DNA of 64,000 bases from Roseomonas marmotae (lineage in GTDB: Bacteria; Pseudomonadota; Alphaproteobacteria; Acetobacterales; Acetobacteraceae), in the NCBI RefSeq assembly GCF_017654485.1, contig NZ_CP061091.1:2424501-2488500 (forward strand). Reading direction: 5' to 3'. Shown piece after piece: positions 1-64,000 of this stretch (positions are counted from its first letter, which is position 1; each line of letters begins with the position of its first letter). The notes under the pieces are model-generated. The model worked only from the letters and a program-made list of their open reading frames with translations. It did no database searches and was not told where the DNA came from. A program made the translations under genes and the position numbers.

Positions 1-1
1 C

Positions 2-553
2 ACGATGAACAACCGCGTGGTCCATGCGCTCTACGGGCGCTTCCAGGACATGGGCTTCTCGGTCCTGCGCTTCAATTTCCGCGGTGTCGGGCGTAGCCAG
101 GGCCGTTATGACGGTGGCATCGGCGAGATTTCGGATGCGGCTGCGGCATTGGACTTCATCCAGGCGGTCAATCCGAATGCCTCGATGCTCTGGGTCGCCG
201 GCTATTCCTTCGGTGCCTATGTGGGGATGCAATTGCTGATGCGCCGGCCGGAGATGGGCGGCTTCGTCTCCATCTCGGCCCCCGCCAGCCACTATGATTT
301 CGGCTTCCTGGCGCCCTGCCCCTGCTCCGGCCTGATCCTGCATGGCCAGGATGACGAGCTGGTGCCGGAGCCGTCGGTGCGGAAGCTGGTGGACAAGCTG
401 AACACCCAGCGCGGTATCGAGATCGACTATCGCGTCATGGAAGGCGCCGGGCATGTCTTCACGCCGCAGCAGACCGAGAAGGTCGCCAATGCTGCCGAGG
501 AGCATGTCCAGACGATGCTGAACCGCACGCGCATGGCCATGGCTGCGGATTGA
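2..553 (+). CDS. alpha/beta hydrolase, 5' end outside the window
   Basis: Partial gene. The reading frame is open to the first bases of the window, so the first visible ATG (position 5) is probably internal: homologs carry an HPHP-like stretch just before the MNNRVV segment seen here. The visible part has the oxyanion-side FNFRGVGRS segment, the nucleophile-elbow region (AGYSFGAY, Ser in G-Y-S-F-G), an Asp in the HGQDDELVP turn and a late His in GAGHVF. That is a complete Ser-Asp-His triad of the small COG2945-type hydrolase family. The substrate cannot be told from sequence. A strong terminator hairpin follows and is shared with the convergent anmK gene. Confidence 0.85.
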   Translation, partial: TMNNRVVHALYGRFQDMGFSVLRFNFRGVGRSQGRYDGGIGEISDAAAALDFIQAVNPNASMLWVAGYSFGAYVGMQLLMRRPEMGGFVSISAPASHYDFGFLAPCPCSGLILHGQDDELVPEPSVRKLVDKLNTQRGIEIDYRVMEGAGHVFTPQQTEKVANAAEEHVQTMLNRTRMAMAAD

Positions 554-578
554 GCAGCCTCGCCTGTCTCAGTGGCTG

Positions 579-612
579 AAAAGCCGGGCAGCATCGCGCT
601 GCCCGGCTTTTC
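579..612. terminator. bidirectional intrinsic terminator
   Basis: A 14-bp perfect stem (579-592 with 598-611) has a 5-nt loop and A/T tracts on both sides. It lies between the convergent hydrolase and anmK genes, so it can end transcripts on both strands. Confidence 0.85.
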
Positions 613-1734
613 TTATGCTTCCGCCGGGATCAACGGCCGGTTCACGCCGGTCAGCTGCCCGCCGCCGAGCGGCTCCGGAACTCCGGTCGTGCCGGGGAAG
701 GTAATCGGCAGGCCGTGCCAGACCCTCGCCGCCAGCACGCCGAAGGCCTGCGCCTCCAGGGCATCGCCGTCCCAGCCAACCACCTCCACTGGCCGCACCG
801 GCTCCGGCAAGGCGCCAGCCAGGGCACGCATCAGCGCCGGATTGCGACGCCCCCCTCCGGCGACCAACCATTGCCGTGGCGGGGCCGGAAACTGGCGGCC
901 GGCGGCAGCGACAGCGCAGGCACAGAAGGTAGCCAGGGTAGCGGCCCCGTCGGCTGGCGGCAGCTCGCCAGCGCCGGCTTCCCGCAAAGCACGGTCGAAA
1001 TCCAGGCGATCCAGGGATTTCGGCGGCGGTGCCGCCAGGTATGGATGCGCCAGCATGCGCCCGAGGACCGCCCCGTCCGGCAGCCCGGCCAGCGCCAGGC
1101 GGCCGTCCCGATCGTAATCCTCGCCGATCGAGCGACGGGCCCAGTCGTCCAGCGGGCCATTGGCCGGGCCGGTATCGAAGGCGATCAGGCGGCCATCCTC
1201 GCCGATCCAGGTCACGTTGCCCACACCGCCAAGGTTCAGGATCGCCAGCGGCTTCGGCAGCGAAGTGGCCAGGGCCGCGTGGAAGACCGGCACCAAGGGC
1301 GCTCCTTGCCCGCCGGCCGCCACATCGGCGCTGCGGAAGTCATGCGCGACGGCCGTGCCGGTGCGTCGCGCCAGCGCGGTGGCATCGCCGATCTGCCAAG
1401 TGCGGCCCTCCCCGGGACGGCCCGCCACCGGGCGGTGCAGGATGGTCTGGCCGTGAAAGCCGATGAGGTCGGCCTCCAGCCCCAGCTTCTCCACCGCCTC
1501 GGCATGGCGCTCGGTCAGGCGCCGCTCGCAGTCCAGCAGGAAAGGGTCATCCGCCGGGAGATCCCCGGCCATGTCCAGCAGGCGCCGCAGGTCACGACGT
1601 AAGCCCGGGTCATAGGGCAGCGTCAGGCTCGGCCCGAAGCGCCCGATCCTTTCGCCATCCGTCTCTACCCACGCGGCATCCACGCCATCCAGCGAGGTGC
1701 CACTCATCAAGCCGATGGTTCGCAGCATGCCCAC
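613..1734 (-). CDS. anmK: anhydro-N-acetylmuramic acid kinase
   Basis: Phosphorylates and opens 1,6-anhydro-N-acetylmuramic acid to MurNAc-6-phosphate in cytoplasmic peptidoglycan recycling. The 373-residue length is normal. The N-terminal GLMSGTSLDGVD nucleotide-binding signature is intact, as are NLGGVGNVTWI in the middle and the FDTGPANGPLDDW motif of the sugar kinase/Hsp70-type fold. The start at 1734 places the signature within the first 20 residues, as expected. The gene is divergent from tyrS with about 60 bp between them, a common arrangement in proteobacteria. Nothing unusual is seen. Confidence 0.95.
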   Translation of the reverse strand: MGMLRTIGLMSGTSLDGVDAAWVETDGERIGRFGPSLTLPYDPGLRRDLRRLLDMAGDLPADDPFLLDCERRLTERHAEAVEKLGLEADLIGFHGQTILHRPVAGRPGEGRTWQIGDATALARRTGTAVAHDFRSADVAAGGQGAPLVPVFHAALATSLPKPLAILNLGGVGNVTWIGEDGRLIAFDTGPANGPLDDWARRSIGEDYDRDGRLALAGLPDGAVLGRMLAHPYLAAPPPKSLDRLDFDRALREAGAGELPPADGAATLATFCACAVAAAGRQFPAPPRQWLVAGGGRRNPALMRALAGALPEPVRPVEVVGWDGDALEAQAFGVLAARVWHGLPITFPGTTGVPEPLGGGQLTGVNRPLIPAEA

Positions 1735-1797
1735 ACTGTGCTAGGGCCGCAGCCCGGGCGGAAGTCCCCCGGGCATAAAGAATAGGTCAGGGCTGCG

Positions 1798-3024
1798 ATG
1801 GACGACTTCCTGCAGACCGTGCGCGAGCGCGGATTCATCCACCAGGTGACGGACGAGGCGGCACTCTCCGCCCGGCTGCGGCAAGGGCCCCTCCCCGGCT
1901 ATATCGGCTTCGATGCCACGGCCGACAGCCTCCATGTCGGCAGCCTCATGCAGATCATGCTGCTGCGCTGGATGCAGAAGACCGGCCACAAGCCCGTCGT
2001 GCTGATGGGCGGCGGCACCACCCGCATCGGCGACCCTTCCTTCCGTGACGATGCGCGCCCGCTGCTCACCGACGAGAAGATCGAGGAGAACAAGGCCGGC
2101 ATCCGCAAGGTCTTCACGCCCTTTCTGAAGTTCGGTGACGGACCGACGGATGCGGTGATGCTCGACAATGCCGCCTGGCTGGATGAGCTGAAATACATCC
2201 CGTTCCTGCGTGACTTCGGCCGCCACTTCAGCGTCAACCGGATGCTGACGCTCGACAGCGTGCGTATCCGGCTGGAGCGCGAGCAGTCGCTCAGCTTCCT
2301 CGAATTCAACTACATGCTGCTGCAGTCCTACGACTTCGTGGAGCTGCACCGCCGCCACGGCGTCGGGCTGCAGATGGGCGGCTCCGACCAGTGGGGCAAT
2401 ATCATCATGGGCGTGGAGCTGAACCGGCGCGTTGACGGCGCCGAGGTTTTCGGCATCACCACGCCGCTGCTGACCACGGCTTCCGGCGCCAAGATGGGCA
2501 AGACGGCTTCCGGGGCGGTCTGGCTGAATGCCGAGCGTCTGTCGCCTTACGACTACTGGCAGTTCTGGCGCAACACGGAGGATGCCGATGTCGGCCGCTT
2601 CCTGGCGCTTTTCACGGAGCTGCCGATGGATGAGGTGCGGCGTCTGGCCGCGCTGGGCGGCGCCGAGATCAATGACGCCAAGAAGGTCCTGGCCACCGAG
2701 GCGACGACCCTGCTGCACGGCGCCGAAGCCGCCGCGCAGGCCGCCGAGACGGCCCGCCGCGCCTTCGAGGAAGGTCAGGCGGCGGAAACCCTGCCGAGCA
2801 TCGAGGCCACCCTGCCCGCCCCGGCCATCGACCTCGCGGTGCAGGCCGGCTTCACGGCCAGCAAGGGCGAGGCACGCCGTCTGATCCGCCAGAATGGCCT
2901 GCGCCTGAACGACGAGCCGATCGCCGACGAGGCGCTCTCGGTCACCGAGGCGGATCTGCGAAATGGGGCGGCGAAGCTCTCGGCGGGCCGCAAGCGGCAC
3001 GTGCTGGTGCGGCCGCCGGGCTGA
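1798..3024 (+). CDS. tyrS: tyrosine--tRNA ligase
   Basis: Class Ic aminoacyl-tRNA synthetase that charges tRNA-Tyr. The Rossmann catalytic domain holds the HIGH-type motif as HVGS (about residues 43-46), the GGSDQWGN tRNA/ATP-binding segment near residue 195, and the KMSKS-type loop as KMGKT near residue 231. The last 65 residues are an S4 RNA-binding domain ([13 protein letters not shown]). The 408-residue length is normal for bacterial TyrRS. The gene is monocistronic and convergent with the AsmA-like gene 33 bp downstream. Confidence 0.97.
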
Positions 3025-3057
3025 CGAGATCTCCGGCGGCATCCTGGGCCGGTGGGC

Positions 3058-6000
3058 TCAGGGTGTCGCCTGCCGCCCCCCACCGAAAAGGCCGCGCAGG
3101 AATCCCGGCGTCAGCATCGACAGCGGGTTGACCGTGACATTCGGGTTATCCACCGGGCCGTCGACCTGGAAAGAAGCCGCGAAAAGGCCCCCGCCCCGTT
3201 CCGGGCTGAAAAGCCGCCCGATCACCGGCAGCCGGCCCAGCAGCGTATTCACGACATAAGCTGGAACGATGGTGCCATTCATCGCCAGCACCCGCCGCTG
3301 CCGGTCCATCTCACCGGTCACGGTCAGGCCCAGCGAGGCGGAGAAGGCATGCGCGTCCCGCACCGTCAGCTTCCGGGGTGAAAGGGTGAAGGGCGCGTTC
3401 AGGCGGGAAAAGGTGAGGCCCGGCCCCTGCACGGCGTCGAAGACCCCATAGACGGTCAGAGCCTGCAACAGCTTGCCGATGGCGGGCGCGTCCATCACCG
3501 CGAAGTTCTCCAACTCGGCAGTGCCGGAGAGGGGGGAGCCGGGATGATTACTGGGCCAGCTCGCATTCACGGAGAGCCGCCCGCCCCGCACCTGTTGCAG
3601 GACGTCGAAGGCGGCCAGAAGCGCTCCCGCATCCTCTGACGTCAGACGCAGCTCGCGCCCGGCACCGCGCGGCGTGACGGAGACATCGAAAGGCCCCCTG
3701 CCCGCCGCCTGCCCCGTCACCCGCCCCTGCCGCAGCACGCCGGCAGCATCGGCGCGAATCTGGCCCCGCACGGCCGTCAGGAAGCGGGCGTCGCCCAGCA
3801 GAACCCGGTCGAACTGGGCATCCACCACGACATCGGGCGCCGATGACGCCATGGCGGCACCTGTGCCCTCCGCTGATTTTTCATCCTCAAGAATTGGCTC
3901 CAGGTCGAGCAGCGGCCCGCGCATTCGAATGCTCCAGGCCGCTCTCCGTTGGGCGGGAGGGCGCACATCGCCGCTGAATCGGCTACGGCCGATTGCCGCA
4001 CCCGCGATCTCCAGCCGCTCCAGCTGGTTCGTCTGGGTGAAGGTGCCGCTCCCGCGCAGGCTGAGTTGCGGCGCCTCCACCTCAAGCTCCTGCAGCGACT
4101 GCAACCTCTCGCCGCTGACACGCAGCTCCGCCCTGGCGCTTGCCGGTTGGCCAGGGGCCTTCTGCCAGGCCAGGGGCGTCAGCATCATCCTCGCGTCACG
4201 CAGATCGCTCCGGAGTTCGACACGGGTCACGCCGGAGCGCGGCTTCTCCATCACCGCCTCCACGCTGACGGGTCCGGAGGCCAGCCCTTCCAAGTCCAGC
4301 CCGAAGCGCTCCAGCGTCGCGATGTCGGTCCTTCCACTGGCCTGGATGCGCTCGACCACCTGGCTCGGCGGCCCCGGCCGGAAGCTCATCTCCATCGACA
4401 GCTTCGTTGGGATTCCGCCGAGTTGTGCATTGCCGGAGGCGCGCAGACGCGCATTGTCCACGCTCAGATCCGCCGTCCCACGCTCAAGGTTCTGGCCTGC
4501 GACCACATCGGCCAGACGCAGCGCGGTCAGCCGCGCCTGGACGTTCACGCGGATTGCCTCCGTCGGCAGATCCGCCAGCAGCGGCATGGCCAGCCGAAGA
4601 TTCGCATCCAGCTGGCCGCCTGGCTCCTTCAGATCCAGCGGCCGCTTCTCGAAGAGTTTCAGACGGGGGTGACGTAGCAGGGCAACGGCATCCGGTACGG
4701 GTCCACGGAGCCTGCCGGTGATCTCCATCTGCTCGGAACTCGTATCCAGCGCGAAGAGACGGACGGTGGTGGAGGGCGAAACCAGGTCGGTTCCCGACTG
4801 ACGCCCACCCGTGGCCTCGACTACCACTTCCTTCAGCCCAAGGCGGACAGTGCCGGAAACATTCTCCACCGGCGGAATGGGCCGCAGCCAATGGATGGTG
4901 GCGCCTTCCATCCGGAGCGTGCCGCCCGCATCGGTCAGCCTGAAGCCTGAAAGATCCTCGCCGGATTCGGCCGAGAGGCTGAATTTTCCGCTCTCGGCCA
5001 CCCCGGCGGTTACATTCTCCATCAGCCAGGAACGGGCATTCGGCGCCAGCTCCTGGGGCCAGTAGGTGAAGAGCGCGGCGGCATCCATCCGGTTGAGCGT
5101 CAGCGACAGGCCGCCACGCCACCGCCCTTCCTGCAGCGCCGCCTGGCCAGTGGCCGTCAACACCGGCGGAACAGCCGGGAGACCGCCGGGCCGGGACGTG
5201 GCCGGCGGCAGCGTCAGTGTCAGCTTGTCCAGCCGCAGTTGCTCCGGGGAACCGCTGGCCCGCAGGTCCATGCCCCGGAACGCCATGCGCCGGGCCGGAC
5301 CCAGCGCCAGGCTGCCGGGACCGATGCGGAGCCCGAGATCAAGTTGCGGCGGGTTCCGCGACCCGCCATCGAGCACGCCGCGGACGTCCAGAGAGACGGA
5401 AGCATCGAGCAGGCCGAGCGGCGCCAGGGCCGGCATGAGCCCGGCGAGTTTCGCGGGCTCCAGGGCTGGTAGAATCAGGTTTCCTTCGACATGCGGCCCC
5501 TTGCCGCTCGCCCTGGCGGTCAACAGCACCGGCACGCTACCGCCGTTCTGCGGCAGGACCAGCTGCGCGGTGCCCTCACCCTCGGCACTGTCGCGGTCCA
5601 CGCGGCGGAGCGTGACGGAAACCGCCTGCAGATCCCAGGTCAGGCGCAGCTGCCGGTCCAGGATGATGACCCGCCCACCCGTGATCACCACCGAGCGCAG
5701 GGAGCCGAAGAGGCTCGTCTCCTGCTCCGCGCCGAGCAGCTGGCCCAGCAGCCACCCGCCCTCGGCATCGCCGCTGTCACTGCCGGAATGCTCGCCCATG
5801 GCGAGGGAAACACCCCCGTCGGCATCGCGTTCGAGCACGATACGCGGGTCCCGCAGCGTGACCTCGGTCGGCGCGATCTCCCCGATCAGCAGCCGGCGGA
5901 GCGAGAGAGAAACGGCGAGATCCGGCAGTTCCTGGCGAAGTGCGCCCGTCTCGTCCCGGAGCTGGATGCCGGAGACCCTTACCGCCAGCGGCGCCGCCGC

Positions 6001-6249
6001 GCCGCCGCGGAAGCCATTCCAGGCGAGGACGATATCCTCCACCTTCAGGTTCTGCTCCAGCCCCGCACGGGCCGCCAGCTGCTCCACGACGCGATTGAGC
6101 ATGGTGACATGCAGCGGCCCCTGGGCCAGCCGCCAGGACAAGGCGGCAATCGCCAGCCCGGCCACCAGCAGCAGTGCCATGAGCGCCCGCAATGCGACAC
6201 CGCAGAGCCAAGCGCCTTTACGAAGGGCTTGACCACTCAGCCCAGGCAT
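3058..6249 (-). CDS. AsmA-like/YhdP-type envelope protein
   Basis: A 1063-residue protein with one N-terminal membrane anchor (about residues 17-42), then a long beta-rich region with no enzymatic motif. The C-terminal part (VYGVFDAVQGPG, LTVRDAHAFSASLGL, a PVIGRLFSPERGGG turn near residues 1005-1018) matches the AsmA-like C-terminal and DUF3971 style of the YhdP/TamB-like group. Those proteins form bridge-like beta structures and are implicated in lipid transport between inner and outer membrane; the role here is inferred from family. The start is only 17 bp from the divergent glnE start. A later ATG at 6180 would place the anchor right at the N-terminus and is an alternative. Confidence 0.85.
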   Translation of the reverse strand: MPGLSGQALRKGAWLCGVALRALMALLLVAGLAIAALSWRLAQGPLHVTMLNRVVEQLAARAGLEQNLKVEDIVLAWNGFRGGAAAPLAVRVSGIQLRDETGALRQELPDLAVSLSLRRLLIGEIAPTEVTLRDPRIVLERDADGGVSLAMGEHSGSDSGDAEGGWLLGQLLGAEQETSLFGSLRSVVITGGRVIILDRQLRLTWDLQAVSVTLRRVDRDSAEGEGTAQLVLPQNGGSVPVLLTARASGKGPHVEGNLILPALEPAKLAGLMPALAPLGLLDASVSLDVRGVLDGGSRNPPQLDLGLRIGPGSLALGPARRMAFRGMDLRASGSPEQLRLDKLTLTLPPATSRPGGLPAVPPVLTATGQAALQEGRWRGGLSLTLNRMDAAALFTYWPQELAPNARSWLMENVTAGVAESGKFSLSAESGEDLSGFRLTDAGGTLRMEGATIHWLRPIPPVENVSGTVRLGLKEVVVEATGGRQSGTDLVSPSTTVRLFALDTSSEQMEITGRLRGPVPDAVALLRHPRLKLFEKRPLDLKEPGGQLDANLRLAMPLLADLPTEAIRVNVQARLTALRLADVVAGQNLERGTADLSVDNARLRASGNAQLGGIPTKLSMEMSFRPGPPSQVVERIQASGRTDIATLERFGLDLEGLASGPVSVEAVMEKPRSGVTRVELRSDLRDARMMLTPLAWQKAPGQPASARAELRVSGERLQSLQELEVEAPQLSLRGSGTFTQTNQLERLEIAGAAIGRSRFSGDVRPPAQRRAAWSIRMRGPLLDLEPILEDEKSAEGTGAAMASSAPDVVVDAQFDRVLLGDARFLTAVRGQIRADAAGVLRQGRVTGQAAGRGPFDVSVTPRGAGRELRLTSEDAGALLAAFDVLQQVRGGRLSVNASWPSNHPGSPLSGTAELENFAVMDAPAIGKLLQALTVYGVFDAVQGPGLTFSRLNAPFTLSPRKLTVRDAHAFSASLGLTVTGEMDRQRRVLAMNGTIVPAYVVNTLLGRLPVIGRLFSPERGGGLFAASFQVDGPVDNPNVTVNPLSMLTPGFLRGLFGGGRQATP

Positions 6250-6266
6250 GGATTGGCTCCCGGATC

Positions 6267-9236
6267 ATGCCCGACGCAGTAACGGATTTCTCCCGCCTTC
6301 CTCCGCCTTTCGACCAGGCGGCGGCCGAGCGTTGTATCGAGGCCTTCAGCGCGAAGGGTCCGAAGGAACGGCAGTTCGCAGAAACGGCCCAGGGCAAGGC
6401 CGTGCTGGGGGCTCTGGCGGGCCATAGCCCTTACCTCGCCGAGCTTGCGGAGCGTGAAAGCGCCACGCTGTTGCGCTTCGTCGACCGCGGCGCGGACGCG
6501 GCGTTCGACATGGCGCTGGACCCTTTGAGCCGGGCTGACCCGGAGGCGGCGCGGCCGGCCGTGGCTGCCCTGCTGCGGCAGGCCAAGCGGCAGGCCGCGC
6601 TGATCGTCGCGCTGGCTGATCTGGCCCAGCAATGGCCGCTCGACCGTGTCACGGGCGCGCTCTCGGTCCTGGCGGAGGCAACGATCGACTATGCCTGCGC
6701 CCACCTGCTGCGCGAGGCGTCGAACCGGGGAGAATTACGGCTGCCGCGTGCCGGTACACGCGATCCTCGGCTGGTGAGCAAGGGCTCCGGGCTGATCGTC
6801 CTTGGCATGGGCAAGCTGGGGGCACGCGAACTCAACTACTCCTCGGACATCGACCTGATGATCCTCTACGACCCGGAGGCCGCAGCTTACCATACAGAAC
6901 GTGCGGCCGCGGTTTATGTTCGCATAGCTCGTGATCTTGTTCGGTTGATGGAGGAGCGGACGGCGGATGGCTACGTCTTCCGCACGGACCTGCGGCTGCG
7001 CCCGGACCCTGCGGCGACGCCGCTGGCCGTCAGCATCCACACCGCCATCTCCTACTACGAATCCATGGGCCAGAACTGGGAACGGGCGGCCATGATCAAG
7101 GCCCGCCCCGTCGGCGGCGACCGCGTGGCGGGAGATGCCTTCCTGGCGGAGATACGCCCCTTCGTCTGGCGCCGTCATCTGGACTTCGCGATGATGGCGG
7201 ACATCCACTCCATCAAGCGGCAGATCCATGCGACGCATGGCGCGCGCGGCGCGAATGCGCAGGTGCAGGTGGCCGGGCATAACGTCAAGCTCGGCCGCGG
7301 TGGCATCCGCGAGATCGAATTCACGGTGCAGGCGCTGCAACTGATCTGGGCCGGCCGCGATCCCGCGCTGAGAGACCCGACGACGCTCGGTGCCCTGGCC
7401 GCGCTCGCGGCCGCCGGGCGGATCGACCGCCGCGCCGCCGCGGATCTGGCGGATGCCTATGTCTTCCTGCGCGACCTGGAACACCGGCTGCAGATGGTGG
7501 CCGACCGCCAGACGCAGCAGATGCCGGAGGATGACGGAGCGCTGGCGCGCATCGCCAGCTTTATGGGGTTCAGTGACAGCGCCACCTTCGCAGCCACGCT
7601 GACGCGCCACCTCTCCCGCGTCGAGCGGCACTACATGCAGTTGTTCGAGCAAGGGGCGCTGGTGCCGGAAACGCCGTCCCAGGAGCCGATGGACAGCCGC
7701 CTCACCTTCGATGAGGAGCATGACGATCCGGAGACGCTGCGCGCCCTGGCGGCCATGGGATTCGCGGCACCGGTGCAGGTTTCCGCCAAGTTGCGGGGTT
7801 GGTTTCACGGCCACACCCGCGCCACCCGCAGCGAAAGGGCGCGTGCTCTGCTACGCAGCCTGACCGGGCCTCTCCTGGCCGCTTTCGCCAGCCAACGGGA
7901 GCCGGATGTGGCGCTGGCGCGGTTTGACGCCGTGCTGTCCCGCCTGCAGGCCGGCGTGCAGATGCTCTCGCTGTTCCAGCGGAACCCGGCGCTGATTGCC
8001 CGGGTGGCCGGACTCCTGGGCGCGGCTCCGGCACTGGCCGATCACCTCGCCCTCAACCCCGCCGCGTTGGAAGGGCTGCTGGCGGGCCAGATGCTGGACG
8101 GCGCCACGGCCTCCCTGCCTGCCCTGGTCAAGGAAGCGCGCCATTTCGAGGAAGCCCTGGACGGCGCCCGGCGCCTGGTCATGGAAGGCAAGTTCGAGAT
8201 CGACGCCGCAGCGCTGGAAGGCCGGATCGACGCCGACGCCGCAGGCATCGCCCGCAGCGACCTGGCGGATGGAGCGATCAGCGCCCTGCTGCCGCATGTC
8301 ACCGCGAATTTCGCCGCCCGTTTCGGCAAGGTACGCGGCGGCGCGCTCGCCGTCGTCGCGCTGGGCAAGCTGGGCGGGCGGGAGATGCTGCCGGGATCCG
8401 ACCTCGACCTCGTGCTGATCTACGACCATCCGGAGGAGGTGACGGAAAGCAGCGGCGGCCCGCGTTCCCTGCCGGCGAGCACCTACTTCGGGCGGCTGGC
8501 GCAGCAGATGATCGGCGCCATCACCGCCCCCGGCGCGGAGGGCAAGCTCTATGAAGTGGACATGCGGCTGAGACCCAGCGGCAGCAAGGGTCCGGTCGCG
8601 ACCTCCCTTTCCTCCTTCGAGCGCTATCACACGGAGAGCGCCTGGACCTGGGAACGGATGGCTCTGACGCGCGCGCGCTGCGTCGCGGGCCCGCCAGGGT
8701 TGCGACGGCGAATCAAAGCTGCGGTGAAGGCGGCCCTGATGGAGCATGCCGGCCCGCAGGCGATCAGCGACGCCGTGGCCATGCGTGCCCGTATGCTGCG
8801 TGACCTGCCGCCGGATGGCCCGATGGACATCAAGGCCATGCCGGGCGGGATGATCGAGGTGGAATTCATCGCACAGGCACTGCAACTCGCCCATGCGCGC
8901 CGCAAGCCCGCGGTGCTGGCCCAGACAACCCGGAAAGCTCTGGAGAATTTAGGCCGCGCCAGGATTCTGCCGCCCGAGGACGCCGCCACCTTGATCGCCG
9001 CGGACCGGTTGTGGCGTACGACCCTGGGCCTGCTGCGGCTGACGGTGGGGCACTGGAGGAAGGAGACGCTCCCTGCCTCCACCGCCGCCGCCCTGCTGCG
9101 CGCGACCACGCCGCTGCTGGACAAGCCGCCGGTTGACCTCTCCGGCTTTCGCACGCAGATGCAGGCGCAGGCGGAACAGGTCCGCAGCTTGTTCGAGCGG
9201 CATCTCGGCCGGCTCGATTCTGGAGGAGCGGGATGA
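6267..9236 (+). CDS. glnE: bifunctional glutamine synthetase adenylyltransferase/deadenylylase
   Basis: Adds and removes AMP on glutamine synthetase in response to PII state, controlling nitrogen assimilation. The 989 residues carry the expected duplicated nucleotidyltransferase architecture: an N-terminal domain with GMGKLGARELNYSSDIDL (near residue 180) and a C-terminal domain with ALGKLGGREMLPGSDLDL (near residue 700), each followed by a helical GlnD_UR-like segment. The frame is open upstream to 6192, but that part overlaps the opposite gene and does not look like family sequence, so the ATG at 6267 is chosen. It overlaps bcp by 4 bp. Confidence 0.95.
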   Translation: MPDAVTDFSRLPPPFDQAAAERCIEAFSAKGPKERQFAETAQGKAVLGALAGHSPYLAELAERESATLLRFVDRGADAAFDMALDPLSRADPEAARPAVAALLRQAKRQAALIVALADLAQQWPLDRVTGALSVLAEATIDYACAHLLREASNRGELRLPRAGTRDPRLVSKGSGLIVLGMGKLGARELNYSSDIDLMILYDPEAAAYHTERAAAVYVRIARDLVRLMEERTADGYVFRTDLRLRPDPAATPLAVSIHTAISYYESMGQNWERAAMIKARPVGGDRVAGDAFLAEIRPFVWRRHLDFAMMADIHSIKRQIHATHGARGANAQVQVAGHNVKLGRGGIREIEFTVQALQLIWAGRDPALRDPTTLGALAALAAAGRIDRRAAADLADAYVFLRDLEHRLQMVADRQTQQMPEDDGALARIASFMGFSDSATFAATLTRHLSRVERHYMQLFEQGALVPETPSQEPMDSRLTFDEEHDDPETLRALAAMGFAAPVQVSAKLRGWFHGHTRATRSERARALLRSLTGPLLAAFASQREPDVALARFDAVLSRLQAGVQMLSLFQRNPALIARVAGLLGAAPALADHLALNPAALEGLLAGQMLDGATASLPALVKEARHFEEALDGARRLVMEGKFEIDAAALEGRIDADAAGIARSDLADGAISALLPHVTANFAARFGKVRGGALAVVALGKLGGREMLPGSDLDLVLIYDHPEEVTESSGGPRSLPASTYFGRLAQQMIGAITAPGAEGKLYEVDMRLRPSGSKGPVATSLSSFERYHTESAWTWERMALTRARCVAGPPGLRRRIKAAVKAALMEHAGPQAISDAVAMRARMLRDLPPDGPMDIKAMPGGMIEVEFIAQALQLAHARRKPAVLAQTTRKALENLGRARILPPEDAATLIAADRLWRTTLGLLRLTVGHWRKETLPASTAAALLRATTPLLDKPPVDLSGFRTQMQAQAEQVRSLFERHLGRLDSGGAG

Positions 9237-9700
9237 GCATCGAAGAAGGCATGGCGGCACCGGCATTCGACCTGCCGGCCAGCGGCGGCCGCCAGGTTTC
9301 GCTGGAGGCCATGAGGGGCAAGCCCTTCGTGCTATACTTCTACCCGAAGGCGGATACCTCCGGTTGCACGAAGGAGGCCTGCGATTTCCAGGAGGCGCTG
9401 CCGGCGCTGGGCAGCCTGGGACTTGATGTCATCGGCGTCTCGCCAGATCCGATAAAACCCATCGAGAAATTCGCCGAGAAATACGGCCTGAGCTTCCCCC
9501 TGGCTTCCGACGCCGAGAAGACCACTGCCGGCGCCTATGGCACCTGGGTTGAGAAGTCGATGTATGGCCGGAAGTATATGGGCATGGACCGCGCCACCTT
9601 CCTGATCGATGCCCATGGCAAGGTCGCGCGCATCTGGCGCAAGGTGAAGGTGCCGGGCCATGCCGCGGAGGTGCTGAAGGCGGCGCAGGCGCTCGGCTGA
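9233..9700 (+). CDS. bcp: thioredoxin-dependent thiol peroxidase (BCP-type peroxiredoxin)
   Basis: Reduces hydrogen and alkyl hydroperoxides using thioredoxin. This is a 155-residue AhpC/TSA fold with the DTSGCTKEAC motif, which contains peroxidatic Cys45 and Cys50, the latter in the position of the resolving Cys of E. coli BCP. The downstream Arg/Trp framework (RATFLIDAHGKVARIW) is normal. The ATG overlaps the glnE stop (ATGA), so the two are probably translationally coupled; glnE-bcp pairing looks like simple co-transcription. Confidence 0.95.
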   Translation: MSIEEGMAAPAFDLPASGGRQVSLEAMRGKPFVLYFYPKADTSGCTKEACDFQEALPALGSLGLDVIGVSPDPIKPIEKFAEKYGLSFPLASDAEKTTAGAYGTWVEKSMYGRKYMGMDRATFLIDAHGKVARIWRKVKVPGHAAEVLKAAQALG

Positions 9701-9946
9701 GCGCCTTCGGGTTTCGATCAGGACACGGGCACCCCTACGGGCGAACCGGTCCTGGAAGCTCTTCGGCGCCCGGACAGTGCCGGGAGAATGCGGAATATTG
9801 ATCCGGCATCTCCGCCGGGCGGGCCGGCAGCTTCCTCATCGGCCGTCATCTCCTCCAGCCCGGCGCGGGGCTGGAGGTGGACGGCCATAAACCCGCTGCA
9901 GTCTCAGCGGGCTTCACTGCTGAAGCGCAGGATTTCCGTCAGGATC
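9701..9946. other. intergenic region with two hairpins
   Basis: This 246-bp gap separates the convergent bcp and GlcG-like genes. It holds a 9-bp GC stem at 9853-9876 without a T tract and a better terminator candidate at 9892-9911. No gene is seen. Confidence 0.6.
9892..9911 (-). terminator. intrinsic terminator of the GlcG-like gene
   Basis: A 7-bp CCCGCTG/CAGCGGG stem with a 6-nt loop is followed on the minus strand by TTTAT. It lies about 35 bp past the stop of the minus-strand gene. Confidence 0.6.
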
Positions 9947-10411
9947 TCACTCCGGATCCCCGGTATCCGCCACCAGCCCAACCGCTTCGATACCCGCCAC
10001 CGCGCAAATCTCGTCCTTGTCCGACGCATCGCCCGAAACACCCACGGCGCCAAGGATGGTGCCCGAGGCATCGCGCACCAGCACCCCGCCCGGCACTGGC
10101 ACAGCACGGCCACCGCAGAGATCGGAGAAAGCGTTCATGAAGCCGGGCATCTTGGCCGCGCGCCGCGCCAGTTCCCGCCCGCCGAAGCCGAGCGCCATCG
10201 CACCATAGGCCTTGCCCGTGGCGATCTCCGGCCGGAGCAGGCTGGCGCCATCCTCCCGCAGCAGGGCCTTGGGCTGAGCGGCCTGGTCCAGCACCACGAC
10301 CGTCAGGGGGGCAAGACCAAGCTCGCGCCCCTTGGCCAGGGTGACTTCCGCGATGCGGCTGGCGGCCTGAAGGCTCAGGCCATGGGCAAATCCGGTGGGC
10401 GGGTTAGGCAT
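9947..10411 (-). CDS. GlcG/HbpS family (heme-degrading-fold) protein
   Basis: A 154-residue single-domain protein of the GlcG/HbpS/DUF336 family. Typical segments are visible: GKAYGAMALGFGGREL, PGFMNAFSDLCGGRAVPVPGGVLV and a VGVSGDASDKDE tail in which family members keep a Gly-rich turn and an acidic stretch. Members are found beside glycolate, propanediol and aromatic oxidation genes and may bind heme or cobalamin; the precise role is unknown. It starts 12 bp after the molybdenum hydroxylase stop, so the two are almost certainly one operon. Confidence 0.85.
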   Translation of the reverse strand: MPNPPTGFAHGLSLQAASRIAEVTLAKGRELGLAPLTVVVLDQAAQPKALLREDGASLLRPEIATGKAYGAMALGFGGRELARRAAKMPGFMNAFSDLCGGRAVPVPGGVLVRDASGTILGAVGVSGDASDKDEICAVAGIEAVGLVADTGDPE

Positions 10412-10423
10412 GCGGTATGATCC

Positions 10424-12769
10424 TCAAGCTGCCTGGTGGATAGCGCGCCAGACGACCTCTGGCGTGGCTGGCATGTCGATATGCTTCACGCCGTATTCGC
10501 TCAGCGCGTCGACCAGCGCATTCATCACCGCAGGCAGTGATCCGGCGCAACCGGCCTCGCCGCAGCCTTTGGCCCCCAGCGGGTTGGTCTTGGCCGGCAC
10601 GCCATGGCTGATGAACTGGAAGCTCGGCACATCCACCGCGCGCGGCACCGCATAGTCGGAATAGGAGCCGGAGAGGAACTGGCCGTCCTCGCTATAGCTG
10701 GTCCGTTCCATCAGCGCCTGCCCGATGCCCTGGACGATGCCGCCATGCGCCTGGCCTTCGACCAGCAGCGGGTTCACGATGACGCCGAAGTCGTTGACCG
10801 TGACATAGCGGTCGAGATGCACCACGCCCGTTTCCGGGTCCACCTCCAGCTCCACGACGTGGCAGCCATTGGGGAAGGCCATGGGCGCCTGGTCGAAGAT
10901 ATGGTCGACATCCAGCGTATCAGGCACTTCCGGCGGCAGGTCTTTGGCCTCCCGCAGCCGGGCCGCGAGGGTCATGATGTCGATGCCACGATCGGTGCCG
11001 GCGATGCTGAAGCGCGCCCCGCCTTCGGCATGGGGGTCGAACTCGATATCCGCCTCGGCAGCTTCCAGCAGATGCGCGGCGGCGATCCGCGCCTTGTCCA
11101 CCACCTTGGCCGAGGCCTCGACGATGGCGGCGCCCGATGCCATCAGCGACTTGGAGCCGCCAGTGCCGCCGCCGGCGATCAGCCTGTCGGAATCTCCCTG
11201 CACCAGCTTGATGCGCTCGAAGGGAATGCCGAGCGTCTGATGCAGCACCTGGGCGAAGGGAGTCCAGTGCCCCTGCCCGTAGTCCAACGTGCCGGTGATG
11301 ATGGTAACGCTGCCATCCTCCCCGAAGCGCAGACCGCCCATCTCCTTCGACGGCGGGGCCGTGCATTCCAGGAAGTTACCGATACCACGGCCGCGCAGCC
11401 GCCCACGCGCCTTGCTTTCCGCCCTGCGGGCCTCGAAGCCGTTCCAGTCAGCGGCTTCCAGCGCCTTGTCCAGCACGGCATTGAACTCGCCGCCGTCATA
11501 CTTGCTGCCCGAAGCCGCCTGGTACGGGAACTGATCTGGCTTGATGTGGTTCCGGCGACGCATCTCGACAGCGTCGATGCCCATTTCGCTGGCCGCCGCT
11601 TCGATCAGCCGCTCCATGAAGTAGTTGCCCTCGGGGCGCCCGGCTCCGCGATAGGCCGTCACCGGCGGGGTGTTCGTGACCGCGCTGGTGGTAGAGATCT
11701 CAATCAGCGGCGTGGTATAATTGCTCTGGACGTTCCGACCGAAACCACTGGTGCCCATCAGCGGCCCGACATTGCTGAGATAGGCGCCCATATTGGCGAA
11801 GGAGGTCAGGCGCACCGCCAGGAACCTGCCCGCCGCATCCAGCGCCAGCTCCGCCGTCACCTCATGGTCACGGCCATGATAATCGGAGAGGAAGCTGCCC
11901 GTGCGCTCATCCGTCCACTTCACCGGACGGCCCAGAACCTTCGCGGCATGCAGGAGGCAGATATATTCAGGGTAGGCACCGGCCTTCATGCCGAAGCTGC
12001 CGCCGACATTGCCGGTGAGGACGCGCAACTTGTCCGTCGGGACCTTCAGCAACTCCTTGGCGATGGCGTTGCGCATGCCGAAGACGCCCTGGCTGCCGAC
12101 ATGCAGGGTGTAGCGGCCCGTCTCCGCATCGTATTCACCGATGGCGCTGCGGGGCTCCATGGCACTGACGACGATACGATTATTTCGGATCTGCAGGCGG
12201 GTGACATGCGCGGCGCCGGTGAAGGCCTCCGCGACCTTCTCGGCATCGCCGGAATGGAACCGCTGGACGATATTGCCTGGAACATCTTCATAGAGCTGCG
12301 GCGCGTCAGGGGCGGCGGCGGCCGAGGCCTCTGTCACGGCGGGCAGCGGGTCGATATCGGCGTATACGGCCTCGGCCCCGTCCTTGGCTGCCTCTTTCGT
12401 CTCGGCCACCACGAAGGCGATGGGGTCGCCCACGAAGCGCACCTTGTCAGAAGCAAGCACCGGCCGCTGGATATCCTGAAGGCCCGGCGAAGGCATCATG
12501 CAATGCAGCGTGCCATATTCCGCCAGGTCCGCAGCGGTGAAGACGCCGACGACGCCTGGCACCTCCTTCGCCGCAGCCGTGTCGATGCCCCGCAGGACAC
12601 CGTGGCCATAAGGGCTGCGGACGATTACGCACCAGAGCTGGCCAGGAAGCTGCAGGTCATCGGTATAGCAACCACGGCCTTGCAGCAGGACCGGATCCTC
12701 GTTCCGAGGCACAGGCTGGCCAATGCCGAATTTGAGGCGGCTCGGGTCGATGGACAGAGAATCCGGCAT
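10424..12769 (-). CDS. molybdopterin-binding large subunit of a xanthine dehydrogenase/CO dehydrogenase-type hydroxylase
   Basis: A 781-residue catalytic subunit. The N-terminal aldehyde oxidase/xanthine dehydrogenase a/b hammerhead domain starts near residue 20 (NEDPVLLQGRGCYTDD). It is followed by the Mo-cofactor-binding domain with GGSFGMKAG, a TAYRGAGRPEGN motif and the C-terminal GAKGCGEAG. The AYRGAGR motif is of the form-II (non-CO) type rather than the AYRCSFR of true CO dehydrogenases, so the substrate is probably an aldehyde, N-heterocycle or similar. The open frame runs to 13105, but the extra residues do not look like family sequence, so the ATG at 12769 is used. No small (2Fe-2S) or medium (FAD) subunit gene lies beside it. 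Confidence 0.9.
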   Translation of the reverse strand: MPDSLSIDPSRLKFGIGQPVPRNEDPVLLQGRGCYTDDLQLPGQLWCVIVRSPYGHGVLRGIDTAAAKEVPGVVGVFTAADLAEYGTLHCMMPSPGLQDIQRPVLASDKVRFVGDPIAFVVAETKEAAKDGAEAVYADIDPLPAVTEASAAAAPDAPQLYEDVPGNIVQRFHSGDAEKVAEAFTGAAHVTRLQIRNNRIVVSAMEPRSAIGEYDAETGRYTLHVGSQGVFGMRNAIAKELLKVPTDKLRVLTGNVGGSFGMKAGAYPEYICLLHAAKVLGRPVKWTDERTGSFLSDYHGRDHEVTAELALDAAGRFLAVRLTSFANMGAYLSNVGPLMGTSGFGRNVQSNYTTPLIEISTTSAVTNTPPVTAYRGAGRPEGNYFMERLIEAAASEMGIDAVEMRRRNHIKPDQFPYQAASGSKYDGGEFNAVLDKALEAADWNGFEARRAESKARGRLRGRGIGNFLECTAPPSKEMGGLRFGEDGSVTIITGTLDYGQGHWTPFAQVLHQTLGIPFERIKLVQGDSDRLIAGGGTGGSKSLMASGAAIVEASAKVVDKARIAAAHLLEAAEADIEFDPHAEGGARFSIAGTDRGIDIMTLAARLREAKDLPPEVPDTLDVDHIFDQAPMAFPNGCHVVELEVDPETGVVHLDRYVTVNDFGVIVNPLLVEGQAHGGIVQGIGQALMERTSYSEDGQFLSGSYSDYAVPRAVDVPSFQFISHGVPAKTNPLGAKGCGEAGCAGSLPAVMNALVDALSEYGVKHIDMPATPEVVWRAIHQAA

Positions 12770-13204
12770 GGGGAGGCCTCTCCGTAGCAGGGCAGGAATA
12801 GGGAGTCGGAGCGGCAAGCCTAGAAGCATCGCCGTCCCGAAGCGACCCCCCCCCTCTTGTATTGCACCCCCAGGATCGGGGCGATCCGCGCATCGAAGGC
12901 CTGATGCGCCCTTCGGGCGGCGGCTCTTCAATCCCGCGCCGAGCCGGTCGAGGCAACGCAGGCGGGCCTCGCTGGCGTCTCGCTCGACATGCAAAGCTGA
13001 TTGCTGGTTATGCGGGGGGCGGCCCGGTGCCCGGGCGCCCGGCAGAAATTCCGGCCGGCTGCGGGACGGCTGATGTGAGCCGGAGCGACTGGCGATTCGC
13101 CGCATCCCGGATGCAGGGCGGACCGCGGACCTGAACGCGGTTACAAGCTGTCCCGGCGAAGGCGCTGGGACAGCTTGTGGTTGTAGAACACTATTCGCGC
13201 AGTA
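12770..13204. other. intergenic region upstream of the molybdenum hydroxylase gene
   Basis: A 435-bp gap between the start of the hydroxylase gene and the end of the marR-type gene, both on the minus strand. Apart from a run of nine C (about 12845-12853) and the hairpin at 13143-13178, nothing is recognised. The hydroxylase promoter should lie here, but no convincing -35/-10 pair was found. Confidence 0.5.
13143..13178 (-). terminator. 12-bp perfect inverted repeat, likely terminator of the MarR gene
   Basis: ACAAGCTGTCCC (13143-13154) pairs perfectly with 13167-13178 across a 12-nt loop, 27 bp past the stop of the minus-strand regulator gene. A good U tract is missing on that strand, so it could instead be an operator or an RNA-protecting hairpin. 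Confidence 0.55.
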
Positions 13205-13606
13205 TCACACCGCGCGGCGCGTCGCACTCTCAGTATTGGCGGCCACCGAGGTCGGCACGGCGCGGACACTGGCATCGGCCTCGACCATCACGGTACGGAT
13301 GTCGCGCAGGAAGGTGGAACCCTTGGTGGTCCGCTGCACCAGCACGCTGCGGCGATCCTGCGGGTCGGTCTTGCGCTTCGCCAGGTCCAGTTCGCCCAGG
13401 CGGTCCAGGGCGCGCGTAATGGCCGGCTTGGAAACATTCAGCGTCGCTGCGAGGCCGCGCACGGTATGGGGCCCGTCACCGAGATAGACGGTGAGGAACA
13501 CGCCCAACTGGCGCGCCGAAAGGTCATGCCCGTCCCGCCGCACCAGGGCCACAACCGTGTCCCTGAGGATTCCGACCAACTGGTCAGGGCTGTTTTGAAC
13601 GGCCAT
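13205..13606 (-). CDS. MarR-family transcriptional regulator
   Basis: A 133-residue winged-helix regulator. The recognition region is clear: LSARQLGVFLTVYLGDGPHTV, then LAATLNVSKPAITRALDRL, then the wing DPQDRRSVLVQRT with its conserved D-x-R-S-x-x-V pattern. MarR-type proteins bind palindromes as dimers and usually repress nearby genes until a ligand binds. The neighbouring molybdenum hydroxylase downstream on the same strand could be a target, though the hairpin between them argues for separate transcripts. The C-terminus is Ala/Thr/Ser-rich and short. Confidence 0.9.
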   Translation of the reverse strand: MAVQNSPDQLVGILRDTVVALVRRDGHDLSARQLGVFLTVYLGDGPHTVRGLAATLNVSKPAITRALDRLGELDLAKRKTDPQDRRSVLVQRTTKGSTFLRDIRTVMVEADASVRAVPTSVAANTESATRRAV

Positions 13607-14266
13607 AGCGTATCATCCTTGATAATCTGAGCTCCACGGCTCCAGCCGCCGGAGAAATGAAAACTAAACTGCTGCTTTGCCGTTTCAAAATGCGGCGTCT
13701 TATTTCCCGAACAAAATCACACTTTCGATACATGCAAAGCAGACGCGAAATTTTTGCACCTCGAGGAAAGCGGCTCTCCGTGGGAGCAGCCATGGAGAAC
13801 CCCGCTTCGTCAGGGCGTTAGAGCAAAAACATGTACCCGTATGTAAGCAACTTCACAGATATTGCAACGCCGAACAAACGGGCCTGCCGAAACGGTTCGA
13901 GTGCAGAATTCGTAAATTCGGTCCCGACTTGTCCAGCCTCAAATCGTAACAATATCAAAATATAGATGTGTCAGTAGTCTTATAAGCTGTCTATTTCGAT
14001 TCCGAATTATGACTTGATACGCCAGTGAAATCAGTAGCTTACAGAGACGGCCGTAAACGGCCATATATCAGAAGCAGCATCTGATCTCTCGGTCTTTTGT
14101 AATCGATGGTTGCTTTTCACAGATTTTCCGGGGCAGCGGTCGGAGCGTTCAGGAAACCCTATAAAAGGCCAGGCTCGCGCTGGTAAGCCTGATTGTCTGG
14201 GATCAGGTTCCGCCATTGCGGAATTGGCATGGGCGATGCCAGGCAGGCGCGCTAAAAGCCGCCAGC
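13607..14266. other. long AT-rich intergenic region
   Basis: A 660-bp stretch between the divergent MarR and recQ genes. It is clearly richer in A+T than the surrounding chromosome, especially 13640-14120 (runs such as AATATCAAAATATAG). No open frame there resembles a protein. It presumably holds both divergent promoters and may carry an unrecognised small RNA or foreign remnant. Confidence 0.5.
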
Positions 14267-16078
14267 ATGAGCGTATACGGCGAACCGCTGGAAGTCCTGC
14301 ATCGGGTCTTTGGACATACTGGTTTCAGGGGCATGCAGGAGGAAGTGGTCCGCCATGCCGTCTCGGGTGGCTCCGGCCTTGTGCTGATGCCGACCGGCGG
14401 CGGCAAAAGCCTCTGCTTCCAGATCCCCGCCCTCTGCCGGCCGGGCCTGGGCGTGGTCGTCTCCCCTCTGATCGCGCTGATGGAAGACCAGGTGGAGGCG
14501 CTGCGGCAGCAGGATATCAAGGCGGCTGCCTTGCATTCCGATCTGCCCCCTGACGAAGCGCGCACCGTCTGGCGTGACCTCGATCGCGGCGACCTCAAGC
14601 TGCTCTATGTCTCGCCGGAGCGGCTGACGCTGGAAGGCACGCTCGCCCGCCTGGATGAGATGCAGGTCGCCCTCTTCGCGATCGACGAGGCGCATTGCGT
14701 CAGCCAGTGGGGGCATCACTTCCGGCCCGAGTATCGCGCCCTGCCGGTTCTGGCGCAGCGCTTTCCGCGCGTGCCGAGGCTGGCGCTGACCGCCACTGCC
14801 GACCCGCGCACGGTCCAGGATATCCAGCGGCAGCTGGGACTGGAGGACAGCCCGCTCTTCCGTGCCAGCTTCGACCGCCCCAACATCACCATCTCCGCCC
14901 AGCCGCGGGACAACGAGCGCGGGCAGCTCCGCCGCTTCATCAAGAGCACCTCGGACGGCACGGGTGCCGGGCTGGTCTACTGCGGCACCCGCCGCAAGGC
15001 CGAGCAGACGGCCGAATGGCTGAAGCAGGACGGCTATGACAGCCTGGTCTTCCATGCCGGGATGGACCCGGCGGCGAAGCGGGAGGCCCATCGCCGCTTC
15101 GCCCGTGGCGATGCCGTGGTGATGGCCGCCACCATCGCCTTCGGCATGGGCATCGACCGGCCGGATGTGCGGTACGTCGCCCATACCGACCTGCCCCGCA
15201 GCCCGGAGAGCTGGTACCAGGAGATCGGGCGCGCCGGACGCGACGGGCTGCCGGCACAGGCACTTCTGCTCTACGGCGCCGGGGATATCTCCCTGGCCCG
15301 TCACCGCATCATGGAGAGCAGCGCTCCCGAGGAACAGAAGCGCGTCGAGCGGCAGAGGCTGGAGGCCATGGTCGCCATCGCCGAGGCCGCCAGTTGCCGC
15401 CGGCAGATCCTTCTGCGCTGCTTCGGTGAGGAGGCGCCGGAGCCCTGTGGCGCCTGCGACATCTGCCTGGCCCCTCCCCGCCTGTTCGACGGCACGGTGG
15501 CGGCGCAGAAGATGCTGTCCGCGGTATTGCGCACAGGGCGCCGCTTCGGCCTCGGACATGTGGTGGATGTATTGCTGGGCAAGAGCACGCAGAAGGTCGC
15601 TCAGTTCGGGCACGACCAGCTGCCCACCTTCGGCGTCGGGCGAGACCTGACCGAACAGGCCTGGCGTGGCGTGGCGCGGCAGCTGGTGGCCCAGGGCGCG
15701 CTGGATGTAGCCGTGGAGAACCACGGCGAACTGGTGCCGACCGACGCGGCGCGCCCCATCCTGAAGGGCGAGCAGCCCGTGATGCTGCGGGAGGAGCTGG
15801 TGACCCAGCCGGGGCGCGGCAACCTGCGTGTGCGCTCCAGCATCGAGGCCCCGTCGGACCCACGCTTCGCGGCGCTCCGGGAATGGCGCAAGCGCACCGC
15901 CCTCGCGCAGGGCGTTCCAGCCTATGTCATCTTCCAGGACCGGACCCTGGCCGAGATCGCGGGGAGCCAGCCGGAAACGCTGGACCAACTCGGCACCATT
16001 CCCGGCGTCGGCAACACCAAGCTGGAACGCTACGGCCAGGACGTCCTGCGCGTGCTGCGGGAGACTGCCTCCGCCTGA
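14267..16078 (+). CDS. recQ: ATP-dependent DNA helicase RecQ
   Basis: A 3'-5' SF2 helicase for recombination and fork repair. In 603 residues it has the Walker A motif in PTGGGKSLCFQ, DEAH in AIDEAHCVSQWGHHFRPEY, motif VI QEIGRAGRDG, the RecQ zinc-binding cysteines (CRRQILLRC and PCGACDIC), a winged-helix RQC region and a C-terminal HRDC domain (FAALREWRKRTA through IPGVGNTKLERYG). The frame opens at 14216, but the ATG at 14267 gives the normal N-terminus with the GYRG-like segment starting near residue 15. It is preceded by the AT-rich gap. Confidence 0.95.
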   Translation: MSVYGEPLEVLHRVFGHTGFRGMQEEVVRHAVSGGSGLVLMPTGGGKSLCFQIPALCRPGLGVVVSPLIALMEDQVEALRQQDIKAAALHSDLPPDEARTVWRDLDRGDLKLLYVSPERLTLEGTLARLDEMQVALFAIDEAHCVSQWGHHFRPEYRALPVLAQRFPRVPRLALTATADPRTVQDIQRQLGLEDSPLFRASFDRPNITISAQPRDNERGQLRRFIKSTSDGTGAGLVYCGTRRKAEQTAEWLKQDGYDSLVFHAGMDPAAKREAHRRFARGDAVVMAATIAFGMGIDRPDVRYVAHTDLPRSPESWYQEIGRAGRDGLPAQALLLYGAGDISLARHRIMESSAPEEQKRVERQRLEAMVAIAEAASCRRQILLRCFGEEAPEPCGACDICLAPPRLFDGTVAAQKMLSAVLRTGRRFGLGHVVDVLLGKSTQKVAQFGHDQLPTFGVGRDLTEQAWRGVARQLVAQGALDVAVENHGELVPTDAARPILKGEQPVMLREELVTQPGRGNLRVRSSIEAPSDPRFAALREWRKRTALAQGVPAYVIFQDRTLAEIAGSQPETLDQLGTIPGVGNTKLERYGQDVLRVLRETASA

Positions 16079-16097
16079 GCCGGCCGCATTTCGTTAC

Positions 16098-16112
16098 TGA
16101 GAATGAGTTGCA
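16098..16112 (+). promoter_or_regulatory. possible Fur-type iron box upstream of bfd
   Basis: The 15-mer TGAGAATGAGTTGCA resembles the 7-1-7 Fur consensus (TGAGAAT-N-ATTCTCA-like) with a few mismatches in the right half. It lies 55 bp before the bfd start. A second inverted repeat (TGCGAG, 9 nt, CTCGCA at 16121-16141) follows. Placement before iron-storage genes supports iron-responsive control; this is an inference from pattern and context. Confidence 0.4.
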
Positions 16113-16166
16113 CATCGAATTGCGAGCAGTTATCACTCGCAGCACGATCAGTAAGCGGCTCACGAC

Positions 16167-16358
16167 ATGTATGTCTGCATCTGCAATGCCCTGACCGACA
16201 CCCAGATCCGCGATGCCATCGCCGGTGGGGCGCAGCGACCCAAGGAGGTCTACTCCGCCTGCAATTGCCAGGCGCAGTGCGGCTGCTGCACTGGCACCAT
16301 GCTCTCCATTATCCGCGAGCAACCGCCCGGTTCGGATCAGGCCGCCGCCGGCGACTGA
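16167..16358 (+). CDS. bfd: bacterioferritin-associated ferredoxin
   Basis: A 63-residue BFD-like [2Fe-2S] protein that docks on bacterioferritin and reduces its iron core for release. The ligand set fits the family: Cys4-x-Cys6 at the N-terminus and a CNCQAQCGCC cluster at residues 32-41, with Cys38-x2-Cys41 as the likely second pair. It lies 90 bp ahead of bfr in the same direction, as in many proteobacteria, and a Fur-like site stands upstream. Confidence 0.93.
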   Translation: MYVCICNALTDTQIRDAIAGGAQRPKEVYSACNCQAQCGCCTGTMLSIIREQPPGSDQAAAGD

Positions 16359-16448
16359 GGCCTCTCGCCTCCGACAAAAAACGGATCGTTGACGCCGGGC
16401 GCCGCTGTCCTCACTTTCCACCAGGCATCTGGTAGAGAGAGCTGGAAC

Positions 16449-16940
16449 ATGTTACGCGACCCCAAAGTCATCGAATACCTGAATACGCAGCTCACCAATG
16501 AGCTGACTGCCATCAACCAGTACTTCCTGCATGCCCGCATGCTGGACGACTGGGGCGTAACTAAGCTGGGCAAGCACGAATACGACGAATCGATCGAGGA
16601 GATGAAGCATGCGGACGAGCTGATCACCCGCATCCTCTTCCTCGGCGGCCTGCCCAACGTGCAGCGGCTGAACCAGATCCTGATCGGGCAGAATGTCGAG
16701 GAAGTGCTGAAGTGCGACCAGAAGATCGAGGAGAAGGCCATCCTCGACCTGCGCGACGGCATTGCCCATTGCGAGAGCGTCCGGGACTTCGTCTCCCGCG
16801 ACCTGATGATGCGGATCCTGGCCGATGAGGAGAAGCATGCCGATTTCCTCGACACGCAGTTCAAGCTGATCGATCAGATCGGCCTGTCCGACTACATCCG
16901 CCTCAACAGCGCCGCTGCGCCGGATCAGCACAAGGGCTGA
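16449..16940 (+). CDS. bfr: bacterioferritin
   Basis: A heme-containing ferritin cage subunit that oxidises and stores iron. The 163 residues keep the ferroxidase ligands (Glu18, Glu51 and His54 at the usual positions) and Met52, the inter-subunit heme ligand, in the segment EEMKHADEL. The frame is open from 16389, but the ATG at 16449 gives the conserved N-terminus and has a purine-rich ribosome site just before it (GAGAGAGC). A terminator hairpin follows the stop. Confidence 0.95.
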   Translation: MLRDPKVIEYLNTQLTNELTAINQYFLHARMLDDWGVTKLGKHEYDESIEEMKHADELITRILFLGGLPNVQRLNQILIGQNVEEVLKCDQKIEEKAILDLRDGIAHCESVRDFVSRDLMMRILADEEKHADFLDTQFKLIDQIGLSDYIRLNSAAAPDQHKG

Positions 16941-16948
16941 ACACGCCC

Positions 16949-16979
16949 AGGGCCCACATTGGCGCGTGGGCCCTATTTT
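16949..16979. terminator. terminator shared by bfr and eutC
   Basis: The stem AGGGCCCAC (16949-16957) pairs with 16966-16974 across an 8-nt loop and is followed by ATTTTC on the plus strand. The eutC stop codon lies inside its right arm, so eutC transcripts also run into it. Confidence 0.75.
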
Positions 16980-17758
16980 CTTGCTGCCGGGATCGTACCC
17001 TGCCCGCCCAGCTGGGGCGGAGCCGGCGCGAGGGCCGGCGCCTCATCCTTGAGCCCCACACCGGTCATCTGCCGCTGACGGGCCTCTGTCATCAGCCAGA
17101 CGAGTTTGCCTGCTGCTGCCTCATAGGTAAGGCCGCCGGCGAGGTGGATATTCGAGATGCAGTTGCGCTCCGAATTCCGCCGCCCCGCCCGAGGTCCGTA
17201 GGTCAGATAGACTCCCAGGCTATCCGCCACGCTCAGGCCGGGACGCTCCCCGATCAGCATGGCACAGAGCCGGGCGCCCACCGCGCCGCCGATCTCGTCG
17301 CCTACCGCCACGCGCCCTCCGGTCACGATGACGACAGGCGCGATCTGCCATCCCCCCAGCCTCGGCAGGGCGGCCTTCAGCAGCATCGCCGCATGGCGCT
17401 GCACAGCGGCGGCGGACAACCCATCGGCGATGACGAAGACTACATCCCAATTGCCTGCGGGCAGCCGCCCCAGGCAGGCCGGGTCCAGTTTCCGCCCGAG
17501 GTCCGGCCGGCGAAGATAGGTTCCGCGATCAGGCGCCAGACTCTGTGCTGTCACATAGGGAAGCCTGCCCAGGCTCGCCCCCAGGGCCTCCACATCCAGC
17601 GGCTTGTGCACGGCATCCCGTGCGCGGGCATGAGCCAGTTGGAAATCCAGCATGGCGCCCAGTGGCGGCGCGTCGCCGACCCGCCCCAGCCCGATGCGCG
17701 CGGGGGTGGATTGCCGCAGTGCCTGCCAGGGGTCCCGTGCCGGAACATCAGCCGCCAT
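16973..17758 (-). CDS. eutC: ethanolamine ammonia-lyase small subunit
   Basis: Small subunit of the adenosylcobalamin-dependent enzyme that converts ethanolamine to acetaldehyde and ammonia. At 261 residues it is normal in length. Characteristic segments are SLAPDRGTYLRRPDLGR, VVFVIADGLSAAAVQ, GARLCAMLIGERPGLS and RRNSERNCISNIHLAGGL, the last two contributing to cobalamin binding. Its start overlaps the eutB end by 11 bp. The C-terminal 30 residues are Ala/Pro-rich and probably disordered. Confidence 0.95.
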   Translation of the reverse strand: MAADVPARDPWQALRQSTPARIGLGRVGDAPPLGAMLDFQLAHARARDAVHKPLDVEALGASLGRLPYVTAQSLAPDRGTYLRRPDLGRKLDPACLGRLPAGNWDVVFVIADGLSAAAVQRHAAMLLKAALPRLGGWQIAPVVIVTGGRVAVGDEIGGAVGARLCAMLIGERPGLSVADSLGVYLTYGPRAGRRNSERNCISNIHLAGGLTYEAAAGKLVWLMTEARQRQMTGVGLKDEAPALAPAPPQLGGQGTIPAARK

Positions 17759-19145
17759 GGGTGGAACCCAGCAGCCTCCGCGCGGCGTCCTGCTGCCTCG
17801 CTGGCTCCCGGATGCGTCCCTGCGAGTCCGTCATCTCCATCCGATCCAACCAGGCCTCGAATTCGGGCGCCGCGCGCAGCCCCAGCGTGGAGCGAAGATA
17901 GAGCGCATCGTGGAAGGAGCCGCTCTGGTAGTTCAGCATCACATCATCCGCGCCCGGCACGGTGATGATGAAGTTGGTCCCGGCGACGGCCAGCAGCGTC
18001 ATCAGCGTGTCCATGTCGTCCTGGTCGGCCTCGGCATGGTTGGTGTAGCAGACATCAACCCCCATCGGCACGCCAAGCAACTTGGCGCAACAATGATCCT
18101 CCAGCCCCGCCCGGATGATCTGCTTGCCGTCATAGAGGTATTCCGGCCCGATGAAGCCGACCACCGTATTCACCAGCAGCGGCGAGAAGGCGCGCGCCAC
18201 TGCATAGGCGCGGGTCTCCACTGTCTGCTGGTCCAGCCCGTGATGTGCATCCGCCGAGAGGGCGGCGCCCTGCCCGGTCTCGAAATACATCACGTTCTGG
18301 CCCACGGTGCCGCGCCTCAAAGCCAGCGCCGCCTCATGAGCTTCCCGCAATACGGCGAGGCTGACGCCGAACCCGGCATTCGCGGCCTCAGTGCCGGCAA
18401 TGGATTGGAAGACCAGATCGACGGGCGCACCCCGCTCCATGATGCGGATGGCGTTGGTCACATGGGTCAGCACGCAGTTCTGGGTCGGAATGTCGTGCCG
18501 CTCCCGGAGTCCGTCCAGCATCTCCAGCAGCGCGATGCAGTTCGGGATATTGTCGGTGGCCGGATTGATGCCGATGACCGCATCGCCGCAGCCGTAAAGC
18601 AGCCCATCCAGTGTGGCCGCGGCGATGCCGCGCAGGTCGTCAGTGGGGTGATTGGGCTGCAAGCGGGTGGAGAGGCGTCCCTCCAGGCCGATGGTGCCGC
18701 GAAATCCCGTGACGACCCGACAGCGCCGGGCAACCGAGACCAGATCCTGATTTCTCATGAGCTTGGAAACGGCGGCGACCATCTCTGGCGTCAGGCCCGG
18801 GGCCAGCGCGGCCAGGGCACCGGAAGTCGCTTCATAGGAAAGAAGCCAGTCCCGCAATCCGCCCACGGTCAGGTGCCGGATGGGCGCGAAGGCATCGGCG
18901 TCATGGCTATCCATGATGAGCCGCGTCACCTCATCCAGTTCATAGGGGATCAGCGGCTCCTCAAGGAAGCGGGTCAGCGGCAGGTCCGCCAGCACCGCGC
19001 GAGCGGCGACACGCTGGGCATCGCTTTCCGCCGCCAGGCCAGCCATTTCATCGCCAGAGCGGCGTGGCGAGGCCTTGGCCAGCAGATCCGCCAGATCGCG
19101 GAAGACATGGCGTTCGCCCCGGAAGTCACTGGCATAGCGACCCAT
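17748..19145 (-). CDS. eutB: ethanolamine ammonia-lyase large subunit
   Basis: Catalytic large subunit, 465 residues, of the TIM-barrel B12 enzyme. Conserved segments include RNQDLVSVARRCRVVTGFRGTIGL, the LQPNHPTDD loop, GCGDAVIGINPATD and YFETGQGAALSADAHHG. The frame continues to 19430, but the extra residues are unlike the family; ATG 19145 gives the usual N-terminus (RYASDFRGERHVFRDLADLLAKA). No microcompartment, reactivase (eutA) or permease gene is adjacent, as in minimal eutBC loci that use ethanolamine as a nitrogen source. The upstream edge is only 330 bp from the island boundary. Confidence 0.95.
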   Translation of the reverse strand: MGRYASDFRGERHVFRDLADLLAKASPRRSGDEMAGLAAESDAQRVAARAVLADLPLTRFLEEPLIPYELDEVTRLIMDSHDADAFAPIRHLTVGGLRDWLLSYEATSGALAALAPGLTPEMVAAVSKLMRNQDLVSVARRCRVVTGFRGTIGLEGRLSTRLQPNHPTDDLRGIAAATLDGLLYGCGDAVIGINPATDNIPNCIALLEMLDGLRERHDIPTQNCVLTHVTNAIRIMERGAPVDLVFQSIAGTEAANAGFGVSLAVLREAHEAALALRRGTVGQNVMYFETGQGAALSADAHHGLDQQTVETRAYAVARAFSPLLVNTVVGFIGPEYLYDGKQIIRAGLEDHCCAKLLGVPMGVDVCYTNHAEADQDDMDTLMTLLAVAGTNFIITVPGADDVMLNYQSGSFHDALYLRSTLGLRAAPEFEAWLDRMEMTDSQGRIREPARQQDAARRLLGSTHGG

Positions 19146-19473
19146 CGTCCTACCCCACTTTCCACAGCACGCTGCGGGTCCGCCGCCCGTTCCAGCATCA
19201 GGACCAGTGTGAGCCATACCATCGGCACGGAGCCGGCGGCCATCACCAACTCCGCCAGCGCCCGGCATGGACATAGCGCCACACGTCATCCATCGCCGGT
19301 GACGAGGAAGACAATGGGCGGCAGCAATGAGGAGGCTGGGATCCGGGCCAGGAATGCGTCGCGTGGCACGCCACCGACGCTGAAAAGTGCCCGCAGGAGG
19401 GAGAGCCGCCCTCGATAACAGCAACGGCACGAGGCAGGCTAAACAGCCTGCCTGTGGAAATTCTTGGCTGGGG
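19146..19473. other. eutB upstream region, between eutB and the island
   Basis: Before the island arrived, this DNA directly followed the tRNA-Ser 3' end. One minus-strand frame (about 19170-19320) reads as a hydrophobic stretch broken by a stop or frameshift. It could be a small transporter remnant, but I do not recognise it. No cobalamin-riboswitch-like structure is evident. Confidence 0.4.
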
Positions 19474-19494
19474 AAACTGGCGGAGGGGATGGGA
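19474..19494 (+). repeat. attL of the genomic island
   Basis: These 21 bp are identical to 36328-36348, the 3' end of tRNA-Ser. Here the match stops after GATGGGA, so this is only the tRNA tail left at the distal end and not a second tRNA gene. Confidence 0.88.
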
Positions 19495-19558
19495 CGGCAC
19501 GAAAGCCGGACAGAAGCCCATGAATTCCTTTGGTTTCAGTAGTTTCAAAGGCTCCATG

Positions 19559-19596
19559 TGTGGGATATGCTGTGGGGGATTCTGTGGGGGAATGCC
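19559..19596 (+). repeat. tandem 12-bp repeats inside the left island end
   Basis: Three direct units spaced 12 bp apart (TGTGGGATATGC, TGTGGGGGATTC, TGTGGGGGAATG) lie 65-100 bp inside attL, just before the integrase. Near-identical units occur at 36234-36273 just inside attR. This placement is typical of integrase arm-binding sites. Confidence 0.65.
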
Positions 19597-19599
19597 TGA

Positions 19600-20988
19600 T
19601 TGCCACTCGATAAGCGTAATCTGGAGCTGCGCCATTCAACATGGTGGTGTGTGCGCGACGTACCCCCTTCCCTTCGAGAGTTCTTGGGTAAACGGAGGTT
19701 GGCTCAGACGCTTGTGACGCACTCGCTCAAAGAGGCGAGGAGCCGCCGCGAGTTCGTGCTGGCCCACTGGGAACTAGTTTTTGAGGCCGCAAGACGTGGC
19801 CAGCAGCTGCCATGGCAAGTGCAACAAGCAGATCTGAGGGGGGGTAGATCGCACATCGCAGCGGCAATGAGCTATCGCGAGTTGATCTCCCAGGCTCAGC
19901 AGGAGGACGAGGAGAACAACCGGAACGCGATCTCCGAACGGGACAGGTCCGACCGGGCAAGCGTGCTGGAGTCGTTAGCCGAACAAGAGGCGGAGCAGCT
20001 ACCGCACGGAAAGGGTGAAGAGTTCCTTGCCGTCGTGCACGGCGGTGGTCTTCCGTTGGGGCATTTTGTCGAGCAGTGGCTAGGCCAAGGAACCTACACA
20101 GCCAGAACGGAGGCGGAACATCGCCTCGCTTTGACCAAGCTTCAAGACTGGCTGGCATCGATAAACCAAGCGGTTCTCGTCCAAGCAGTGACTCGGAGGG
20201 TAGCTGGGGAGTTTGTAGCCTCGCTTCAGGAAATGGGATCTCTCGCCCGGAAGACAATCAATAAGCATGTCTCATCCCTCTCCTCTTACTGGCGCTGGAT
20301 GGTCAGCAGAGGCCACGCGGAGGCGAACCCTTGGTCCGGCCAGGGTCTCAGCACAATGCCCGAGCATCGCCGGGGTCAGCATGAACAAAAGGAACGGCCC
20401 TTCACCGATGACGAGCTGAAGACCCTGCTTTCTGGCCCGGTGAGACGCGATGTAGCCGACATGATGCTGCTGGCAGCCCTCACTGGTGCCCGACGGGAAG
20501 AGCTTGCCCAGCTGAAGGTTGGGGATCTGAGGGAGGGAGCATTCTTCATCAGAGGCTCCAAAACCGCCGCCGGCGTGAGAGCCATCCCCATTCATCCCGC
20601 CCTTCAGGAGTTGGTCACAAGGCGAACCGCCGGTAAAATGCCCAACGAGTTCCTGCTGGACGAGCTGAAAGAATCGGGCGATGACGGCGCCCGCTCGAAC
20701 GGCGTAGGTAAAGCTTTCGAGTACTACAGGCGTCGCGTGAAAGTGGACGAATCTAGGCCAGGTAAGCGTCGGTCTCTGGTCAATTTTCATAGCTTTCGGC
20801 GCTGGTTCATCACGCGAGCAGAACGTGCTGGACAGCCGCCGCACATCATTGCTGCGGTAGTGGGCCATGCGCGACAAGGAATGACATTGGGCACCTACTC
20901 CGCAGGACCGTCGGGAGAACAGTACCGGGTGTGTGTGGAGGCCGTAAAACTGCCGGCTGGCCTGACCCTCCCGCCACCCGAGGCATAG
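19600..20988 (+). CDS. tyrosine-type site-specific integrase
   Basis: Phage/island integrase of about 462 residues. The N-terminal region (ending in THSLKEARSRR) has the feel of the DUF6538-type arm-binding domain, a SAM-like core-binding domain covers about residues 150-240, and the catalytic domain contains Arg298 (TGARREE), Lys321, His397-x-x-Arg400 (HSFRRWF), His423 (VVGHARQ) and nucleophile Tyr433 (GTYSAG). All six catalytic residues are present, so the enzyme is probably active. The start is a TTG at 19600; a GTG about 50 bp later is possible. The location beside attL fits integration of this island at tRNA-Ser. Confidence 0.93.
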   Translation: MPLDKRNLELRHSTWWCVRDVPPSLREFLGKRRLAQTLVTHSLKEARSRREFVLAHWELVFEAARRGQQLPWQVQQADLRGGRSHIAAAMSYRELISQAQQEDEENNRNAISERDRSDRASVLESLAEQEAEQLPHGKGEEFLAVVHGGGLPLGHFVEQWLGQGTYTARTEAEHRLALTKLQDWLASINQAVLVQAVTRRVAGEFVASLQEMGSLARKTINKHVSSLSSYWRWMVSRGHAEANPWSGQGLSTMPEHRRGQHEQKERPFTDDELKTLLSGPVRRDVADMMLLAALTGARREELAQLKVGDLREGAFFIRGSKTAAGVRAIPIHPALQELVTRRTAGKMPNEFLLDELKESGDDGARSNGVGKAFEYYRRRVKVDESRPGKRRSLVNFHSFRRWFITRAERAGQPPHIIAAVVGHARQGMTLGTYSAGPSGEQYRVCVEAVKLPAGLTLPPPEA

Positions 20989-21023
20989 GAGGTGGGAGAG
21001 CCAGAAGCACGTCGTAGTTCAGC

Positions 21024-21551
21024 TTAAGGTTCTTTGCAAATGAACAGCCAGCCAGCAGCCGACTTCCAAGTTTCTACAAGACCTTGGTCAGCGAGGCGGC
21101 GAGCAGCGCGATTTACATCCCAAATCAGTTCATCGATGGTTGCCGCGATCGTCTCGGCAGTGCGGGGTTCAGCCGGATCCATTGCGGCAAGAACACGCGG
21201 CTCAAGACTTGGGTCATAGCCCGGCTCAATGTTTCCTTGGGTGAACCGTTCGCACCATACGATCCGGCCCCTCCAGACAATGAAATGGCTTCCACAGCCG
21301 CCTTCACGCCAGACCGACGGGATGAGTGTTGCTCCCTCGCCGCGCATGTCGATGCGCCAAGCTTTGCCGGCTCGTCGATCGAGGTTCACTACCAGCGTCT
21401 CCCCGCACCCATCAGGGCACGCAATGACAAGGGAACGCTGCCGGCCGCGCACAACCAGCACGGCATCGCCGGCTGCGCCTAGCCGAGCTTCCGCCTCATC
21501 CCGGTATTCCGCTTCGCCGAGCAACCGCAATGTTCGTGCTGGATGACTCAT
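21024..21551 (-). CDS. DUF6527 (BubE-type) protein of the ubiquitin-like operon
   Basis: Last gene of the seven-gene operon, 175 residues. Residues 30-100 match the DUF6527/BubE pattern: Cys45 and Cys49 in CPDGCGE, a TLIPSV segment with Ser79, then CGSHF (Cys86, His89) and a WRGRIVWC end (Cys100). The Cys/His set suggests a zinc site. Residues 110-175 form an extra helical part resembling a winged helix (IDELIWDVNRAARRLADQG). Family members co-occur with multi-ubiquitin, E2 and JAB-E1 genes; their activity is not something I can derive from sequence. The ATG overlaps the JAB-E1 stop by 4 bp. Confidence 0.8.
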   Translation of the reverse strand: MSHPARTLRLLGEAEYRDEAEARLGAAGDAVLVVRGRQRSLVIACPDGCGETLVVNLDRRAGKAWRIDMRGEGATLIPSVWREGGCGSHFIVWRGRIVWCERFTQGNIEPGYDPSLEPRVLAAMDPAEPRTAETIAATIDELIWDVNRAARRLADQGLVETWKSAAGWLFICKEP

Positions 21552-22891
21552 GCTGCGTTCCCCCATGGCCTGGAGCGGACTGGAAGCGGCCAGCTCGCAC
21601 CGCGCGCGAGAGCACCGCTTGTCGAGCAGGCGACGCAGTTGCAGGATTTTGTCGCAGCCATCTCCCGCACCTGCCCACGGATGCCGTCATAACGCTGATA
21701 ACGTGGACTGGCCGGTACAGGCGTGACCGCGCCTAGCAGCATGGTGACGGCAAGCGACGCCACCGTTGAGTTGATCGAGATCACCGCAGGCTGGGGCTCA
21801 CGCTCGCCTTGCACGTAGCGATCCGCCGCTCGTTGCTCAGGGGTCATGAGCTCTCGACGGATGAGCTCTCCATCAAGCGCGCGGGTGCAAGTCAGACATG
21901 GAAGGCCAGGGGAGAGCATTTGCACACGGCCGGTAATGTGTGTGACGACGCTGTCCCGCACTGTGATGCTTACTCCCATATCGATCACCGGCACGAGGTG
22001 CTGATAAGCAGCCTGGTTCACCACCGCCCGGCTCGCGTGAGAATCGGTGCACAAGAGGATGAAGTCGAGCGAGGCCAATCTGGTGGCTACCTGCTCATCG
22101 ACAACATCCGCACGGAGCGTGTGCACTTCGACTGCGGGATTTACTGCCCGCATCATCCTGGCTGCAATATCGACTTTGGCTTCTCCAACATCCGGTGGGG
22201 TGGAGCCGACCAGTCGGTTCAGATTAGTGGCCTCCACGATGTCAGGGTCAATCACGGTCACCCTGGCGGCCCCCAGGTGCGCGAGTTGCTGACATACCAA
22301 CGATCCGGTCCCACCGGCGCCAATGACGCCAAAATGCAGTCGACGAAGCAGACGCTGACCCGAGTCGCCGAAGGCCCGCACCTGCCGGTCATCCCGCTCC
22401 TCCGTGGCAGCAAAAGGAGGCTGCGAATGCAGCACCAAGCGCTCCCCAGCTTCCCACACTGGTACCTCGGTGCCATCATCGAGGCGTCTGGCCCGGCAGC
22501 CTCCTGGCCCGATTACCATCGCCAAGTGCGCAAGTTGTGCGCCGCGCTGGGCTAGGTACAGCCCGAACTGCGCTTCCCCGCGGTCATCAACCTTTGAGAA
22601 CGTCGGGTATCCGCGGCTACCTGGATGCGTATGTATCATGACCGCAGCCATGCCTGTCGCTCGGCTGCGATTTGCCACCTCCATCATGAAGTGGGCTCCA
22701 AGTGTAGCCGCGGCAGCATCGCGCCGCTCGTAGGCCGAATCCGGCACCGGATTCGCCTCAGCGACCACCCAGGCATCGGCCGCTGGATTGTAGTGGGCAT
22801 ACGCGACCGCACAGCTCTCTGCCCCATTTGCCTGCAGCAGCACATCAGCAAGCTCGCGATACTGGGGCGCCGCGAAACGAATGCCGCTCAT
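21548..22891 (-). CDS. JAB deubiquitinase-like + E1-like (ThiF/UBA) fusion
   Basis: 447 residues in two parts. Residues 1-155 are a JAB/MPN metalloprotease with an intact JAMM core, His87-x-His89 and Ser99-x-x-Asp102, expected to trim or remove ubiquitin-like tags. Residues 170-425 are an E1-type adenylation domain: GAGGTGS (191-197), DPDIVEATNLNR (215-226) and a zinc site formed by Cys332/Cys335 and Cys417/419/422. No Cys lies between the two zinc pairs, where a canonical catalytic Cys could sit. The ATG at 22891 overlaps the E2 stop by 4 bp. It probably activates the ubiquitin-like protein encoded two genes upstream. Confidence 0.9.
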   Translation of the reverse strand: MSGIRFAAPQYRELADVLLQANGAESCAVAYAHYNPAADAWVVAEANPVPDSAYERRDAAAATLGAHFMMEVANRSRATGMAAVMIHTHPGSRGYPTFSKVDDRGEAQFGLYLAQRGAQLAHLAMVIGPGGCRARRLDDGTEVPVWEAGERLVLHSQPPFAATEERDDRQVRAFGDSGQRLLRRLHFGVIGAGGTGSLVCQQLAHLGAARVTVIDPDIVEATNLNRLVGSTPPDVGEAKVDIAARMMRAVNPAVEVHTLRADVVDEQVATRLASLDFILLCTDSHASRAVVNQAAYQHLVPVIDMGVSITVRDSVVTHITGRVQMLSPGLPCLTCTRALDGELIRRELMTPEQRAADRYVQGEREPQPAVISINSTVASLAVTMLLGAVTPVPASPRYQRYDGIRGQVREMAATKSCNCVACSTSGALARGASWPLPVRSRPWGNAA

Positions 22892-23271
22892 TGAGGCCGC
22901 CTCAGCCGTTCGGCCACAACGTTCATCCAGGTGGAAAGCGTATCGCGGTTGGCATCCCAAGGGCCGGTCAAATGCCACGAGAACCACAAGCCACTTTCCG
23001 TGGTTTCGGGAATCTGCATCTCTTGAGTGTTCTGTGGCAGGCCCCCGTTCGACAATCGCAGGCCTGTATCAGCCCAAAAACAATCGACTGGTGCGTAAGG
23101 GTACCCCGGCGGGATTAGGAAGCGGATGTTGGTCGACAACGTCGACCAACCTTCCGGCAACCGGACGTCCGGCACGCTGACAAGCGAGGTGCTGCTTGGC
23201 AGGTGCTGGACATGGACGCCACCGAAGCGTTCCTGCAGCTGTTCCAGCTGCATGGCGATGATCCCCGACAT
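22888..23271 (-). CDS. prokaryotic E2-like (Prok-E2 family E type) protein
   Basis: A 127-residue UBC-fold protein. The family framework is visible: FLIPPGYPYAPVDCFW (residues 51-66), the SWH motif (98-100) and WDANRDTLSTWM (105-116). It has one Cys only (Cys64), placed where many relatives, as I recall them, have a non-Cys residue, so Cys64 may not be the catalytic residue; Ser98/His100 are alternatives. The start codon shares one base with the stop of the ubiquitin-like gene (TGATG), and the end overlaps the JAB-E1 start. Function is inferred: transfer of the ubiquitin-like protein to targets. Confidence 0.85.
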   Translation of the reverse strand: MSGIIAMQLEQLQERFGGVHVQHLPSSTSLVSVPDVRLPEGWSTLSTNIRFLIPPGYPYAPVDCFWADTGLRLSNGGLPQNTQEMQIPETTESGLWFSWHLTGPWDANRDTLSTWMNVVAERLRRPQ

Positions 23272-24017
23272 CAGCCGAAGTTCGCCTTCGGCACAGATGA
23301 GAAGCGGAGGATGCCATGCGCTGCACCGAGGCTGACACTCTCGTCGTCACCGATTGCCCGGTCAGGCTCATCCCCGCGGCCCTCGAGGGTCAAATCATGC
23401 GTGGCATCCCAGTTTGGCACCATCGCCTTGATCTCGGCGCCCGTCAGCGTCTTCTGGTCCGTCTCGTAGCGCGCGCCGTTAACAAAGAAGTGATAAACTG
23501 GCTTATGCGGGGCCGTGATGAACTTCTCAACGCCGGGCTGGGTTAGATCGACCTCACTTCCCGGAACGATCAGCCGATCGGTTCCGCCGCGCACATCGAG
23601 GAAGACCGCCTCGTCGGAACTGGCCTGCGCCAGTGAGCGAAGAGCCGCCTCGGGAATGGTGGGCATGCCCCAGACGATGCGGCTGTCGTTCACCTTAACC
23701 CGATAAAGGGGGTCGCCGCTGAAGGCGACAAATCGGTAGGCGGCCCGACCACGCAGATCGACCGCCTCGTCAGGGCGAACGTCCTCGAAGTCTCCTTCCT
23801 CAGTGATTACAAAGAGTGCGTGATCCTCGGCTTGCTGCAGATGGGCGGCCTTCAGGATTTGGCGCCCGAGCGGGACCGGATCGTCCAGCAGGAGCGGATG
23901 GAAGTCGATGCCGTTTAGCGCAAAAGAAACGCGGTAGCGTCCAGGGCGAAGCTGGCGGTCCTCGCGCACAGCAGCAAGCACATCGTCAATGCCGGCAAGA
24001 TGATCGTTAGTATCCAC
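23271..24017 (-). CDS. multi-ubiquitin domain protein (three tandem beta-grasp units)
   Basis: 248 residues containing three ubiquitin-like repeats, about 27-98 (RYRVSFALNGIDF...), 104-168 (LYRVKVND...) and 174-241 (VYHFFVNGARYET...). The tail ends VPKANFG with a free C-terminal Gly, so it is ready for adenylation without processing. The first ~25 residues are a helical lead. The start is GTG with an AGAGGAA ribosome site. It stands 81 bp after the helicase gene, the only sizeable gap in the operon. It matches the Multi_ubiq family, which is encoded beside E2, JAB-E1 and DUF6527 genes. Confidence 0.9.
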   Translation of the reverse strand: MDTNDHLAGIDDVLAAVREDRQLRPGRYRVSFALNGIDFHPLLLDDPVPLGRQILKAAHLQQAEDHALFVITEEGDFEDVRPDEAVDLRGRAAYRFVAFSGDPLYRVKVNDSRIVWGMPTIPEAALRSLAQASSDEAVFLDVRGGTDRLIVPGSEVDLTQPGVEKFITAPHKPVYHFFVNGARYETDQKTLTGAEIKAMVPNWDATHDLTLEGRGDEPDRAIGDDESVSLGAAHGILRFSSVPKANFG

Positions 24018-24098
24018 TCTGATGTTCCTCTTCGATGGGCCGCGGTAGCGGCGTTCGAAGGGTTAATCGCTCCGGCGGGGAGTGGCCGGTAATCTCAT

Positions 24099-27000
24099 TC
24101 AGAGATTTTTTTTGAGTGAGCCGGCGGCAAGCGGACCACATATAAAGAAGGTAGGGCAGCTGGGACATGTACGGTCCGATTGCTCCGGTCGGAACTGCCC
24201 GGACCCAATCGCGGCAAGCGTTGCCTTAAGTTTTTCGTGCCGGCTTTCGAGCTTCCGCCTGTCGAAGCTAACCTCCACTACAGGCGAGTGGTCGGAGAGA
24301 TGTAGGATTTCGACTTTACACCCGGGTAAAATTTTCGACACTGCCATTTGGAACGCAGCATCGGCGAGTTCTTTACCCGCTTCCGACTTCCCATGGCCTG
24401 TCCGGATGATCCTTGCGACGTGCCCGCCAGGAGTAGCAAGGACATCATCTGCCTTTGCCGTAAGCACATCATCGCCAATTACCAGCTGAAAGGACCCTGT
24501 TTCCACCCGCTGGCCGCTGCCCCGTACGTTCGTGAACCGACGGACCAGCAGCAGAGCGACTTCCCGGTGAAGTCGATACTCCGGGCCTGCCAGCGGATCT
24601 ACAGCCCATCTCTGCGCCAGCAACGCTTCCGCTCGCTCCGTTAAGTCGCCGGCAGGCTCCAGGCTAACGACATCCTCGACCACCTGGCGAACCAGATCGT
24701 GTACCCGCGACAACGTTGTCGGACTGCGGCGGCCGCCAACACCAAGGATGTGAGTGTAAAGAAAGCGGCGCGGACAGCGTGTGTAGAGGTCGAGCTGAGC
24801 GGTCGTTACGACGACTGGGGGTCCGATCTGGATCGGCAGTGCTCCGCCTTCAGGATCAGGGTAGAGGTTAGGGTTCGATCGAGCCGAGCGTGAATGTATG
24901 CGTCCCAGCCCGGCGATGAACTTGGATGGGCTGCGCGTTTTGCCCCCAGCGTCGTACGAGGCAGAATACAGTAGCAGCCGGTCGCGAGCGCGTGATGCCG
25001 CGACGTAGAACAGACACTCTTGTTCTGCGGCGTGGTCGGTTGCAGCTATCGCAACGGTCCCGCCCTGCCCGCCTTCGATCATGCCATCCGGGACAGGACA
25101 TGCAGGCCGACGAGCGGCACTTGGCATCCCGTTCTTGTTGAGGCCCATGACATGGACAACAGGGAACTCGAGACCTTTACTCCCATGAATTGTCATAAGT
25201 CTTACAGCGTCGATTCCCTGAGCTGCGAGCGGCAGCTGCCTGAGATCACGATCATCTGCGAGTTGGACGAGGCGCCGGATGCGATCAAGCAGGCCTTGCA
25301 CCGGCACGCCGGGTCCATGACGGTCCGTCCGGAGGAAGCTCATCAGCTGCCAAACGGCCACCCCCATCGCACGCTTAGCGGCATCGTCAGGCGCTGACAG
25401 CAAGGCGGCCACCCTGGTACGGTCGAGCAGAACTTTGGCCAGCACAAGCCACGGTCGATCCTTCGTGCCGAAGCCTTCGACGATCTCGCCGAGCCGGCGC
25501 AACGCCGCACGATCTTCGAAGCCGAGCTCCGAAATGGTTTCCGCAAAACCCTTCCAAGTCAGCGGGGCGGCGTCGGCTCGTCTTAAAGCGTCAATCACAG
25601 CAGCCGCGCCCGCCAAGCTAAGGCCGACGTGAAGACCATCCAACACCGGCTTACGCACCAGCGCCATGGCCCGCTTGTCAACGAGAAGCGAAACTAAAGA
25701 AAGTAGATCCTTTACCTCCGGCCGCTCGAACAGATTACCGAGGTAGAGGACGGGAATGTTGCGCCGCTCCAACTCGCGGCCGAGCCGAGCAAGACGCTCA
25801 TTGCCCGGACACAGAACTGCCTGACTACGAAAACCAACAGCCGGTGCGAGAGCCAAAATTTCATCGGCAAGCGCGCCTGCCTCGTCATCATTATTGCCGA
25901 AGGTAACATGCTCCGGTGGGACACCGCTCGACCTGCGATGCGCGCACAAGGTGGCTTCACCCGTTCCAACTGCCATGCCGGCGCCGAAGGTGGAGAATGC
26001 AGTGACAATTTCGGGCGTGGATCGGTAGTTGATCCGTAGTCGGCCAGATGAGGCGCCAGGAAAGTCGTCCGAGGCAAATCTCGCCATGTTGTACGATGAA
26101 GCACCACGAAAGCGATAGATTGCCTGCCTGCCATCTCCGACTGCCCAAAGGCCGCGCCCGCCTTCAGTGAGGTGCTGCAGCAAGCGGACACTACTGCGAT
26201 TGACATCCTGGTACTCGTCGACGAGCACATTCGTGTAGGCACCGCGTATGCGGTCGGCAACGCTTGGCATCTCGTCAAGAAGTGTGACTGGAAGGGAGAC
26301 GAGGTCGCCGAAGTCCACAGTGCCGGCGGCCTTCTTTAACTCCTCGTAGCGTCGGTAGACAGTAGCGACTTCCCTGCAGCGCTCGGCAGCCTCTATCGCA
26401 CCTGGATCGACCGCCGCGGCCCGCATGGTCAGGGCCAGAGCCTCGAAGCGGTCGACATCTGCGACCTCGTCCTTGGCTCGCGACACGGCTGCCAACATGT
26501 CGCGTAGCGGGCGGGAAGGATCCCAGAGCTCTTGATAATGGTTGAGCTCCAATGAAAGGTACTCGGCCTCGAGCAGCGCAACCGCTTCGGTACGGTCCAT
26601 CAGCCGCGGCTCACAGGCAAATCCCAGCTCACGGTGAAAGCGACGGACCAAGTCGAGGCCAAATGCGTGGAACGTACCCACCCACATCGCTGGGGCAGCA
26701 TCAGGCTTTACTGTCGCGATGCGATCAGAAAGTTCGCCTGCGGCCTTGTTGGAAAAAGTGAGCACGAGGATGGTACGAGGGTCGACGCCTTCGTCCACAA
26801 GGGATGCAACCCGGCCGATAAGCGTTTGAGTTTTGCCGGTTCCAGGCCCAGCCTCAAGTAGATACGGCGCGCCTCGGTGGCCGGCAGCAGCGCGCTGCTC
26901 ATCGTTAAGCGGCTTCGGTGGAGAACTGGGTGGAGATGCTTGGGCCGGGTCGATGGCAGGGAGAAGCAGCGCGTCGAGCAATTGCTGTGCGACAACGTCG

Positions 27001-27500
27001 AAGGGTGCTCCGAGGCGCTCAGCGATCTGTGTTGCAGTCATTCCTTCGAGGTGCAGGTCGCGTGCGCGCGAGCGGGGTAGTAGAAGCTCGCGCCCGAACA
27101 GATCCATCTGGATCTCGCGGCGCTGCCGCCGGCTGTAGTCGACTACCCGGTCCTCGCCGACTGGCGCCGCTTCAGCTGACCTTGCAGGATCAACTTCATG
27201 CGTGACGTGGCTGATCTGATCGTCGCCTAGGAGAGCGTGACCTATCTCGTGCCCCACAAGGAACGCTTGGTCGAATGCCGAACCACTATCCTCGTGCCTG
27301 ATGGCCCGTTCTACCGGGTCGAAGTGAGCCTTGCCGCCTGATAGGATAGCGCCACCGGCCTGGACCGGCTCGACATCAATGCCATGGCGGGCTGCGGCGG
27401 CAACCGCTAGCGCGTAAACATTCCACGGGTCTGTACAACCTGGAACCACCGCCTCGTGCAGTTGTGCTGCGCGCTGCCGCGCCAGTTCAACGGCATCCAT
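24099..27500 (-). CDS. ImmA/IrrE-type Zn peptidase + UvrD-like helicase + degenerate RecB-like Fe-S domain
   Basis: 1133 residues. Residues 1-150 are an ImmA/IrrE-type zincin with His84-Glu85-x-x-His88 (HEIGH) and a distal Glu129. Residues 195-870 form an SF1A helicase: GPGTGKT (218-224), DEYQD (428-432), RGAS after motif III, NYRST (491-495), TIHGSKGLEF (770-779) and a VAASRARD motif VI. Residues 895-1133 resemble the RecB/AddB nuclease fold with Fe-S cysteines Cys909, 1112, 1115 and 1121 (C-x2-C-x5-C). The catalytic D/E-x-K strand reads IIRTG (1031-1035), so the nuclease is probably inactive. The start is 3 bp after the upstream stop. Confidence 0.9.
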   Translation of the reverse strand: MDAVELARQRAAQLHEAVVPGCTDPWNVYALAVAAAARHGIDVEPVQAGGAILSGGKAHFDPVERAIRHEDSGSAFDQAFLVGHEIGHALLGDDQISHVTHEVDPARSAEAAPVGEDRVVDYSRRQRREIQMDLFGRELLLPRSRARDLHLEGMTATQIAERLGAPFDVVAQQLLDALLLPAIDPAQASPPSSPPKPLNDEQRAAAGHRGAPYLLEAGPGTGKTQTLIGRVASLVDEGVDPRTILVLTFSNKAAGELSDRIATVKPDAAPAMWVGTFHAFGLDLVRRFHRELGFACEPRLMDRTEAVALLEAEYLSLELNHYQELWDPSRPLRDMLAAVSRAKDEVADVDRFEALALTMRAAAVDPGAIEAAERCREVATVYRRYEELKKAAGTVDFGDLVSLPVTLLDEMPSVADRIRGAYTNVLVDEYQDVNRSSVRLLQHLTEGGRGLWAVGDGRQAIYRFRGASSYNMARFASDDFPGASSGRLRINYRSTPEIVTAFSTFGAGMAVGTGEATLCAHRRSSGVPPEHVTFGNNDDEAGALADEILALAPAVGFRSQAVLCPGNERLARLGRELERRNIPVLYLGNLFERPEVKDLLSLVSLLVDKRAMALVRKPVLDGLHVGLSLAGAAAVIDALRRADAAPLTWKGFAETISELGFEDRAALRRLGEIVEGFGTKDRPWLVLAKVLLDRTRVAALLSAPDDAAKRAMGVAVWQLMSFLRTDRHGPGVPVQGLLDRIRRLVQLADDRDLRQLPLAAQGIDAVRLMTIHGSKGLEFPVVHVMGLNKNGMPSAARRPACPVPDGMIEGGQGGTVAIAATDHAAEQECLFYVAASRARDRLLLYSASYDAGGKTRSPSKFIAGLGRIHSRSARSNPNLYPDPEGGALPIQIGPPVVVTTAQLDLYTRCPRRFLYTHILGVGGRRSPTTLSRVHDLVRQVVEDVVSLEPAGDLTERAEALLAQRWAVDPLAGPEYRLHREVALLLVRRFTNVRGSGQRVETGSFQLVIGDDVLTAKADDVLATPGGHVARIIRTGHGKSEAGKELADAAFQMAVSKILPGCKVEILHLSDHSPVVEVSFDRRKLESRHEKLKATLAAIGSGQFRPEQSDRTCPSCPTFFICGPLAAGSLKKNL

Positions 27501-27503
27501 GAC

Positions 27504-28091
27504 CTAGTTACGTCCGGAAATCAGCCGTCGGCGCTGCTCTTCGGGCACCTTTGCCTCTTCGAGAAGTTGTTCAAAGGAAATCTTGGAAGATACCGCCACA
27601 GGCGCCTCGTTCGACTTGTAGCTAAGGCCAGCAACGAGTCGCGGAGGATTAGCCAGGAACGAATGCAGCTGCTCAGTCGTGGTCTGGAGGCCTCGGGCTA
27701 ACACTTCAAGGAAGCGGTCGGGCACAGTCGCTAAGTCAACCAACCTCGCCCGAAACCCCACCATGACGCTGCTCGGCACACCTAGTTCCCGCCTAAGCGT
27801 CAGCAACTGCCGCGGCGTCAGGAGAGCAAACGGGTCTACCGGTTCCACCTTCGGAACCGAAAGGATCGCTTGGAACGCTTGCCAAGATGCGTCCACCCAA
27901 GCCTCATCTGCTGGCGTTGTTTGACCTTCAGCCGCGCGTTGAAGCCTCAGCTCAAGCGAGAGGTCGACGAGTTCTTCCACCATTGATGGATGCTCGCGTA
28001 AGTACCTTTCGAATGTCTGACGGTCGTGAACGGGCTCAGATGCAAACTCGAACAGTACTTGCTCGACGTTGTCGTGTTTGGGATTACTCAT
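27504..28091 (-). CDS. putative HTH/regulatory partner protein, unrecognised
   Basis: 195 residues, family not recognised. The N-terminal half is helical (TFERYLREHPSMVEELVDLSLE). The middle, about residues 90-150, contains LLTPRQLLTLRRELGVP followed by further short helices (VPDRFLEVLARGLQTT), which looks like a Cro/C1-type or related small HTH. Its position between a sigma-like gene and an ImmA/IrrE-peptidase gene recalls ImmR/DdrO-type repressors cleaved by ImmA/IrrE partners. That is inference, and an anti-sigma role is equally possible. The ATG at 28091 overlaps the sigma gene by 8 bp. Confidence 0.65.
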   Translation of the reverse strand: MSNPKHDNVEQVLFEFASEPVHDRQTFERYLREHPSMVEELVDLSLELRLQRAAEGQTTPADEAWVDASWQAFQAILSVPKVEPVDPFALLTPRQLLTLRRELGVPSSVMVGFRARLVDLATVPDRFLEVLARGLQTTTEQLHSFLANPPRLVAGLSYKSNEAPVAVSSKISFEQLLEEAKVPEEQRRRLISGRN

Positions 28092-28905
28092 CTGCCGCTC
28101 CAAGCCCGATCATCTCGCGTATACGCCTGATGGCGTCGTCGCGCCTGTTGCGAACCGTCTTCTCAGTCACTCCTAGTACTTTCCTGATGGAAAGCACCTG
28201 CTCGTCGGACGAATCCAACGGCATCCCTTGGAGTATCATTTCAATCACTCTTCGTTGCTTTTCCGGTAAAGCATCTATCGCTGCTGCCACGCGCGACCGG
28301 TAAATTGGATCCTTGGACAGCAGCTCTTCTTTCAGATCGAGGCTGCCGACGGCACGTTCAACTGCCACTGACGGCTCAAGTGTATCGTCATCGCGCTCGA
28401 TCTGGGCGCTCCTAGCCGCTTCGCGTCGTGAAGACCGGAGGGCAGTAGCGCGCAGAGATGCAACAGCACCGGCAAACATCACCTCGAAGTAATCGAGGCT
28501 AGAGTGCAGATTTTGTTGATCCTCGATTAGCTTCTTGTTGAATACATCTCTTACTTGATCGCGTGCACTGGCGGCATGGACGTTTTCCAGCTTCCCGATG
28601 CGCTCTCCTTCTACACGCGGCAAAGCCGCATCGATGCGGCGCATCAATTCGAGGTAGAGCTGCTGGAAGTACGGACCATTGTTATCGAAGCGCGCTGTAC
28701 GGATCAGATGGACCAAGCATTCCGACTGCACGTAATGGTCGGATCGTGGGTCGCGTACCCTCAGCGCCACCAATACCTCCTCCCTCGACTTCTCGAGTAG
28801 AAGGGTCAAAGCAGCTTCAACCTCGGGACGCCGTGTGTAGAGGGAGCCATCAGGACGCCGTTGGGTTAGTTCGGCGGGTCGTACCTCCCGTACTTGCGAT
28901 GCCAC
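28084..28905 (-). CDS. sigma-70-family (ECF-like) RNA polymerase sigma factor
   Basis: First gene of the operon, 273 residues. Residues 58-150 are a helical stretch compatible with region 2 (CLVHLIRTARFDNNGPYFQQ), and residues 204-266 are a region 4 HTH (AIDALPEKQRRVIEMILQG, then LGVTEKTVRNRRDDAIRRIR), the classic end of sigma-70 proteins. It is longer than usual ECF factors, with about 55 extra N-terminal residues and an acidic linker near 170-180. The start is GTG with GGAAAGG 11 nt upstream. It probably directs polymerase to this operon or other island/host promoters. Confidence 0.8.
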   Translation of the reverse strand: MASQVREVRPAELTQRRPDGSLYTRRPEVEAALTLLLEKSREEVLVALRVRDPRSDHYVQSECLVHLIRTARFDNNGPYFQQLYLELMRRIDAALPRVEGERIGKLENVHAASARDQVRDVFNKKLIEDQQNLHSSLDYFEVMFAGAVASLRATALRSSRREAARSAQIERDDDTLEPSVAVERAVGSLDLKEELLSKDPIYRSRVAAAIDALPEKQRRVIEMILQGMPLDSSDEQVLSIRKVLGVTEKTVRNRRDDAIRRIREMIGLGAADE

Positions 28906-28928
28906 TGAAAGACTCGCCTTTCCTGGGT

Positions 28929-28946
28929 GTTAGCTGACAAGCTAAC
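28929..28946 (-). promoter_or_regulatory. palindromic operator candidate before the sigma gene
   Basis: GTTAGCT and AGCTAAC form a perfect 7-bp inverted repeat around a 4-bp centre, 24-41 bp before the GTG of the first operon gene and just upstream of its ribosome site. A TTGACG hexamer lies about 21 bp further upstream (28968-28973) without a normal -10. The site is suited to a dimeric repressor. Confidence 0.5.
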
Positions 28947-29444
28947 GCTCTCCGCTGGTCTACCGTGCGTCAAGATCCTTTACGAGGCGAGCGCTGCCCA
29001 TGGCATGCTTGTGGATAAACCTCGAACACGCCTTGCTACCGCGGCGCCGTCTGAAGTGTATACGCGCGGAACTGCGCGGCTCTTGCTCAGGATACCGCTG
29101 ACATTGGAGGTCATGATTTACGGTACTTTTTCTCGGAGAGGATCTCTCACTTCTCGTTCTTAGCCTGAGCATCTCTTCCGGCGGCAGAAACCAACAACCA
29201 GAACAACGCTTTAAGCCCCTTTTCGAAGAGAGGGTCGGAAATCGACCCCCCCCCCCCCCCCGGGGTCCGCATCTTGATGTCATGGAACTCGGTGTGAACC
29301 CTCAGGTCGTGCGTATCTTCCGCAGCTTGCCCCAACATACCTGGCCTCGTTCATCATTGTCATAAGCCGCCATCGGACGTTGGCCTGAATTGACAAGGCG
29401 CGAGGCGGGATTCAGGGTGGGGCATCCGGCTGGAGAGCTGCACC
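28947..29444. other. intergenic region between the operon and the serine recombinase
   Basis: About 500 bp between divergent genes. It should hold the promoters of both. It contains an uninterrupted run of 16 C at 29246-29261. Minus-strand frames crossing the run read as Gly tracts but do not resemble known proteins, so I leave them as non-coding. Confidence 0.5.
29246..29261. repeat. homopolymeric C16 tract
   Basis: Sixteen consecutive C between the sigma operon and the recombinase gene. Tracts this long are prone to slippage in replication and also to sequencing error. Confidence 0.9.
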
Positions 29445-30146
29445 GTGCCTGCCCCGACCCAAGACTTCGTTCCCTACCTCCGCGTCTCCACCGACCGCCA
29501 GGGCCGTTCAGGGCTAGGCCTGGAGGCGCAGCAGGCAGCCATTGCCGCGTTCATCGCTCAGACCCCTGGCGCCCATCTTCTGGATCCACCCTACATTGAG
29601 GTGGAGAGCGGGCGAAAGGACGACCGGCCCGAGCTCGCGGCGGCCATGGAGCGGTGCCGCAAGACCGGCGCCACGCTGCTGATCGCCAAGCTGGACCGGC
29701 TGGCCCGCGACGCGCACTTCCTGCTGGGCCTCCAGAAGGCGGGCGTGGAGTTCGTCGCCGCCGACATGCCTCATGCCACCCGGCTGACCATCGGCATCCT
29801 GGCCGTAGTCGCGGAGGAGGAGGCCCGGATGATCTCGGCGCGGACCAAGGCTGCTCTGGCGGCCGCCAAGGCTCGCGGCGTCAAGTTGGGTGGAGTGCGC
29901 CCAGGTCAGCGACTGCCCGACGCAGAGGTCTCCGCACAAGCCCGCAAGGCCGGCACAGCAACCCTACAGATGCGAGCCGAGAGGAAGTCCCGCCAGACTG
30001 GCCGCCGGATCGCCGCATGGGTGGCCCAGGGCGAGAGCCTCGCGGGGATCGCCAGGGCGCTAAACGAGGCCGGGGAGCGGGCGCATCGAGGCGGCCTCTG
30101 GACCGCCACTGCCGTGCGGAGAGCGCTGCTGAAGGCTGCCGAATGA
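29445..30146 (+). CDS. serine recombinase (resolvase/invertase family)
   Basis: 233 residues. The resolvase catalytic domain begins YLRVSTDRQGRSG with nucleophile Ser15, and conserved Arg residues occur in KLDRLARDA (LDR motif) near residue 85. A long helix (EEEARMISARTKAALAAAKARG) follows, and then a C-terminal HTH (GESLAGIARALNEAGERAHRGGLWTATAVRRAL). The start is GTG with GGAGAG upstream. It may act as the resolvase or invertase of an earlier mobile element; no inverted repeats flanking an invertible segment were noticed. Its codon use is closer to the host than that of the operon. Confidence 0.92.
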   Translation: MPAPTQDFVPYLRVSTDRQGRSGLGLEAQQAAIAAFIAQTPGAHLLDPPYIEVESGRKDDRPELAAAMERCRKTGATLLIAKLDRLARDAHFLLGLQKAGVEFVAADMPHATRLTIGILAVVAEEEARMISARTKAALAAAKARGVKLGGVRPGQRLPDAEVSAQARKAGTATLQMRAERKSRQTGRRIAAWVAQGESLAGIARALNEAGERAHRGGLWTATAVRRALLKAAE

Positions 30147-30783
30147 TCGGCACCGGATCACGCTGAATCGCCATCCATGAGGATCATCATCTGACGATAG
30201 TGCATGTCATGGATCCCCCTCCAGAGCGCAGTCAGTGACAGGATTGCCTGCGCTCGGAAGAAACACCGTAGCCGTGAATACCCCATATCTTCTCTGGTCA
30301 TGAAGTCGGTGCTGAAGACAGGGAACTCGTATAGGTCCGTGATGTCTGAAGAGAATTCCAGGCATCGAAGAAGATGGGAAGCTCGCCCTCGCAGTGCAGG
30401 CGGTACTGGTGCGGGCTTGCTGGCGAGGGGCCCGATCCTTTCTGAAGGACAAAATTGAGGCCAAGCGGCGAAGAGAGAAGGATCGGTGAGAGGACGCAGG
30501 ACCAAATCATGTTCTGGGTCTTACCTCCTACAGGGAGAACTCCAGGCGGTCGTGCGGTCGACCTCTGACCTCTCCGATCATCCGCACGCGTGCCCTCAGT
30601 TCATGCGCTGCCTTCGTTCCATGTACTGGTACTGACCAGACTTGTGGTCGGCATCGCGACGACTTGTGGTGGGACTGATGGACCGCGCCGGGATCGGACT
30701 ACGCCTACGGCAGTCCTCCTGTAGTGCGGCGGGTAAGTGTTTGTTTTCACAGAAAAGGCACTATCAGTTTTCCCAACGCCTGC
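30147..30783. other. non-coding or decayed island DNA
   Basis: A 637-bp stretch without a convincing gene. One minus-strand frame (30158-30505) ends in a plausible helical segment, but its first half looks random, so it may be a remnant. Nothing else is recognised. Confidence 0.4.
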
Positions 30784-31293
30784 TCAGAAGGCCGGCTCCA
30801 AGTCATCGGGGTGGACTACCTGACGCCAAGCCCGCCCGTTGCGGGGCTTGGTCGTCTTCCTGGCCGCTCTCACGCCTGGAACGCTGTATCCCGACAGCCC
30901 GGCCACCATGGCGTCTGGCAGGTAGGCGTGATCCTCCAGCAGCCACGTCAGGCGCTCCTTGCGATCGCTGATGCTCCGCGCCGTGCTGACAACGCCAGAC
31001 CAATCCATGGCCCGTGTGATCTCTGCCAGCCGGTCGGAGAAGAGCATCGGCTTGCCGCGCTTGTTCATCCCGAAGCCCAGCTCCACCGCCCAGTCGGCGA
31101 GGACGTGGTTCTTGCCGTGAACGACCAGCCATCCCCAGGCCTTCAGCAGCCAGGTCGAGCCGGCCTTCGAAGCCGGAACCAAGGCGGCGGATCTGCTCGG
31201 CTGCTGCAGTGAGCTGCACCGGTCGGCGGGAGCGGCTGCGCCCAGCGAGCTGCAGGGCGAGGAAGTGGGAAGGTTTGTGCTGTCGAAGGGCAC
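30784..31293 (-). CDS. hypothetical protein
   Basis: 169 residues, not recognised. The last two-thirds have protein-like composition: LLKAWGWLVVHGKNHVLADW, then WSGVVSTARSISDRKERLTWLLEDHAYLPDAMVAG and a basic tail (ARKTTKPRNGRAW). The GTG start has GGAG 6 nt upstream. It follows another small gene on the same strand after a terminator-like hairpin. Trp-rich, no membrane segment, no catalytic motif seen. Confidence 0.5.
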   Translation of the reverse strand: MPFDSTNLPTSSPCSSLGAAAPADRCSSLQQPSRSAALVPASKAGSTWLLKAWGWLVVHGKNHVLADWAVELGFGMNKRGKPMLFSDRLAEITRAMDWSGVVSTARSISDRKERLTWLLEDHAYLPDAMVAGLSGYSVPGVRAARKTTKPRNGRAWRQVVHPDDLEPAF

Positions 31294-31312
31294 GGTGGTC
31301 TCCAGAAACGAC

Positions 31313-31345
31313 GAAGCCCCGCGAGGCGCGAACCTGCGGGGCTTC
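31313..31345 (-). terminator. hairpin between two small minus-strand genes
   Basis: A 10-bp perfect stem, GAAGCCCCGC with GCGGGGCTTC, with a 13-nt loop, followed on the minus strand by CGTCGTTTCT. It is a likely terminator or attenuator between the gene ending at 31363 and the one starting at 31293. Confidence 0.6.
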
Positions 31346-31362
31346 TGTGGGATGGTGTAGGT

Positions 31363-31875
31363 TCAGTTCAGGTGGTCGACGGCGGGTGGCCGCATGTCCG
31401 GTTGCCAACTCCGCGCCTCCTTCTTGGGGACAGGCAGTAGATTGAGGCGCCGAAGATCGAGCGGAATGCCATTTCGATGTCTGACGACCATGCCCCGGAC
31501 GCCCGGCAGGCCGACGATTACTCGGGCCAGAAGAGCCACTGGGGAGCTGCCCTGCTGCCCTGATGCCCGGGCCCACGCCATTGCTGCTTTGGACTTGCCA
31601 ACAACCGACAGCGAGGAGCCAGCTCGGTCTAACAATGTCCAATGTCGCCCGAACTCGCGGTGAATCCGTTCCCAGTCAGCGGTGTCCAGCAGCATCCGGC
31701 GGCCCTGCGCTGCCGATCCGGTCAGTTCCACCAGTACACAAGGCCTGCCATCGGCAAGCACATGGAGTACGGAGGGATTTGGGTTGCGTTTGACAGGGAG
31801 GCGCCTGTTTCGGCGACGAGGACGACGTTCCGATTCTGCAGCGGTGATCGGATAGTCTGCGAAGCTGTTGTTCAT
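31363..31875 (-). CDS. hypothetical protein with an HNH/AP2-like tail
   Basis: 170 residues. A basic N-terminus precedes a segment LLDTADWERIHREFGRHWTL. The end reads VVRHRNGIPLDLRRLNLLPV, which resembles the H-x-N-G-x-x-L-D-N-R-x-x-N-L core of AP2/HNH-type proteins often found in phages, but with D-L-R in place of D-N-R and no flanking His pair. So a DNA-binding role is possible while nuclease activity is doubtful. The IS66 element is inserted 28 bp before the start, probably cutting off its native promoter. Confidence 0.55.
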   Translation of the reverse strand: MNNSFADYPITAAESERRPRRRNRRLPVKRNPNPSVLHVLADGRPCVLVELTGSAAQGRRMLLDTADWERIHREFGRHWTLLDRAGSSLSVVGKSKAAMAWARASGQQGSSPVALLARVIVGLPGVRGMVVRHRNGIPLDLRRLNLLPVPKKEARSWQPDMRPPAVDHLN

Positions 31876-32024
31876 GTTCAACCTGCGTTGATGCGTGAGA
31901 TCCGTAAGCGTCGTCTGACCCCCATGGTTGAGGTGCACAGCTCTGGGGAGGAGGATTGAGCCTTCTGGAGAGAGGGCAGGCAGTGGACGGGGATCTGGTC
32001 GGGAGCACGGAGGCGAGCACTCCT

Positions 32025-32438
32025 ATGAGTGATCGTATGAGTGCCCGTACGGAATTCGTGGAAGTGGTGACCCGCGGTGAACGGCGCCGCCGCTGGAGCC
32101 CCGAGCAAAAGCTGCGGATCGTCGCCGAGGCGATGGACCCCACAGTCACCGCGGTCGATGTGGCACGGCGCTGGGGGATCGGCACGGGACTGCTTTATAC
32201 ATGGCGACGCGAGCTGCTGATGGCGGTCACCCCGGCGCCGATCACGCCAGGGCTCCCTGCGATCGCAGCGGAGGAAGCCCCCTGCGAGAATGCGCCTGCC
32301 GTCATTGCTGAGGCCGCCTCGCTGCCTGGTGACGGACGGATCGAGATCGCGCTTCCAGGTGGTGTCGTCGTCCGTGTTGATGCCGGGGTAGACGAGGCGG
32401 CGCTTCGGCGCGTCCTTGCGGCACTGGAGAGGCGATGA
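32025..32438 (+). CDS. tnpA: IS66 TnpA-like protein (HTH, IS3-Orf1 type)
   Basis: 137 residues with an N-terminal HTH (RRWSPEQKLRIVAEAM then VARRWGIGTGLLYTWRREL), the accessory protein encoded first in IS66 elements. The C-terminus has the usual short beta segment (IEIALPGGVVVRVD) and ends DEAALRRVLAALERR. The frame is open from a TTG at 31956; ATG 32025 is chosen because the HTH then begins at the usual distance. Its stop overlaps the tnpB start (ATGA). Confidence 0.85.
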   Translation: MSDRMSARTEFVEVVTRGERRRRWSPEQKLRIVAEAMDPTVTAVDVARRWGIGTGLLYTWRRELLMAVTPAPITPGLPAIAAEEAPCENAPAVIAEAASLPGDGRIEIALPGGVVVRVDAGVDEAALRRVLAALERR

Positions 32439-32777
32439 TCGGTCCCGCGCCGGGCACACGCATCTTCCTCGCCTGCGGGGACGGACATGCGGCGTGGCAT
32501 GGACGGGCTTGCCGCTCTCGTGCAGACCACCTTCGGCGAGGATCCGTTCTCGGGTGCGGTCTATCTCTTCCGTGGGCGCCGGGGCCATCTGGTGAAATGC
32601 CTCTGGCATGACGGTCAAGGCCTGTGCCTTTTCCAGAAGCGCTTGGAACGGAGCCGCTTCCAGTGGCCGGTGACGAACACCGGCAGGATTGCGTTGTCGG
32701 TGGCGCAGACTTCGATGCTGCTCGAGGGCCTGGACTGGCGCAACCCACAGCGGGTGTGGCGGCCGAGCGCGACGTAG
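32435..32777 (+). pseudogene. tnpB: IS66 TnpB, frameshifted
   Basis: The gene starts at ATG 32435 in the normal overlap with tnpA and reads MIGPAPGTRIFLACG, then shifts frame at a run of four G (32477-32480). The rest (MRRGMDGLAALV through GQGLCLFQKRLERSRFQWP to LLEGLDWRNPQRV) continues in another frame to 32777. Removing one G restores a complete TnpB. Either the copy is mutated or the run is a slippage site; an internal start in the second frame would lose about 17 residues. Confidence 0.8.
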
Positions 32778-32823
32778 CAGCTTTCGCTTGCACCGACGCG
32801 GCGCGGCCTGCGACGATTCCTGC

Positions 32824-34356
32824 GTGACAGCAGCCGATGACACGAACGGGGCGGACGCGGAGGTGGTTCTCCTGCGCGCTGCGCTGGCTGCCGCCGAGGC
32901 GAGGATCGCGGCACTCGAGGGCATGCTCCACGCGCTCAACCGCGCACGCTTCGGCCAGAGTGCCGAGCGCATCGATCCCGGCCAGCTTGTCCTTGCACTT
33001 GGCCGCGACGTGCCACCCCCGCCGCCCGCGAACGATGCGCCGGGGGAGGATGGCCCTCGCGGACGCCCATCGGCGCGCCGGAACCGCGGCGCCTTGCCGC
33101 CGCACCTCGAGAGAGTGGAGCGCGTGCTGGAACCCGCCAGCCGGACCTGTTCTTGCTGCGGCAGCGACATGCGCGTCATCGGCGAGGACCGGTCAGAGCG
33201 GCTCGACGTCGTGCCCGCGAGGCTGCGGGTGCTGGTGACCGTCCGCCCGCGCCTGGCCTGTCGTGGCTGCGTGGGCGGTGTTCATCAGGCGCCTGCCCCG
33301 GAGCACGCGGTGACGCGCGGTCTGCCGACCGAGGCGCTGCTGGCGCATGTGCTCGTCTCGAAATACGGCGACGGCCTGCCGCTGTACCGCCAGGTGGCAA
33401 TCCTCCGCCGCAGCGGGGTGAGGCTCGACCGCTCGACCCTCTGCGACTGGGTCGGGGCAGCTTGTTGGTGGCTCCGGCCTCTCTACGAGCGGGTCCTGGA
33501 GCATGTCAGGAAACAGGGACGGGTGTTCGCCGACGACACGCCACTTCCCACCCTGGAGCGCGGTCGCGGGCGAACCCGCAAGGGGGCCCTCTGGGCCTAT
33601 GCCGTCGACGACCGCCCCTGGCTGGGGCGGGCTCCTCCTGCGGTCGCTTATGCCTACGCGCCGGACCGCAAGGGAGCGCGACCCGCTGCTCATCTCGGCC
33701 GGTTCCGAGGCGTGCTGCAGGTCGACGGCTATGACGGGTTCAAGGCCATGCGGCGGGAGCGCCGCGACGGCTCGGTGACGCTGGCCTTCTGTTGGGCGCA
33801 CCTGCGCCGACGGTTCTTTGAGGTCCATGCGGGCACGAAGTCGCCCATCGCCGCCGAGGCCTTGCTGCGTATCGGGGAGCTCTACCGGATCGAGCGCGAG
33901 ATCCGGGGCCGCTCGGCGGAGCAGCGCCGCGCCATCCGTCGCGAGAGGAGCGCGCCGCTGGTCGCCGCCCTCGAGATCTGGCTGCGGGCGCAGCTGGATC
34001 GCCTCAGCCAGGGCTCCAAGCTCGCCGGGGACATCCGCTACGGCCTGCGCCACTGGGGCGGTCTCGTGCGGTTCCTTGAGGACGGCAGGCTGGAGATGGA
34101 TACAAACACGGTGGAGCGGCAGATCAGGCCCGTGGCCGTCACCCGCAAGGCGGCGCTGTTCGCAGGCAGTGAGGCAGGCGGCGCGAACTGGGCCATCGCG
34201 ACGACGCTGATCCGGACGGCCCTGATGAATGACGTTGAGCCCGAGGCCTGGCTGACCGACGTGCTGCAGCGGATGGTCCGCGGCGACGTGCGCTCGAACG
34301 GGCTTGATGCCCTTCTCCCCTGGACCTGGGGCCGGGACACCGCCGCAGCGGCGTAG
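32824..34356 (+). CDS. tnpC: IS66-family transposase TnpC
   Basis: 510 residues. An N-terminal leucine-rich coiled coil (LLRAALAAAEARIAALEGMLHAL) and the FGQSAERID signature are followed by a zinc-finger segment with C-x-C-C (TCSCCGSDM) and C-x-x-C (ACRGC). The DDE catalytic domain begins with VFADDTPLP, continues with VDGYDGFK and ends with the Glu in DTNTVERQIRP. All three acidic residues appear present. The GTG start at 32824 gives the normal IS66 N-terminus. The gene is intact even though tnpB is not. Confidence 0.92.
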   Translation: MTAADDTNGADAEVVLLRAALAAAEARIAALEGMLHALNRARFGQSAERIDPGQLVLALGRDVPPPPPANDAPGEDGPRGRPSARRNRGALPPHLERVERVLEPASRTCSCCGSDMRVIGEDRSERLDVVPARLRVLVTVRPRLACRGCVGGVHQAPAPEHAVTRGLPTEALLAHVLVSKYGDGLPLYRQVAILRRSGVRLDRSTLCDWVGAACWWLRPLYERVLEHVRKQGRVFADDTPLPTLERGRGRTRKGALWAYAVDDRPWLGRAPPAVAYAYAPDRKGARPAAHLGRFRGVLQVDGYDGFKAMRRERRDGSVTLAFCWAHLRRRFFEVHAGTKSPIAAEALLRIGELYRIEREIRGRSAEQRRAIRRERSAPLVAALEIWLRAQLDRLSQGSKLAGDIRYGLRHWGGLVRFLEDGRLEMDTNTVERQIRPVAVTRKAALFAGSEAGGANWAIATTLIRTALMNDVEPEAWLTDVLQRMVRGDVRSNGLDALLPWTWGRDTAAAA

Positions 34357-34359
34357 CCA

Positions 34360-34797
34360 TCAGAGCCCCGGCAAGGCGGGGTTTACCTCCTCCGCGTCGC
34401 TGGTATCGGCATGGACCGCGTCGTGGATGATGCGCGTGGTCACGCCCTGCAGATGCGCCCGCAGCGCCCGCTCCAGTTCCAGAAACTCGGGCCAGAGGAC
34501 CGTATCGAGGAAGCCCTTGGGCGCGCGCAGCATTACCGTCGTGCGCTTCTGGCGAGGGTAGCGATAGGGCCTCAGCCCGTAGCGGCGGCAGAGGGCGACG
34601 AAGAGCTGCCGGGACCAGCTGTCCGGCATTGAGAACTGCTGCTCCACGGCCGGGTCACGGCGGGCTTGCTCGGCCAGGCGTGCCTTGACCCGCTCCAGCG
34701 CCGCCCCGGCCGCCTCCCGCTCACCCGCCGTTCCTGCACCCGCAATCAACGCCTCGATCTTGCGGAGCCGCTCCCGGAGATCGTCTTCGCCCGCCAT
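34360..34797 (-). CDS. conserved hypothetical protein, possibly truncated by IS66
   Basis: 145 residues. A coiled-coil N-terminus (DLRERLRKIEALIAGAGTAGEREAA) precedes a compact domain with FSMPDSWSRQLFVALCRRYGL and RQKRTTVMLRAPKGFLD. I associate this pattern with a hypothetical protein common in alphaproteobacterial mobile regions; no function is known to me. The last residues and stop codon lie inside the right inverted repeat of the IS66 copy, so the original C-terminus may have been replaced. Confidence 0.65.
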   Translation of the reverse strand: MAGEDDLRERLRKIEALIAGAGTAGEREAAGAALERVKARLAEQARRDPAVEQQFSMPDSWSRQLFVALCRRYGLRPYRYPRQKRTTVMLRAPKGFLDTVLWPEFLELERALRAHLQGVTTRIIHDAVHADTSDAEEVNPALPGL

Positions 34798-35709
34798 CCC
34801 CCTCAACCTCCAACCGGCATGCAGGATAACCGGTACAGACCGCCAGGGCAGCAGGGCACGTCAAGCGCTGAGCTGGATGGGGATCAGACGACGGTTACTG
34901 AGATCCCCGCGCAGCGACAGCTGGCAGGGTGTGATGAAGGCCCGAATGACGTCTGGCGGGGGTGCGGGAGGAAGATCGCCAAGCTCGGCTATCGCGCACG
35001 AGATCGATGGAGGCGTAGCAGGCCCAGCATCCAAGCTGGTGGTGGAATGAAGGGCCCGGAGCCGAGCAAAGCCGGCTAGGCCAAGCCAAGTGCTAGCTCC
35101 GATTCGACCAAACAGATGAGGCTGAACGCGGCTCCGGCCCCTCAAAGTGAGAGGCCGTTTCTTCCCTCGTAAGCGTCCGCCTATTGGCAGTTTCTGTGTG
35201 GTCCAGAGCTGAAAGGAAAGGAGGGTGAGCGCCTCTCTTCTCGTGAGACGCGAGCGCAGTTCCTACGCTCGTAAGCATGGATTTTTGGCCGCTTGCCACG
35301 GCCCTGCACCCGCGCTGTGCCGAGGCGCTGGGCCAGCAGCTCGGCCGACCGCAGCGCGAGCGATTTCGATCTGGTCGCGCAGCAGATCGCGGTCGTTCAG
35401 CCACAGCGCCTTCGGCGCCTGCAGCAGTTCCTCCCTGAGCACGCTGCCCCCCCCTTCTTGCGGAGGGCAGGCACCACATCGCGGTGACATCGAACTGTTT
35501 CCTGCCGACTGGGCCTCATCTACGGTGAGAAAGGCCTTGGCCGCCGTCCAGTTGACCTTGCGGCCGGAAAGGTAGGCGCAGACGGCTCGGCACGCTTCAG
35601 CCAGGACGAAGCAGTGCCGGCCGCCCAACCCGCCGGTCGGGACCTGCTGGCCGGTGGCGGGGAACGTAGAGAAAGGCGGAACTACGCCGCCTCCCGCCGG
35701 ATTCCTGCT
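34798..35709. other. decayed island DNA
   Basis: About 900 bp without a clear gene. A minus-strand frame (35263-35628) has short protein-like pieces such as GRKVNWTAAKAFLTVDEAQ and LREELLQAPKALWLNDRD, separated by low-quality sequence and a C8 run near 35448-35455. This suggests a broken gene, but I cannot name it. Confidence 0.4.
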
Positions 35710-36111
35710 TTACGTCTCAGCGCCTGTATCTGCTCTAGAGATCAACGCCCTGACGGCCATCCGCTGCTGCAGTACAGCGCACAACTGACCCTCGCTCTCG
35801 AGCGAGAGCAGAAGAGACACAGCCTCATTGTCGGCTAACATGAGGCGCAGCGCTGGCTGGCCTGAGGGGTCGACGGAAGGCGTGCTAGTGAGGCGGAGGA
35901 CAACCTCGTATGTGATCCGCTCGCCAGGAGGCCGCGAGTCGGTCAGTTCCAAGCTTTGCTGGCCTCGGTCGCCATGCTTCCGGTTCCACTCGACCACTGT
36001 TTTGCGAGCACGCTTTGCGACCCGCGCGGCGAGTGACGGTGGCACGCCAAACTCGTCTTGTAGACGAACCACGTCCAGCTTGTACTGGAGGTCGGGATAA
36101 CGATCTTCCAA
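35710..36111 (-). CDS. hypothetical protein
   Basis: 133 residues, unrecognised. It begins with a TTG that has AGGAG 7 nt upstream, a better start than the upstream TTG at 36156. The N-terminal half (DVVRLQDEFGVPPSLAARVAKRARKTVVEWNRKHG) could form a small HTH. The rest is beta-like and acidic (ALRLMLADNEAVSLLLSLESEGQL). It is the last gene before attR, a place where islands often carry excisionase- or regulator-like genes, but no such homology is visible. Confidence 0.5.
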   Translation of the reverse strand: MEDRYPDLQYKLDVVRLQDEFGVPPSLAARVAKRARKTVVEWNRKHGDRGQQSLELTDSRPPGERITYEVVLRLTSTPSVDPSGQPALRLMLADNEAVSLLLSLESEGQLCAVLQQRMAVRALISRADTGAET

Positions 36112-36233
36112 TTGCGTTCTCCTGTTGGATGACAGGAGGGGACAACCAGTATGCAACTTACAGACTGTAAGCCGGTGTTCATGGCTCGTCCCTCTACAGG
36201 GGAGCGCATGCGAGGCAGAGTTTCAAGGCCTAC

Positions 36234-36273
36234 GCTGTGGGGGATGATCTGTGGGGGAGACTATGGGGGAATG
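36234..36273 (+). repeat. tandem G-rich repeats inside the right island end
   Basis: Three units (CTGTGGGGGA, CTGTGGGGGA, CTATGGGGGA) are spaced 12-16 bp apart, 55-95 bp inside attR. They match the units at 19559-19596 near attL in the same orientation, consistent with integrase arm sites. Confidence 0.65.
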
Positions 36274-36327
36274 AAAATCGACGCCAGATTAAGGCGTTGA
36301 AATCATTGACCTTCTAACCGGAAGGGA

Positions 36328-36348
36328 AAACTGGCGGAGGGGATGGGA
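36328..36348 (+). repeat. attR of the genomic island
   Basis: These 21 bp are identical to 19474-19494 and overlap the 3' end (CCA, acceptor strand and start of the T arm) of tRNA-Ser. Confidence 0.88.
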
Positions 36349-36424
36349 TTCGAACCCACGAAAGGGATTATCTCCCTTTAACGGTTTAGCAAACCGCCGC
36401 CTTCGGCCACTCGGCCACCCCTCC
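36332..36424 (-). tRNA. tRNA-Ser (GCU anticodon)
   Basis: 93 nt with encoded CCA. The acceptor stem GGAGGGG pairs with CCCCTCC. The anticodon loop reads TTTGCTAAAC with anticodon GCT. A long type-II variable arm (AAAGGGA...TCCCTTT) and the T arm GGGTTCGAATCCC are present. It is intact despite serving as the island attachment site, because the element supplies the same 3' end. Confidence 0.95.
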
Positions 36425-36459
36425 GCAGGAGTGGAAGTTACACGGCGTATGCAGGCGTG

Positions 36460-36488
36460 CTTCTAGCGGCGGGCGCGGGTCTCGTCAA
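36460..36488 (-). promoter_or_regulatory. sigma-70 promoter of tRNA-Ser
   Basis: TTGACG (36483-36488) and TAGAAG (36460-36465) with a 17-bp spacer on the minus strand, about 35 bp before the tRNA 5' end. Confidence 0.6.
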
Positions 36489-36504
36489 ATGGCAAAGCTG
36501 CCTT

Positions 36505-37134
36505 TTAGTTAAGCTTAACCTCGAAACCGCGAGAAACTCCCGGGCGGGCCATCATCCGGGCATACCAAGCCCCGACCGCAGGGAAATCCGCCAGGTCCAC
36601 GCCGTGCCGCTCATGCCGCCAGGCCCAGCCGATCACGGCGAAGTCGGCGATGCTGGGCTCGCCCGTGGTCGCGAGGAAGTCTCTCCCCGTCAGGCGACGG
36701 TCCATGACGCCATACAGCCGGCGGGTTTCCTTGCCGTAGCGCTCCAGCCCGTAGTCCCGTGCCGGGCCTTCCGGCTGTCCAAGGAAATGATGCACCTGCC
36801 CGGGCATGGGGCCAAAGCCGCCCATCTGCCACATCAGCCATTCCAGCACTGCCATGCGCGCGCGTGGGTCGGCAGGCAGGAACTTGCCGGTCTTTTCGGC
36901 CAGATAGATGAGGATGGCGCCCGATTCAAAGACGCTGATCGGCTGCCCGTCCGGCCCCTCCGAATCCATGATGGCGGGGATGCGGTTGTTGGGCGAGATC
37001 TTCAGGAACTCGGGGTCGAACTGCTGGCCCTTGGTGATGTCGACGACCTTCACCTCATAGGGAAGGCCCATCTCCTCCAGCGCGACGCTGATCTTGCGGC
37101 CGTTGGGGGTGTTGTAGGCGTAGAGGGTAATCAT
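36505..37134 (-). CDS. glutathione S-transferase family protein (Nu/YghU-like)
   Basis: 209 residues. The thioredoxin-fold N-terminal domain has NTPNGRKISVALEEMGLPYE with the TPNG motif of Nu-class (YghU/YfcG) enzymes, and NRIPAI and FESGAILIYLAEK for glutathione binding. The helical C-terminal domain starts at about residue 90 with LMWQMGGFGPMPGQ. YghU/YfcG proteins reduce disulfides of two bound glutathiones; this role is inferred by family. ATG 37134 places the first strand right at the N-terminus. A paralog lies at 54650-55348. Confidence 0.92.
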   Translation of the reverse strand: MITLYAYNTPNGRKISVALEEMGLPYEVKVVDITKGQQFDPEFLKISPNNRIPAIMDSEGPDGQPISVFESGAILIYLAEKTGKFLPADPRARMAVLEWLMWQMGGFGPMPGQVHHFLGQPEGPARDYGLERYGKETRRLYGVMDRRLTGRDFLATTGEPSIADFAVIGWAWRHERHGVDLADFPAVGAWYARMMARPGVSRGFEVKLN

Positions 37135-37194
37135 GCCGGCGCGCTTCCGTTCCCGAGGGTCCACAGGAACGGAAGCGTCGCACGGCGCCGGCCG

Positions 37195-38646
37195 TCAGGC
37201 CAGCTTGCGTTTCAGGATGTCATTGACCAGGGCTGGATTGCCCTTGCCCTGCATGGCCTTCATGGTCTGGCCGACAAAGAAGCCGAAAAGCTTCTCCTTG
37301 CCGCTGCGGTATTCGGCCACCTTGTCGGCGTTCCTGGCCATGACCTCGTCGATCATCGCCTCGATGGCGCCGGTGTCCGTCACCTGCTTCAGCCCACGCT
37401 CCTCGACGATCTCGGCGGGCGCCTTGCCCGTCTCGAACATCGCCTCCAGCACCTCCTTGGCCAGCTTGCCCGACAAGGTGCCGTCCTTGATCAGGTCCAG
37501 CAGCGCGCCGAGGTTCTCCGCGCTGACCGGCGAATCGCCGATGCCGTGGCCGGTCCGGTTGAGGCCGGCGAAGAAGTCGCCGGTCACCCAGTTCGCCGCC
37601 ATCTTCGGATCGCGGCCGGCAGCCACGGTCTCGTAGAAGGCCGCGGTCTCCTTCTCCAGCGTCAGCACATGCGCGTCGTAGGGCGTTAGGCCGTAATCGC
37701 CGACATAGCGGGCGCGGCGGGCATCCGGCAGTTCCGGCAGGCCAGCCTTCAGCTGTTCGACCCAGGCGGCATCCAGCACCAGCGGCGGAAGATCCGGGTC
37801 GGGGAAGTAGCGGTAGTCATGCGCGTCCTCCTTGGAGCGCATGGACCGCGTGACGCCGCGCGAGGTGTCGAAAAGGCGCGTCTCCTGCACCACTTCCTCA
37901 CCCGCTTCCCAGACCTCGATCTGCCGGCGCGCCTCGGCCTCCACCGCCTGCATGACGAAGCGGATGGAGTTGACGTTCTTCACCTCGCAACGCGTACGGA
38001 ACCCCTCGCCCGCCTTGCGGACGGAGACGTTCACGTCCGCGCGCAGCGAGCCCTGCTCCATATTGCCGTCGCAGGTGCCGAGGTAGCGCAGGATCTGCCG
38101 CAGCTTGGTCAGGTAGGCGCCTGCCTCCTCGGGGGAACGCAGGTCCGGCTCCGACACGATCTCCATCAGCGCCACACCCGAGCGGTTCAAGTCGATGTAG
38201 CTCTTGGTCGGGTGCTGGTCGTGCAGCGACTTGCCGGCATCCTGTTCCAGATGCAGGCGCGTGATGCCGATCTGCTTGGTGCTGCCATCCGACAGCTCAA
38301 TCTCGATCTCCCCTTTCCCGATAATGGGAAACTCGTACTGCGAAATCTGATAGCCCTGCGGCAGATCGGCGTAGAAGTAGTTCTTGCGGTCGAAACGCGA
38401 CCACAGATTGATCTGCGCGTTCAGCCCGAGGCCGGTACGCACCGCCTGCGCCACGCATTCCCCGTTGATCACCGGCAGCATGCCCGGGAAGCCGGCATCG
38501 ACGAAGCTGACCTGGCTGTTCGGCTCCGCGCCGAATTCCGTCGCAGCGCCGCTGAACAGCTTGGCCTTTGAGGTGACCTGGGCATGCACCTCCAGGCCGA
38601 TCACCACTTCCCAGGCGCCCGTCGCACCCTCGATCATATAGCTCAT
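37195..38646 (-). CDS. gatB: Asp/Glu-tRNA(Asn/Gln) amidotransferase subunit B
   Basis: 483 residues. It binds misacylated tRNA and activates the glutamate or aspartate for amidation. The catalytic cradle ([45 protein letters not shown]) and the C-terminal YqeY-like tail ([11 protein letters not shown]) are intact. It is the third gene of gatC-gatA-gatB, with its ATG overlapping the gatA stop by 4 bp. Presence of GatCAB implies that Asn- and/or Gln-tRNA is made by transamidation in this organism. Confidence 0.96.
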
Positions 38647-40133
38647 GCCGCGGCCCTCAGGGCGGGGGTGGCGGTGAAGCCGGCGGCCTGCTCGACGGCG
38701 CGGCCGACGGCGAAGACGGTTTCCTCGTCGAAGGGCTTGCCCAGGACCTGCAGGCCCAGCGGCAGGCCCCGCGCGTCCAGGCCCGCCGGCACGGCGAGGC
38801 CGGGGATGCCGGCCAGGTTGGCCGTGACCGTAAAGACGTCGTTCAGATACATCGCCACAGGATCATCCTGCTTCTCATCCCGCCCGAAGGCGGCGGAGGG
38901 GGTGGCGGGGGTCAGTATGGCGTCTACCTTGCCCCAGGCCTCGTCGAAGTCGCGCTTGATCAGCGCCCTCACCTTCTGCGCCTTCAGGTAATAGGCGTCG
39001 TAATAGCCGGCGCTGAGCACATAGGTGCCGATCATGATGCGGCGGCGGACCTCCTCGCCGAAGCCGGCGCGGCGGGTGCGCTCATAGAGGTCCTTCAGGT
39101 CCACGCCATCCTCGCGCAGGCCGAAGCGCACGCCGTCGTAGCGGGCGAGGTTCGAGGAAGCCTCGGCCGGTGCCACGATGTAGTAGGTCGGCAGCGCATA
39201 CTGGGTGTGCGGCAGGCTGATATCCACGGTCTCGGCGCCCGCCTCCTTCAGCCAGGCGATGCCCTGCTGCCACAGCGCCTCGATCTCCGCCGGCATGCCC
39301 GGCAGGCGGAATTCCTTCGGGATGCCGATCCGAAGCCCCTTCACGCCCCGCTTGCAGGCCGCCGCGAAATCCGGGACCGGCATATCGGCGCTGGTGGAGT
39401 CCTTCGGGTCGGAGCCGGACATGGAGCCGAGCAGGATCGCGCAATCCTCCACCGTGCGCGCCAACGGCCCCGCCTGGTCGAGCGAGGAGGCGAAGGCCAC
39501 GGTGCCGAAGCGGGAGACGCGGCCATAGGTCGGCTTGATGCCGGCGATGCCGCAGAAGGCAGCGGGCTGGCGGATGGAGCCGCCGGTATCCGTGGCCGTG
39601 GCGCCCAGCGCCAGCCGCGCCGCCACCGCCGCGGCGGAGCCGCCGGAGGAGCCGCCCGGCACCAGCGCCGCATCGTCGCCGCGGCGCTTCCACGGGTTCT
39701 CCACGCCACCGAAAGCCGAGGTCGCGTTGGAGGAGCCCATGGCGAATTCGTCAAGATTCGCCTTGCCCAGAAAGACGGCGCCATCCCGCAGCAGGTTGGC
39801 CGTCACCGTGCTCTCATAGGGCGGCACGAAGTTGCCGAGGATACGGCTGGCGGCCGTGGTGCGGATGCCGGTCGTGCAGAACAGGTCCTTGATGGCCAGC
39901 GGAATGCCGGTCAGCGGCTTGGCCTCGCCCTTCGCCAGCGCGGCCTCGGCGGCCTTGGCCTGCTCCAGCGCCTGCTCGGCGGTCACGGTGATATAGGCGT
40001 TGATGCGGGGGTTCAGCGCCTCGATGGCCGTGATGAAGCTGCGGGTCAGCTCCACCGCGCTCACATCGCGCTTCACCAGCAGGGCGCGCGCCTCGGCCAG
40101 CGTCAGGTCGGTCAGGCTGTCCATGGCGCTCAC
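38643..40133 (-). CDS. gatA: Asp/Glu-tRNA(Asn/Gln) amidotransferase subunit A
   Basis: About 496 residues; the amidase that releases ammonia from glutamine for tRNA-bound amidation. The amidase signature holds the Lys in PLAIKDLF, the cis-Ser and nucleophile Ser in [12 protein letters not shown] and [11 protein letters not shown]. The start ATG at 40133 overlaps the gatC stop by 4 bp; a second ATG 9 bp in is possible. Standard length and order. Confidence 0.96.
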
Positions 40134-40417
40134 TCCACCACCTTGGGAACTGCGAAGAAGACACCGGCGCGGTCCGGCGCATTGGCCAGCACCTCGTCCT
40201 GGATGCCCCCATCGGTCACTTCATCGGCGCGCATCCGCAGGGCCTGGTTGCCACCGCCGGCCATGGGCTCCACGCCCTCGGTATTCACGGCTTGCAGTTG
40301 CTCGATCCAGCCCAGGATGCCGTTCAATTCGGCCTGGAGGCGGGGCAGCTCGTCTTCCTCCACCCTGATGCGGGCGAGGGACGCGACGCGCCGGACTGTG
40401 GCGGTGTCGAGCGACAT
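40130..40417 (-). CDS. gatC: Asp/Glu-tRNA(Asn/Gln) amidotransferase subunit C
   Basis: 95 residues; small belt-like subunit needed for folding and assembly of GatA-GatB. The N-terminal [17 protein letters not shown] and the FNxILxWIEQLxxV-type segment are typical, as is the C-terminal [13 protein letters not shown] that contacts GatA. The frame is open from 40504, but ATG 40417 gives the correct start. Divergent from ruvX, 73 bp apart. Confidence 0.95.
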
Positions 40418-40490
40418 TCTGTTCTTCTTCCGGTGTAGTGAGTGATCGGTCGTGTTGGCACGCGAACGGGGGCGGACCATAAAGGCCGCC

Positions 40491-40964
40491 ATGCCCTTGT
40501 TCAACCTAAGCGACCTTCGCGCCGGCCTTGCGCGGCATCAGAGGCTCATTGGCCTTGACCCCGGCAAGCGGATCGTGGGGGTCGCGCTCTCAGATGTCAC
40601 GCTCATGCTGGCCAGTCCCTACACCGGGTTGAAAAGGGCCAAGCTGGCGGTGAACGCGGCCGAGGTCAGCGCCATTGCCCGGAAGGAGGGGGCCGGGGGA
40701 CTGGTGGTAGGCCTGCCACTCGGGCTGGATGGCAGCTTCGGCCCCGCAGCCCAGGCGGCCAAGGACTGGGCCATGGCGCTTTCTGAAGCCACTGGGCTGC
40801 CTGCGGCGTTGTGGGACGAGAGGCTCTCTTCCTCCGCCGTCAACCGCATGCTCATCAAGGAAGCCGATATGACGCGCGCCAAGCGTGCCCAGATCGTGGA
40901 TGCAGCGGCCGCCGCCTACGTGTTACAGGCCGCTCTCGACGCCACCGCCATCCCACCTTCCTGA
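40491..40964 (+). CDS. ruvX: pre-16S rRNA nuclease/Holliday junction resolvase-like YqgF
   Basis: 157 residues, RNase H fold. GLDPGKRIVGVALSD carries the first catalytic Asp, VVGLPLGLDGS the next strand, and LWDERLSSSAVNRML the Asp/Glu pair. An Asp late in the chain (QIVDAAAAAYVLQ) completes the site. YqgF trims the 5' end of pre-16S rRNA in E. coli. ATG 40491 is preferred over the upstream in-frame start. Confidence 0.93.
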   Translation: MPLFNLSDLRAGLARHQRLIGLDPGKRIVGVALSDVTLMLASPYTGLKRAKLAVNAAEVSAIARKEGAGGLVVGLPLGLDGSFGPAAQAAKDWAMALSEATGLPAALWDERLSSSAVNRMLIKEADMTRAKRAQIVDAAAAAYVLQAALDATAIPPS

Positions 40965-40985
40965 CTTTCGAGCCGCCCAGACAAC

Positions 40986-42137
40986 ATGCCGGACGACCCG
41001 ACGGACCTGATCACCGAAATATACGACATGGCCACCGGCGGCGCCTCCGCCGGCACAGGCGGGGTCGACTGGCAAGCGGTGCTTGAGCGGATGGCGGGCC
41101 TTACCGGGTCCCATGCCGGCATGCTGCACCTGGCGGACCCCCACAGGCAGTCAGAGGTCTTGGGCTCACACGGCTGCGAACCCGACATGACCGAAGCCTA
41201 TGAGAGGTATTTTTACCAGCACGACGTCTTCCGCCTGCCCTTCCGTAGCCTTCGGGCAGGCGAGTTGATGCTGAGCCAGGACTATGTGAGCGAACAGGAG
41301 ATCCAGTGCTCCGAATATTACAACGACTTCCTGCGACCTAAAGTCGGGCAGGCCTTCTACAACGCGGGCGCCTATTGGGAGCTGCCCAGACAGCGGCTCC
41401 TCTTCATCGGCATCCAGCGGACGCGCCGCGCCGGCTCCTTGCCCCGCCATAGCGCCAATCTCCTTCGGCAAGCCTGGCCGCATCTGCCCCGTGCGCTGTT
41501 GCTGGCCGAGCGAATCGGCACGGAGAGGGAGGCGCAGGATCTGGGGTTCGATGCGCTGGACCTGCTGCCGAACGGCGTGCTGGTGCTGGAGGCGGACTGC
41601 CGGGTGGTCTTCGCCAACCGTTCAGCGGAGCAGCTGATGCGAAGCGCCGGCATGACCCTGCGCCCGGGTGCCGCCCTCCATCTGCCCGTGGGGCAGGAGG
41701 ACGGTAAGCTCACCCAGCTGGTCTGGCAGGCAACCCGCCAGGAAGGTGGCGTGCCACCGCTGCCGGGCAGTATGCAATGCACGCGCACCGCCGGGTCCAG
41801 CCCTCCGCTCACACTCCTGGTCGCCCCGTTTCAGCCCAGGCGTCACCAGCGCCACGAAGGCAGCCGGCCACGGGCCCTGGTGCTGATGAGCGAGCCGCCT
41901 CTGGAGCCCGGTGACATCTCCGGGCAGATCGTTCAGCTTTTCGGCCTCAGCCCCTCCGAAGCCGGGGTGGCGGCGGCGATGGCCAGCGGGTTGAGCCCGG
42001 AGGAAATCGCGCAGCAGCGGGCCGTGCGGGTCAATACGATTCGAACCCAGATCAAGTCGATCATGTCGAAGACCGGCACCCGCCGCCAGGGCGAGTTGCT
42101 CCGCCTGCTCCTGTCCCTGCCCCGGCTGACCAGCTGA
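40986..42137 (+). CDS. LuxR-type HTH transcriptional regulator with PAS-like sensor
   Basis: 383 residues. The N-terminal ~180 residues are a sensor-like region without a recognised ligand pocket. Residues 190-235 (DALDLLPNGVLVLEADCRVVFANRSAEQLM) look like a PAS core. The C-terminal 60 residues are a GerE/LuxR HTH (FGLSPSEAGVAAAMASGLSPEEIAQ then VNTIRTQIKSIMSKTGTRRQGEL). It lacks a receiver domain, so it is not a standard two-component regulator. It lies 21 bp after ruvX and may be co-transcribed; its target is unknown. Confidence 0.85.
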   Translation: MPDDPTDLITEIYDMATGGASAGTGGVDWQAVLERMAGLTGSHAGMLHLADPHRQSEVLGSHGCEPDMTEAYERYFYQHDVFRLPFRSLRAGELMLSQDYVSEQEIQCSEYYNDFLRPKVGQAFYNAGAYWELPRQRLLFIGIQRTRRAGSLPRHSANLLRQAWPHLPRALLLAERIGTEREAQDLGFDALDLLPNGVLVLEADCRVVFANRSAEQLMRSAGMTLRPGAALHLPVGQEDGKLTQLVWQATRQEGGVPPLPGSMQCTRTAGSSPPLTLLVAPFQPRRHQRHEGSRPRALVLMSEPPLEPGDISGQIVQLFGLSPSEAGVAAAMASGLSPEEIAQQRAVRVNTIRTQIKSIMSKTGTRRQGELLRLLLSLPRLTS

Positions 42138-42227
42138 AGCTTGGTTAGGCCGAGCGCTCCAGGGGCCTTCCGGCGGGCCTGCACCGCCGTTATGGTCGCG
42201 CGCCTCTAGCCGGACTGAATTCCCGCC

Positions 42228-43172
42228 ATGGTCGCTTATCCGCACCGGCATCTCCTGGCCCTGCAAGGGTTGGAGCCGCCCTACATCGCCGATCTGCTGG
42301 ATCTGGCCGAATCCTATGCCCTGTTGAACCGCAGCGGAAAGACGCAGCGGGATCTGCTGAAGGGCCGGACCCTGATCAACCTCTTCTTCGAGGACAGCAC
42401 CCGAACCCGCACCAGCTTCGAGCTGGCCGGCAAGCGCCTGGGCGCGGATGTCATCAACATGTCCGTCAGCCAGTCCAGCGTGAACAAGGGCGAGACGCTG
42501 CTGGATACGGCCTCCACCCTGAACGCCATGAACTGCGACCTGCTGGTGGTGCGCCACGCCCAGTCCGGCGCGCCGGCACTGCTGAGCCAGAAGGTGGAGG
42601 CCGCCGTCATCAATGCCGGGGATGGCACGCATGAGCACCCGACCCAGGCGCTGCTGGACGCCCTGACCATCCGCCGCCGCAAGGGCGCGCTGGAGAACCT
42701 GATCGTCGCCATCTGCGGCGACGTGCTGCACAGCCGGGTGGCGCGCAGCAACATCCACCTGCTCTCCGCCATGAACTGCCGGGTCCGCGTGGTCGGCCCG
42801 CCGACCCTCCTGCCCTCGGAGGTGGAGCGCATGGGCGTGGAGGTTTTCCACGACATGAAGTCGGGCCTGCGGGACGCCGACGTGGTCATGATGCTGCGCC
42901 TGCAGAAGGAGCGCATGGCCGGTGGCCTGGTCCCCTCGGCGCGCGAGTATTTCCGCTTCTTCGGGCTGGACAACGCCAAGCTGGCGGTCGCGAAGCCTGA
43001 TGCCATCGTCATGCACCCGGGCCCGATGAACCGCGGTGTCGAGATCGACAGCGCCGTGGCCGACGACCCCACGCGCAGTGTCATCGGCGAACAGGTGGAA
43101 ATGGGCGTGGCCGTCCGCATGGCGGTGCTCGACATCCTATCCCGCAACCTGCGGCGGAACGCCCGGCCATGA
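42228..43172 (+). CDS. pyrB: aspartate carbamoyltransferase catalytic subunit
   Basis: 314 residues; condenses carbamoyl phosphate with aspartate in pyrimidine synthesis. The carbamoyl-phosphate site [21 protein letters not shown] and the [12 protein letters not shown] and [11 protein letters not shown] motifs are intact. Stop overlaps the start of the downstream dihydroorotase homolog by 4 bp, the usual pyrB-pyrC pairing. No regulatory pyrI gene is present. Confidence 0.97.
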
Positions 43173-44452
43173 TGCCCTCCCCGGATATTCTCTTCACCAA
43201 TGCCCGGCTGGTCGACCCGGCCTCGGGCCTTGATGCGACGGGCAGCCTGCTGGTCAGCCGGGGCGTCATCGCCGACCACGGCGGCTCCCTCGGCGTGCCC
43301 GATGCCGCGGCCATCGTCGATTGTGGCGGCGCCGTACTGGCGCCCGGCCTGATCGACCTGCGGGCCAGCCTGGGCGAGCCCGGCAGCGAGTATCGCGAAA
43401 CCATCGACAGTGCGGCGGAAGCGGCGGCGGCGGGCGGCATCACCACGCTCTGCGCCCTGCCAGATACCCAGACGCCGCTGGACGATCCGGCCCTGCTGCA
43501 ATTCGTCTGGCGGCGGGGCGAAGCCGGCGGCAGCCTGTCCGTTCTGCCTTACGGCGCCGCCACCAAGGGTTGCGCCGGCAAGGAACTCTCGGAGTTCGGC
43601 CTGCTGCGGGAGGCCGGAGCGATTGCTTTCACCGATGGCACCCACGCCATCGGCAGCGCCCGCACCATGCGGCTGGCGCTCTCCTACGCCCGCGCCTTCG
43701 GCACCTTCGTGGTGCAGCACCCGGAGGAGCCGGACCTCGCCCGCGGCGGTGTGGCCACGGAAGGGGAGATGGCCACCCGCATGGGCCTGCCTGGCATTCC
43801 CGCTGCGGCCGAGGCCATGCTGGTGGCACGGGACATCGCGCTGGCCCGGATCACCGGAGGTCATGTGCATTTCGCCCATGTCTCCACCGGCGCGGCGCTG
43901 GACCTGATCCGGCAGGCGAAAGCTGAGGGGCTGCGCGTTACCTGCGATACCGCGCCCCCCTATTTCGACCTGAACGAGACCGCCATCGGCGACTTCCGCA
44001 CCTATGCCAAGCTCTCCCCCCCGCTGCGGCGGGAGGAAGACCGGCTAGCCGTGGTGGCGGCGCTGAAGGACGGCACCATCGACGCCGTCGCCTCGGACCA
44101 CCAGCCCCGCGACGCCGATGACAAGCGCCTTCCCTTCGCCCAGGCCGAGGCCGGTGGCGCCGGCCTCGCCACGCTGCTCGGCGTGACCCTGGCCCGCGTC
44201 CACGGCGGCGACCTCAGCCTGACCCAGGCCCTGGCCCTGCTGACGCAGAAGCCGGCCGAGCTGCTCGGTTTGGAGACCGGCCGCCTGAGCCGCGGCGCAC
44301 CGGCCGATCTCGTGCTCTTCGATCTGGAACGCGGCTGGAAGGTCGAGGCCGGCAAGCTGCCGGGCAAGGCCCAGAATTCGCCATTCGACGGCCGGCCGCT
44401 CGAGGGCCGCGTGCTCGGCACATGGAAGGCCGGGCGGCGGGTCTTCGGATGA
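43169..44452 (+). CDS. pyrC: dihydroorotase homolog (PyrC-like), altered metal site
   Basis: 427 residues of the amidohydrolase superfamily in the normal operon position. The usual metal motif D-x-H-x-H-x-R is replaced by [11 protein letters not shown], so both first-strand His ligands are missing. The carbamylated-Lys strand is also atypical, while His in FAHVSTG and Asp in ASDHQP remain. This resembles the non-catalytic PyrC-prime of Pseudomonas, which supports ATCase assembly, and the alphaproteobacterial pyrBC partner generally. It may be inactive, with a second dihydroorotase elsewhere in the genome. Confidence 0.88.
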
Positions 44453-45036
44453 ACGCACTGCTTCTGGCGGCCGCCATCGGCTATCTTTCCGGCTCCGTGC
44501 CCTATGGGCTGTTGCTGACGCGCGCGGCCGGGCTGGGCGACATCCGCAGCATCGGCAGCGGCAATATCGGCGCCACCAATGTGCTGCGCACCGGCAACAA
44601 GAAGGTGGCGGCCGGGACCCTGGTCCTGGATGCGCTGAAAGGCGCCGTGCCTGTCCTGGTGCTGGGCGCCCTCTGGGGCCGGGATGCCGGGCTGGCAGCG
44701 GGCATCGGCGCGCTGCTGGGGCATGTTTTCCCCGTCTGGCTTCGCTTCCAGGGCGGCAAGGGCGTGGCGACCGGCGCGGGCGTGCTGCTGGCGGCATCCT
44801 GGTGGATCGGCCTGCTCTGCGCCGTGATCTGGTTCGCCATGGCCAAGGTGACCCGCATCTCCTCCGCCTCAGCGCTCACCGCGTGCCTGGCGGCACCGGC
44901 CATCGCGCTGCTCTCGGGTGATCTGCGGCTGGCCGGCTTCGCCCTGGTGGTGGCGCTGGTGGTGATCTGGCGCCACCAGGACAATATCCGTCGCCTGCTG
45001 GCCGGCACCGAGCCGAGGATCGGCAAAGGCAAGTGA
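44449..45036 (+). CDS. plsY: glycerol-3-phosphate acyltransferase PlsY
   Basis: 195 residues with five predicted membrane segments. It uses acyl-phosphate to acylate glycerol-3-phosphate, the first step of phospholipid synthesis. The three conserved motifs are seen: GSVPYG then GSGNIGATNVLR, and LRFQGGKGVATG. The start overlaps the pyrC-like stop (ATGA) and the end overlaps dprA (GTGA). Confidence 0.95.
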   Translation: MNALLLAAAIGYLSGSVPYGLLLTRAAGLGDIRSIGSGNIGATNVLRTGNKKVAAGTLVLDALKGAVPVLVLGALWGRDAGLAAGIGALLGHVFPVWLRFQGGKGVATGAGVLLAASWWIGLLCAVIWFAMAKVTRISSASALTACLAAPAIALLSGDLRLAGFALVVALVVIWRHQDNIRRLLAGTEPRIGKGK

Positions 45037-46130
45037 CGCGGGCGGAGACCCTCGCGCTCCTGAGGCTGACGCGCACCGAGGGCATCGGCCCCCTCACCTG
45101 GCGTCGCCTGCTGGCGCAATACGACAGCGCCTCGGCCGCGCTGGATGCGCTGCCACGCCATGCGGCGCGCCGTGCCGCGCCCTTCACCCCGTTTCCGCAG
45201 GGGGAGGCGGAACGTGAACTGGACCGGCTGGAAGGCATGGGTGGCCGTTTCCTGGTCTGGGGCGAGGCGGATTACCCGCCGCTGCTGGCACTTCTGGAAG
45301 ATGCGCCGCCAATGCTGGCGGCGATCGGCGACATCGGCTGCCTGCACGCGCGCCAGGTGGCCGTGGTCGGGGCCCGCAACGCCTCGGCCCTCGGCCGTCG
45401 CGTGGCGGAAGGGCTGGCCGAGGCTCTGGCGGCCGAGGGGATCGTTATCACCTCCGGCCTCGCGCGCGGCATCGATGGTGCCGCGCATCAGGGGGCGCTT
45501 CGCCGCGGCCGCAGCGTCGGCGTCGTGCCGGGCGGCATCGATATCGCCTATCCGCTTGAACACGCCGAATTGCAGTCGAACCTCGCGGAAGGCGGTGCCC
45601 TGGTGGCCGAGGCGCCACTCGGCACCGCCCCCATCGCCCGGCACTTTCCACGACGGAACCGCATTATCGCCGGCCTCAGCCTTGGCGTGGTGGTGGTGGA
45701 AGCCGCCTGGCGCTCCGGCACGCTGATGACGGCGCGGTTGGCGCTGGAAGCCGGCCGCGAGGTCTTCGCCGTGCCAGGCAGCCCGCTGGACCCCCGCTGC
45801 GCGGGCTCCAACGAGCTCATCCGCCAAGGCGCGCATCTGACCGGCCGAGCCGAGGATGTGCTGGAACACCTGCCGGAATCCCCGCGCGAGGCGCCTCTGT
45901 TCCGTCTCAAACCGGCGGCACCGGCCCAAAAACCGCCCGCCCAGCTTCCAGTCACTGAAGGCGACGCCGCCCATCTCCTTGATTTAATAGGAAACAGCCC
46001 GGTCGCTGTTGACGAGTTGCTTCGGCGCTGCCACCTCTCGACTGCTGCGGTGCAGGGTCTCCTGCTGGATTTGGAGCTGGAAGGGCGGATTGAAACCCTT
46101 GCCGGCAACCGTGTTGTTCGCAGTGACTGA
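45033..46130 (+). CDS. dprA: DNA processing protein DprA
   Basis: 365 residues. It loads RecA on incoming single-stranded DNA in transformation. The SAM-like N-terminal part (TRTEGIGPLTWRRLLAQ) is followed by the extended Rossmann fold (VAVVGARNAS, TSGLARGIDGAAHQGAL, FPRRNRIIAGLS) and a C-terminal winged-helix domain from about residue 305 (VAVDELLRRCHLSTAAVQGLLLDLELEG). GTG start overlapping plsY. Present in most bacteria, so it is not proof of competence. Confidence 0.95.
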   Translation: MTRAETLALLRLTRTEGIGPLTWRRLLAQYDSASAALDALPRHAARRAAPFTPFPQGEAERELDRLEGMGGRFLVWGEADYPPLLALLEDAPPMLAAIGDIGCLHARQVAVVGARNASALGRRVAEGLAEALAAEGIVITSGLARGIDGAAHQGALRRGRSVGVVPGGIDIAYPLEHAELQSNLAEGGALVAEAPLGTAPIARHFPRRNRIIAGLSLGVVVVEAAWRSGTLMTARLALEAGREVFAVPGSPLDPRCAGSNELIRQGAHLTGRAEDVLEHLPESPREAPLFRLKPAAPAQKPPAQLPVTEGDAAHLLDLIGNSPVAVDELLRRCHLSTAAVQGLLLDLELEGRIETLAGNRVVRSD

Positions 46131-46193
46131 GTACGTTCCCGCCTGGGTCCGGCCCGCCCCCATTGTGGCCAGAGAGAGCACGCGACACCTGCC

Positions 46194-48923
46194 ATGACCG
46201 ACGTCGTCGTCGTCGAATCGCCGGCCAAGGCGAAGACCATTAACAAATACCTGGGCCATGACTTCACAGTCCTGGCCAGCTTCGGCCATGTGCGCGACCT
46301 GCCGCCCAAGGATGGCAGCGTGCGGCCCGAGGAAGATTTCGCCATGGACTGGTCCTCCGAGGACCGGGGCGAGAAGCAGGTGGCGGCCATCGCCAAGGCT
46401 CTGAAAGGGGCGACGCGCCTCTTCCTGGCCACCGACCCGGATCGCGAGGGCGAGGCCATCTCCTGGCATGTGCAGGAGATGCTGCGGCAGAAAGGCGCGC
46501 TGAAGGGGATCGAGGTCCATCGGATCACCTTCAACGAGATCACCAAGCGGGCCGTGCAATATGCGCTGGAACATCCGCGTGACCTCGATACGCCGCTGAT
46601 CGAGGCCTATCTGGCGCGGCGTGCGCTGGATTACCTGGTGGGCTTCACCCTCTCCCCCGTGCTCTGGCGCAAGCTGCCCGGCAGCCGCTCCGCCGGGCGC
46701 GTGCAATCCGTCGCGCTGCGCCTGATCTGCGAGCGCGAGGCTGAGATCGAGGCCTTCAGGCCGCGCGAATACTGGACGGTCGAGGGCAAGTTCCTGACCG
46801 TCAACGGCGCGCCCTTCACGGCGCGGCTGACGCATCTGGGCGGCAAGCGGCTGGATCAGTTCGACCTGCCGGACGAGGCCAGCGCCATGCGCGCCAAGGC
46901 CGCCGTCGAGGCCGGCGCCTTCAGCATCGCCAGCGTCGAGAAGAAGCGCGTCCGCCGCAATCCGCCGCCGCCCTTCACCACCTCCACGCTGCAGCAGGAA
47001 TCCTCGCGCAAGCTGGGCTTCGGCGCGCAGCAGACGATGCGCCTGGCACAGCAGCTCTACGAGGGCGTGGACATTCAGGGCGAGACGGTCGGCCTGATCA
47101 CGTACATGCGGACCGACGGCGTGCAGATGGCGCGGGAGGCGATGTTCGCCATCCGCGATCATGTGAAGGACGCGTTCGGCGCCGAATACATCCCCGCGGC
47201 GCCGCGCGAGTATTCCTCCAAGGCCAAGAACGCCCAGGAAGCGCATGAAGCCGTCCGCCCGACCGATGTGGGCCGCACGCCGGAACAGGTGGCGCGCTTT
47301 CTCACCGTTGAGCAGCGCCGCCTCTACGAGCTGGTCTGGAAGCGTGCCGTCGCCAGCCAGATGCAGTCAGCCGAGCTGGACCAGACGGCGGTGGATGTTG
47401 CCGACAAATCCGGGCAGGTGAAGCTGCGCGCCACCGGCAGCGTCATCGCCTTCGACGGCTTCCTGAAGCTGTATCGGGAAGACGTGGACGACGCGGCCGG
47501 CGATGACGAGGAAGGCCGTACGCTGCCGCCGATGCGCCAGGACGACCCGGCGAAGCTTGGCGCCGCGCAGGCCGACCAGCATTTCACCCAGCCGCCGCCA
47601 CGCTATTCCGAGGCCTCGCTGGTGAAGAAGATGGAGGAGCTCGGCATCGGCCGCCCCTCCACCTATGCCTCCATCCTGCAGACGTTGCAGGACCGCGACT
47701 ATGTGAAGCTGGACAAGCGCCGCTTCATGCCGGAGGACCGCGGGCGGCTGGTCACCAGCTTCCTCGTGTCCTTCTTCGAGCGTTACGTCGACCCCCATTT
47801 CACGGCCGGGCTTGAGGAGCAGCTGGACGACATCTCCGGCGGCCGGGCCGACTGGCGCGCGGTGATGCGTGCCTTCTGGGAGGAATTCAACGCCGCCGTC
47901 GCCGCTACCAAGGACCTGACGATCAGCGCGGTCATCGATGCGCTGGACGAGGAGCTGGGCCCGCACTTCTTCCCCACTCCCGCAGATGGGGGCGACCCGC
48001 GTGCCTGCCCGAGCTGCTCCAATGGCAGACTGGGGCTGCGCCTCGGCCGCAACGGCGCCTTCATCGGCTGCTCCAACTACCCGGAATGCCGCTATACCCG
48101 GCCCCTGGCCGTGCCGGGCGCCGAGGGTGACGCGGAGGGCGGAGGGCTGGCGGGCGGCGTGCGTGAGCTGGGCGTGGACCCCGTGACCGGGCAGGACGTG
48201 ACGCTGCGGCGTGGCCCCTATGGGGTCTATGTGCAGCTTGGCGAAGGCGGCACCGACCAGAAGGGCAAGGCCATCAAGCCGAAGCGCACCAGCCTGGCGC
48301 GCGGCATGGACCCGGAGACGCTGACGCTGGAGCGTGGCCTGGCGCTGCTCTCCCTGCCCCGCGTGATCGGCCTGCACCCCGAGACCGGCGACGAGATCAC
48401 CGCCGCCATCGGCCGCTTCGGGCCCTATGTGAAGATGGGCAGCATCTTCAAGTCGCTCGACAAGGATGACGACGTCCTCTCGATCGGCATCAACCGCGCC
48501 GTTTCCCTGCTGGCGGATGCCGCTGCCCGGGTGCGCTCGCTCGGCCCCCATCCCAAGGATGGGGAGCCGGTCGAGGTGAAGAAGGGACGCTTCGGCCCCT
48601 TCGCCCAGCATGCCGGCATGGTGGCCAGCCTGCCGCGCGACATGACGATGGAGGAGATCACCCTCGATCAGGCCGTGGCGCTGCTGGCCGAGAAGGGCAA
48701 GAAGCTGCCGCCCCGTGGCAAGAAGGGCGCGGCGGCCAAGAAGGCTCCGGCCAGGAAGGCGGCCGCCACCCCGGCCGGGGATGCTGCGGAGAAGCCGAAG
48801 AAGGCGCCCGCCGCCCGCAAGCCGGCATCGAAGGCCAAGACCACGGCCACGAAGAAGCCCGTCACAAAGAAGCCTGCCGCCAAGAAGGCGCCCGCGGCCA
48901 AGCGTGAAAAGGTGAAGGCCTGA
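46194..48923 (+). CDS. topA: DNA topoisomerase I
   Basis: 909-residue type IA topoisomerase that relaxes negative supercoils. A TOPRIM domain starts at residue 3 (VVVESPAKAKTINKYLG, with DPDREGEAISWHV). The catalytic Tyr304 sits in LITYMRTDG. One topoisomerase zinc finger is visible (CPSCSNGRLGLRLGRNGAFIGCSNYPEC), followed by several Topo_C repeats (YGVYVQLG, FGPYVKMG, FGPFAQH). The last 70 residues are an Ala/Lys/Pro tail typical for alphaproteobacteria. Confidence 0.97.
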   Translation: MTDVVVVESPAKAKTINKYLGHDFTVLASFGHVRDLPPKDGSVRPEEDFAMDWSSEDRGEKQVAAIAKALKGATRLFLATDPDREGEAISWHVQEMLRQKGALKGIEVHRITFNEITKRAVQYALEHPRDLDTPLIEAYLARRALDYLVGFTLSPVLWRKLPGSRSAGRVQSVALRLICEREAEIEAFRPREYWTVEGKFLTVNGAPFTARLTHLGGKRLDQFDLPDEASAMRAKAAVEAGAFSIASVEKKRVRRNPPPPFTTSTLQQESSRKLGFGAQQTMRLAQQLYEGVDIQGETVGLITYMRTDGVQMAREAMFAIRDHVKDAFGAEYIPAAPREYSSKAKNAQEAHEAVRPTDVGRTPEQVARFLTVEQRRLYELVWKRAVASQMQSAELDQTAVDVADKSGQVKLRATGSVIAFDGFLKLYREDVDDAAGDDEEGRTLPPMRQDDPAKLGAAQADQHFTQPPPRYSEASLVKKMEELGIGRPSTYASILQTLQDRDYVKLDKRRFMPEDRGRLVTSFLVSFFERYVDPHFTAGLEEQLDDISGGRADWRAVMRAFWEEFNAAVAATKDLTISAVIDALDEELGPHFFPTPADGGDPRACPSCSNGRLGLRLGRNGAFIGCSNYPECRYTRPLAVPGAEGDAEGGGLAGGVRELGVDPVTGQDVTLRRGPYGVYVQLGEGGTDQKGKAIKPKRTSLARGMDPETLTLERGLALLSLPRVIGLHPETGDEITAAIGRFGPYVKMGSIFKSLDKDDDVLSIGINRAVSLLADAAARVRSLGPHPKDGEPVEVKKGRFGPFAQHAGMVASLPRDMTMEEITLDQAVALLAEKGKKLPPRGKKGAAAKKAPARKAAATPAGDAAEKPKKAPAARKPASKAKTTATKKPVTKKPAAKKAPAAKREKVKA

Positions 48924-48955
48924 GCGGGGCCCCGGACCGGGACGAAGGCAGCGGC

Positions 48956-51070
48956 ATGGCGCCGCTGCCGACGCGGGAGCAGCTTCGCCGCTTCCTGCGT
49001 GAGGCGCCGGGCGATGTCGGCAAGAGCGACATCGTCCGTCACTTCGGCCTCTCGGTAGAACAACGCCCGGCACTGCGCGAGTTGCTGCGGCAACTGGAGG
49101 CGGAGGGTGTCGTCGCCCGCTCCGGCCGCCGCCGCGCGCGGGACGCGCAGAAGCTGCCGGAGATCGCGGTGGTCGAGGTCTTCGGCATCGACCCCGATGG
49201 CGACCCGCTGGCCCGTCCGGTGGACTGGGAAGGCCAGGGCCGCCCCCCGCTGGTCTATATGCGCCCGGAACGCCCGGGGCAGCCGGCCCTGGCGCCGGGG
49301 GAGCGCGTGCTGGCCCGGCTGCGCCCGATGGGCGGCGACAAATACGATGGCCGCACCTTCAAGCGCCTGGGCGGCGGCGGACCCGTGCGGGTTCTCGGCA
49401 TCGTTCAGGGCAACCGGCTGGTGCCGGTCGACAAGCGCCAGAAATCCGAATGGTCGATCCCCGCCGGTGAGGATGGCGGGGCCGATGCGGACGAGCTGGT
49501 GCTGGCCGAGCCTATCACTCATTTCGGCGCCGGGCTGCGGCCCGTGCGCGTGGTGGAGCGGCTGGGGCGGATGGATTCGCCCCGTGCCGTCTCACTGATC
49601 TGCATCCACCAGCACGGCATTCCCGATACCTTCCCCTCCCAGGCGCTGGCCGAGGCCGAGGCCGCGGGTCCGGTGGACCTGCAGGGGCGGGAGGATCTGC
49701 GGGCCCTCCCCCTCGTCACCATCGATGGCGAGGATGCGCGGGATTTCGACGACGCTGTCTGGGCAGAAGCACAGGGCAGCGGCTGGCGCGTCATCGTCGC
49801 CATCGCCGATGTCGCGCATTACGTGCGCGCCGGCAATGCGCTGGACGACGAGGCGCGGCTGCGCGGCAACAGCGTCTACTTCCCCGACCGCGTCGTACCG
49901 ATGCTGCCGGAGGCAATCTCCAACGGATGGTGTAGCCTGAAGCCCGGCGAGAACCGTGGCTGCCTGTTCGTTGAGATGCAGATCGACGCGGGCGGCTACA
50001 AGACCGCGCATCGCTTCGGCCGCGGGCTCATGCGCTCCGCCGCGCGGCTGACCTATGAACAGGTGCAGGAAGCCCGTGCGCGCGGCGAGATGCCGGAGAT
50101 CCTGTCGCCGCTCTTCGGTGCCTATGAGGCCTTGCTGGCAGCGCGGGAGCAGCGCGGCACGCTGGATCTCGACCTGCCCGAGCGCCGCGTCATGCTGGAC
50201 GAGGACGGTCAGGTGCAGGACGTGGTGCCCCGTGCCCGGCTCGACTCGCATCGCCTGATCGAGGAATTCATGGTCGCCGCGAATGTCTGCGCGGCGGAGA
50301 CGCTGGAGACGACAGGCCAGCCCTGCATGTACCGCGTGCATGACCGGCCATCGGACGAGAAGCTGGAGGGGTTGCGCCAGTTCCTCGACAGTTTCGACCT
50401 GGATCTGCCTGCCGCCGGCGAGCTGCGCCCCCGCCATTTCGCCGAGCTGCTGGAGCGCACCAAGGATCTACCGGAAGCGCGGCTGATCCATGAGGCGGTG
50501 CTGCGTGGACAGTCACAGGCTGAATACAGCCCCGAGAATATCGGCCATTTCGGCCTGGCGCTGCCACGCTATGCCCATTTCACCAGCCCGATCCGCCGCT
50601 ATGCCGATCTGCTGGTGCATCGTGCGCTGATCGCCGGTTTGAAGCTGGGGCCGGAGACTATTCCGCAGGCCGGCAGCGCCGAATTCGCCGCCCTCGGCGA
50701 GCGGATCACCCGCGCCGAGCGCCGAGCGGCGGCGGCCGAGCGTGATGCGGTGGACCGGTATCTGACCGGCTTTATGGCGACACGCACTGGCAGCATATTC
50801 GCTGCGCGCATTTCGGGGGTGACACGGTTCGGTCTCTTCGTCACCGTGGAGGAGAATGGCGCGAGCGGAATCGTGCCATTATCATCCCTGCCGGACGATC
50901 GATGGATTTACGAGGAGGCCGAACGCCGGCTCTCCGGCCGCAACACGCGGCTGGCTTTCAGCCTGGGACAGGCCGTCGAGGCCCGTCTGGCCGAGGCAGC
51001 GCCGCTGACCGGCGGCCTGGTCTTCCACATCCTTCAGGGCGTGCCGCCACGCGGCGCGAGGAAGCGGTAG
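48956..51070 (+). CDS. rnr: ribonuclease R
   Basis: 704 residues; processive 3'-5' exoribonuclease for structured RNA and tmRNA-linked decay. It has an N-terminal winged-helix segment, cold-shock domains (residues 60-215), an RNB catalytic domain with the Asp cluster DGEDARDFDDAVW (around 260-272) and a C-terminal S1 domain (GSIFAARISGVTRFGLFVTVEENGASG). The long Lys-rich tail of E. coli RNase R is nearly absent (ends RGARKR). It follows topA by 32 bp. Confidence 0.95.
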   Translation: MAPLPTREQLRRFLREAPGDVGKSDIVRHFGLSVEQRPALRELLRQLEAEGVVARSGRRRARDAQKLPEIAVVEVFGIDPDGDPLARPVDWEGQGRPPLVYMRPERPGQPALAPGERVLARLRPMGGDKYDGRTFKRLGGGGPVRVLGIVQGNRLVPVDKRQKSEWSIPAGEDGGADADELVLAEPITHFGAGLRPVRVVERLGRMDSPRAVSLICIHQHGIPDTFPSQALAEAEAAGPVDLQGREDLRALPLVTIDGEDARDFDDAVWAEAQGSGWRVIVAIADVAHYVRAGNALDDEARLRGNSVYFPDRVVPMLPEAISNGWCSLKPGENRGCLFVEMQIDAGGYKTAHRFGRGLMRSAARLTYEQVQEARARGEMPEILSPLFGAYEALLAAREQRGTLDLDLPERRVMLDEDGQVQDVVPRARLDSHRLIEEFMVAANVCAAETLETTGQPCMYRVHDRPSDEKLEGLRQFLDSFDLDLPAAGELRPRHFAELLERTKDLPEARLIHEAVLRGQSQAEYSPENIGHFGLALPRYAHFTSPIRRYADLLVHRALIAGLKLGPETIPQAGSAEFAALGERITRAERRAAAAERDAVDRYLTGFMATRTGSIFAARISGVTRFGLFVTVEENGASGIVPLSSLPDDRWIYEEAERRLSGRNTRLAFSLGQAVEARLAEAAPLTGGLVFHILQGVPPRGARKR

Positions 51071-51114
51071 CGGCCCGGCCGCGCCTGACCCGCCGCCTGG
51101 CCTTGCGGCTGGCC

Positions 51115-52635
51115 ATGGCGCTTCTGCTGACCCTGCTGGCGGCGCCCGGCCGGGCGCAGGAAGCCGCCTTTCCCCGTCCAGCCGTGCTGCCGGTGCTGCA
51201 ACAGGCCTTCGAGGCCATCATCGAACGCCATCTGGAAACCGCCGCACCCGGCGACATGGCCTTGTGGTCGCTGCGCGGCCTGGGCGCGGTGGATACCCGC
51301 CTCAGCACCGAGGCGCGGGGCGGGATGATCCGGCTGACGATCGACGATCAGTTGCTGGCCGAGCTGCCGGTGCCGCCTTCCCTGCCCCCCGAACCACCGG
51401 CCGGCCGGGGCAGGCAGGCCGACCAGGGCGAGATCCTGGCGGCGACACTGACGCGTTTCTATGCCGCTGCCTGGGCCGCCTCGCCCCTGTTGCAACGCGC
51501 CGGTGTGGAGCGGGTGCTCCAGGCAGGCTTCGATGAGCTGTTCAACCATCTCGACCCGTACAGCCGCTACGTGACCTCCCAGGAGGCCTTGCAGGCGCGG
51601 GAACGGCGTGTGGGCCAGTCCTCGCTCGGCCTGCGGCTGGCCGCGGGCCGGCGCGGCAGTGTCGTCATCGCGGCCCTGATCCTGGACGGCCCGGCGGCCC
51701 AGGCCGGGCTGCGGGAGGGCGACCAGCTACTCTCCATCGACGGCTACACCGTCTCCGCCCGGCGGATCCTGGATGCCGCTGAGTTGCTGGAGGGCCTCCC
51801 CGGCAGCGACGTGACGCTGGTATTGCGCCGGGGTGGGCAGCGCTTCTCCGTCACGCTACTGCGGAGCACGCGGGCGGCTGCGACCGTGCGGGCGGAGCAG
51901 CAGGGCGGCATCCTCTGGCTTCGGCTCTCCGCTTTCTCCTCCAACACCAGCGAGGCGCTGACGGAGGCACTGAACAACGCCTTCGCCTCCCCGCAGCCGC
52001 CGGTCGGCATCGTGCTGGACCTGCGTGGCAACCGCGGCGGCATCCTCTCCCAGGCCATCAGCGCGGCCGATGCCTTCCTGATCAACGGCCCGGTGGCCAG
52101 CAGCCTGGGCCGCCACGCCGCTTCGGTGCGCTCCTGGAACGCCGCTGGCACCGACCTCGCGCAGGACCGGCCGGTGGTGGTGCTGGTCGATGGCCGCACG
52201 GCCTCCTCGGCCGAGATCGTGGCGTCGGCGCTATCGGACCGGAGCCGCGCCGTGGTGGTCGGCAGCTCAACCCTGGGCAAGGGCCTGATCCAGGTCGTCG
52301 TCCCCCTCCCCAATGGGGCGGAGGTGCTGATCTCCTGGTCGCGTGTGCTGGCGCCACTGGGCTGGCCCGTGCAGGGCCTGGGCGTGCAGCCGGACATCTG
52401 CACCAGCCTGGGGCTGGAGGCGGCACGGAGTGAGCTGGCGCAACTCGGCGCCGGCCAGGCGCCCCGCCAGGTGGTGCTGGCCCGGCTGCGCGCCGCGCGG
52501 GCGCCGGTGCCGGCCAGCGAAGTCGCCGCTCTGCGCGCCACCTGCCCCCCGGCGGAGGAGCGGGAACTGGATTCGGAGGTGGCGAAGGCGCTGATCGAGC
52601 ATCCGCGACTCTATCTCACAGCGCTATCGCGCTGA
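51115..52635 (+). CDS. S41-family (C-terminal processing) peptidase
   Basis: About 506 residues. The N-terminus (MALLLTLLAAPGRAQEA) is a signal peptide, so the protein is periplasmic. A linker with HLDPYSRYVTS, a PDZ domain (about 170-255, DGPAAQAGLREGDQLLSIDGY) and a tail-specific protease domain follow, with the catalytic Ser in DGRTASSAEI and the Lys in TLGKGLIQ. The exact start is uncertain: a TTG at 51103 would lengthen the signal and add an Arg pair. The gene starts 44 bp after rnr. Confidence 0.9.
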   Translation: MALLLTLLAAPGRAQEAAFPRPAVLPVLQQAFEAIIERHLETAAPGDMALWSLRGLGAVDTRLSTEARGGMIRLTIDDQLLAELPVPPSLPPEPPAGRGRQADQGEILAATLTRFYAAAWAASPLLQRAGVERVLQAGFDELFNHLDPYSRYVTSQEALQARERRVGQSSLGLRLAAGRRGSVVIAALILDGPAAQAGLREGDQLLSIDGYTVSARRILDAAELLEGLPGSDVTLVLRRGGQRFSVTLLRSTRAAATVRAEQQGGILWLRLSAFSSNTSEALTEALNNAFASPQPPVGIVLDLRGNRGGILSQAISAADAFLINGPVASSLGRHAASVRSWNAAGTDLAQDRPVVVLVDGRTASSAEIVASALSDRSRAVVVGSSTLGKGLIQVVVPLPNGAEVLISWSRVLAPLGWPVQGLGVQPDICTSLGLEAARSELAQLGAGQAPRQVVLARLRAARAPVPASEVAALRATCPPAEERELDSEVAKALIEHPRLYLTALSR

Positions 52636-52662
52636 AAAATCGGGTTCGATGCCAGGATGTGC

Positions 52663-52690
52663 TTGACTGCTGCGGCCAGCGGGGTAGTTT
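52663..52690 (+). promoter_or_regulatory. promoter of rpmG
   Basis: TTGACT and TAGTTT separated by 16 bp, about 110 bp before rpmG. It matches housekeeping sigma spacing and strength for a ribosomal protein gene. Confidence 0.55.
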
Positions 52691-52799
52691 CCGCGACCTC
52701 ATGGTACCCGGGAATGCGGTTCCGTATCGCCCGGCCTAGAGCAGCGCAGACCGCGTCGCAAGACCGACCCCCCCGCCGGGGCGACCACGGAAGATAGTC

Positions 52800-52967
52800 A
52801 TGGCCAAGTCCAATACCATCCTGATCAAGCTCGTCAGCACCGCCGACACCGGGTACTTCTACGTGACGAAGAAGAACACTCGCTCGACGACGAACAAGCT
52901 GGAGTTCAAGAAGTACGACCCCGTCGCGCGCAAGCACGTCGTCTTCCGCGAAGGCAAGATCAAGTAA
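52800..52967 (+). CDS. rpmG: 50S ribosomal protein L33
   Basis: 55 residues, beginning [20 protein letters not shown] and ending FREGKIK, with the [20 protein letters not shown] core. This is a Cys-free L33, the form that does not bind zinc. The gene has its own promoter-like sequence and a strong terminator, so it is monocistronic. Confidence 0.97.
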
Positions 52968-53007
52968 GCACGCCGCCCGCCCCAGGGCGGACAGGATCGT
53001 GCCGGAG

Positions 53008-53038
53008 AAAGGCCATACCCCCGAGGGTATGGCCTTTT
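53008..53038 (+). terminator. intrinsic terminator of rpmG
   Basis: A 13-bp perfect stem, AAAGGCCATACCC with its complement, has a 4-nt loop CCGA and ends in CCTTTT. It lies about 40 bp past rpmG and also faces the convergent cyclase gene. Confidence 0.9.
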
Positions 53039-53059
53039 CCGCGTGGATAGGCGGCTGCG

Positions 53060-54442
53060 TCAGACCACCCCGGCGCTGCGGCGGCGCCAATCCTCCTGCC
53101 GGGCAAGCTCCACACGGTTCCGGCCATTGGCTTTGGCGCGGTAGAGCGCGGCATCGGCGGCCGAGGTCAGGTCATCCGGCGTATCCCCGGGCCGGCTGAT
53201 CGCCACCCCGATGCTGGCGGTGATCTCAAGGCTGTTCTGCGGTTCCAGCCGCACAGGGCTTTCCAGCAGGCAGCCACGAAGCCGCTCAGCCACCTGCAAC
53301 GCCTCTTCCTCGCCGGCGCCGGCCATGGCGACGACAAATTCCTCGCCCCCGAAACGGGCCATCACATCCACGGCCCGCAGATGCTGGCGCATGCGCTGCG
53401 TCACATCCTGCAGCACCCGGTCGCCGGCCGCATGGCCATAGGTGTCGTTGACCGTCTTGAAGCGGTCGACATCCAGCATCAGCAGGGCCACGCTGCCGGC
53501 ACGCAGCAGCCCTTCCAGATGCCGGGTGATATAGCGGCGGTTGCGGAGGCCCGTCAGCCCGTCCGTCACAGCCAGTTCCAGCGACTGGGTCAGCTCAGAC
53601 TGCAGTCGTTCCTGGTAGCGCTTGCGGCGGATCTGGTTGCGGGCCCGCGCCCGCAACTCATTCGGGTCCACCGGACGCAGCACATGTTCATTGGCACCCA
53701 GGTCGAAGCCGCGCAGGACCAGGTCCCGCTGATCGGCGTCGGCAATCAGCAGCACCGGAAGATCGCGTGTGGCGGCCTGGGCCCGCAGGCGGGATGCCAG
53801 TCGCAACCCGGTGCCGCCATCCAGTGAGAGGCTGAGCAGAGCCAGATCGAAGGAGCCCTCCGCCAGCATGGTCCAGGCGGCCGCGGAATCGGGGGCAAGA
53901 CGGATATTGATGCCGTCTCCGGACAATACGCTGGCCAGCAGTTCCGCCTCGTTGACATCCTCCGTCGCCAGCAGCGCCTCAGCTCCCACCAGACTGGCCG
54001 AAGGCTGCGGCTGTGGCGTGAAGCCAAGGTCCCGCGCCGTCTCGGCCCGTAGGCGGAAGGCGTCGAGCACCTGCTTCACACGGAGCAGGGCCCGCAGCCG
54101 GGCGAAGAGGGCCTCGTGGTCAACCGGCTTGGACAGAAAGTCGTCGGCCCCGGCCTCCAGCCCCCGTACGCGCTCGGCCGGGTCGACCAGGGCGGTGATC
54201 ATGACCACCGGGATATGCGCGGTATCGGGATTGGCCTTCAGGCGGCGGCAGACTTCGTAGCCGTCCATGCCGGGCATCATGACGTCCAGCAGGATGACGT
54301 CCGGCATCCAGTCGGCCGCACGCGCCAGTGCCTCCGGCCCGGAGGAGGCCAACATGACCTCGTAATATTCGGCGTTCAGCCGTGCTTCCAGCAGACGCAG
54401 GTTAGCGGCGATATCGTCCACCACCAGGATACGCGCAGTCAT
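53060..54442 (-). CDS. pleD: PleD-family response regulator, diguanylate cyclase
   Basis: 460 residues: REC1 (1-120) with phospho-acceptor Asp53 in ILLDVMMPG and Lys in LSKPVD; REC2 (about 152-270) with the acceptor position replaced by Ser (LLSLSLDGG), an adaptor as in Caulobacter PleD; and a GGDEF domain (about 290-450) with active-site GGEEF and the RAVD inhibitory I-site five residues upstream. It makes cyclic-di-GMP on phosphorylation by a kinase not in this window. No linked divK gene is seen. Confidence 0.93.
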   Translation of the reverse strand: MTARILVVDDIAANLRLLEARLNAEYYEVMLASSGPEALARAADWMPDVILLDVMMPGMDGYEVCRRLKANPDTAHIPVVMITALVDPAERVRGLEAGADDFLSKPVDHEALFARLRALLRVKQVLDAFRLRAETARDLGFTPQPQPSASLVGAEALLATEDVNEAELLASVLSGDGINIRLAPDSAAAWTMLAEGSFDLALLSLSLDGGTGLRLASRLRAQAATRDLPVLLIADADQRDLVLRGFDLGANEHVLRPVDPNELRARARNQIRRKRYQERLQSELTQSLELAVTDGLTGLRNRRYITRHLEGLLRAGSVALLMLDVDRFKTVNDTYGHAAGDRVLQDVTQRMRQHLRAVDVMARFGGEEFVVAMAGAGEEEALQVAERLRGCLLESPVRLEPQNSLEITASIGVAISRPGDTPDDLTSAADAALYRAKANGRNRVELARQEDWRRRSAGVV

Positions 54443-54649
54443 GCCGCCGGCTCCTCCGCCGAAGGAAGTCGACGGGGGACCGGAAGTCCCCCACCAAGCA
54501 GGTCACAGGGCAGCCACTCCCCCCCGTGTCCGGACGAGGATAGCGGCGCGGCGGATGGGACCGCCAGCGGCAAGCTGAGTTCGACCTGCCAACAATGTTT
54601 GGCAGCATCCGGCCTCCGCGACTAGTATCCGCAGCCTTCGGACTAGGGC

Positions 54650-55348
54650 TTAACGGGGTTGGAACTGCGTTTTCCCGAAAAGCTGCTCGCGCTCCGCTTC
54701 ACTCATCGGCCCTTGCCGCTGACTCTCCGACAGGACGGCCACGCCACGCTGCACCGCCGGGCGGGCTTCGATCACATCGTGCCAGCGCTTGACCGCGGGA
54801 TAATCGGCCAGATCGATGCCCCGGCGGTCCGGGTTGCGGACCCAGGGGAAGGTCGCGATGTCCGCGATCGAATACTCGTCGCCGGCCAGGTATGGACTCT
54901 CGGACAGGCGCTTCTCCAGCACGCGGTGCAGGCGCTTCACCTCATTGCCATAGCGCTCGATGGCATAGGGAATCTTCTCCGGCGCATAGGCCGCGAAGTG
55001 GTTGTACTGGCCGAACATCGGCCCCACGCCGCCCATCTGGAACATCAGCCATTGCAGGCAGGCGTAGCGTGCCTCGGGGTTCGCCGGGATCAGTCGGCCC
55101 GCCTTCTCGGCGAGGTAGATCAGGATCGCGCCGCTCTCGAAAAGCTGCAGGCGCTGGCCTCCCGGCCCCGCCGGGTCAACAATGGCGGGGATACGATGAT
55201 TGGGCGTGATGGCCAGGAACTCCGGCCTGAACTGCTCGCCCTTGCCGATATCCACCGGCACGACGCGGTAGGGGAGCCCCAGTTCCTCCAGCGCGATATG
55301 CACCTTGTGGCCGTTCGGGGTCGGCCAGCTCCAAACCTCGATAGTCAT
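54650..55348 (-). CDS. glutathione S-transferase family protein (Nu/YghU-like)
   Basis: 232 residues, paralog of 36505-37134. The N-terminal domain has PTPNGHKVHIALEELGLPYR, NHRIPAI and FESGAILIYLAEKAG; the C-terminal domain LMFQMGGVGPMFGQYNHF. The TPNG motif fits the Nu class with disulfide-bond oxidoreductase activity. It has a C-terminal extension (about 20 residues) missing in the paralog. The upstream membrane protein gene is 60 bp away on the same strand. Confidence 0.92.
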   Translation of the reverse strand: MTIEVWSWPTPNGHKVHIALEELGLPYRVVPVDIGKGEQFRPEFLAITPNHRIPAIVDPAGPGGQRLQLFESGAILIYLAEKAGRLIPANPEARYACLQWLMFQMGGVGPMFGQYNHFAAYAPEKIPYAIERYGNEVKRLHRVLEKRLSESPYLAGDEYSIADIATFPWVRNPDRRGIDLADYPAVKRWHDVIEARPAVQRGVAVLSESQRQGPMSEAEREQLFGKTQFQPR

Positions 55349-55408
55349 GCTCCACCTCCATCTGCTCCGAAAGCAGATGGTATCGGCGGCCCCCGCTGCA
55401 AGCCGGAT

Positions 55409-55963
55409 CTACCGGCCGGCGATGTCCGAGACGAAGCCGGACATCACCATCCCCAGGACAAGGTCCAACAGGACGAAGCCGGCCGCCCGGGCGCCGCTGA
55501 TCTGCAGCGCCAGCGCCGTCGCGAACCACTGCAGCCACAGCGCATAGCCCAGCCCGGCCAGTTCCATGCCCTGCACCAGCCAACCCGGCAGGCCAAGGCC
55601 GGCCAGCAGGGCCAGCAGAAGGATCACGCCGTACTGCACGAAGCTGGCCCAGTTCCAGGCGGCCAGGAAGCGCGGCCAGAGTGCCCCACGGCCTGCCGCA
55701 AGCGCCATGGGCAGCGAGGCCAGGGCATAGCCGGCCCACCCCACCGTGAAGCCGCAAAGCTCCGCCAGCAGGCCACGGCTGGAGAGCGGCACGTCGCTCA
55801 GCACGACGCGCAGCAACAGGAAAATGGGCAGGCAGAACACTGCCGCCCAGAAGGAGCGGCCGGCACCCGCGGCCGAAAGCGGCATCAGCATGATGCCTTC
55901 CGCCCGGCCGCGCGCCAGCATCAGCGCGCCGCGCAGGCCGGCCCGCAACTCGGCACGTTGCAC
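55409..55963 (-). CDS. hypothetical inner-membrane protein
   Basis: 184 residues with four to five hydrophobic segments (about 38-55, 68-85, 105-125, 130-150, 160-178). The N-terminal RAELRAGLRGALMLARGRAEG is amphipathic. It belongs to no family I can name, but this small membrane gene next to dapE is common in Acetobacteraceae. It starts 20 bp after dapE, so it is likely the tail of the dap operon. Confidence 0.75.
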   Translation of the reverse strand: MQRAELRAGLRGALMLARGRAEGIMLMPLSAAGAGRSFWAAVFCLPIFLLLRVVLSDVPLSSRGLLAELCGFTVGWAGYALASLPMALAAGRGALWPRFLAAWNWASFVQYGVILLLALLAGLGLPGWLVQGMELAGLGYALWLQWFATALALQISGARAAGFVLLDLVLGMVMSGFVSDIAGR

Positions 55964-55983
55964 CGCGCTGGGCAGGGGCGGGA

Positions 55984-57111
55984 TCAGGCGGAAACCTGCG
56001 CTGGCAACAGCGCCGAGATAACGGCGGCATAGAGGCGGGCGAGCGAGCGCAGTTCCTCCACCCCCGTCGATTCATCGGCCTTGTGCATGGTGGTGCCCAC
56101 GGCGCCCAGTTCGGCGACTGGGCAGTAACTGGCTATGAAGCGGGCATCCGAGGTGCCGCCGCCGGTATCCAGCACCGGCTCGATCCCCGCCACCCGCCGG
56201 GTCGCCGCCTGCAGGGCCGCGACGAAGTCGCCAGGTTGCGTCAGGAAGGATTCGCCGGAGCAGGAAACATCCAGCTCGTAGCGAGCCCCCTCGCCTTCCA
56301 GCACGTCGCGGATGCGCTGCGTCAGGGAAGCACTGCTATGCAGGTCGTTGAAGCGGATGTTCAGCCGCGCCCGCGCCACCGGCGGGATGACGTTGGTGGC
56401 GGGGTTGCCGACATCGAAGCTGGTAACCTGCAACGTCGAGGGCTCGAACCATTGGCTGCCCTGGTCCAGCGGCTCGGCCGTCAGGCTGTGCAGGACGCGC
56501 ACGAGGCGATGGATCGGATTGTCGGCGCGCTGCGGATAAGCGCTGTGGCCCTGCACGCCGTGCAGCGCGATGGCGACATTCATGCTGCCGCGCCGGCCGA
56601 TCTTGATGGTATCGCCCAGCCGCGCCTTGCTGGTCGGCTCGCCCACGATGCACATATCCGGCACCTGGCCATTCGCCTGCATCCACTCCAGCACCCGCAC
56701 GGTGCCGTCGGTGGCCGGGCCTTCCTCATCGCCGGTGATCAGCAGGGAGAGGCTGCCGGGCAGGTCCCGCGGCAGCGAGGCGACGGCGGCGATCCAGGCG
56801 GCGATGCCACCCTTCATGTCCACCGCGCCACGGCCATAGACGATTCCGTCCCGCACCTCCGCCCCAAAGGGATCGGCGGTCCAGCCGCTGACGTCGCCCG
56901 GCGGCACGACGTCGGTATGGCCGGCGAAGCAGAGATGCGGGGCCTGCGTCCCGCGGCGCGCGAAGAGATTCTCGGTCTCGCCGAAACGCAGGCGGGTGCA
57001 GGTGAAGCCGAGCGGCTCCAATGCCGCCTCCAGCACCGCCATGGCTCCCGCATCGGCGGGGGTCACGCTCGGGCAGCGAATGAGGTCCTGGAGGAGCGGC
57101 AAAGGGTCCAT
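55984..57111 (-). CDS. dapE: succinyl-diaminopimelate desuccinylase
   Basis: 375 residues; M20 metallopeptidase that releases succinate from N-succinyl-L,L-diaminopimelate in lysine and peptidoglycan synthesis. The metal ligands lie in FAGHTDVVPPGD (His, catalytic Asp), GRGAVDMKGG (bridging Asp), TGDEEGPATDG (Glu pair) and a late His in TMHKADE. ATG 57111 is used because upstream residues are unlike the family. It starts 8 bp after dapD. Confidence 0.95.
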   Translation of the reverse strand: MDPLPLLQDLIRCPSVTPADAGAMAVLEAALEPLGFTCTRLRFGETENLFARRGTQAPHLCFAGHTDVVPPGDVSGWTADPFGAEVRDGIVYGRGAVDMKGGIAAWIAAVASLPRDLPGSLSLLITGDEEGPATDGTVRVLEWMQANGQVPDMCIVGEPTSKARLGDTIKIGRRGSMNVAIALHGVQGHSAYPQRADNPIHRLVRVLHSLTAEPLDQGSQWFEPSTLQVTSFDVGNPATNVIPPVARARLNIRFNDLHSSASLTQRIRDVLEGEGARYELDVSCSGESFLTQPGDFVAALQAATRRVAGIEPVLDTGGGTSDARFIASYCPVAELGAVGTTMHKADESTGVEELRSLARLYAAVISALLPAQVSA

Positions 57112-57119
57112 GCGAAGGA

Positions 57120-57956
57120 TCAGTCCCGCAGCAGTTCGTTGATGCTGGTCTTGCTGCGGGTCTGCGCGTCCACCCGCTTCACGATCACCGCGCAATAGAG
57201 GCTGGGGCCCGGCGTGCCGTCCGGCAGCGGCTTGCCCGGCAGGCTGCCCGGCACCACCACGGAATAGGGCGGCACATGGCCGATGAAGACCTCACCCGTC
57301 GCGCGGTCGACGATCCTGGTGGAGGCGCCAAGGAAGACGCCCATGGAGAGCACGCTGCCCTCGCCCACGATCACGCCCTCGGCCACCTCGGAGCGGGCAC
57401 CGACGAAGCAGTTGTCACCGATGACGACCGGGTTGGCCTGCAGCGGCTCCAGCACGCCGCCAATGCCGGCGCCGCCGGAGATGTGGCAGTTCTTGCCGAT
57501 CTGGGCGCAGGAACCGATGGTGGCCCAGGTATCGACCATCGTGTTCTCGTCGACGAAGGCGCCGAGATTCACGAAGGACGGCATCAGCACCACGCCCTTC
57601 GCGATATAGGCGGAGCGGCGCACCACGGCACCCGGCACGGCGCGGAAGCCGGCTTCCTTGAAGCGGTTCTCGCCCCAGTCCTTGAACTTCAGCGGAACCT
57701 TGTCATAGGCACCGAGGCCGACATCCATCGGCGCGCTGTCTTCCAGGCGGAAGGACAGCAGAACAGCCTGCTTCAGCCACTGGTTAACTTTCCAGCCACC
57801 CTGCCCGTCAGGCTCCGCCACGCGGGCCTTGCCGGAATCCAGCAGTTCCAGCGCCGCCTCGATCGCCTCACGGTCCGCGCCCTGGGTCGCGGGAGAGATC
57901 TCGGCGCGGCGAGCCCAGAGGCCCTCGATGGTGGAGGAGAGGCTGGCGAGGTCCAT
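57120..57956 (-). CDS. dapD: tetrahydrodipicolinate N-succinyltransferase
   Basis: 278 residues. It transfers succinyl from CoA to tetrahydrodipicolinate. The left-handed beta-helix hexapeptide repeats (for example [41 protein letters not shown] region, residues about 125-165) and the C-terminal [25 protein letters not shown] are typical. ATG 57956 was chosen by comparison with the family start ([13 protein letters not shown]). Confidence 0.95.
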
Positions 57957-58048
57957 GCGAATGCATCCCGGTCGGCGAAGCTGAAAAAAGCGGTTCGCGC
58001 CGGTATCGGGTCGGGCCGGGCCGCTGTCAACAACGGCCCGGCCGAACG

Positions 58049-58933
58049 TCACGGACGGATCAGCGTGCCCGCCCCGCCCTCGGTGAAGAGTTCGATCAGC
58101 ACGGCATGCGGCACGCGTCCATCGACGATGACTGCCCCCTTCACGCCCTTCTCGATGGCATAGATGCAGGTCTCGATCTTCGGGATCATGCCGCCCGAGA
58201 TCCAGCCGGCGGCGATTCCGGCCCGCGCCTCGGCCACCGTCATCTCCGGGATCAGCTTCTTATCGGCATCCAGCACGCCGGCGACATCCGTCAGCATCAG
58301 CAGGCGGGAGGCGCTCAGCGCGCCGGCGATGGCGCCGGCCGCCGTATCGGCATTGATGTTGTAGGTCTGGCCATCCGCGCCCACGCCCACGGGGGCCACC
58401 ACCGGCACAATCTGCGCGCCGATCAGCAACTCCAGCACATGCGGGTCCACCGTATCCGGCTCCCCCACGAAGCCGAGGTCCAGCACCTTCTCGACATTGT
58501 CGGCCGGGTCGCGCCACATGCGCTCCAGCTTGCGGGCGCGGATCAGGCCGCCATCCTTGCCGGAAATGCCCACAGCGATGGCGCCGGCGCGGGTGATGCA
58601 GTCCGCCACCTGCTTGTTGACGGTGCCGCTGAGTACCATCTCCACCACATCAACGGCCTCGGCATCGGTGACGCGCAAGCCGTTGATGAAGGTGGACTGG
58701 ACGTTCAGCCGCTTCAGCATGGCGTTGATCTGCGGTCCGCCGCCATGCACGACCACGGGGTTCACGCCCACCTGCTCCAGCAGGGCGATATCGCGGCCGA
58801 AGCGGTTGGCCGCCTCCTCCTCGCCCATCGCGTGGCCGCCGTATTTCACGACGATGGTCTGGTCGTCGTATCGCTTCAGTAACGGCAATGCCTGGGCGAG
58901 GAGTTCCATCTGGCTGCGCGCTTCTTCGGTCAT
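58049..58933 (-). CDS. argB: acetylglutamate kinase
   Basis: 294 residues; phosphorylates N-acetylglutamate in arginine synthesis. The amino-acid kinase fold shows [10 protein letters not shown], the VVHGGGPQI loop, a Lys-rich nucleotide site and the late [12 protein letters not shown] with GGMIPKIE. The N-terminal helix ([15 protein letters not shown]) is the type linked to hexameric, arginine-inhibited enzymes. It is 92 bp upstream of dapD on the same strand. Confidence 0.96.
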
Positions 58934-59007
58934 GACGGTTCCTTCGCCGGCGGGGCCTTGTCCGCGCCGCGTCTAAGATGCGCGGGGCGAAGGGTCAAGG
59001 GATGCCC

Positions 59008-59664
59008 TCAGGCGGCCAGCGCCGCCAGTTCCGCCCGCAGCTCCGGGATACCGAGCCCGGTCTCGCTGCTGGTGGTGATCACCAGCGGATGCGCGGCGGT
59101 GTATTTCTTCACCAGTGCCTGCGCGTCCTCCTGCCGCTTCTCCAGTTGCGCGGGCTTCACGTCATCAGCCTTGGTCAGCACGATCTGGAAGGTCACGGCG
59201 GCCTCGGTCAGCAGCTTCATGGCGGCGTGATCCGAGGCCTTGGTCTCGATACGCGAGTCCAGCAGCAACACGACGCGACGCAGATTCGGACGGCCGCGGA
59301 GGAAGTTGAACATCAACCCCTGCCAGTCCTCCTTCACGCTCTTGGCGGCCTGGGCGTAGCCGTAGCCAGGCATGTCCACCAGCACCAGCCGGTCGCCGAG
59401 GTTGAAGAAGTTCAGCTGCTTGGTGCGGCCTGGCGTGTGCGAGACACGCGCCAGGCTGTTCTGCCCCGTCAGAGCATTGGTGAGGGAGGATTTGCCGACA
59501 TTGGAGCGGCCGCAGAAAGCCACTTCCGGCAGCCCGGGGTCGGGCAGCTGATCGATTTTCTGCGCCGCATAGAAGAAGGTGCAGGGGCGGCAAAAGAGCA
59601 GCCGCCCTGCCTCCAGCACCGCCGCGCGCTCTTCCTCGTCCCTCACCTCGGCCAGACCGGTCAC
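59008..59664 (-). CDS. engB: ribosome biogenesis GTPase YihA/YsxC
   Basis: 218 residues. G motifs are all visible: GRSNVGKS (G1), DMPGYG (G3), TKAD (G4) and TSSETGLG (G5). The protein is needed for large-subunit maturation. The gene follows yidC by 11 bp, a standard alphaproteobacterial order. Confidence 0.95.
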   Translation of the reverse strand: MTGLAEVRDEEERAAVLEAGRLLFCRPCTFFYAAQKIDQLPDPGLPEVAFCGRSNVGKSSLTNALTGQNSLARVSHTPGRTKQLNFFNLGDRLVLVDMPGYGYAQAAKSVKEDWQGLMFNFLRGRPNLRRVVLLLDSRIETKASDHAAMKLLTEAAVTFQIVLTKADDVKPAQLEKRQEDAQALVKKYTAAHPLVITTSSETGLGIPELRAELAALAA

Positions 59665-59675
59665 ATCCGCACTCC

Positions 59676-61433
59676 TTACCGCTTCGCCTTGGCCAGCTTG
59701 ATGGCCTGGGCGCGTTCCCGCCGCTCATGGCGCCCGATCCAGGCCTGCTGCGCCACGGAGAGCAGGTTGTTCCAGGACCAGTAGATCACCAGGCCCGCCG
59801 GGAAGGAGGCCAGCATGAAGGTGAAGATCACCGGCATCCAGGCGAAGATCTTGGCCTGGATCGGGTCCGGCGGCGTCGGGTTCATCTTCTGCTGCAGGAA
59901 CATGGTGACGCCCATGATGATCGCCCAGACCGGCATGTGCAGCATGGCCGGCGGATCCCAGGGAATCGTCCCGAAGAGCGTGAAGAGGTTGGTCGGGTCC
60001 GGCGCCGAAAGGTCATGGATCCAGCCGAAGAACGGCGCGTGCCGCATTTCGATGGTGACGAACAGCACCTTGTAGAGGGCGAAGAAGACCGGGATCTGGA
60101 TCAGGATGGGCAGACAGCCAGAGGCGGGATTCACCTTCTCCGTCTTGTACAGCGCCATCATCTCCGCCTGGGCCTTGGCCGGGTCGTCCTTGTACCGCTC
60201 ACGCACCTCCGTCATCTTCGGAGCCAGCATCTTCATGCGCTCCATCGACTTGTAGGCCTTGCTGGCAAGCGGGAAGAACACCGCCTTCAGGAACACCGTG
60301 AAGACCAGAATGGCGATGCCGAAGTTACCGAACTGCCGGTACAGCCAGTCCAGCGCGTAGAAGAACGGCTTGGTCAGGAAGTAGAACATGCCGAAATCGA
60401 TCGCTTTGTCGAAATCGGTGATGTGCAGGTCGTCCTGGTAGCGATCCAGCAGATGCACTTCCTTGGCGCCCGCGAAGACGCGGGTACCCAGCGAGCCGGT
60501 CGCGCCAGCGGCCACCTGCTGCGCAGCGGGCGGCGCGAAGTCCACCTGCCAACGGTCCTGCCAGCCATCCGGCACATGACGCCAGGAAGCGCTCATCGGC
60601 TGCGCGGCGTCGATCGGGTTGATGGCGGTCAGCCAGTACTTGTCCGTGAAGCCGGCCCAACCACCATTGGTCTGCCGCTCCATCACCACGCCCCGCTGCT
60701 CGGGGCCGGTGTCCTTGGCGCTCTTGTAGGTGGTCTCATACAGGCGGCCATCCAGCACGCCCACGAAGCCTTCATGCAGGATGTAGAAGCCGGACACCTG
60801 CGGCGTCGTCTCGCGGCGGATCCGCGTCCAGGGCAGCACGGAAACCGCCTCGGCACCGTTGTTCACCAGCCGCTGATCGACTGTGAACATGTAGTTCTCG
60901 TCCAGGCCCAGCACGATCTGGAAGATCTGCCCCTGGCCATTGTCCCAGGACAGCGTCACCGGCTTGCCCGGCGCCAGAGGCCCGCCCTCGGCGGTCCAGT
61001 CCGACTCGTTGTCCGGCACGCGGGTGCGGCCATCGGCGGCCGTCCAGCCCCACTGTGCGTAATATGGCTCCGCCTCGTCCCGCGTCGCGAAGAGGCGAAC
61101 GTTCGGCGAGAGCTTGCTGGTGGTCTCGTGATAGTCCTTCAGGATCAGGTCATCGAGCCGCGCGCCGCGCAGGCTGAGGCTGCCGGCCACGCGCGGGCTT
61201 TCGATCTTCAGCCGCTCCGCCGGGGGCCGATTGGCCGCGGCGGCCTGGGCTGCAGCGGCCGTGCCTGGGGCGGCCGGCGCTACCGTCGGGGTATCTGCGC
61301 CCGGCGTGGTCTGCTGACTGGCGACAGCCGGCGCCGGATCAGGCGTCGGGGTCGTCTCACGCTTCCACAGCTCGAAGCCCAGGACGATGAGGATCGAGAG
61401 CGCGATCGCCGCGAAAAGTCGCTTCTGGTCCAT
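59676..61433 (-). CDS. yidC: membrane protein insertase YidC
   Basis: 585 residues. An N-terminal membrane anchor (RLFAAIALSILIVLGFELW), a Pro/Ala-rich linker, a large periplasmic domain (about 90-350) and the five-helix 60KD_IMP insertase core beginning FFYALDWLYRQFGNFG follow in the order typical of Gram-negative YidC. The conserved hydrophilic-groove Arg is in the first core helix region. The frame continues to 61637, but ATG 61433 (MDQKR) is the normal start. Confidence 0.96.
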   Translation of the reverse strand: MDQKRLFAAIALSILIVLGFELWKRETTPTPDPAPAVASQQTTPGADTPTVAPAAPGTAAAAQAAAANRPPAERLKIESPRVAGSLSLRGARLDDLILKDYHETTSKLSPNVRLFATRDEAEPYYAQWGWTAADGRTRVPDNESDWTAEGGPLAPGKPVTLSWDNGQGQIFQIVLGLDENYMFTVDQRLVNNGAEAVSVLPWTRIRRETTPQVSGFYILHEGFVGVLDGRLYETTYKSAKDTGPEQRGVVMERQTNGGWAGFTDKYWLTAINPIDAAQPMSASWRHVPDGWQDRWQVDFAPPAAQQVAAGATGSLGTRVFAGAKEVHLLDRYQDDLHITDFDKAIDFGMFYFLTKPFFYALDWLYRQFGNFGIAILVFTVFLKAVFFPLASKAYKSMERMKMLAPKMTEVRERYKDDPAKAQAEMMALYKTEKVNPASGCLPILIQIPVFFALYKVLFVTIEMRHAPFFGWIHDLSAPDPTNLFTLFGTIPWDPPAMLHMPVWAIIMGVTMFLQQKMNPTPPDPIQAKIFAWMPVIFTFMLASFPAGLVIYWSWNNLLSVAQQAWIGRHERRERAQAIKLAKAKR

Positions 61434-61446
61434 CGGGGTGGTGCCA

Positions 61447-61776
61447 TCAGGCCTTCTGGTGGGCCGCCGTCGAAGCCGGCGGGCAATTCGGTTCCGCTTC
61501 CGTCTTCCCCGGGCCAGGGGTCGGAAGCGGTACGGGGTCGTATCCCCCAGGATGCCAGGGATGGCAACGGAGCAAGCGCCGCGCGGTAAGCCAGGAGCCC
61601 TGCGCGGCGCCGTGAATGTCCAGCGCCTCGATCGCATAGGCGCTGCAATGCGGGTAGAAGCGGCAATGGCTGCCGATGACCCCTCGCAGCGTCAGCTGGT
61701 AGGTGCGCACCGCGCCCTTCAGCACCAGCACCGCCGGGCGCCAACCCTTGGGCCTGCTGCCCGCCAGCCGCTTCAC
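61447..61776 (-). CDS. yidD: membrane protein insertion efficiency factor YidD
   Basis: 109 residues. The core [30 protein letters not shown] with its Cys pair and the [18 protein letters not shown] end are diagnostic. It assists YidC. The ATG overlaps the rnpA stop by 4 bp, and yidC starts 13 bp after its stop. The C-terminal 25 residues are a nonconserved Pro-rich tail. Confidence 0.95.
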
Positions 61777-62111
61777 GGCGTGACGCCGAGCTGCTTCAAC
61801 AGCCCGCGCAGGTCGCCCAGCAACTGGCGAAAGGGACGATCGCCGGTGGCGTCGCGCCCGATCATCACGAGGTCCCAGCCCGCCGGCGCTTCCGCACCCA
61901 GCATCAGCCGCGCGGCCTCGCGCAGCCGCCGCTTGGCGCGGTTCCGCGCCACGGCGTTGCCCAGCTTCTTGGTCGCGGTGAAGCCCACGCGAAGAGGCCC
62001 CGGCGCGCCCGGCAGAGCCTGCAGAACCAGGCCCGGCCGTGCCGCGCGGTTGCCTTTGCCGGCGACGCGCAGGAATTCGCGCCGCCGCTTCAGTCGAGGC
62101 GGTGAGGCCAA
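61773..62111 (-). CDS. rnpA: ribonuclease P protein component
   Basis: 112 residues. RNase P protein; the signature [15 protein letters not shown], which contacts the RNA subunit, and the N-terminal [11 protein letters not shown] are present. It sits between rpmH and yidD, the universal bacterial order. Confidence 0.96.
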
Positions 62112-62139
62112 TGGCTGCTCTCCCGCTCCGCCCGGAGTC

Positions 62140-62274
62140 TCAGGCGGAAAGCTTCTTCCGGCCCTTGGCGCGGCGGTTGCTCAGAACCTTGCGGCCGCCC
62201 ACAGTCTCCATGCGGGTGCGGAAACCGTGCCGGCGCTTCCGGACGAGCTTCGAGGGCTGATACGTACGCTTCAC
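62140..62274 (-). CDS. rpmH: 50S ribosomal protein L34
   Basis: 44 residues in a strongly basic protein ([18 protein letters not shown]... [10 protein letters not shown]). The start is a GTG at 62274, which is unusual for this gene. It begins the rpmH-rnpA-yidD-yidC-engB cluster; 28 bp separate it from rnpA. Confidence 0.95.
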
Positions 62275-62555
62275 GAGCGTTACTCCGTCAAAAAATCAGA
62301 TCCAGGACCGTGCCGACCCGGATCGTGCCGGCGCGCCACAGCAAAACCGGACCGCCCCCCGAAGGGCCGCCCGGTGAAGGAGGGGACGTATAGGAAGGGG
62401 GGCGGCGCCGCGTCAACCGCCGTAACCATCCGGTACCCGCCAAGGCCATGATTTCTACGCTTTAGGCTCAGGAATCGCTCCGACGGCGGTGGCCTTGCAC
62501 CCCAACTGGGCGGCATAAACCCGTCCCCCTTGTCCCGGAAGGAGCGCAGACTCGC
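62275..62555. other. divergent promoter region of rpmH and the flavoprotein gene
   Basis: 281 bp between divergent genes. No strong -35/-10 pair is seen on either strand and no gene is hidden here. Confidence 0.5.
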
Positions 62556-63899
62556 ATGGCTGAACAGAAGGCAACCTGGGACGTGGCGATCATCGGGGGT
62601 GGCGGCGCCGGGCTCGCGGTGGCCGCGGCCTGCCTCGAATCTGGCCAGCGGGTGGTGCTGTTCGAGCGTGACGCCCCAGGAGGAAGCCTGCGCCAGGACC
62701 TCGCGACGGAAGCCCTGCTGGCCGCCGCGCGGGGGGCCGCCCTCAGCGGCCGTGTGCCCGCCATGCCACGGCAAGCCGAAGCCGCGGGCGGAGACCTTCT
62801 CGCCCCCTTCCGCGCGCGCGGACTGGAAGTCGTGCCCGCCAGCGCACATTTCATCGCCCCCGACCGGCTGGAAGCCGCCGGTCGCAGCTATCCTTTCCGC
62901 AATGCCGTCATCGCCGCTGGCCGCGCGCCCCTGGTGCCCGACCTCTACGGTTTGGCCGCCGTGCCCTGGCTGACGCCCGAGAGCCTGCCGGTTCTGGAAG
63001 AATCCCCGGAGCACCTGCTGATCCTGGGCGGCGAGGCCGAGGCGGTGGAGATCGCCCAGGCGCATGCCCTGCTGGGGCGCCGCGTCAGCCTCGTGACGCC
63101 CGAGCCGAATATCCTGCCAGGCCAGGAGCTGGAACTGGTGGTGCCGCTGCGCGAGGCGCTGCGCCGGGCGGGCGTGACGCTGCATGAGAATGCCGCCGTG
63201 CTGACGGTGGAGCATGCGGGCGCCGGCGTGGCACTGCTGCTGGAGGGCGGCGCGCGGCTGGAGGGCTCCCACCTGGTACTGGCCATGGGCCATGCGCCCC
63301 GCCTCGCGCCGCTCGATCTTCCGGCCGGCCAGGTGGAAGCCACGGCGCGGGGGGTGACGGTGCGGGAGGATCTGCGCAGCACCACCAACCGCCGTGTCTG
63401 GGCCGCGGGCTGGGCCGCCGATACCGGGCTGCCCGCCGCAGCGGCGGGCCAGCACGCGGCGGTGGTGGCCGACGGCATGCTGCGCGGCCTGCGTGCCCGG
63501 TTGAGCCAGGTGGCGCCGCCCCGGCTGGTGCGCAGCCTGCCCGCCCTGGCGCAGCTTAGCATGACAGAAGCCGAGGCCCGCGCCGCCGGCCACGACCCCC
63601 AGTTGCTTCGGGTGCCGCTGCCCGATGGCCTCTTCGGCCTCGAGCAGGCCAAGCTGGTGGCCGACCGTCAGGGCCGGCTGCTCGGAGCCGCCGTGCTGGC
63701 GGAACGCGCAGGCGAGGTCGCGGCCCTGCTGGCCCTGGCCGCCGACCAGGGGCTGACGGGCGCCGAGATCGCCGCCCTGCCGCTGCCGCACGGCACCCTG
63801 GCAGCCAGTATCGCCCGCGCGGCGGGCAACCTGCGGGGGACGGAATTCCCCTCCCCGCCGATGCGGCGCATCCTCGGCGTGCTGGATCGTTGGAAATAG
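62556..63899 (+). CDS. FAD-dependent pyridine nucleotide-disulfide reductase homolog without the redox disulfide
   Basis: 447 residues with the flavoprotein disulfide reductase layout: FAD-binding AIIGGGGAGLAVAAA, second GxG (ILGGEAEAVEIAQ) for NAD(P), a GHAPRL motif and a C-terminal dimer domain starting near 335 (AQLSMTEAEARAAG). The CxxxxC that normally follows the GG of the first domain is replaced by GGSLRQDLATEA, with no Cys in that stretch. The C-terminal His-Glu pair is reduced to PHG. So it probably uses FAD for another oxidation or reduction and is not a dihydrolipoamide or mercuric reductase. Confidence 0.85.
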   Translation: MAEQKATWDVAIIGGGGAGLAVAAACLESGQRVVLFERDAPGGSLRQDLATEALLAAARGAALSGRVPAMPRQAEAAGGDLLAPFRARGLEVVPASAHFIAPDRLEAAGRSYPFRNAVIAAGRAPLVPDLYGLAAVPWLTPESLPVLEESPEHLLILGGEAEAVEIAQAHALLGRRVSLVTPEPNILPGQELELVVPLREALRRAGVTLHENAAVLTVEHAGAGVALLLEGGARLEGSHLVLAMGHAPRLAPLDLPAGQVEATARGVTVREDLRSTTNRRVWAAGWAADTGLPAAAAGQHAAVVADGMLRGLRARLSQVAPPRLVRSLPALAQLSMTEAEARAAGHDPQLLRVPLPDGLFGLEQAKLVADRQGRLLGAAVLAERAGEVAALLALAADQGLTGAEIAALPLPHGTLAASIARAAGNLRGTEFPSPPMRRILGVLDRWK

Positions 63900-63914
63900 G
63901 ATTCGGAGCGGATC

Positions 63915-64000
63915 ATGGAACAGACCCTCAGCGGCCGCACGGCGGTCATCACGGGCTCCACCAGCGGCATCGGCCTGGGCATCGCCACGATGATGGCCGC
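63915..64000 (+). CDS. short-chain dehydrogenase (3-hydroxybutyrate dehydrogenase-like), 3' end outside the window
   Basis: Only the first 28 residues are visible: MEQTLSGRTAVITGSTSGIG then LGIATMMAA. The TGxxxGIG nucleotide-binding motif is clear. This opening resembles D-beta-hydroxybutyrate dehydrogenase, but the active-site region lies outside the window. It starts 15 bp after the flavoprotein gene. Confidence 0.7.
   Translation, partial: MEQTLSGRTAVITGSTSGIGLGIATMMA

What the first reader, a model, noticed from the sequence alone, without database searches (positions are those of the whole stretch)
21024..28946. Seven-gene operon combining sigma factor, putative repressor, ImmA-helicase fusion and a complete ubiquitin-like conjugation set
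On one strand, with overlaps of 1-8 bp at five junctions and one gap of 3 bp, the order is sigma-like, HTH-like, ImmA/IrrE-UvrD fusion, three-unit ubiquitin-like protein, E2-like, JAB-E1, DUF6527. The last four match the multi-ubiquitin/Prok-E2/JAB-E1/DUF6527 operons described in comparative genomics (recently called Bub, to my recollection). The unusual part is the coupling to an own sigma factor, a possible repressor and a peptidase-helicase, all on a tRNA island. A possible model: ImmA senses DNA stress through the helicase, cleaves the repressor, frees sigma, and the conjugation genes come on. The 81-bp gap before the ubiquitin-like gene could hold a second promoter.
Basis: partly seen in the sequence, partly recalled or inferred. 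Interest (0 to 1): 0.93.

Follow-up and report, generated by a model that had tools for sequence, protein, structure and literature searches.

The report
Sigma-factor switch for bacterial ubiquitin-like defence
A seven-gene unit, found in the same order in distant bacteria and on plasmids, joins its own sigma factor, a likely inhibitor and a peptidase-helicase DNA sensor to a ubiquitin-like protein-tagging set, and carries two copies of a private promoter-like signal, one of them inside the sigma gene.

Summary
The seven-gene operon is real and one conserved unit. A scan with the sigma-like protein alone gave 43 genome loci; the 41 long enough have sigma, HTH and ImmA-UvrD in this order, and the 39 that extend further have a ubiquitin-like cassette: Bub-type in 37, the anti-phage 6A-MBL system in 2. 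Six of six plasmid loci opened agree.

New: the helicase ends in a PD-(D/E)XK domain that keeps its Fe-S cysteines but lacks the catalytic acid in 38 of 38. The gap before the ubiquitin gene holds TTACCGG-N17-GATT, within one mismatch in 40 of 40 testable cases (13 of 3666 control windows). A twin lies inside the sigma gene, where synonymous sites are constrained, and the copies vary together. In eight genomes chosen among the 13 with the module, the exact motif occurs 13 times, always in this operon.

Best reading: a mobile protease/anti-sigma/sigma switch that senses damaged DNA and turns on a Bub cassette. Cleavage, sigma release and phage defence are inferred, not shown.

The parts
28084..28905 (-). 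ECF-like sigma factor: N-terminal extension, sigma2-like and sigma4 regions; relatives are annotated 'response regulator' or 'hypothetical protein' in most plasmid records listed
28276..28303 (-). Internal promoter-like element TTACCGG-N17-GATA inside the sigma gene (codons 201-210), about 213 nt before the HTH start
   Evidence: synonymous-site test; the fourth base of the second box is A in the window (T in most relatives)
27504..28091 (-). HTH-like protein, 195 aa; Xre/CapH-like fold in residues 82-152; helical N-terminal domain that may be an anti-sigma domain
24099..27500 (-). ImmA/IrrE peptidase - UvrD helicase - PD-(D/E)XK domain fusion, 1133 aa
   Evidence: Pfam PF06114, PF00580, PF13361, PF12705; conservation in 38 full-length sequences including the window
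24138..24800 (-). C-terminal PDDEXK_1 domain (residues 901-1121): Fe-S-type cysteines C909, C1112, C1115, C1121 kept, catalytic acid absent
   Evidence: Cys 38 of 38; position 1031 never acidic, 0 of 38
24065..24092 (-). Gap promoter-like element TTACCGG-N17-GATT upstream of the ubiquitin-like gene
   Evidence: 40 of 40 testable cases with at most 1 mismatch, against 13 of 3666 control windows; exact motif found only in this operon in 8 chosen genomes
23271..24017 (-). BubA-like three-unit ubiquitin-like protein, C-terminus SVPKANFG
   Evidence: PF14452, 3 stretches; PDB 9cd2 1.9e-18; C-terminus the same in 12 of 12 (window and 11 near relatives)
22888..23271 (-). BubB-like E2 (Prok-E2_E)
   Evidence: PF14462 40.2 bits; Citrobacter BubB E 0.0068; C64 invariant in 12
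21548..22891 (-). BubCD-like JAB-E1 fusion
   Evidence: PF00899; Citrobacter BubCD 7.4e-33; H87, H89, D102 invariant in 12
21024..21551 (-). DUF6527 protein, probable zinc binder
   Evidence: PF20137; C45, C49, C86, H89, C100 invariant in 12
19470..19494 (.). Putative att repeat, left end of the island
   Evidence: 96% identical to 36324-36348
36324..36348 (.). Putative att repeat, right end, overlapping the 3' end of tRNA-Ser
19600..20988 (+). Tyrosine integrase next to the left repeat
   Evidence: PF00589, PF20172
36332..36424 (-). tRNA-Ser (GCT), probable integration site
   Evidence: ARAGORN

Best explanation
A mobile immune operon with its own transcription switch. Shown by comparison: sigma, HTH and ImmA-UvrD-PDDEXK form one portable control part that precedes ubiquitin-like defence cassettes (mostly Bub-type, twice 6A-MBL), and it carries two copies of TTACCGG-N17-GATT, one inside the sigma gene upstream of HTH/ImmA-UvrD and one upstream of the cassette. 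Inferred: the sigma factor reads both elements as -35/-10; the HTH protein holds sigma (and perhaps DNA) inactive; the UvrD/dead-nuclease part binds single-stranded DNA or DNA ends made by damage or phage attack and activates the ImmA peptidase; ImmA cuts the HTH protein; freed sigma transcribes the Bub cassette, and also new HTH and ImmA-UvrD, which amplifies the sensor and resets the switch afterwards.
For: Elements: gap site 40 of 40; both sites in 46 of 49; both sites at 10-11 of 11 bases in 5 of 6 plasmid loci, 9 of 11 in the sixth, L115; absent from 9 of 9 Multi_ubiq loci without the module; private to the operon in 8 chosen genomes. Co-variation: third base A/A in 42 and T/T in 4, none mixed; the Acinetobacter plasmid has TTACCGA at both sites. 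DNA-level selection: 21 of 26 non-redundant sigma genes keep the box, 0.79 expected from codon usage. Sigma fold. Peptidase HExxH 38 of 38 and nuclease acid 0 of 38, as expected of a sensor. Precedents: ssDNA-activated PprI/IrrE (PMC10904395, abstract), CapH+CapP at Bub operons (PMC13373217, passages), Csx30/CASP-sigma (PMC10028731, passages), CalpL/T/S (PMC12751052, abstract).
Confidence: 0.6

Rival explanations
1. CapH-like repressor model: the HTH protein itself binds the twin elements and blocks transcription; ImmA cleavage removes it; sigma is a partner that recognises the same promoters or a constitutive factor.
For: The HTH core aligns to CapH NTD, DdrO, SinR and 434 repressor folds; CapH+CapP controls Bub operons elsewhere (PMC13373217, passages); 4 of 9 Bub loci without the module have a stand-alone Peptidase_M78 gene divergent from the ubiquitin-like gene; sigma4 recognition stretches vary on plasmids while TTACCG stays.
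Against: The element is two unlike boxes at a fixed 17-bp spacing, promoter geometry rather than a palindrome (though ACCGGT within it is one); the HTH protein falls to 24% identity to the window although the elements stay the same, while the sigma4 stretch is nearly invariant in the 62 proteins.
Confidence: 0.26
2. The ImmA-UvrD protein is an effector, a DNA-processing defence enzyme, rather than a sensor; sigma and HTH regulate the downstream genes in response to something else.
For: UvrD motors occur in defence systems; PADLOC GajB and DRT helicase models match it.
Against: The catalytic acid of its nuclease is absent in 38 of 38 sequences while the peptidase site is kept in 38 of 38; the gene lies with the regulators, upstream of the second element, in 48 of 49 testable loci (L105 has no clear element).
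Confidence: 0.09
3. The twin elements are not promoters but some other conserved DNA or RNA signal (processing or attenuation site, or a housekeeping promoter).
For: No transcript data; positions after the -10-like box are also conserved (C at +30 and +31, T at +33 of the motif count).
Against: Not found in the 9 Multi_ubiq loci without this sigma nor elsewhere in 8 genomes; spacing 17 in 38 of 40; the TTA-to-TTT change occurs at both sites together; the boxes resemble neither TTGACA nor TATAAT (consensus recalled).
Confidence: 0.06
4. The genes are unrelated neighbours in a defence island.
For: The operon lies on an integrative island; most Bub loci lack the module (3 of 12 have it).
Against: Order and strand are kept across Pseudomonadota, Acidobacteriota (MAGs only), Planctomycetota and a cyanobacterial plasmid, with a gap of 80-98 bp before the ubiquitin-like gene in five annotated plasmid records and 81 bp in the window.
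Confidence: 0.02

Closest known systems
Bub (bacterial ubiquitination-like) operons, with CapW, CapH+CapP or CapK+CapS regulators
   Same: Payload proteins are BubA/BubB/BubCD relatives; Bub operons carry upstream DNA-damage regulators: 219 of 544 with CapW or CapH+CapP, 59 of 544 with CapK+CapS (PMC13373217, passages)
   Different: The regulator here is a sigma factor, an HTH protein and an ImmA-helicase-dead-nuclease fusion with twin private promoter-like elements. In that paper 'sigma factor' appears only within 'anti-sigma factor' (all 9 places shown).
CapH+CapP / DdrO-IrrE / ImmR-ImmA repressor-peptidase pairs
   Same: ImmA/IrrE peptidase next to an Xre-like HTH protein; ssDNA as activator of PprI (PMC10904395, abstract) and of CapP (PMC13373217, passage)
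   Different: The peptidase is fused to a UvrD helicase and a dead Fe-S-type nuclease domain, the HTH protein has an extra N-terminal domain, and a sigma factor is encoded first
CASP (Cas7-11/Csx29-Csx30-CASP-sigma) and CalpL/CalpT/CalpS
   Same: A defence-linked protease cuts a sigma-factor inhibitor so that an ECF-type sigma acts; CASP-sigma has motif copies in its own locus (PMC10028731, passages; PMC12751052, abstract)
   Different: No CRISPR or second messenger; the protease is a zincin fused to a DNA helicase; the output is a ubiquitin-like conjugation set
6A-MBL anti-phage system
   Same: In L014 and L015 the same control part and gap element precede it (NF058524 410.1 and 408.5 bits, cut-off 220; NF058523 660.4 and 652.3 bits, cut-off 320)
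   Different: The window carries Bub instead; the ImmA-UvrD proteins of the two 6A-MBL loci fall inside the window's clade

Membership tests
Bub operon | BubA-type (multi-)ubiquitin-like protein | tested here: met
   PF14452 three stretches; PDB 9cd2 1.9e-18
Bub operon | BubB-type E2 and BubCD-type E1-JAB | tested here: met
   BubCD 7.4e-33; BubB E 0.0068, weak but supported by Prok-E2_E 40.2 bits
Bub operon | Conjugation of the ubiquitin-like protein to targets | not testable with these tools
   Needs biochemistry
ECF-type (group 4) sigma factor | sigma2 and sigma4 folds | tested here: inconclusive
ECF-type (group 4) sigma factor | RNA polymerase binding and promoter-specific initiation | not testable with these tools
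   Only indirect: private conserved elements
CapH+CapP | ImmA/IrrE peptidase with HExxH | tested here: met
   38 of 38
CapH+CapP | CapH-like repressor: N-terminal Xre HTH with C-terminal oligomerisation domain (layout recalled) | tested here: inconclusive
CapH+CapP | ssDNA-activated cleavage of the HTH protein | not testable with these tools
   Needs assay
Active PD-(D/E)XK nuclease | acidic residue two before the catalytic Lys (motif recalled, placed by my alignment) | tested here: not met
   Position 1031 acidic in 0 of 38
CASP / Calp protease - anti-sigma - sigma circuit | Csx29/Cas7-11 or SAVED-Lon protease | tested here: not met
   No such domain among the seven proteins in Pfam or NCBIfam; may work like it, is not a member
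6A-MBL system | MBL-fold enzyme and Cap2_3 protein over cut-off | tested here: not met
   Window JAB-E1 42.7 bits against cut-off 320; met in L015 and L014

The most novel reading that the evidence does not exclude
A so far undescribed class of mobile immune controller: a helicase-fused metallopeptidase releases a dedicated sigma factor from an anti-sigma HTH protein, and the coding sequence of that sigma factor doubles as one of its two private promoters. The control part is exchanged between ubiquitin-like defence cassettes and occurs in at least four phyla and on conjugative plasmids.
Probability: 0.57. Interest if true: 0.9.

Novelty: new variant of a known kind. Interest (0 to 1): 0.85.

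Why it matters
How ubiquitin-like defence operons are kept silent and switched on is an open question; the published regulators account for about half of Bub operons in one survey (219 + 59 of 544; PMC13373217, passages). This locus offers another answer with a built-in test: two precise, private promoter-like elements whose function can be read with a reporter. It would link ssDNA-sensing ImmA peptidases, sigma-factor release and bacterial ubiquitin-like tagging in one transferable unit, and its presence on plasmids of unrelated hosts suggests that it is useful in many of them.

Tried and rejected
Viral contigs: 39 pattern matches with the HTH alignment, none a relative. Phage records: no match to the sigma protein. 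A conserved element upstream of the sigma gene: the strict motif is not found within 350 bases, and I saw no shared element in the 190 bases printed; the inverted repeat GTTAGCTTGTCAGCTAAC at 28929-28946 is not among the perfect repeats of the other loci. The match at 28243-28269 (TTACCGG-N16-GATT at codons Leu-Pro) was first taken for the internal site and rejected after codon inspection; the aligned internal site is 28276-28303. Two further own-genome matches (TTTCCGG-N18) lie outside the operon and were not pursued. Papers: Ye 2026 and Gong 2025, the Bub papers, are not held and are known only from the text and reference list of PMC13373217. Nine answered searches showed, in the rows listed, no paper on a sigma factor plus ImmA-UvrD at Bub operons; most subscription papers and the preprint library are outside it. 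Rows dropped before counts: L022, L031, L033, L039 (contig ends) from the gap and cargo counts; L012 (frameshifted helicase) from the 39 long sequences, leaving 38; L042, L071 (same contig as L036) and L105 from the codon test; L009 (contig end) from the 12; G280 (weak partial sigma hit, no module); L012, L022, L039, L042 from the tree. One search covered 8 of the 13 genomes with the module, chosen because their gap site reads TTACCGG; G454, G700, G724, G1004 and G1082 were not given.
Full report
Observation. The seven open reading frames are present on the minus strand. Pfam gives DUF6527 (PF20137), ThiF with a Prok-JAB hit below cut-off (18.9 bits), Prok-E2_E (PF14462), three Multi_ubiq stretches (PF14452), and for the large protein Peptidase_M78, UvrD N and C parts and PDDEXK_1. 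The HTH-like protein has no family over cut-off (one NCBIfam hit at E 0.08); the sigma-like protein has region 4 hits below cut-off. Six junctions: overlaps of 8, 1, 4 and 4 bp, a 3-bp gap and an 81-bp gap.

Payload. By sequence against solved structures the JAB-E1 is closest to Citrobacter BubCD (9ea4, E 7.4e-33), the E2 to Citrobacter BubB (9eae, E 0.0068) and the ubiquitin-like protein to multi-ubiquitin proteins (9cd2, 1.9e-18) and BilA (8u38). In the window and 11 near relatives the ubiquitin-like protein ends SVPKANFG in 12 of 12, the JAMM-type residues H87, H89 and D102 are invariant, and DUF6527 keeps C45, C49, C86, H89 and C100.

Linkage, first sample. A genome-contig scan with the sigma alignment alone gave 43 loci. 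It used one peptide pattern, EKTVRNRRD, so it samples sigma relatives that keep this stretch. By profile the HTH gene is found in 42 of 43 and ImmA-UvrD in 41 of 43; the misses (L031, L033) are contig ends. Of the 39 loci that extend beyond ImmA-UvrD, 37 have a Multi_ubiq cassette by tblastn (35) or Pfam (L018, L019), and 2 (L014, L015) have the 6A-MBL set, over NCBIfam cut-offs in both, plus a patatin-like gene (Pfam in L015; by likeness in L014). Payload layouts differ: separate E2 and JAB-E1 (window type); DUF6791-E1 without a separate E2 (L018 by Pfam; L025 and L026 by likeness); separate JAB (24.2 bits, just below cut-off) and E1 (L019).

Linkage, independent samples. Profile searches of whole genomes found the sigma protein in 6 of 395 (order), 4 of 385 (class) and 6 of 398 (phylum) genomes, the own genome counted each time. 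Cargo there: Multi_ubiq-E2 and JAB-E1 (L092, L104), JAB-E1 (L091), Multi_ubiq and/or DUF6791-E1 (L102, L103), ThiF (L105); L093 has a JAB-like protein below cut-off and a 455-aa protein without a Pfam hit; L094 ends within ImmA-UvrD. The 14 same-genus genomes listed all lack the sigma gene. On plasmids 70 of 72,556 records match the sigma protein, 43 of them Acinetobacter. I opened six (Rhizobium sullae, R. leguminosarum, Leptolyngbya, Acinetobacter lwoffii, Cereibacter, Klebsiella): six of six show sigma, HTH, the helicase (in two pieces in L115), multi-ubiquitin and ThiF; DUF6527 is annotated or Pfam-confirmed in five and not listed in L110. The 50,697 phage records have none.

Converse. Multi_ubiq is found in 12 of 385 genomes of the class, 11 of them over cut-off; 3 of these 12 (own, G266, G065) have the module. 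Of the other nine, four have a stand-alone Peptidase_M78 gene divergent from the ubiquitin-like gene, compatible with CapP, which is reported at Bub operons (PMC13373217, passages). So the module goes with a ubiquitin-like cassette far more than Bub goes with the module.

Dead nuclease, live peptidase. In 38 full-length sequences the HExxH residues, D121, E129 and E138 are invariant, and so are the four Fe-S-type cysteines (909, 1112, 1115, 1121), but position 1031, where PD-(D/E)XK nucleases carry the acid two residues before the Lys, is R, M, V, K, I or Q, never acidic (motif recalled and placed by my own alignment). The Walker A motif and the DExQD stretch are also kept. This fits a DNA-binding sensor better than an effector nuclease.

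Gap element. Every testable case has TTACCGG-N17-GATT near the ImmA-UvrD stop codon: 40 of 40 including the window with at most one mismatch, 37 exact, spacer 17 in 38 and 16 in 2; random 120-nt windows of the same loci reach this in 13 of 3666. The ends of L012 and L042 were set by hand. The 6A-MBL loci have it too. Nine Multi_ubiq loci without the module have no copy on either strand; the two fetched ones with it do.

Internal element. A second copy lies in the sigma gene at codons 201-203 and 209-210 (window 28276-28303), about 213 nt before the HTH start. Residue 201 varies (I, N, F, L, A, D, S) while its third base is T in 41 of the 43 aligned genes, window included (L007 and L036 differ; L042 not alignable). 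In 26 sigma genes clustered at 70% identity, the full box T-T[AT]C-CGG is present in 21 where the loci's own codon usage predicts 0.79 (nominal P 4e-30), and the wobble T in 24 where 6.2 are expected. The site was picked as the best match in a 130-nt stretch and the genes are still related, so P is only a guide; the alignment-based count does not depend on such picking.

The two copies vary together. Of 54 rows (L071 repeats L036), 49 can be tested for both sites and 46 have both within one mismatch, with TTT and GATA/GATC allowed as variants. The third base is A/A in 42 and T/T in 4 (L035, L038, L093, L104), never mixed; the T lineages encode Phe in place of Tyr at residue 202. L092 has TTACCGC at both sites, the Acinetobacter plasmid TTACCGA at both; the Leptolyngbya plasmid differs between sites (TTACCGA, TTACCGC). 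Failures: L105 lacks both, and L042 (broken sigma gene) and L091 miss the internal one.

Private regulon. In eight whole genomes, chosen from the 13 with the module because their gap site reads TTACCGG, the exact motif TTACCGG-N17-GATT occurs 13 times: the gap site in 8 of 8 and the internal site in 5 of 8 (the others differ by a base or more), and nowhere else; the reversed control pattern has none. With a looser pattern the own genome has two further TTTCCGG-N18 matches and one chance N16 match.

Cargo exchange. In the ImmA-UvrD tree of 38 rows the two 6A-MBL loci sit within the 14-row Bub-type clade that holds the window (100/100); L021 is outside it; the pairing of the window with Sphingomonas L007 has 92/85. 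The operon lies on a 16.9-kb tRNA-Ser island; its five 2-kb bins (20001-30000) have G+C 0.60-0.62, all other bins 0.625-0.725.

Mechanism. Shown by comparison: one unit, two linked promoter-like elements, exchangeable cassette. Inferred: sigma reads the elements; the HTH protein restrains sigma; ssDNA or DNA ends engage the UvrD/dead-nuclease part; ImmA cuts the HTH protein; the cassette is switched on and the sensor and inhibitor are remade. Precedents exist: ssDNA-activated IrrE/PprI (PMC10904395, abstract), CapH+CapP (PMC13373217, passages), Csx30/CASP-sigma with motif copies in its own locus (PMC10028731, passages), CalpL/CalpT/CalpS (PMC12751052, abstract). I put linkage at about 0.98, the elements being this sigma's promoters at about 0.8, ImmA cutting the HTH protein at about 0.7, and sigma release by that cut at about 0.6.

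Novelty. The pieces are known kinds; the combination and the twin element appeared in none of the rows listed by my nine answered searches (the open library lacks the two main Bub papers). I file it as a new variant of a known kind.

Noticed in passing
L114 8977-16178; L112 8980-16202: The same control part with a multi-ubiquitin/ThiF/DUF6527 cassette sits on a conjugative Klebsiella pneumoniae plasmid and on a mobilizable Acinetobacter lwoffii plasmid; 43 Acinetobacter plasmid records match the sigma protein, only one was opened.
   Followed up: partly
L015 10121-15852: 6A-MBL set followed by a patatin-like phospholipase and a 347-aa protein with an HExxH-like stretch (by eye), under the same control part; the last gene has no Pfam family.
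   Followed up: partly
L093 11039-13016: Cargo variant: a JAB-like protein below Pfam cut-off and a 455-aa protein without a Pfam hit that looks ThiF-like by eye, near AddB/UvrD-like genes (by eye); both elements are TTTCCGG-N17-GATC.
   Followed up: partly
window 28929-28946: Perfect inverted repeat (7-bp arms) just upstream of the sigma gene, not seen at the same place in relatives.
   Followed up: partly
window 29246-29261: Run of 16 C between the sigma gene and a serine recombinase; possible assembly or phase-variable tract.
   Followed up: no
window 29445-30146: Serine recombinase (Resolvase family) inside the same tRNA-Ser island.
   Followed up: no
L042, L115, L012: Broken copies of the helicase gene (and of the sigma gene in L042); L042 and L012 keep the exact gap element, L115 a 9 of 11 match.
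   Followed up: no
L110 8932-9786 and other plasmid records: Public annotation often calls the sigma gene 'response regulator transcription factor' or 'DNA-binding response regulator', which the fold search does not suggest.
   Followed up: partly
whole-genome controls: DUF6527 also rings in Caulobacter vibrioides, one of the 14 control genomes, none of which has Multi_ubiq.
   Followed up: no
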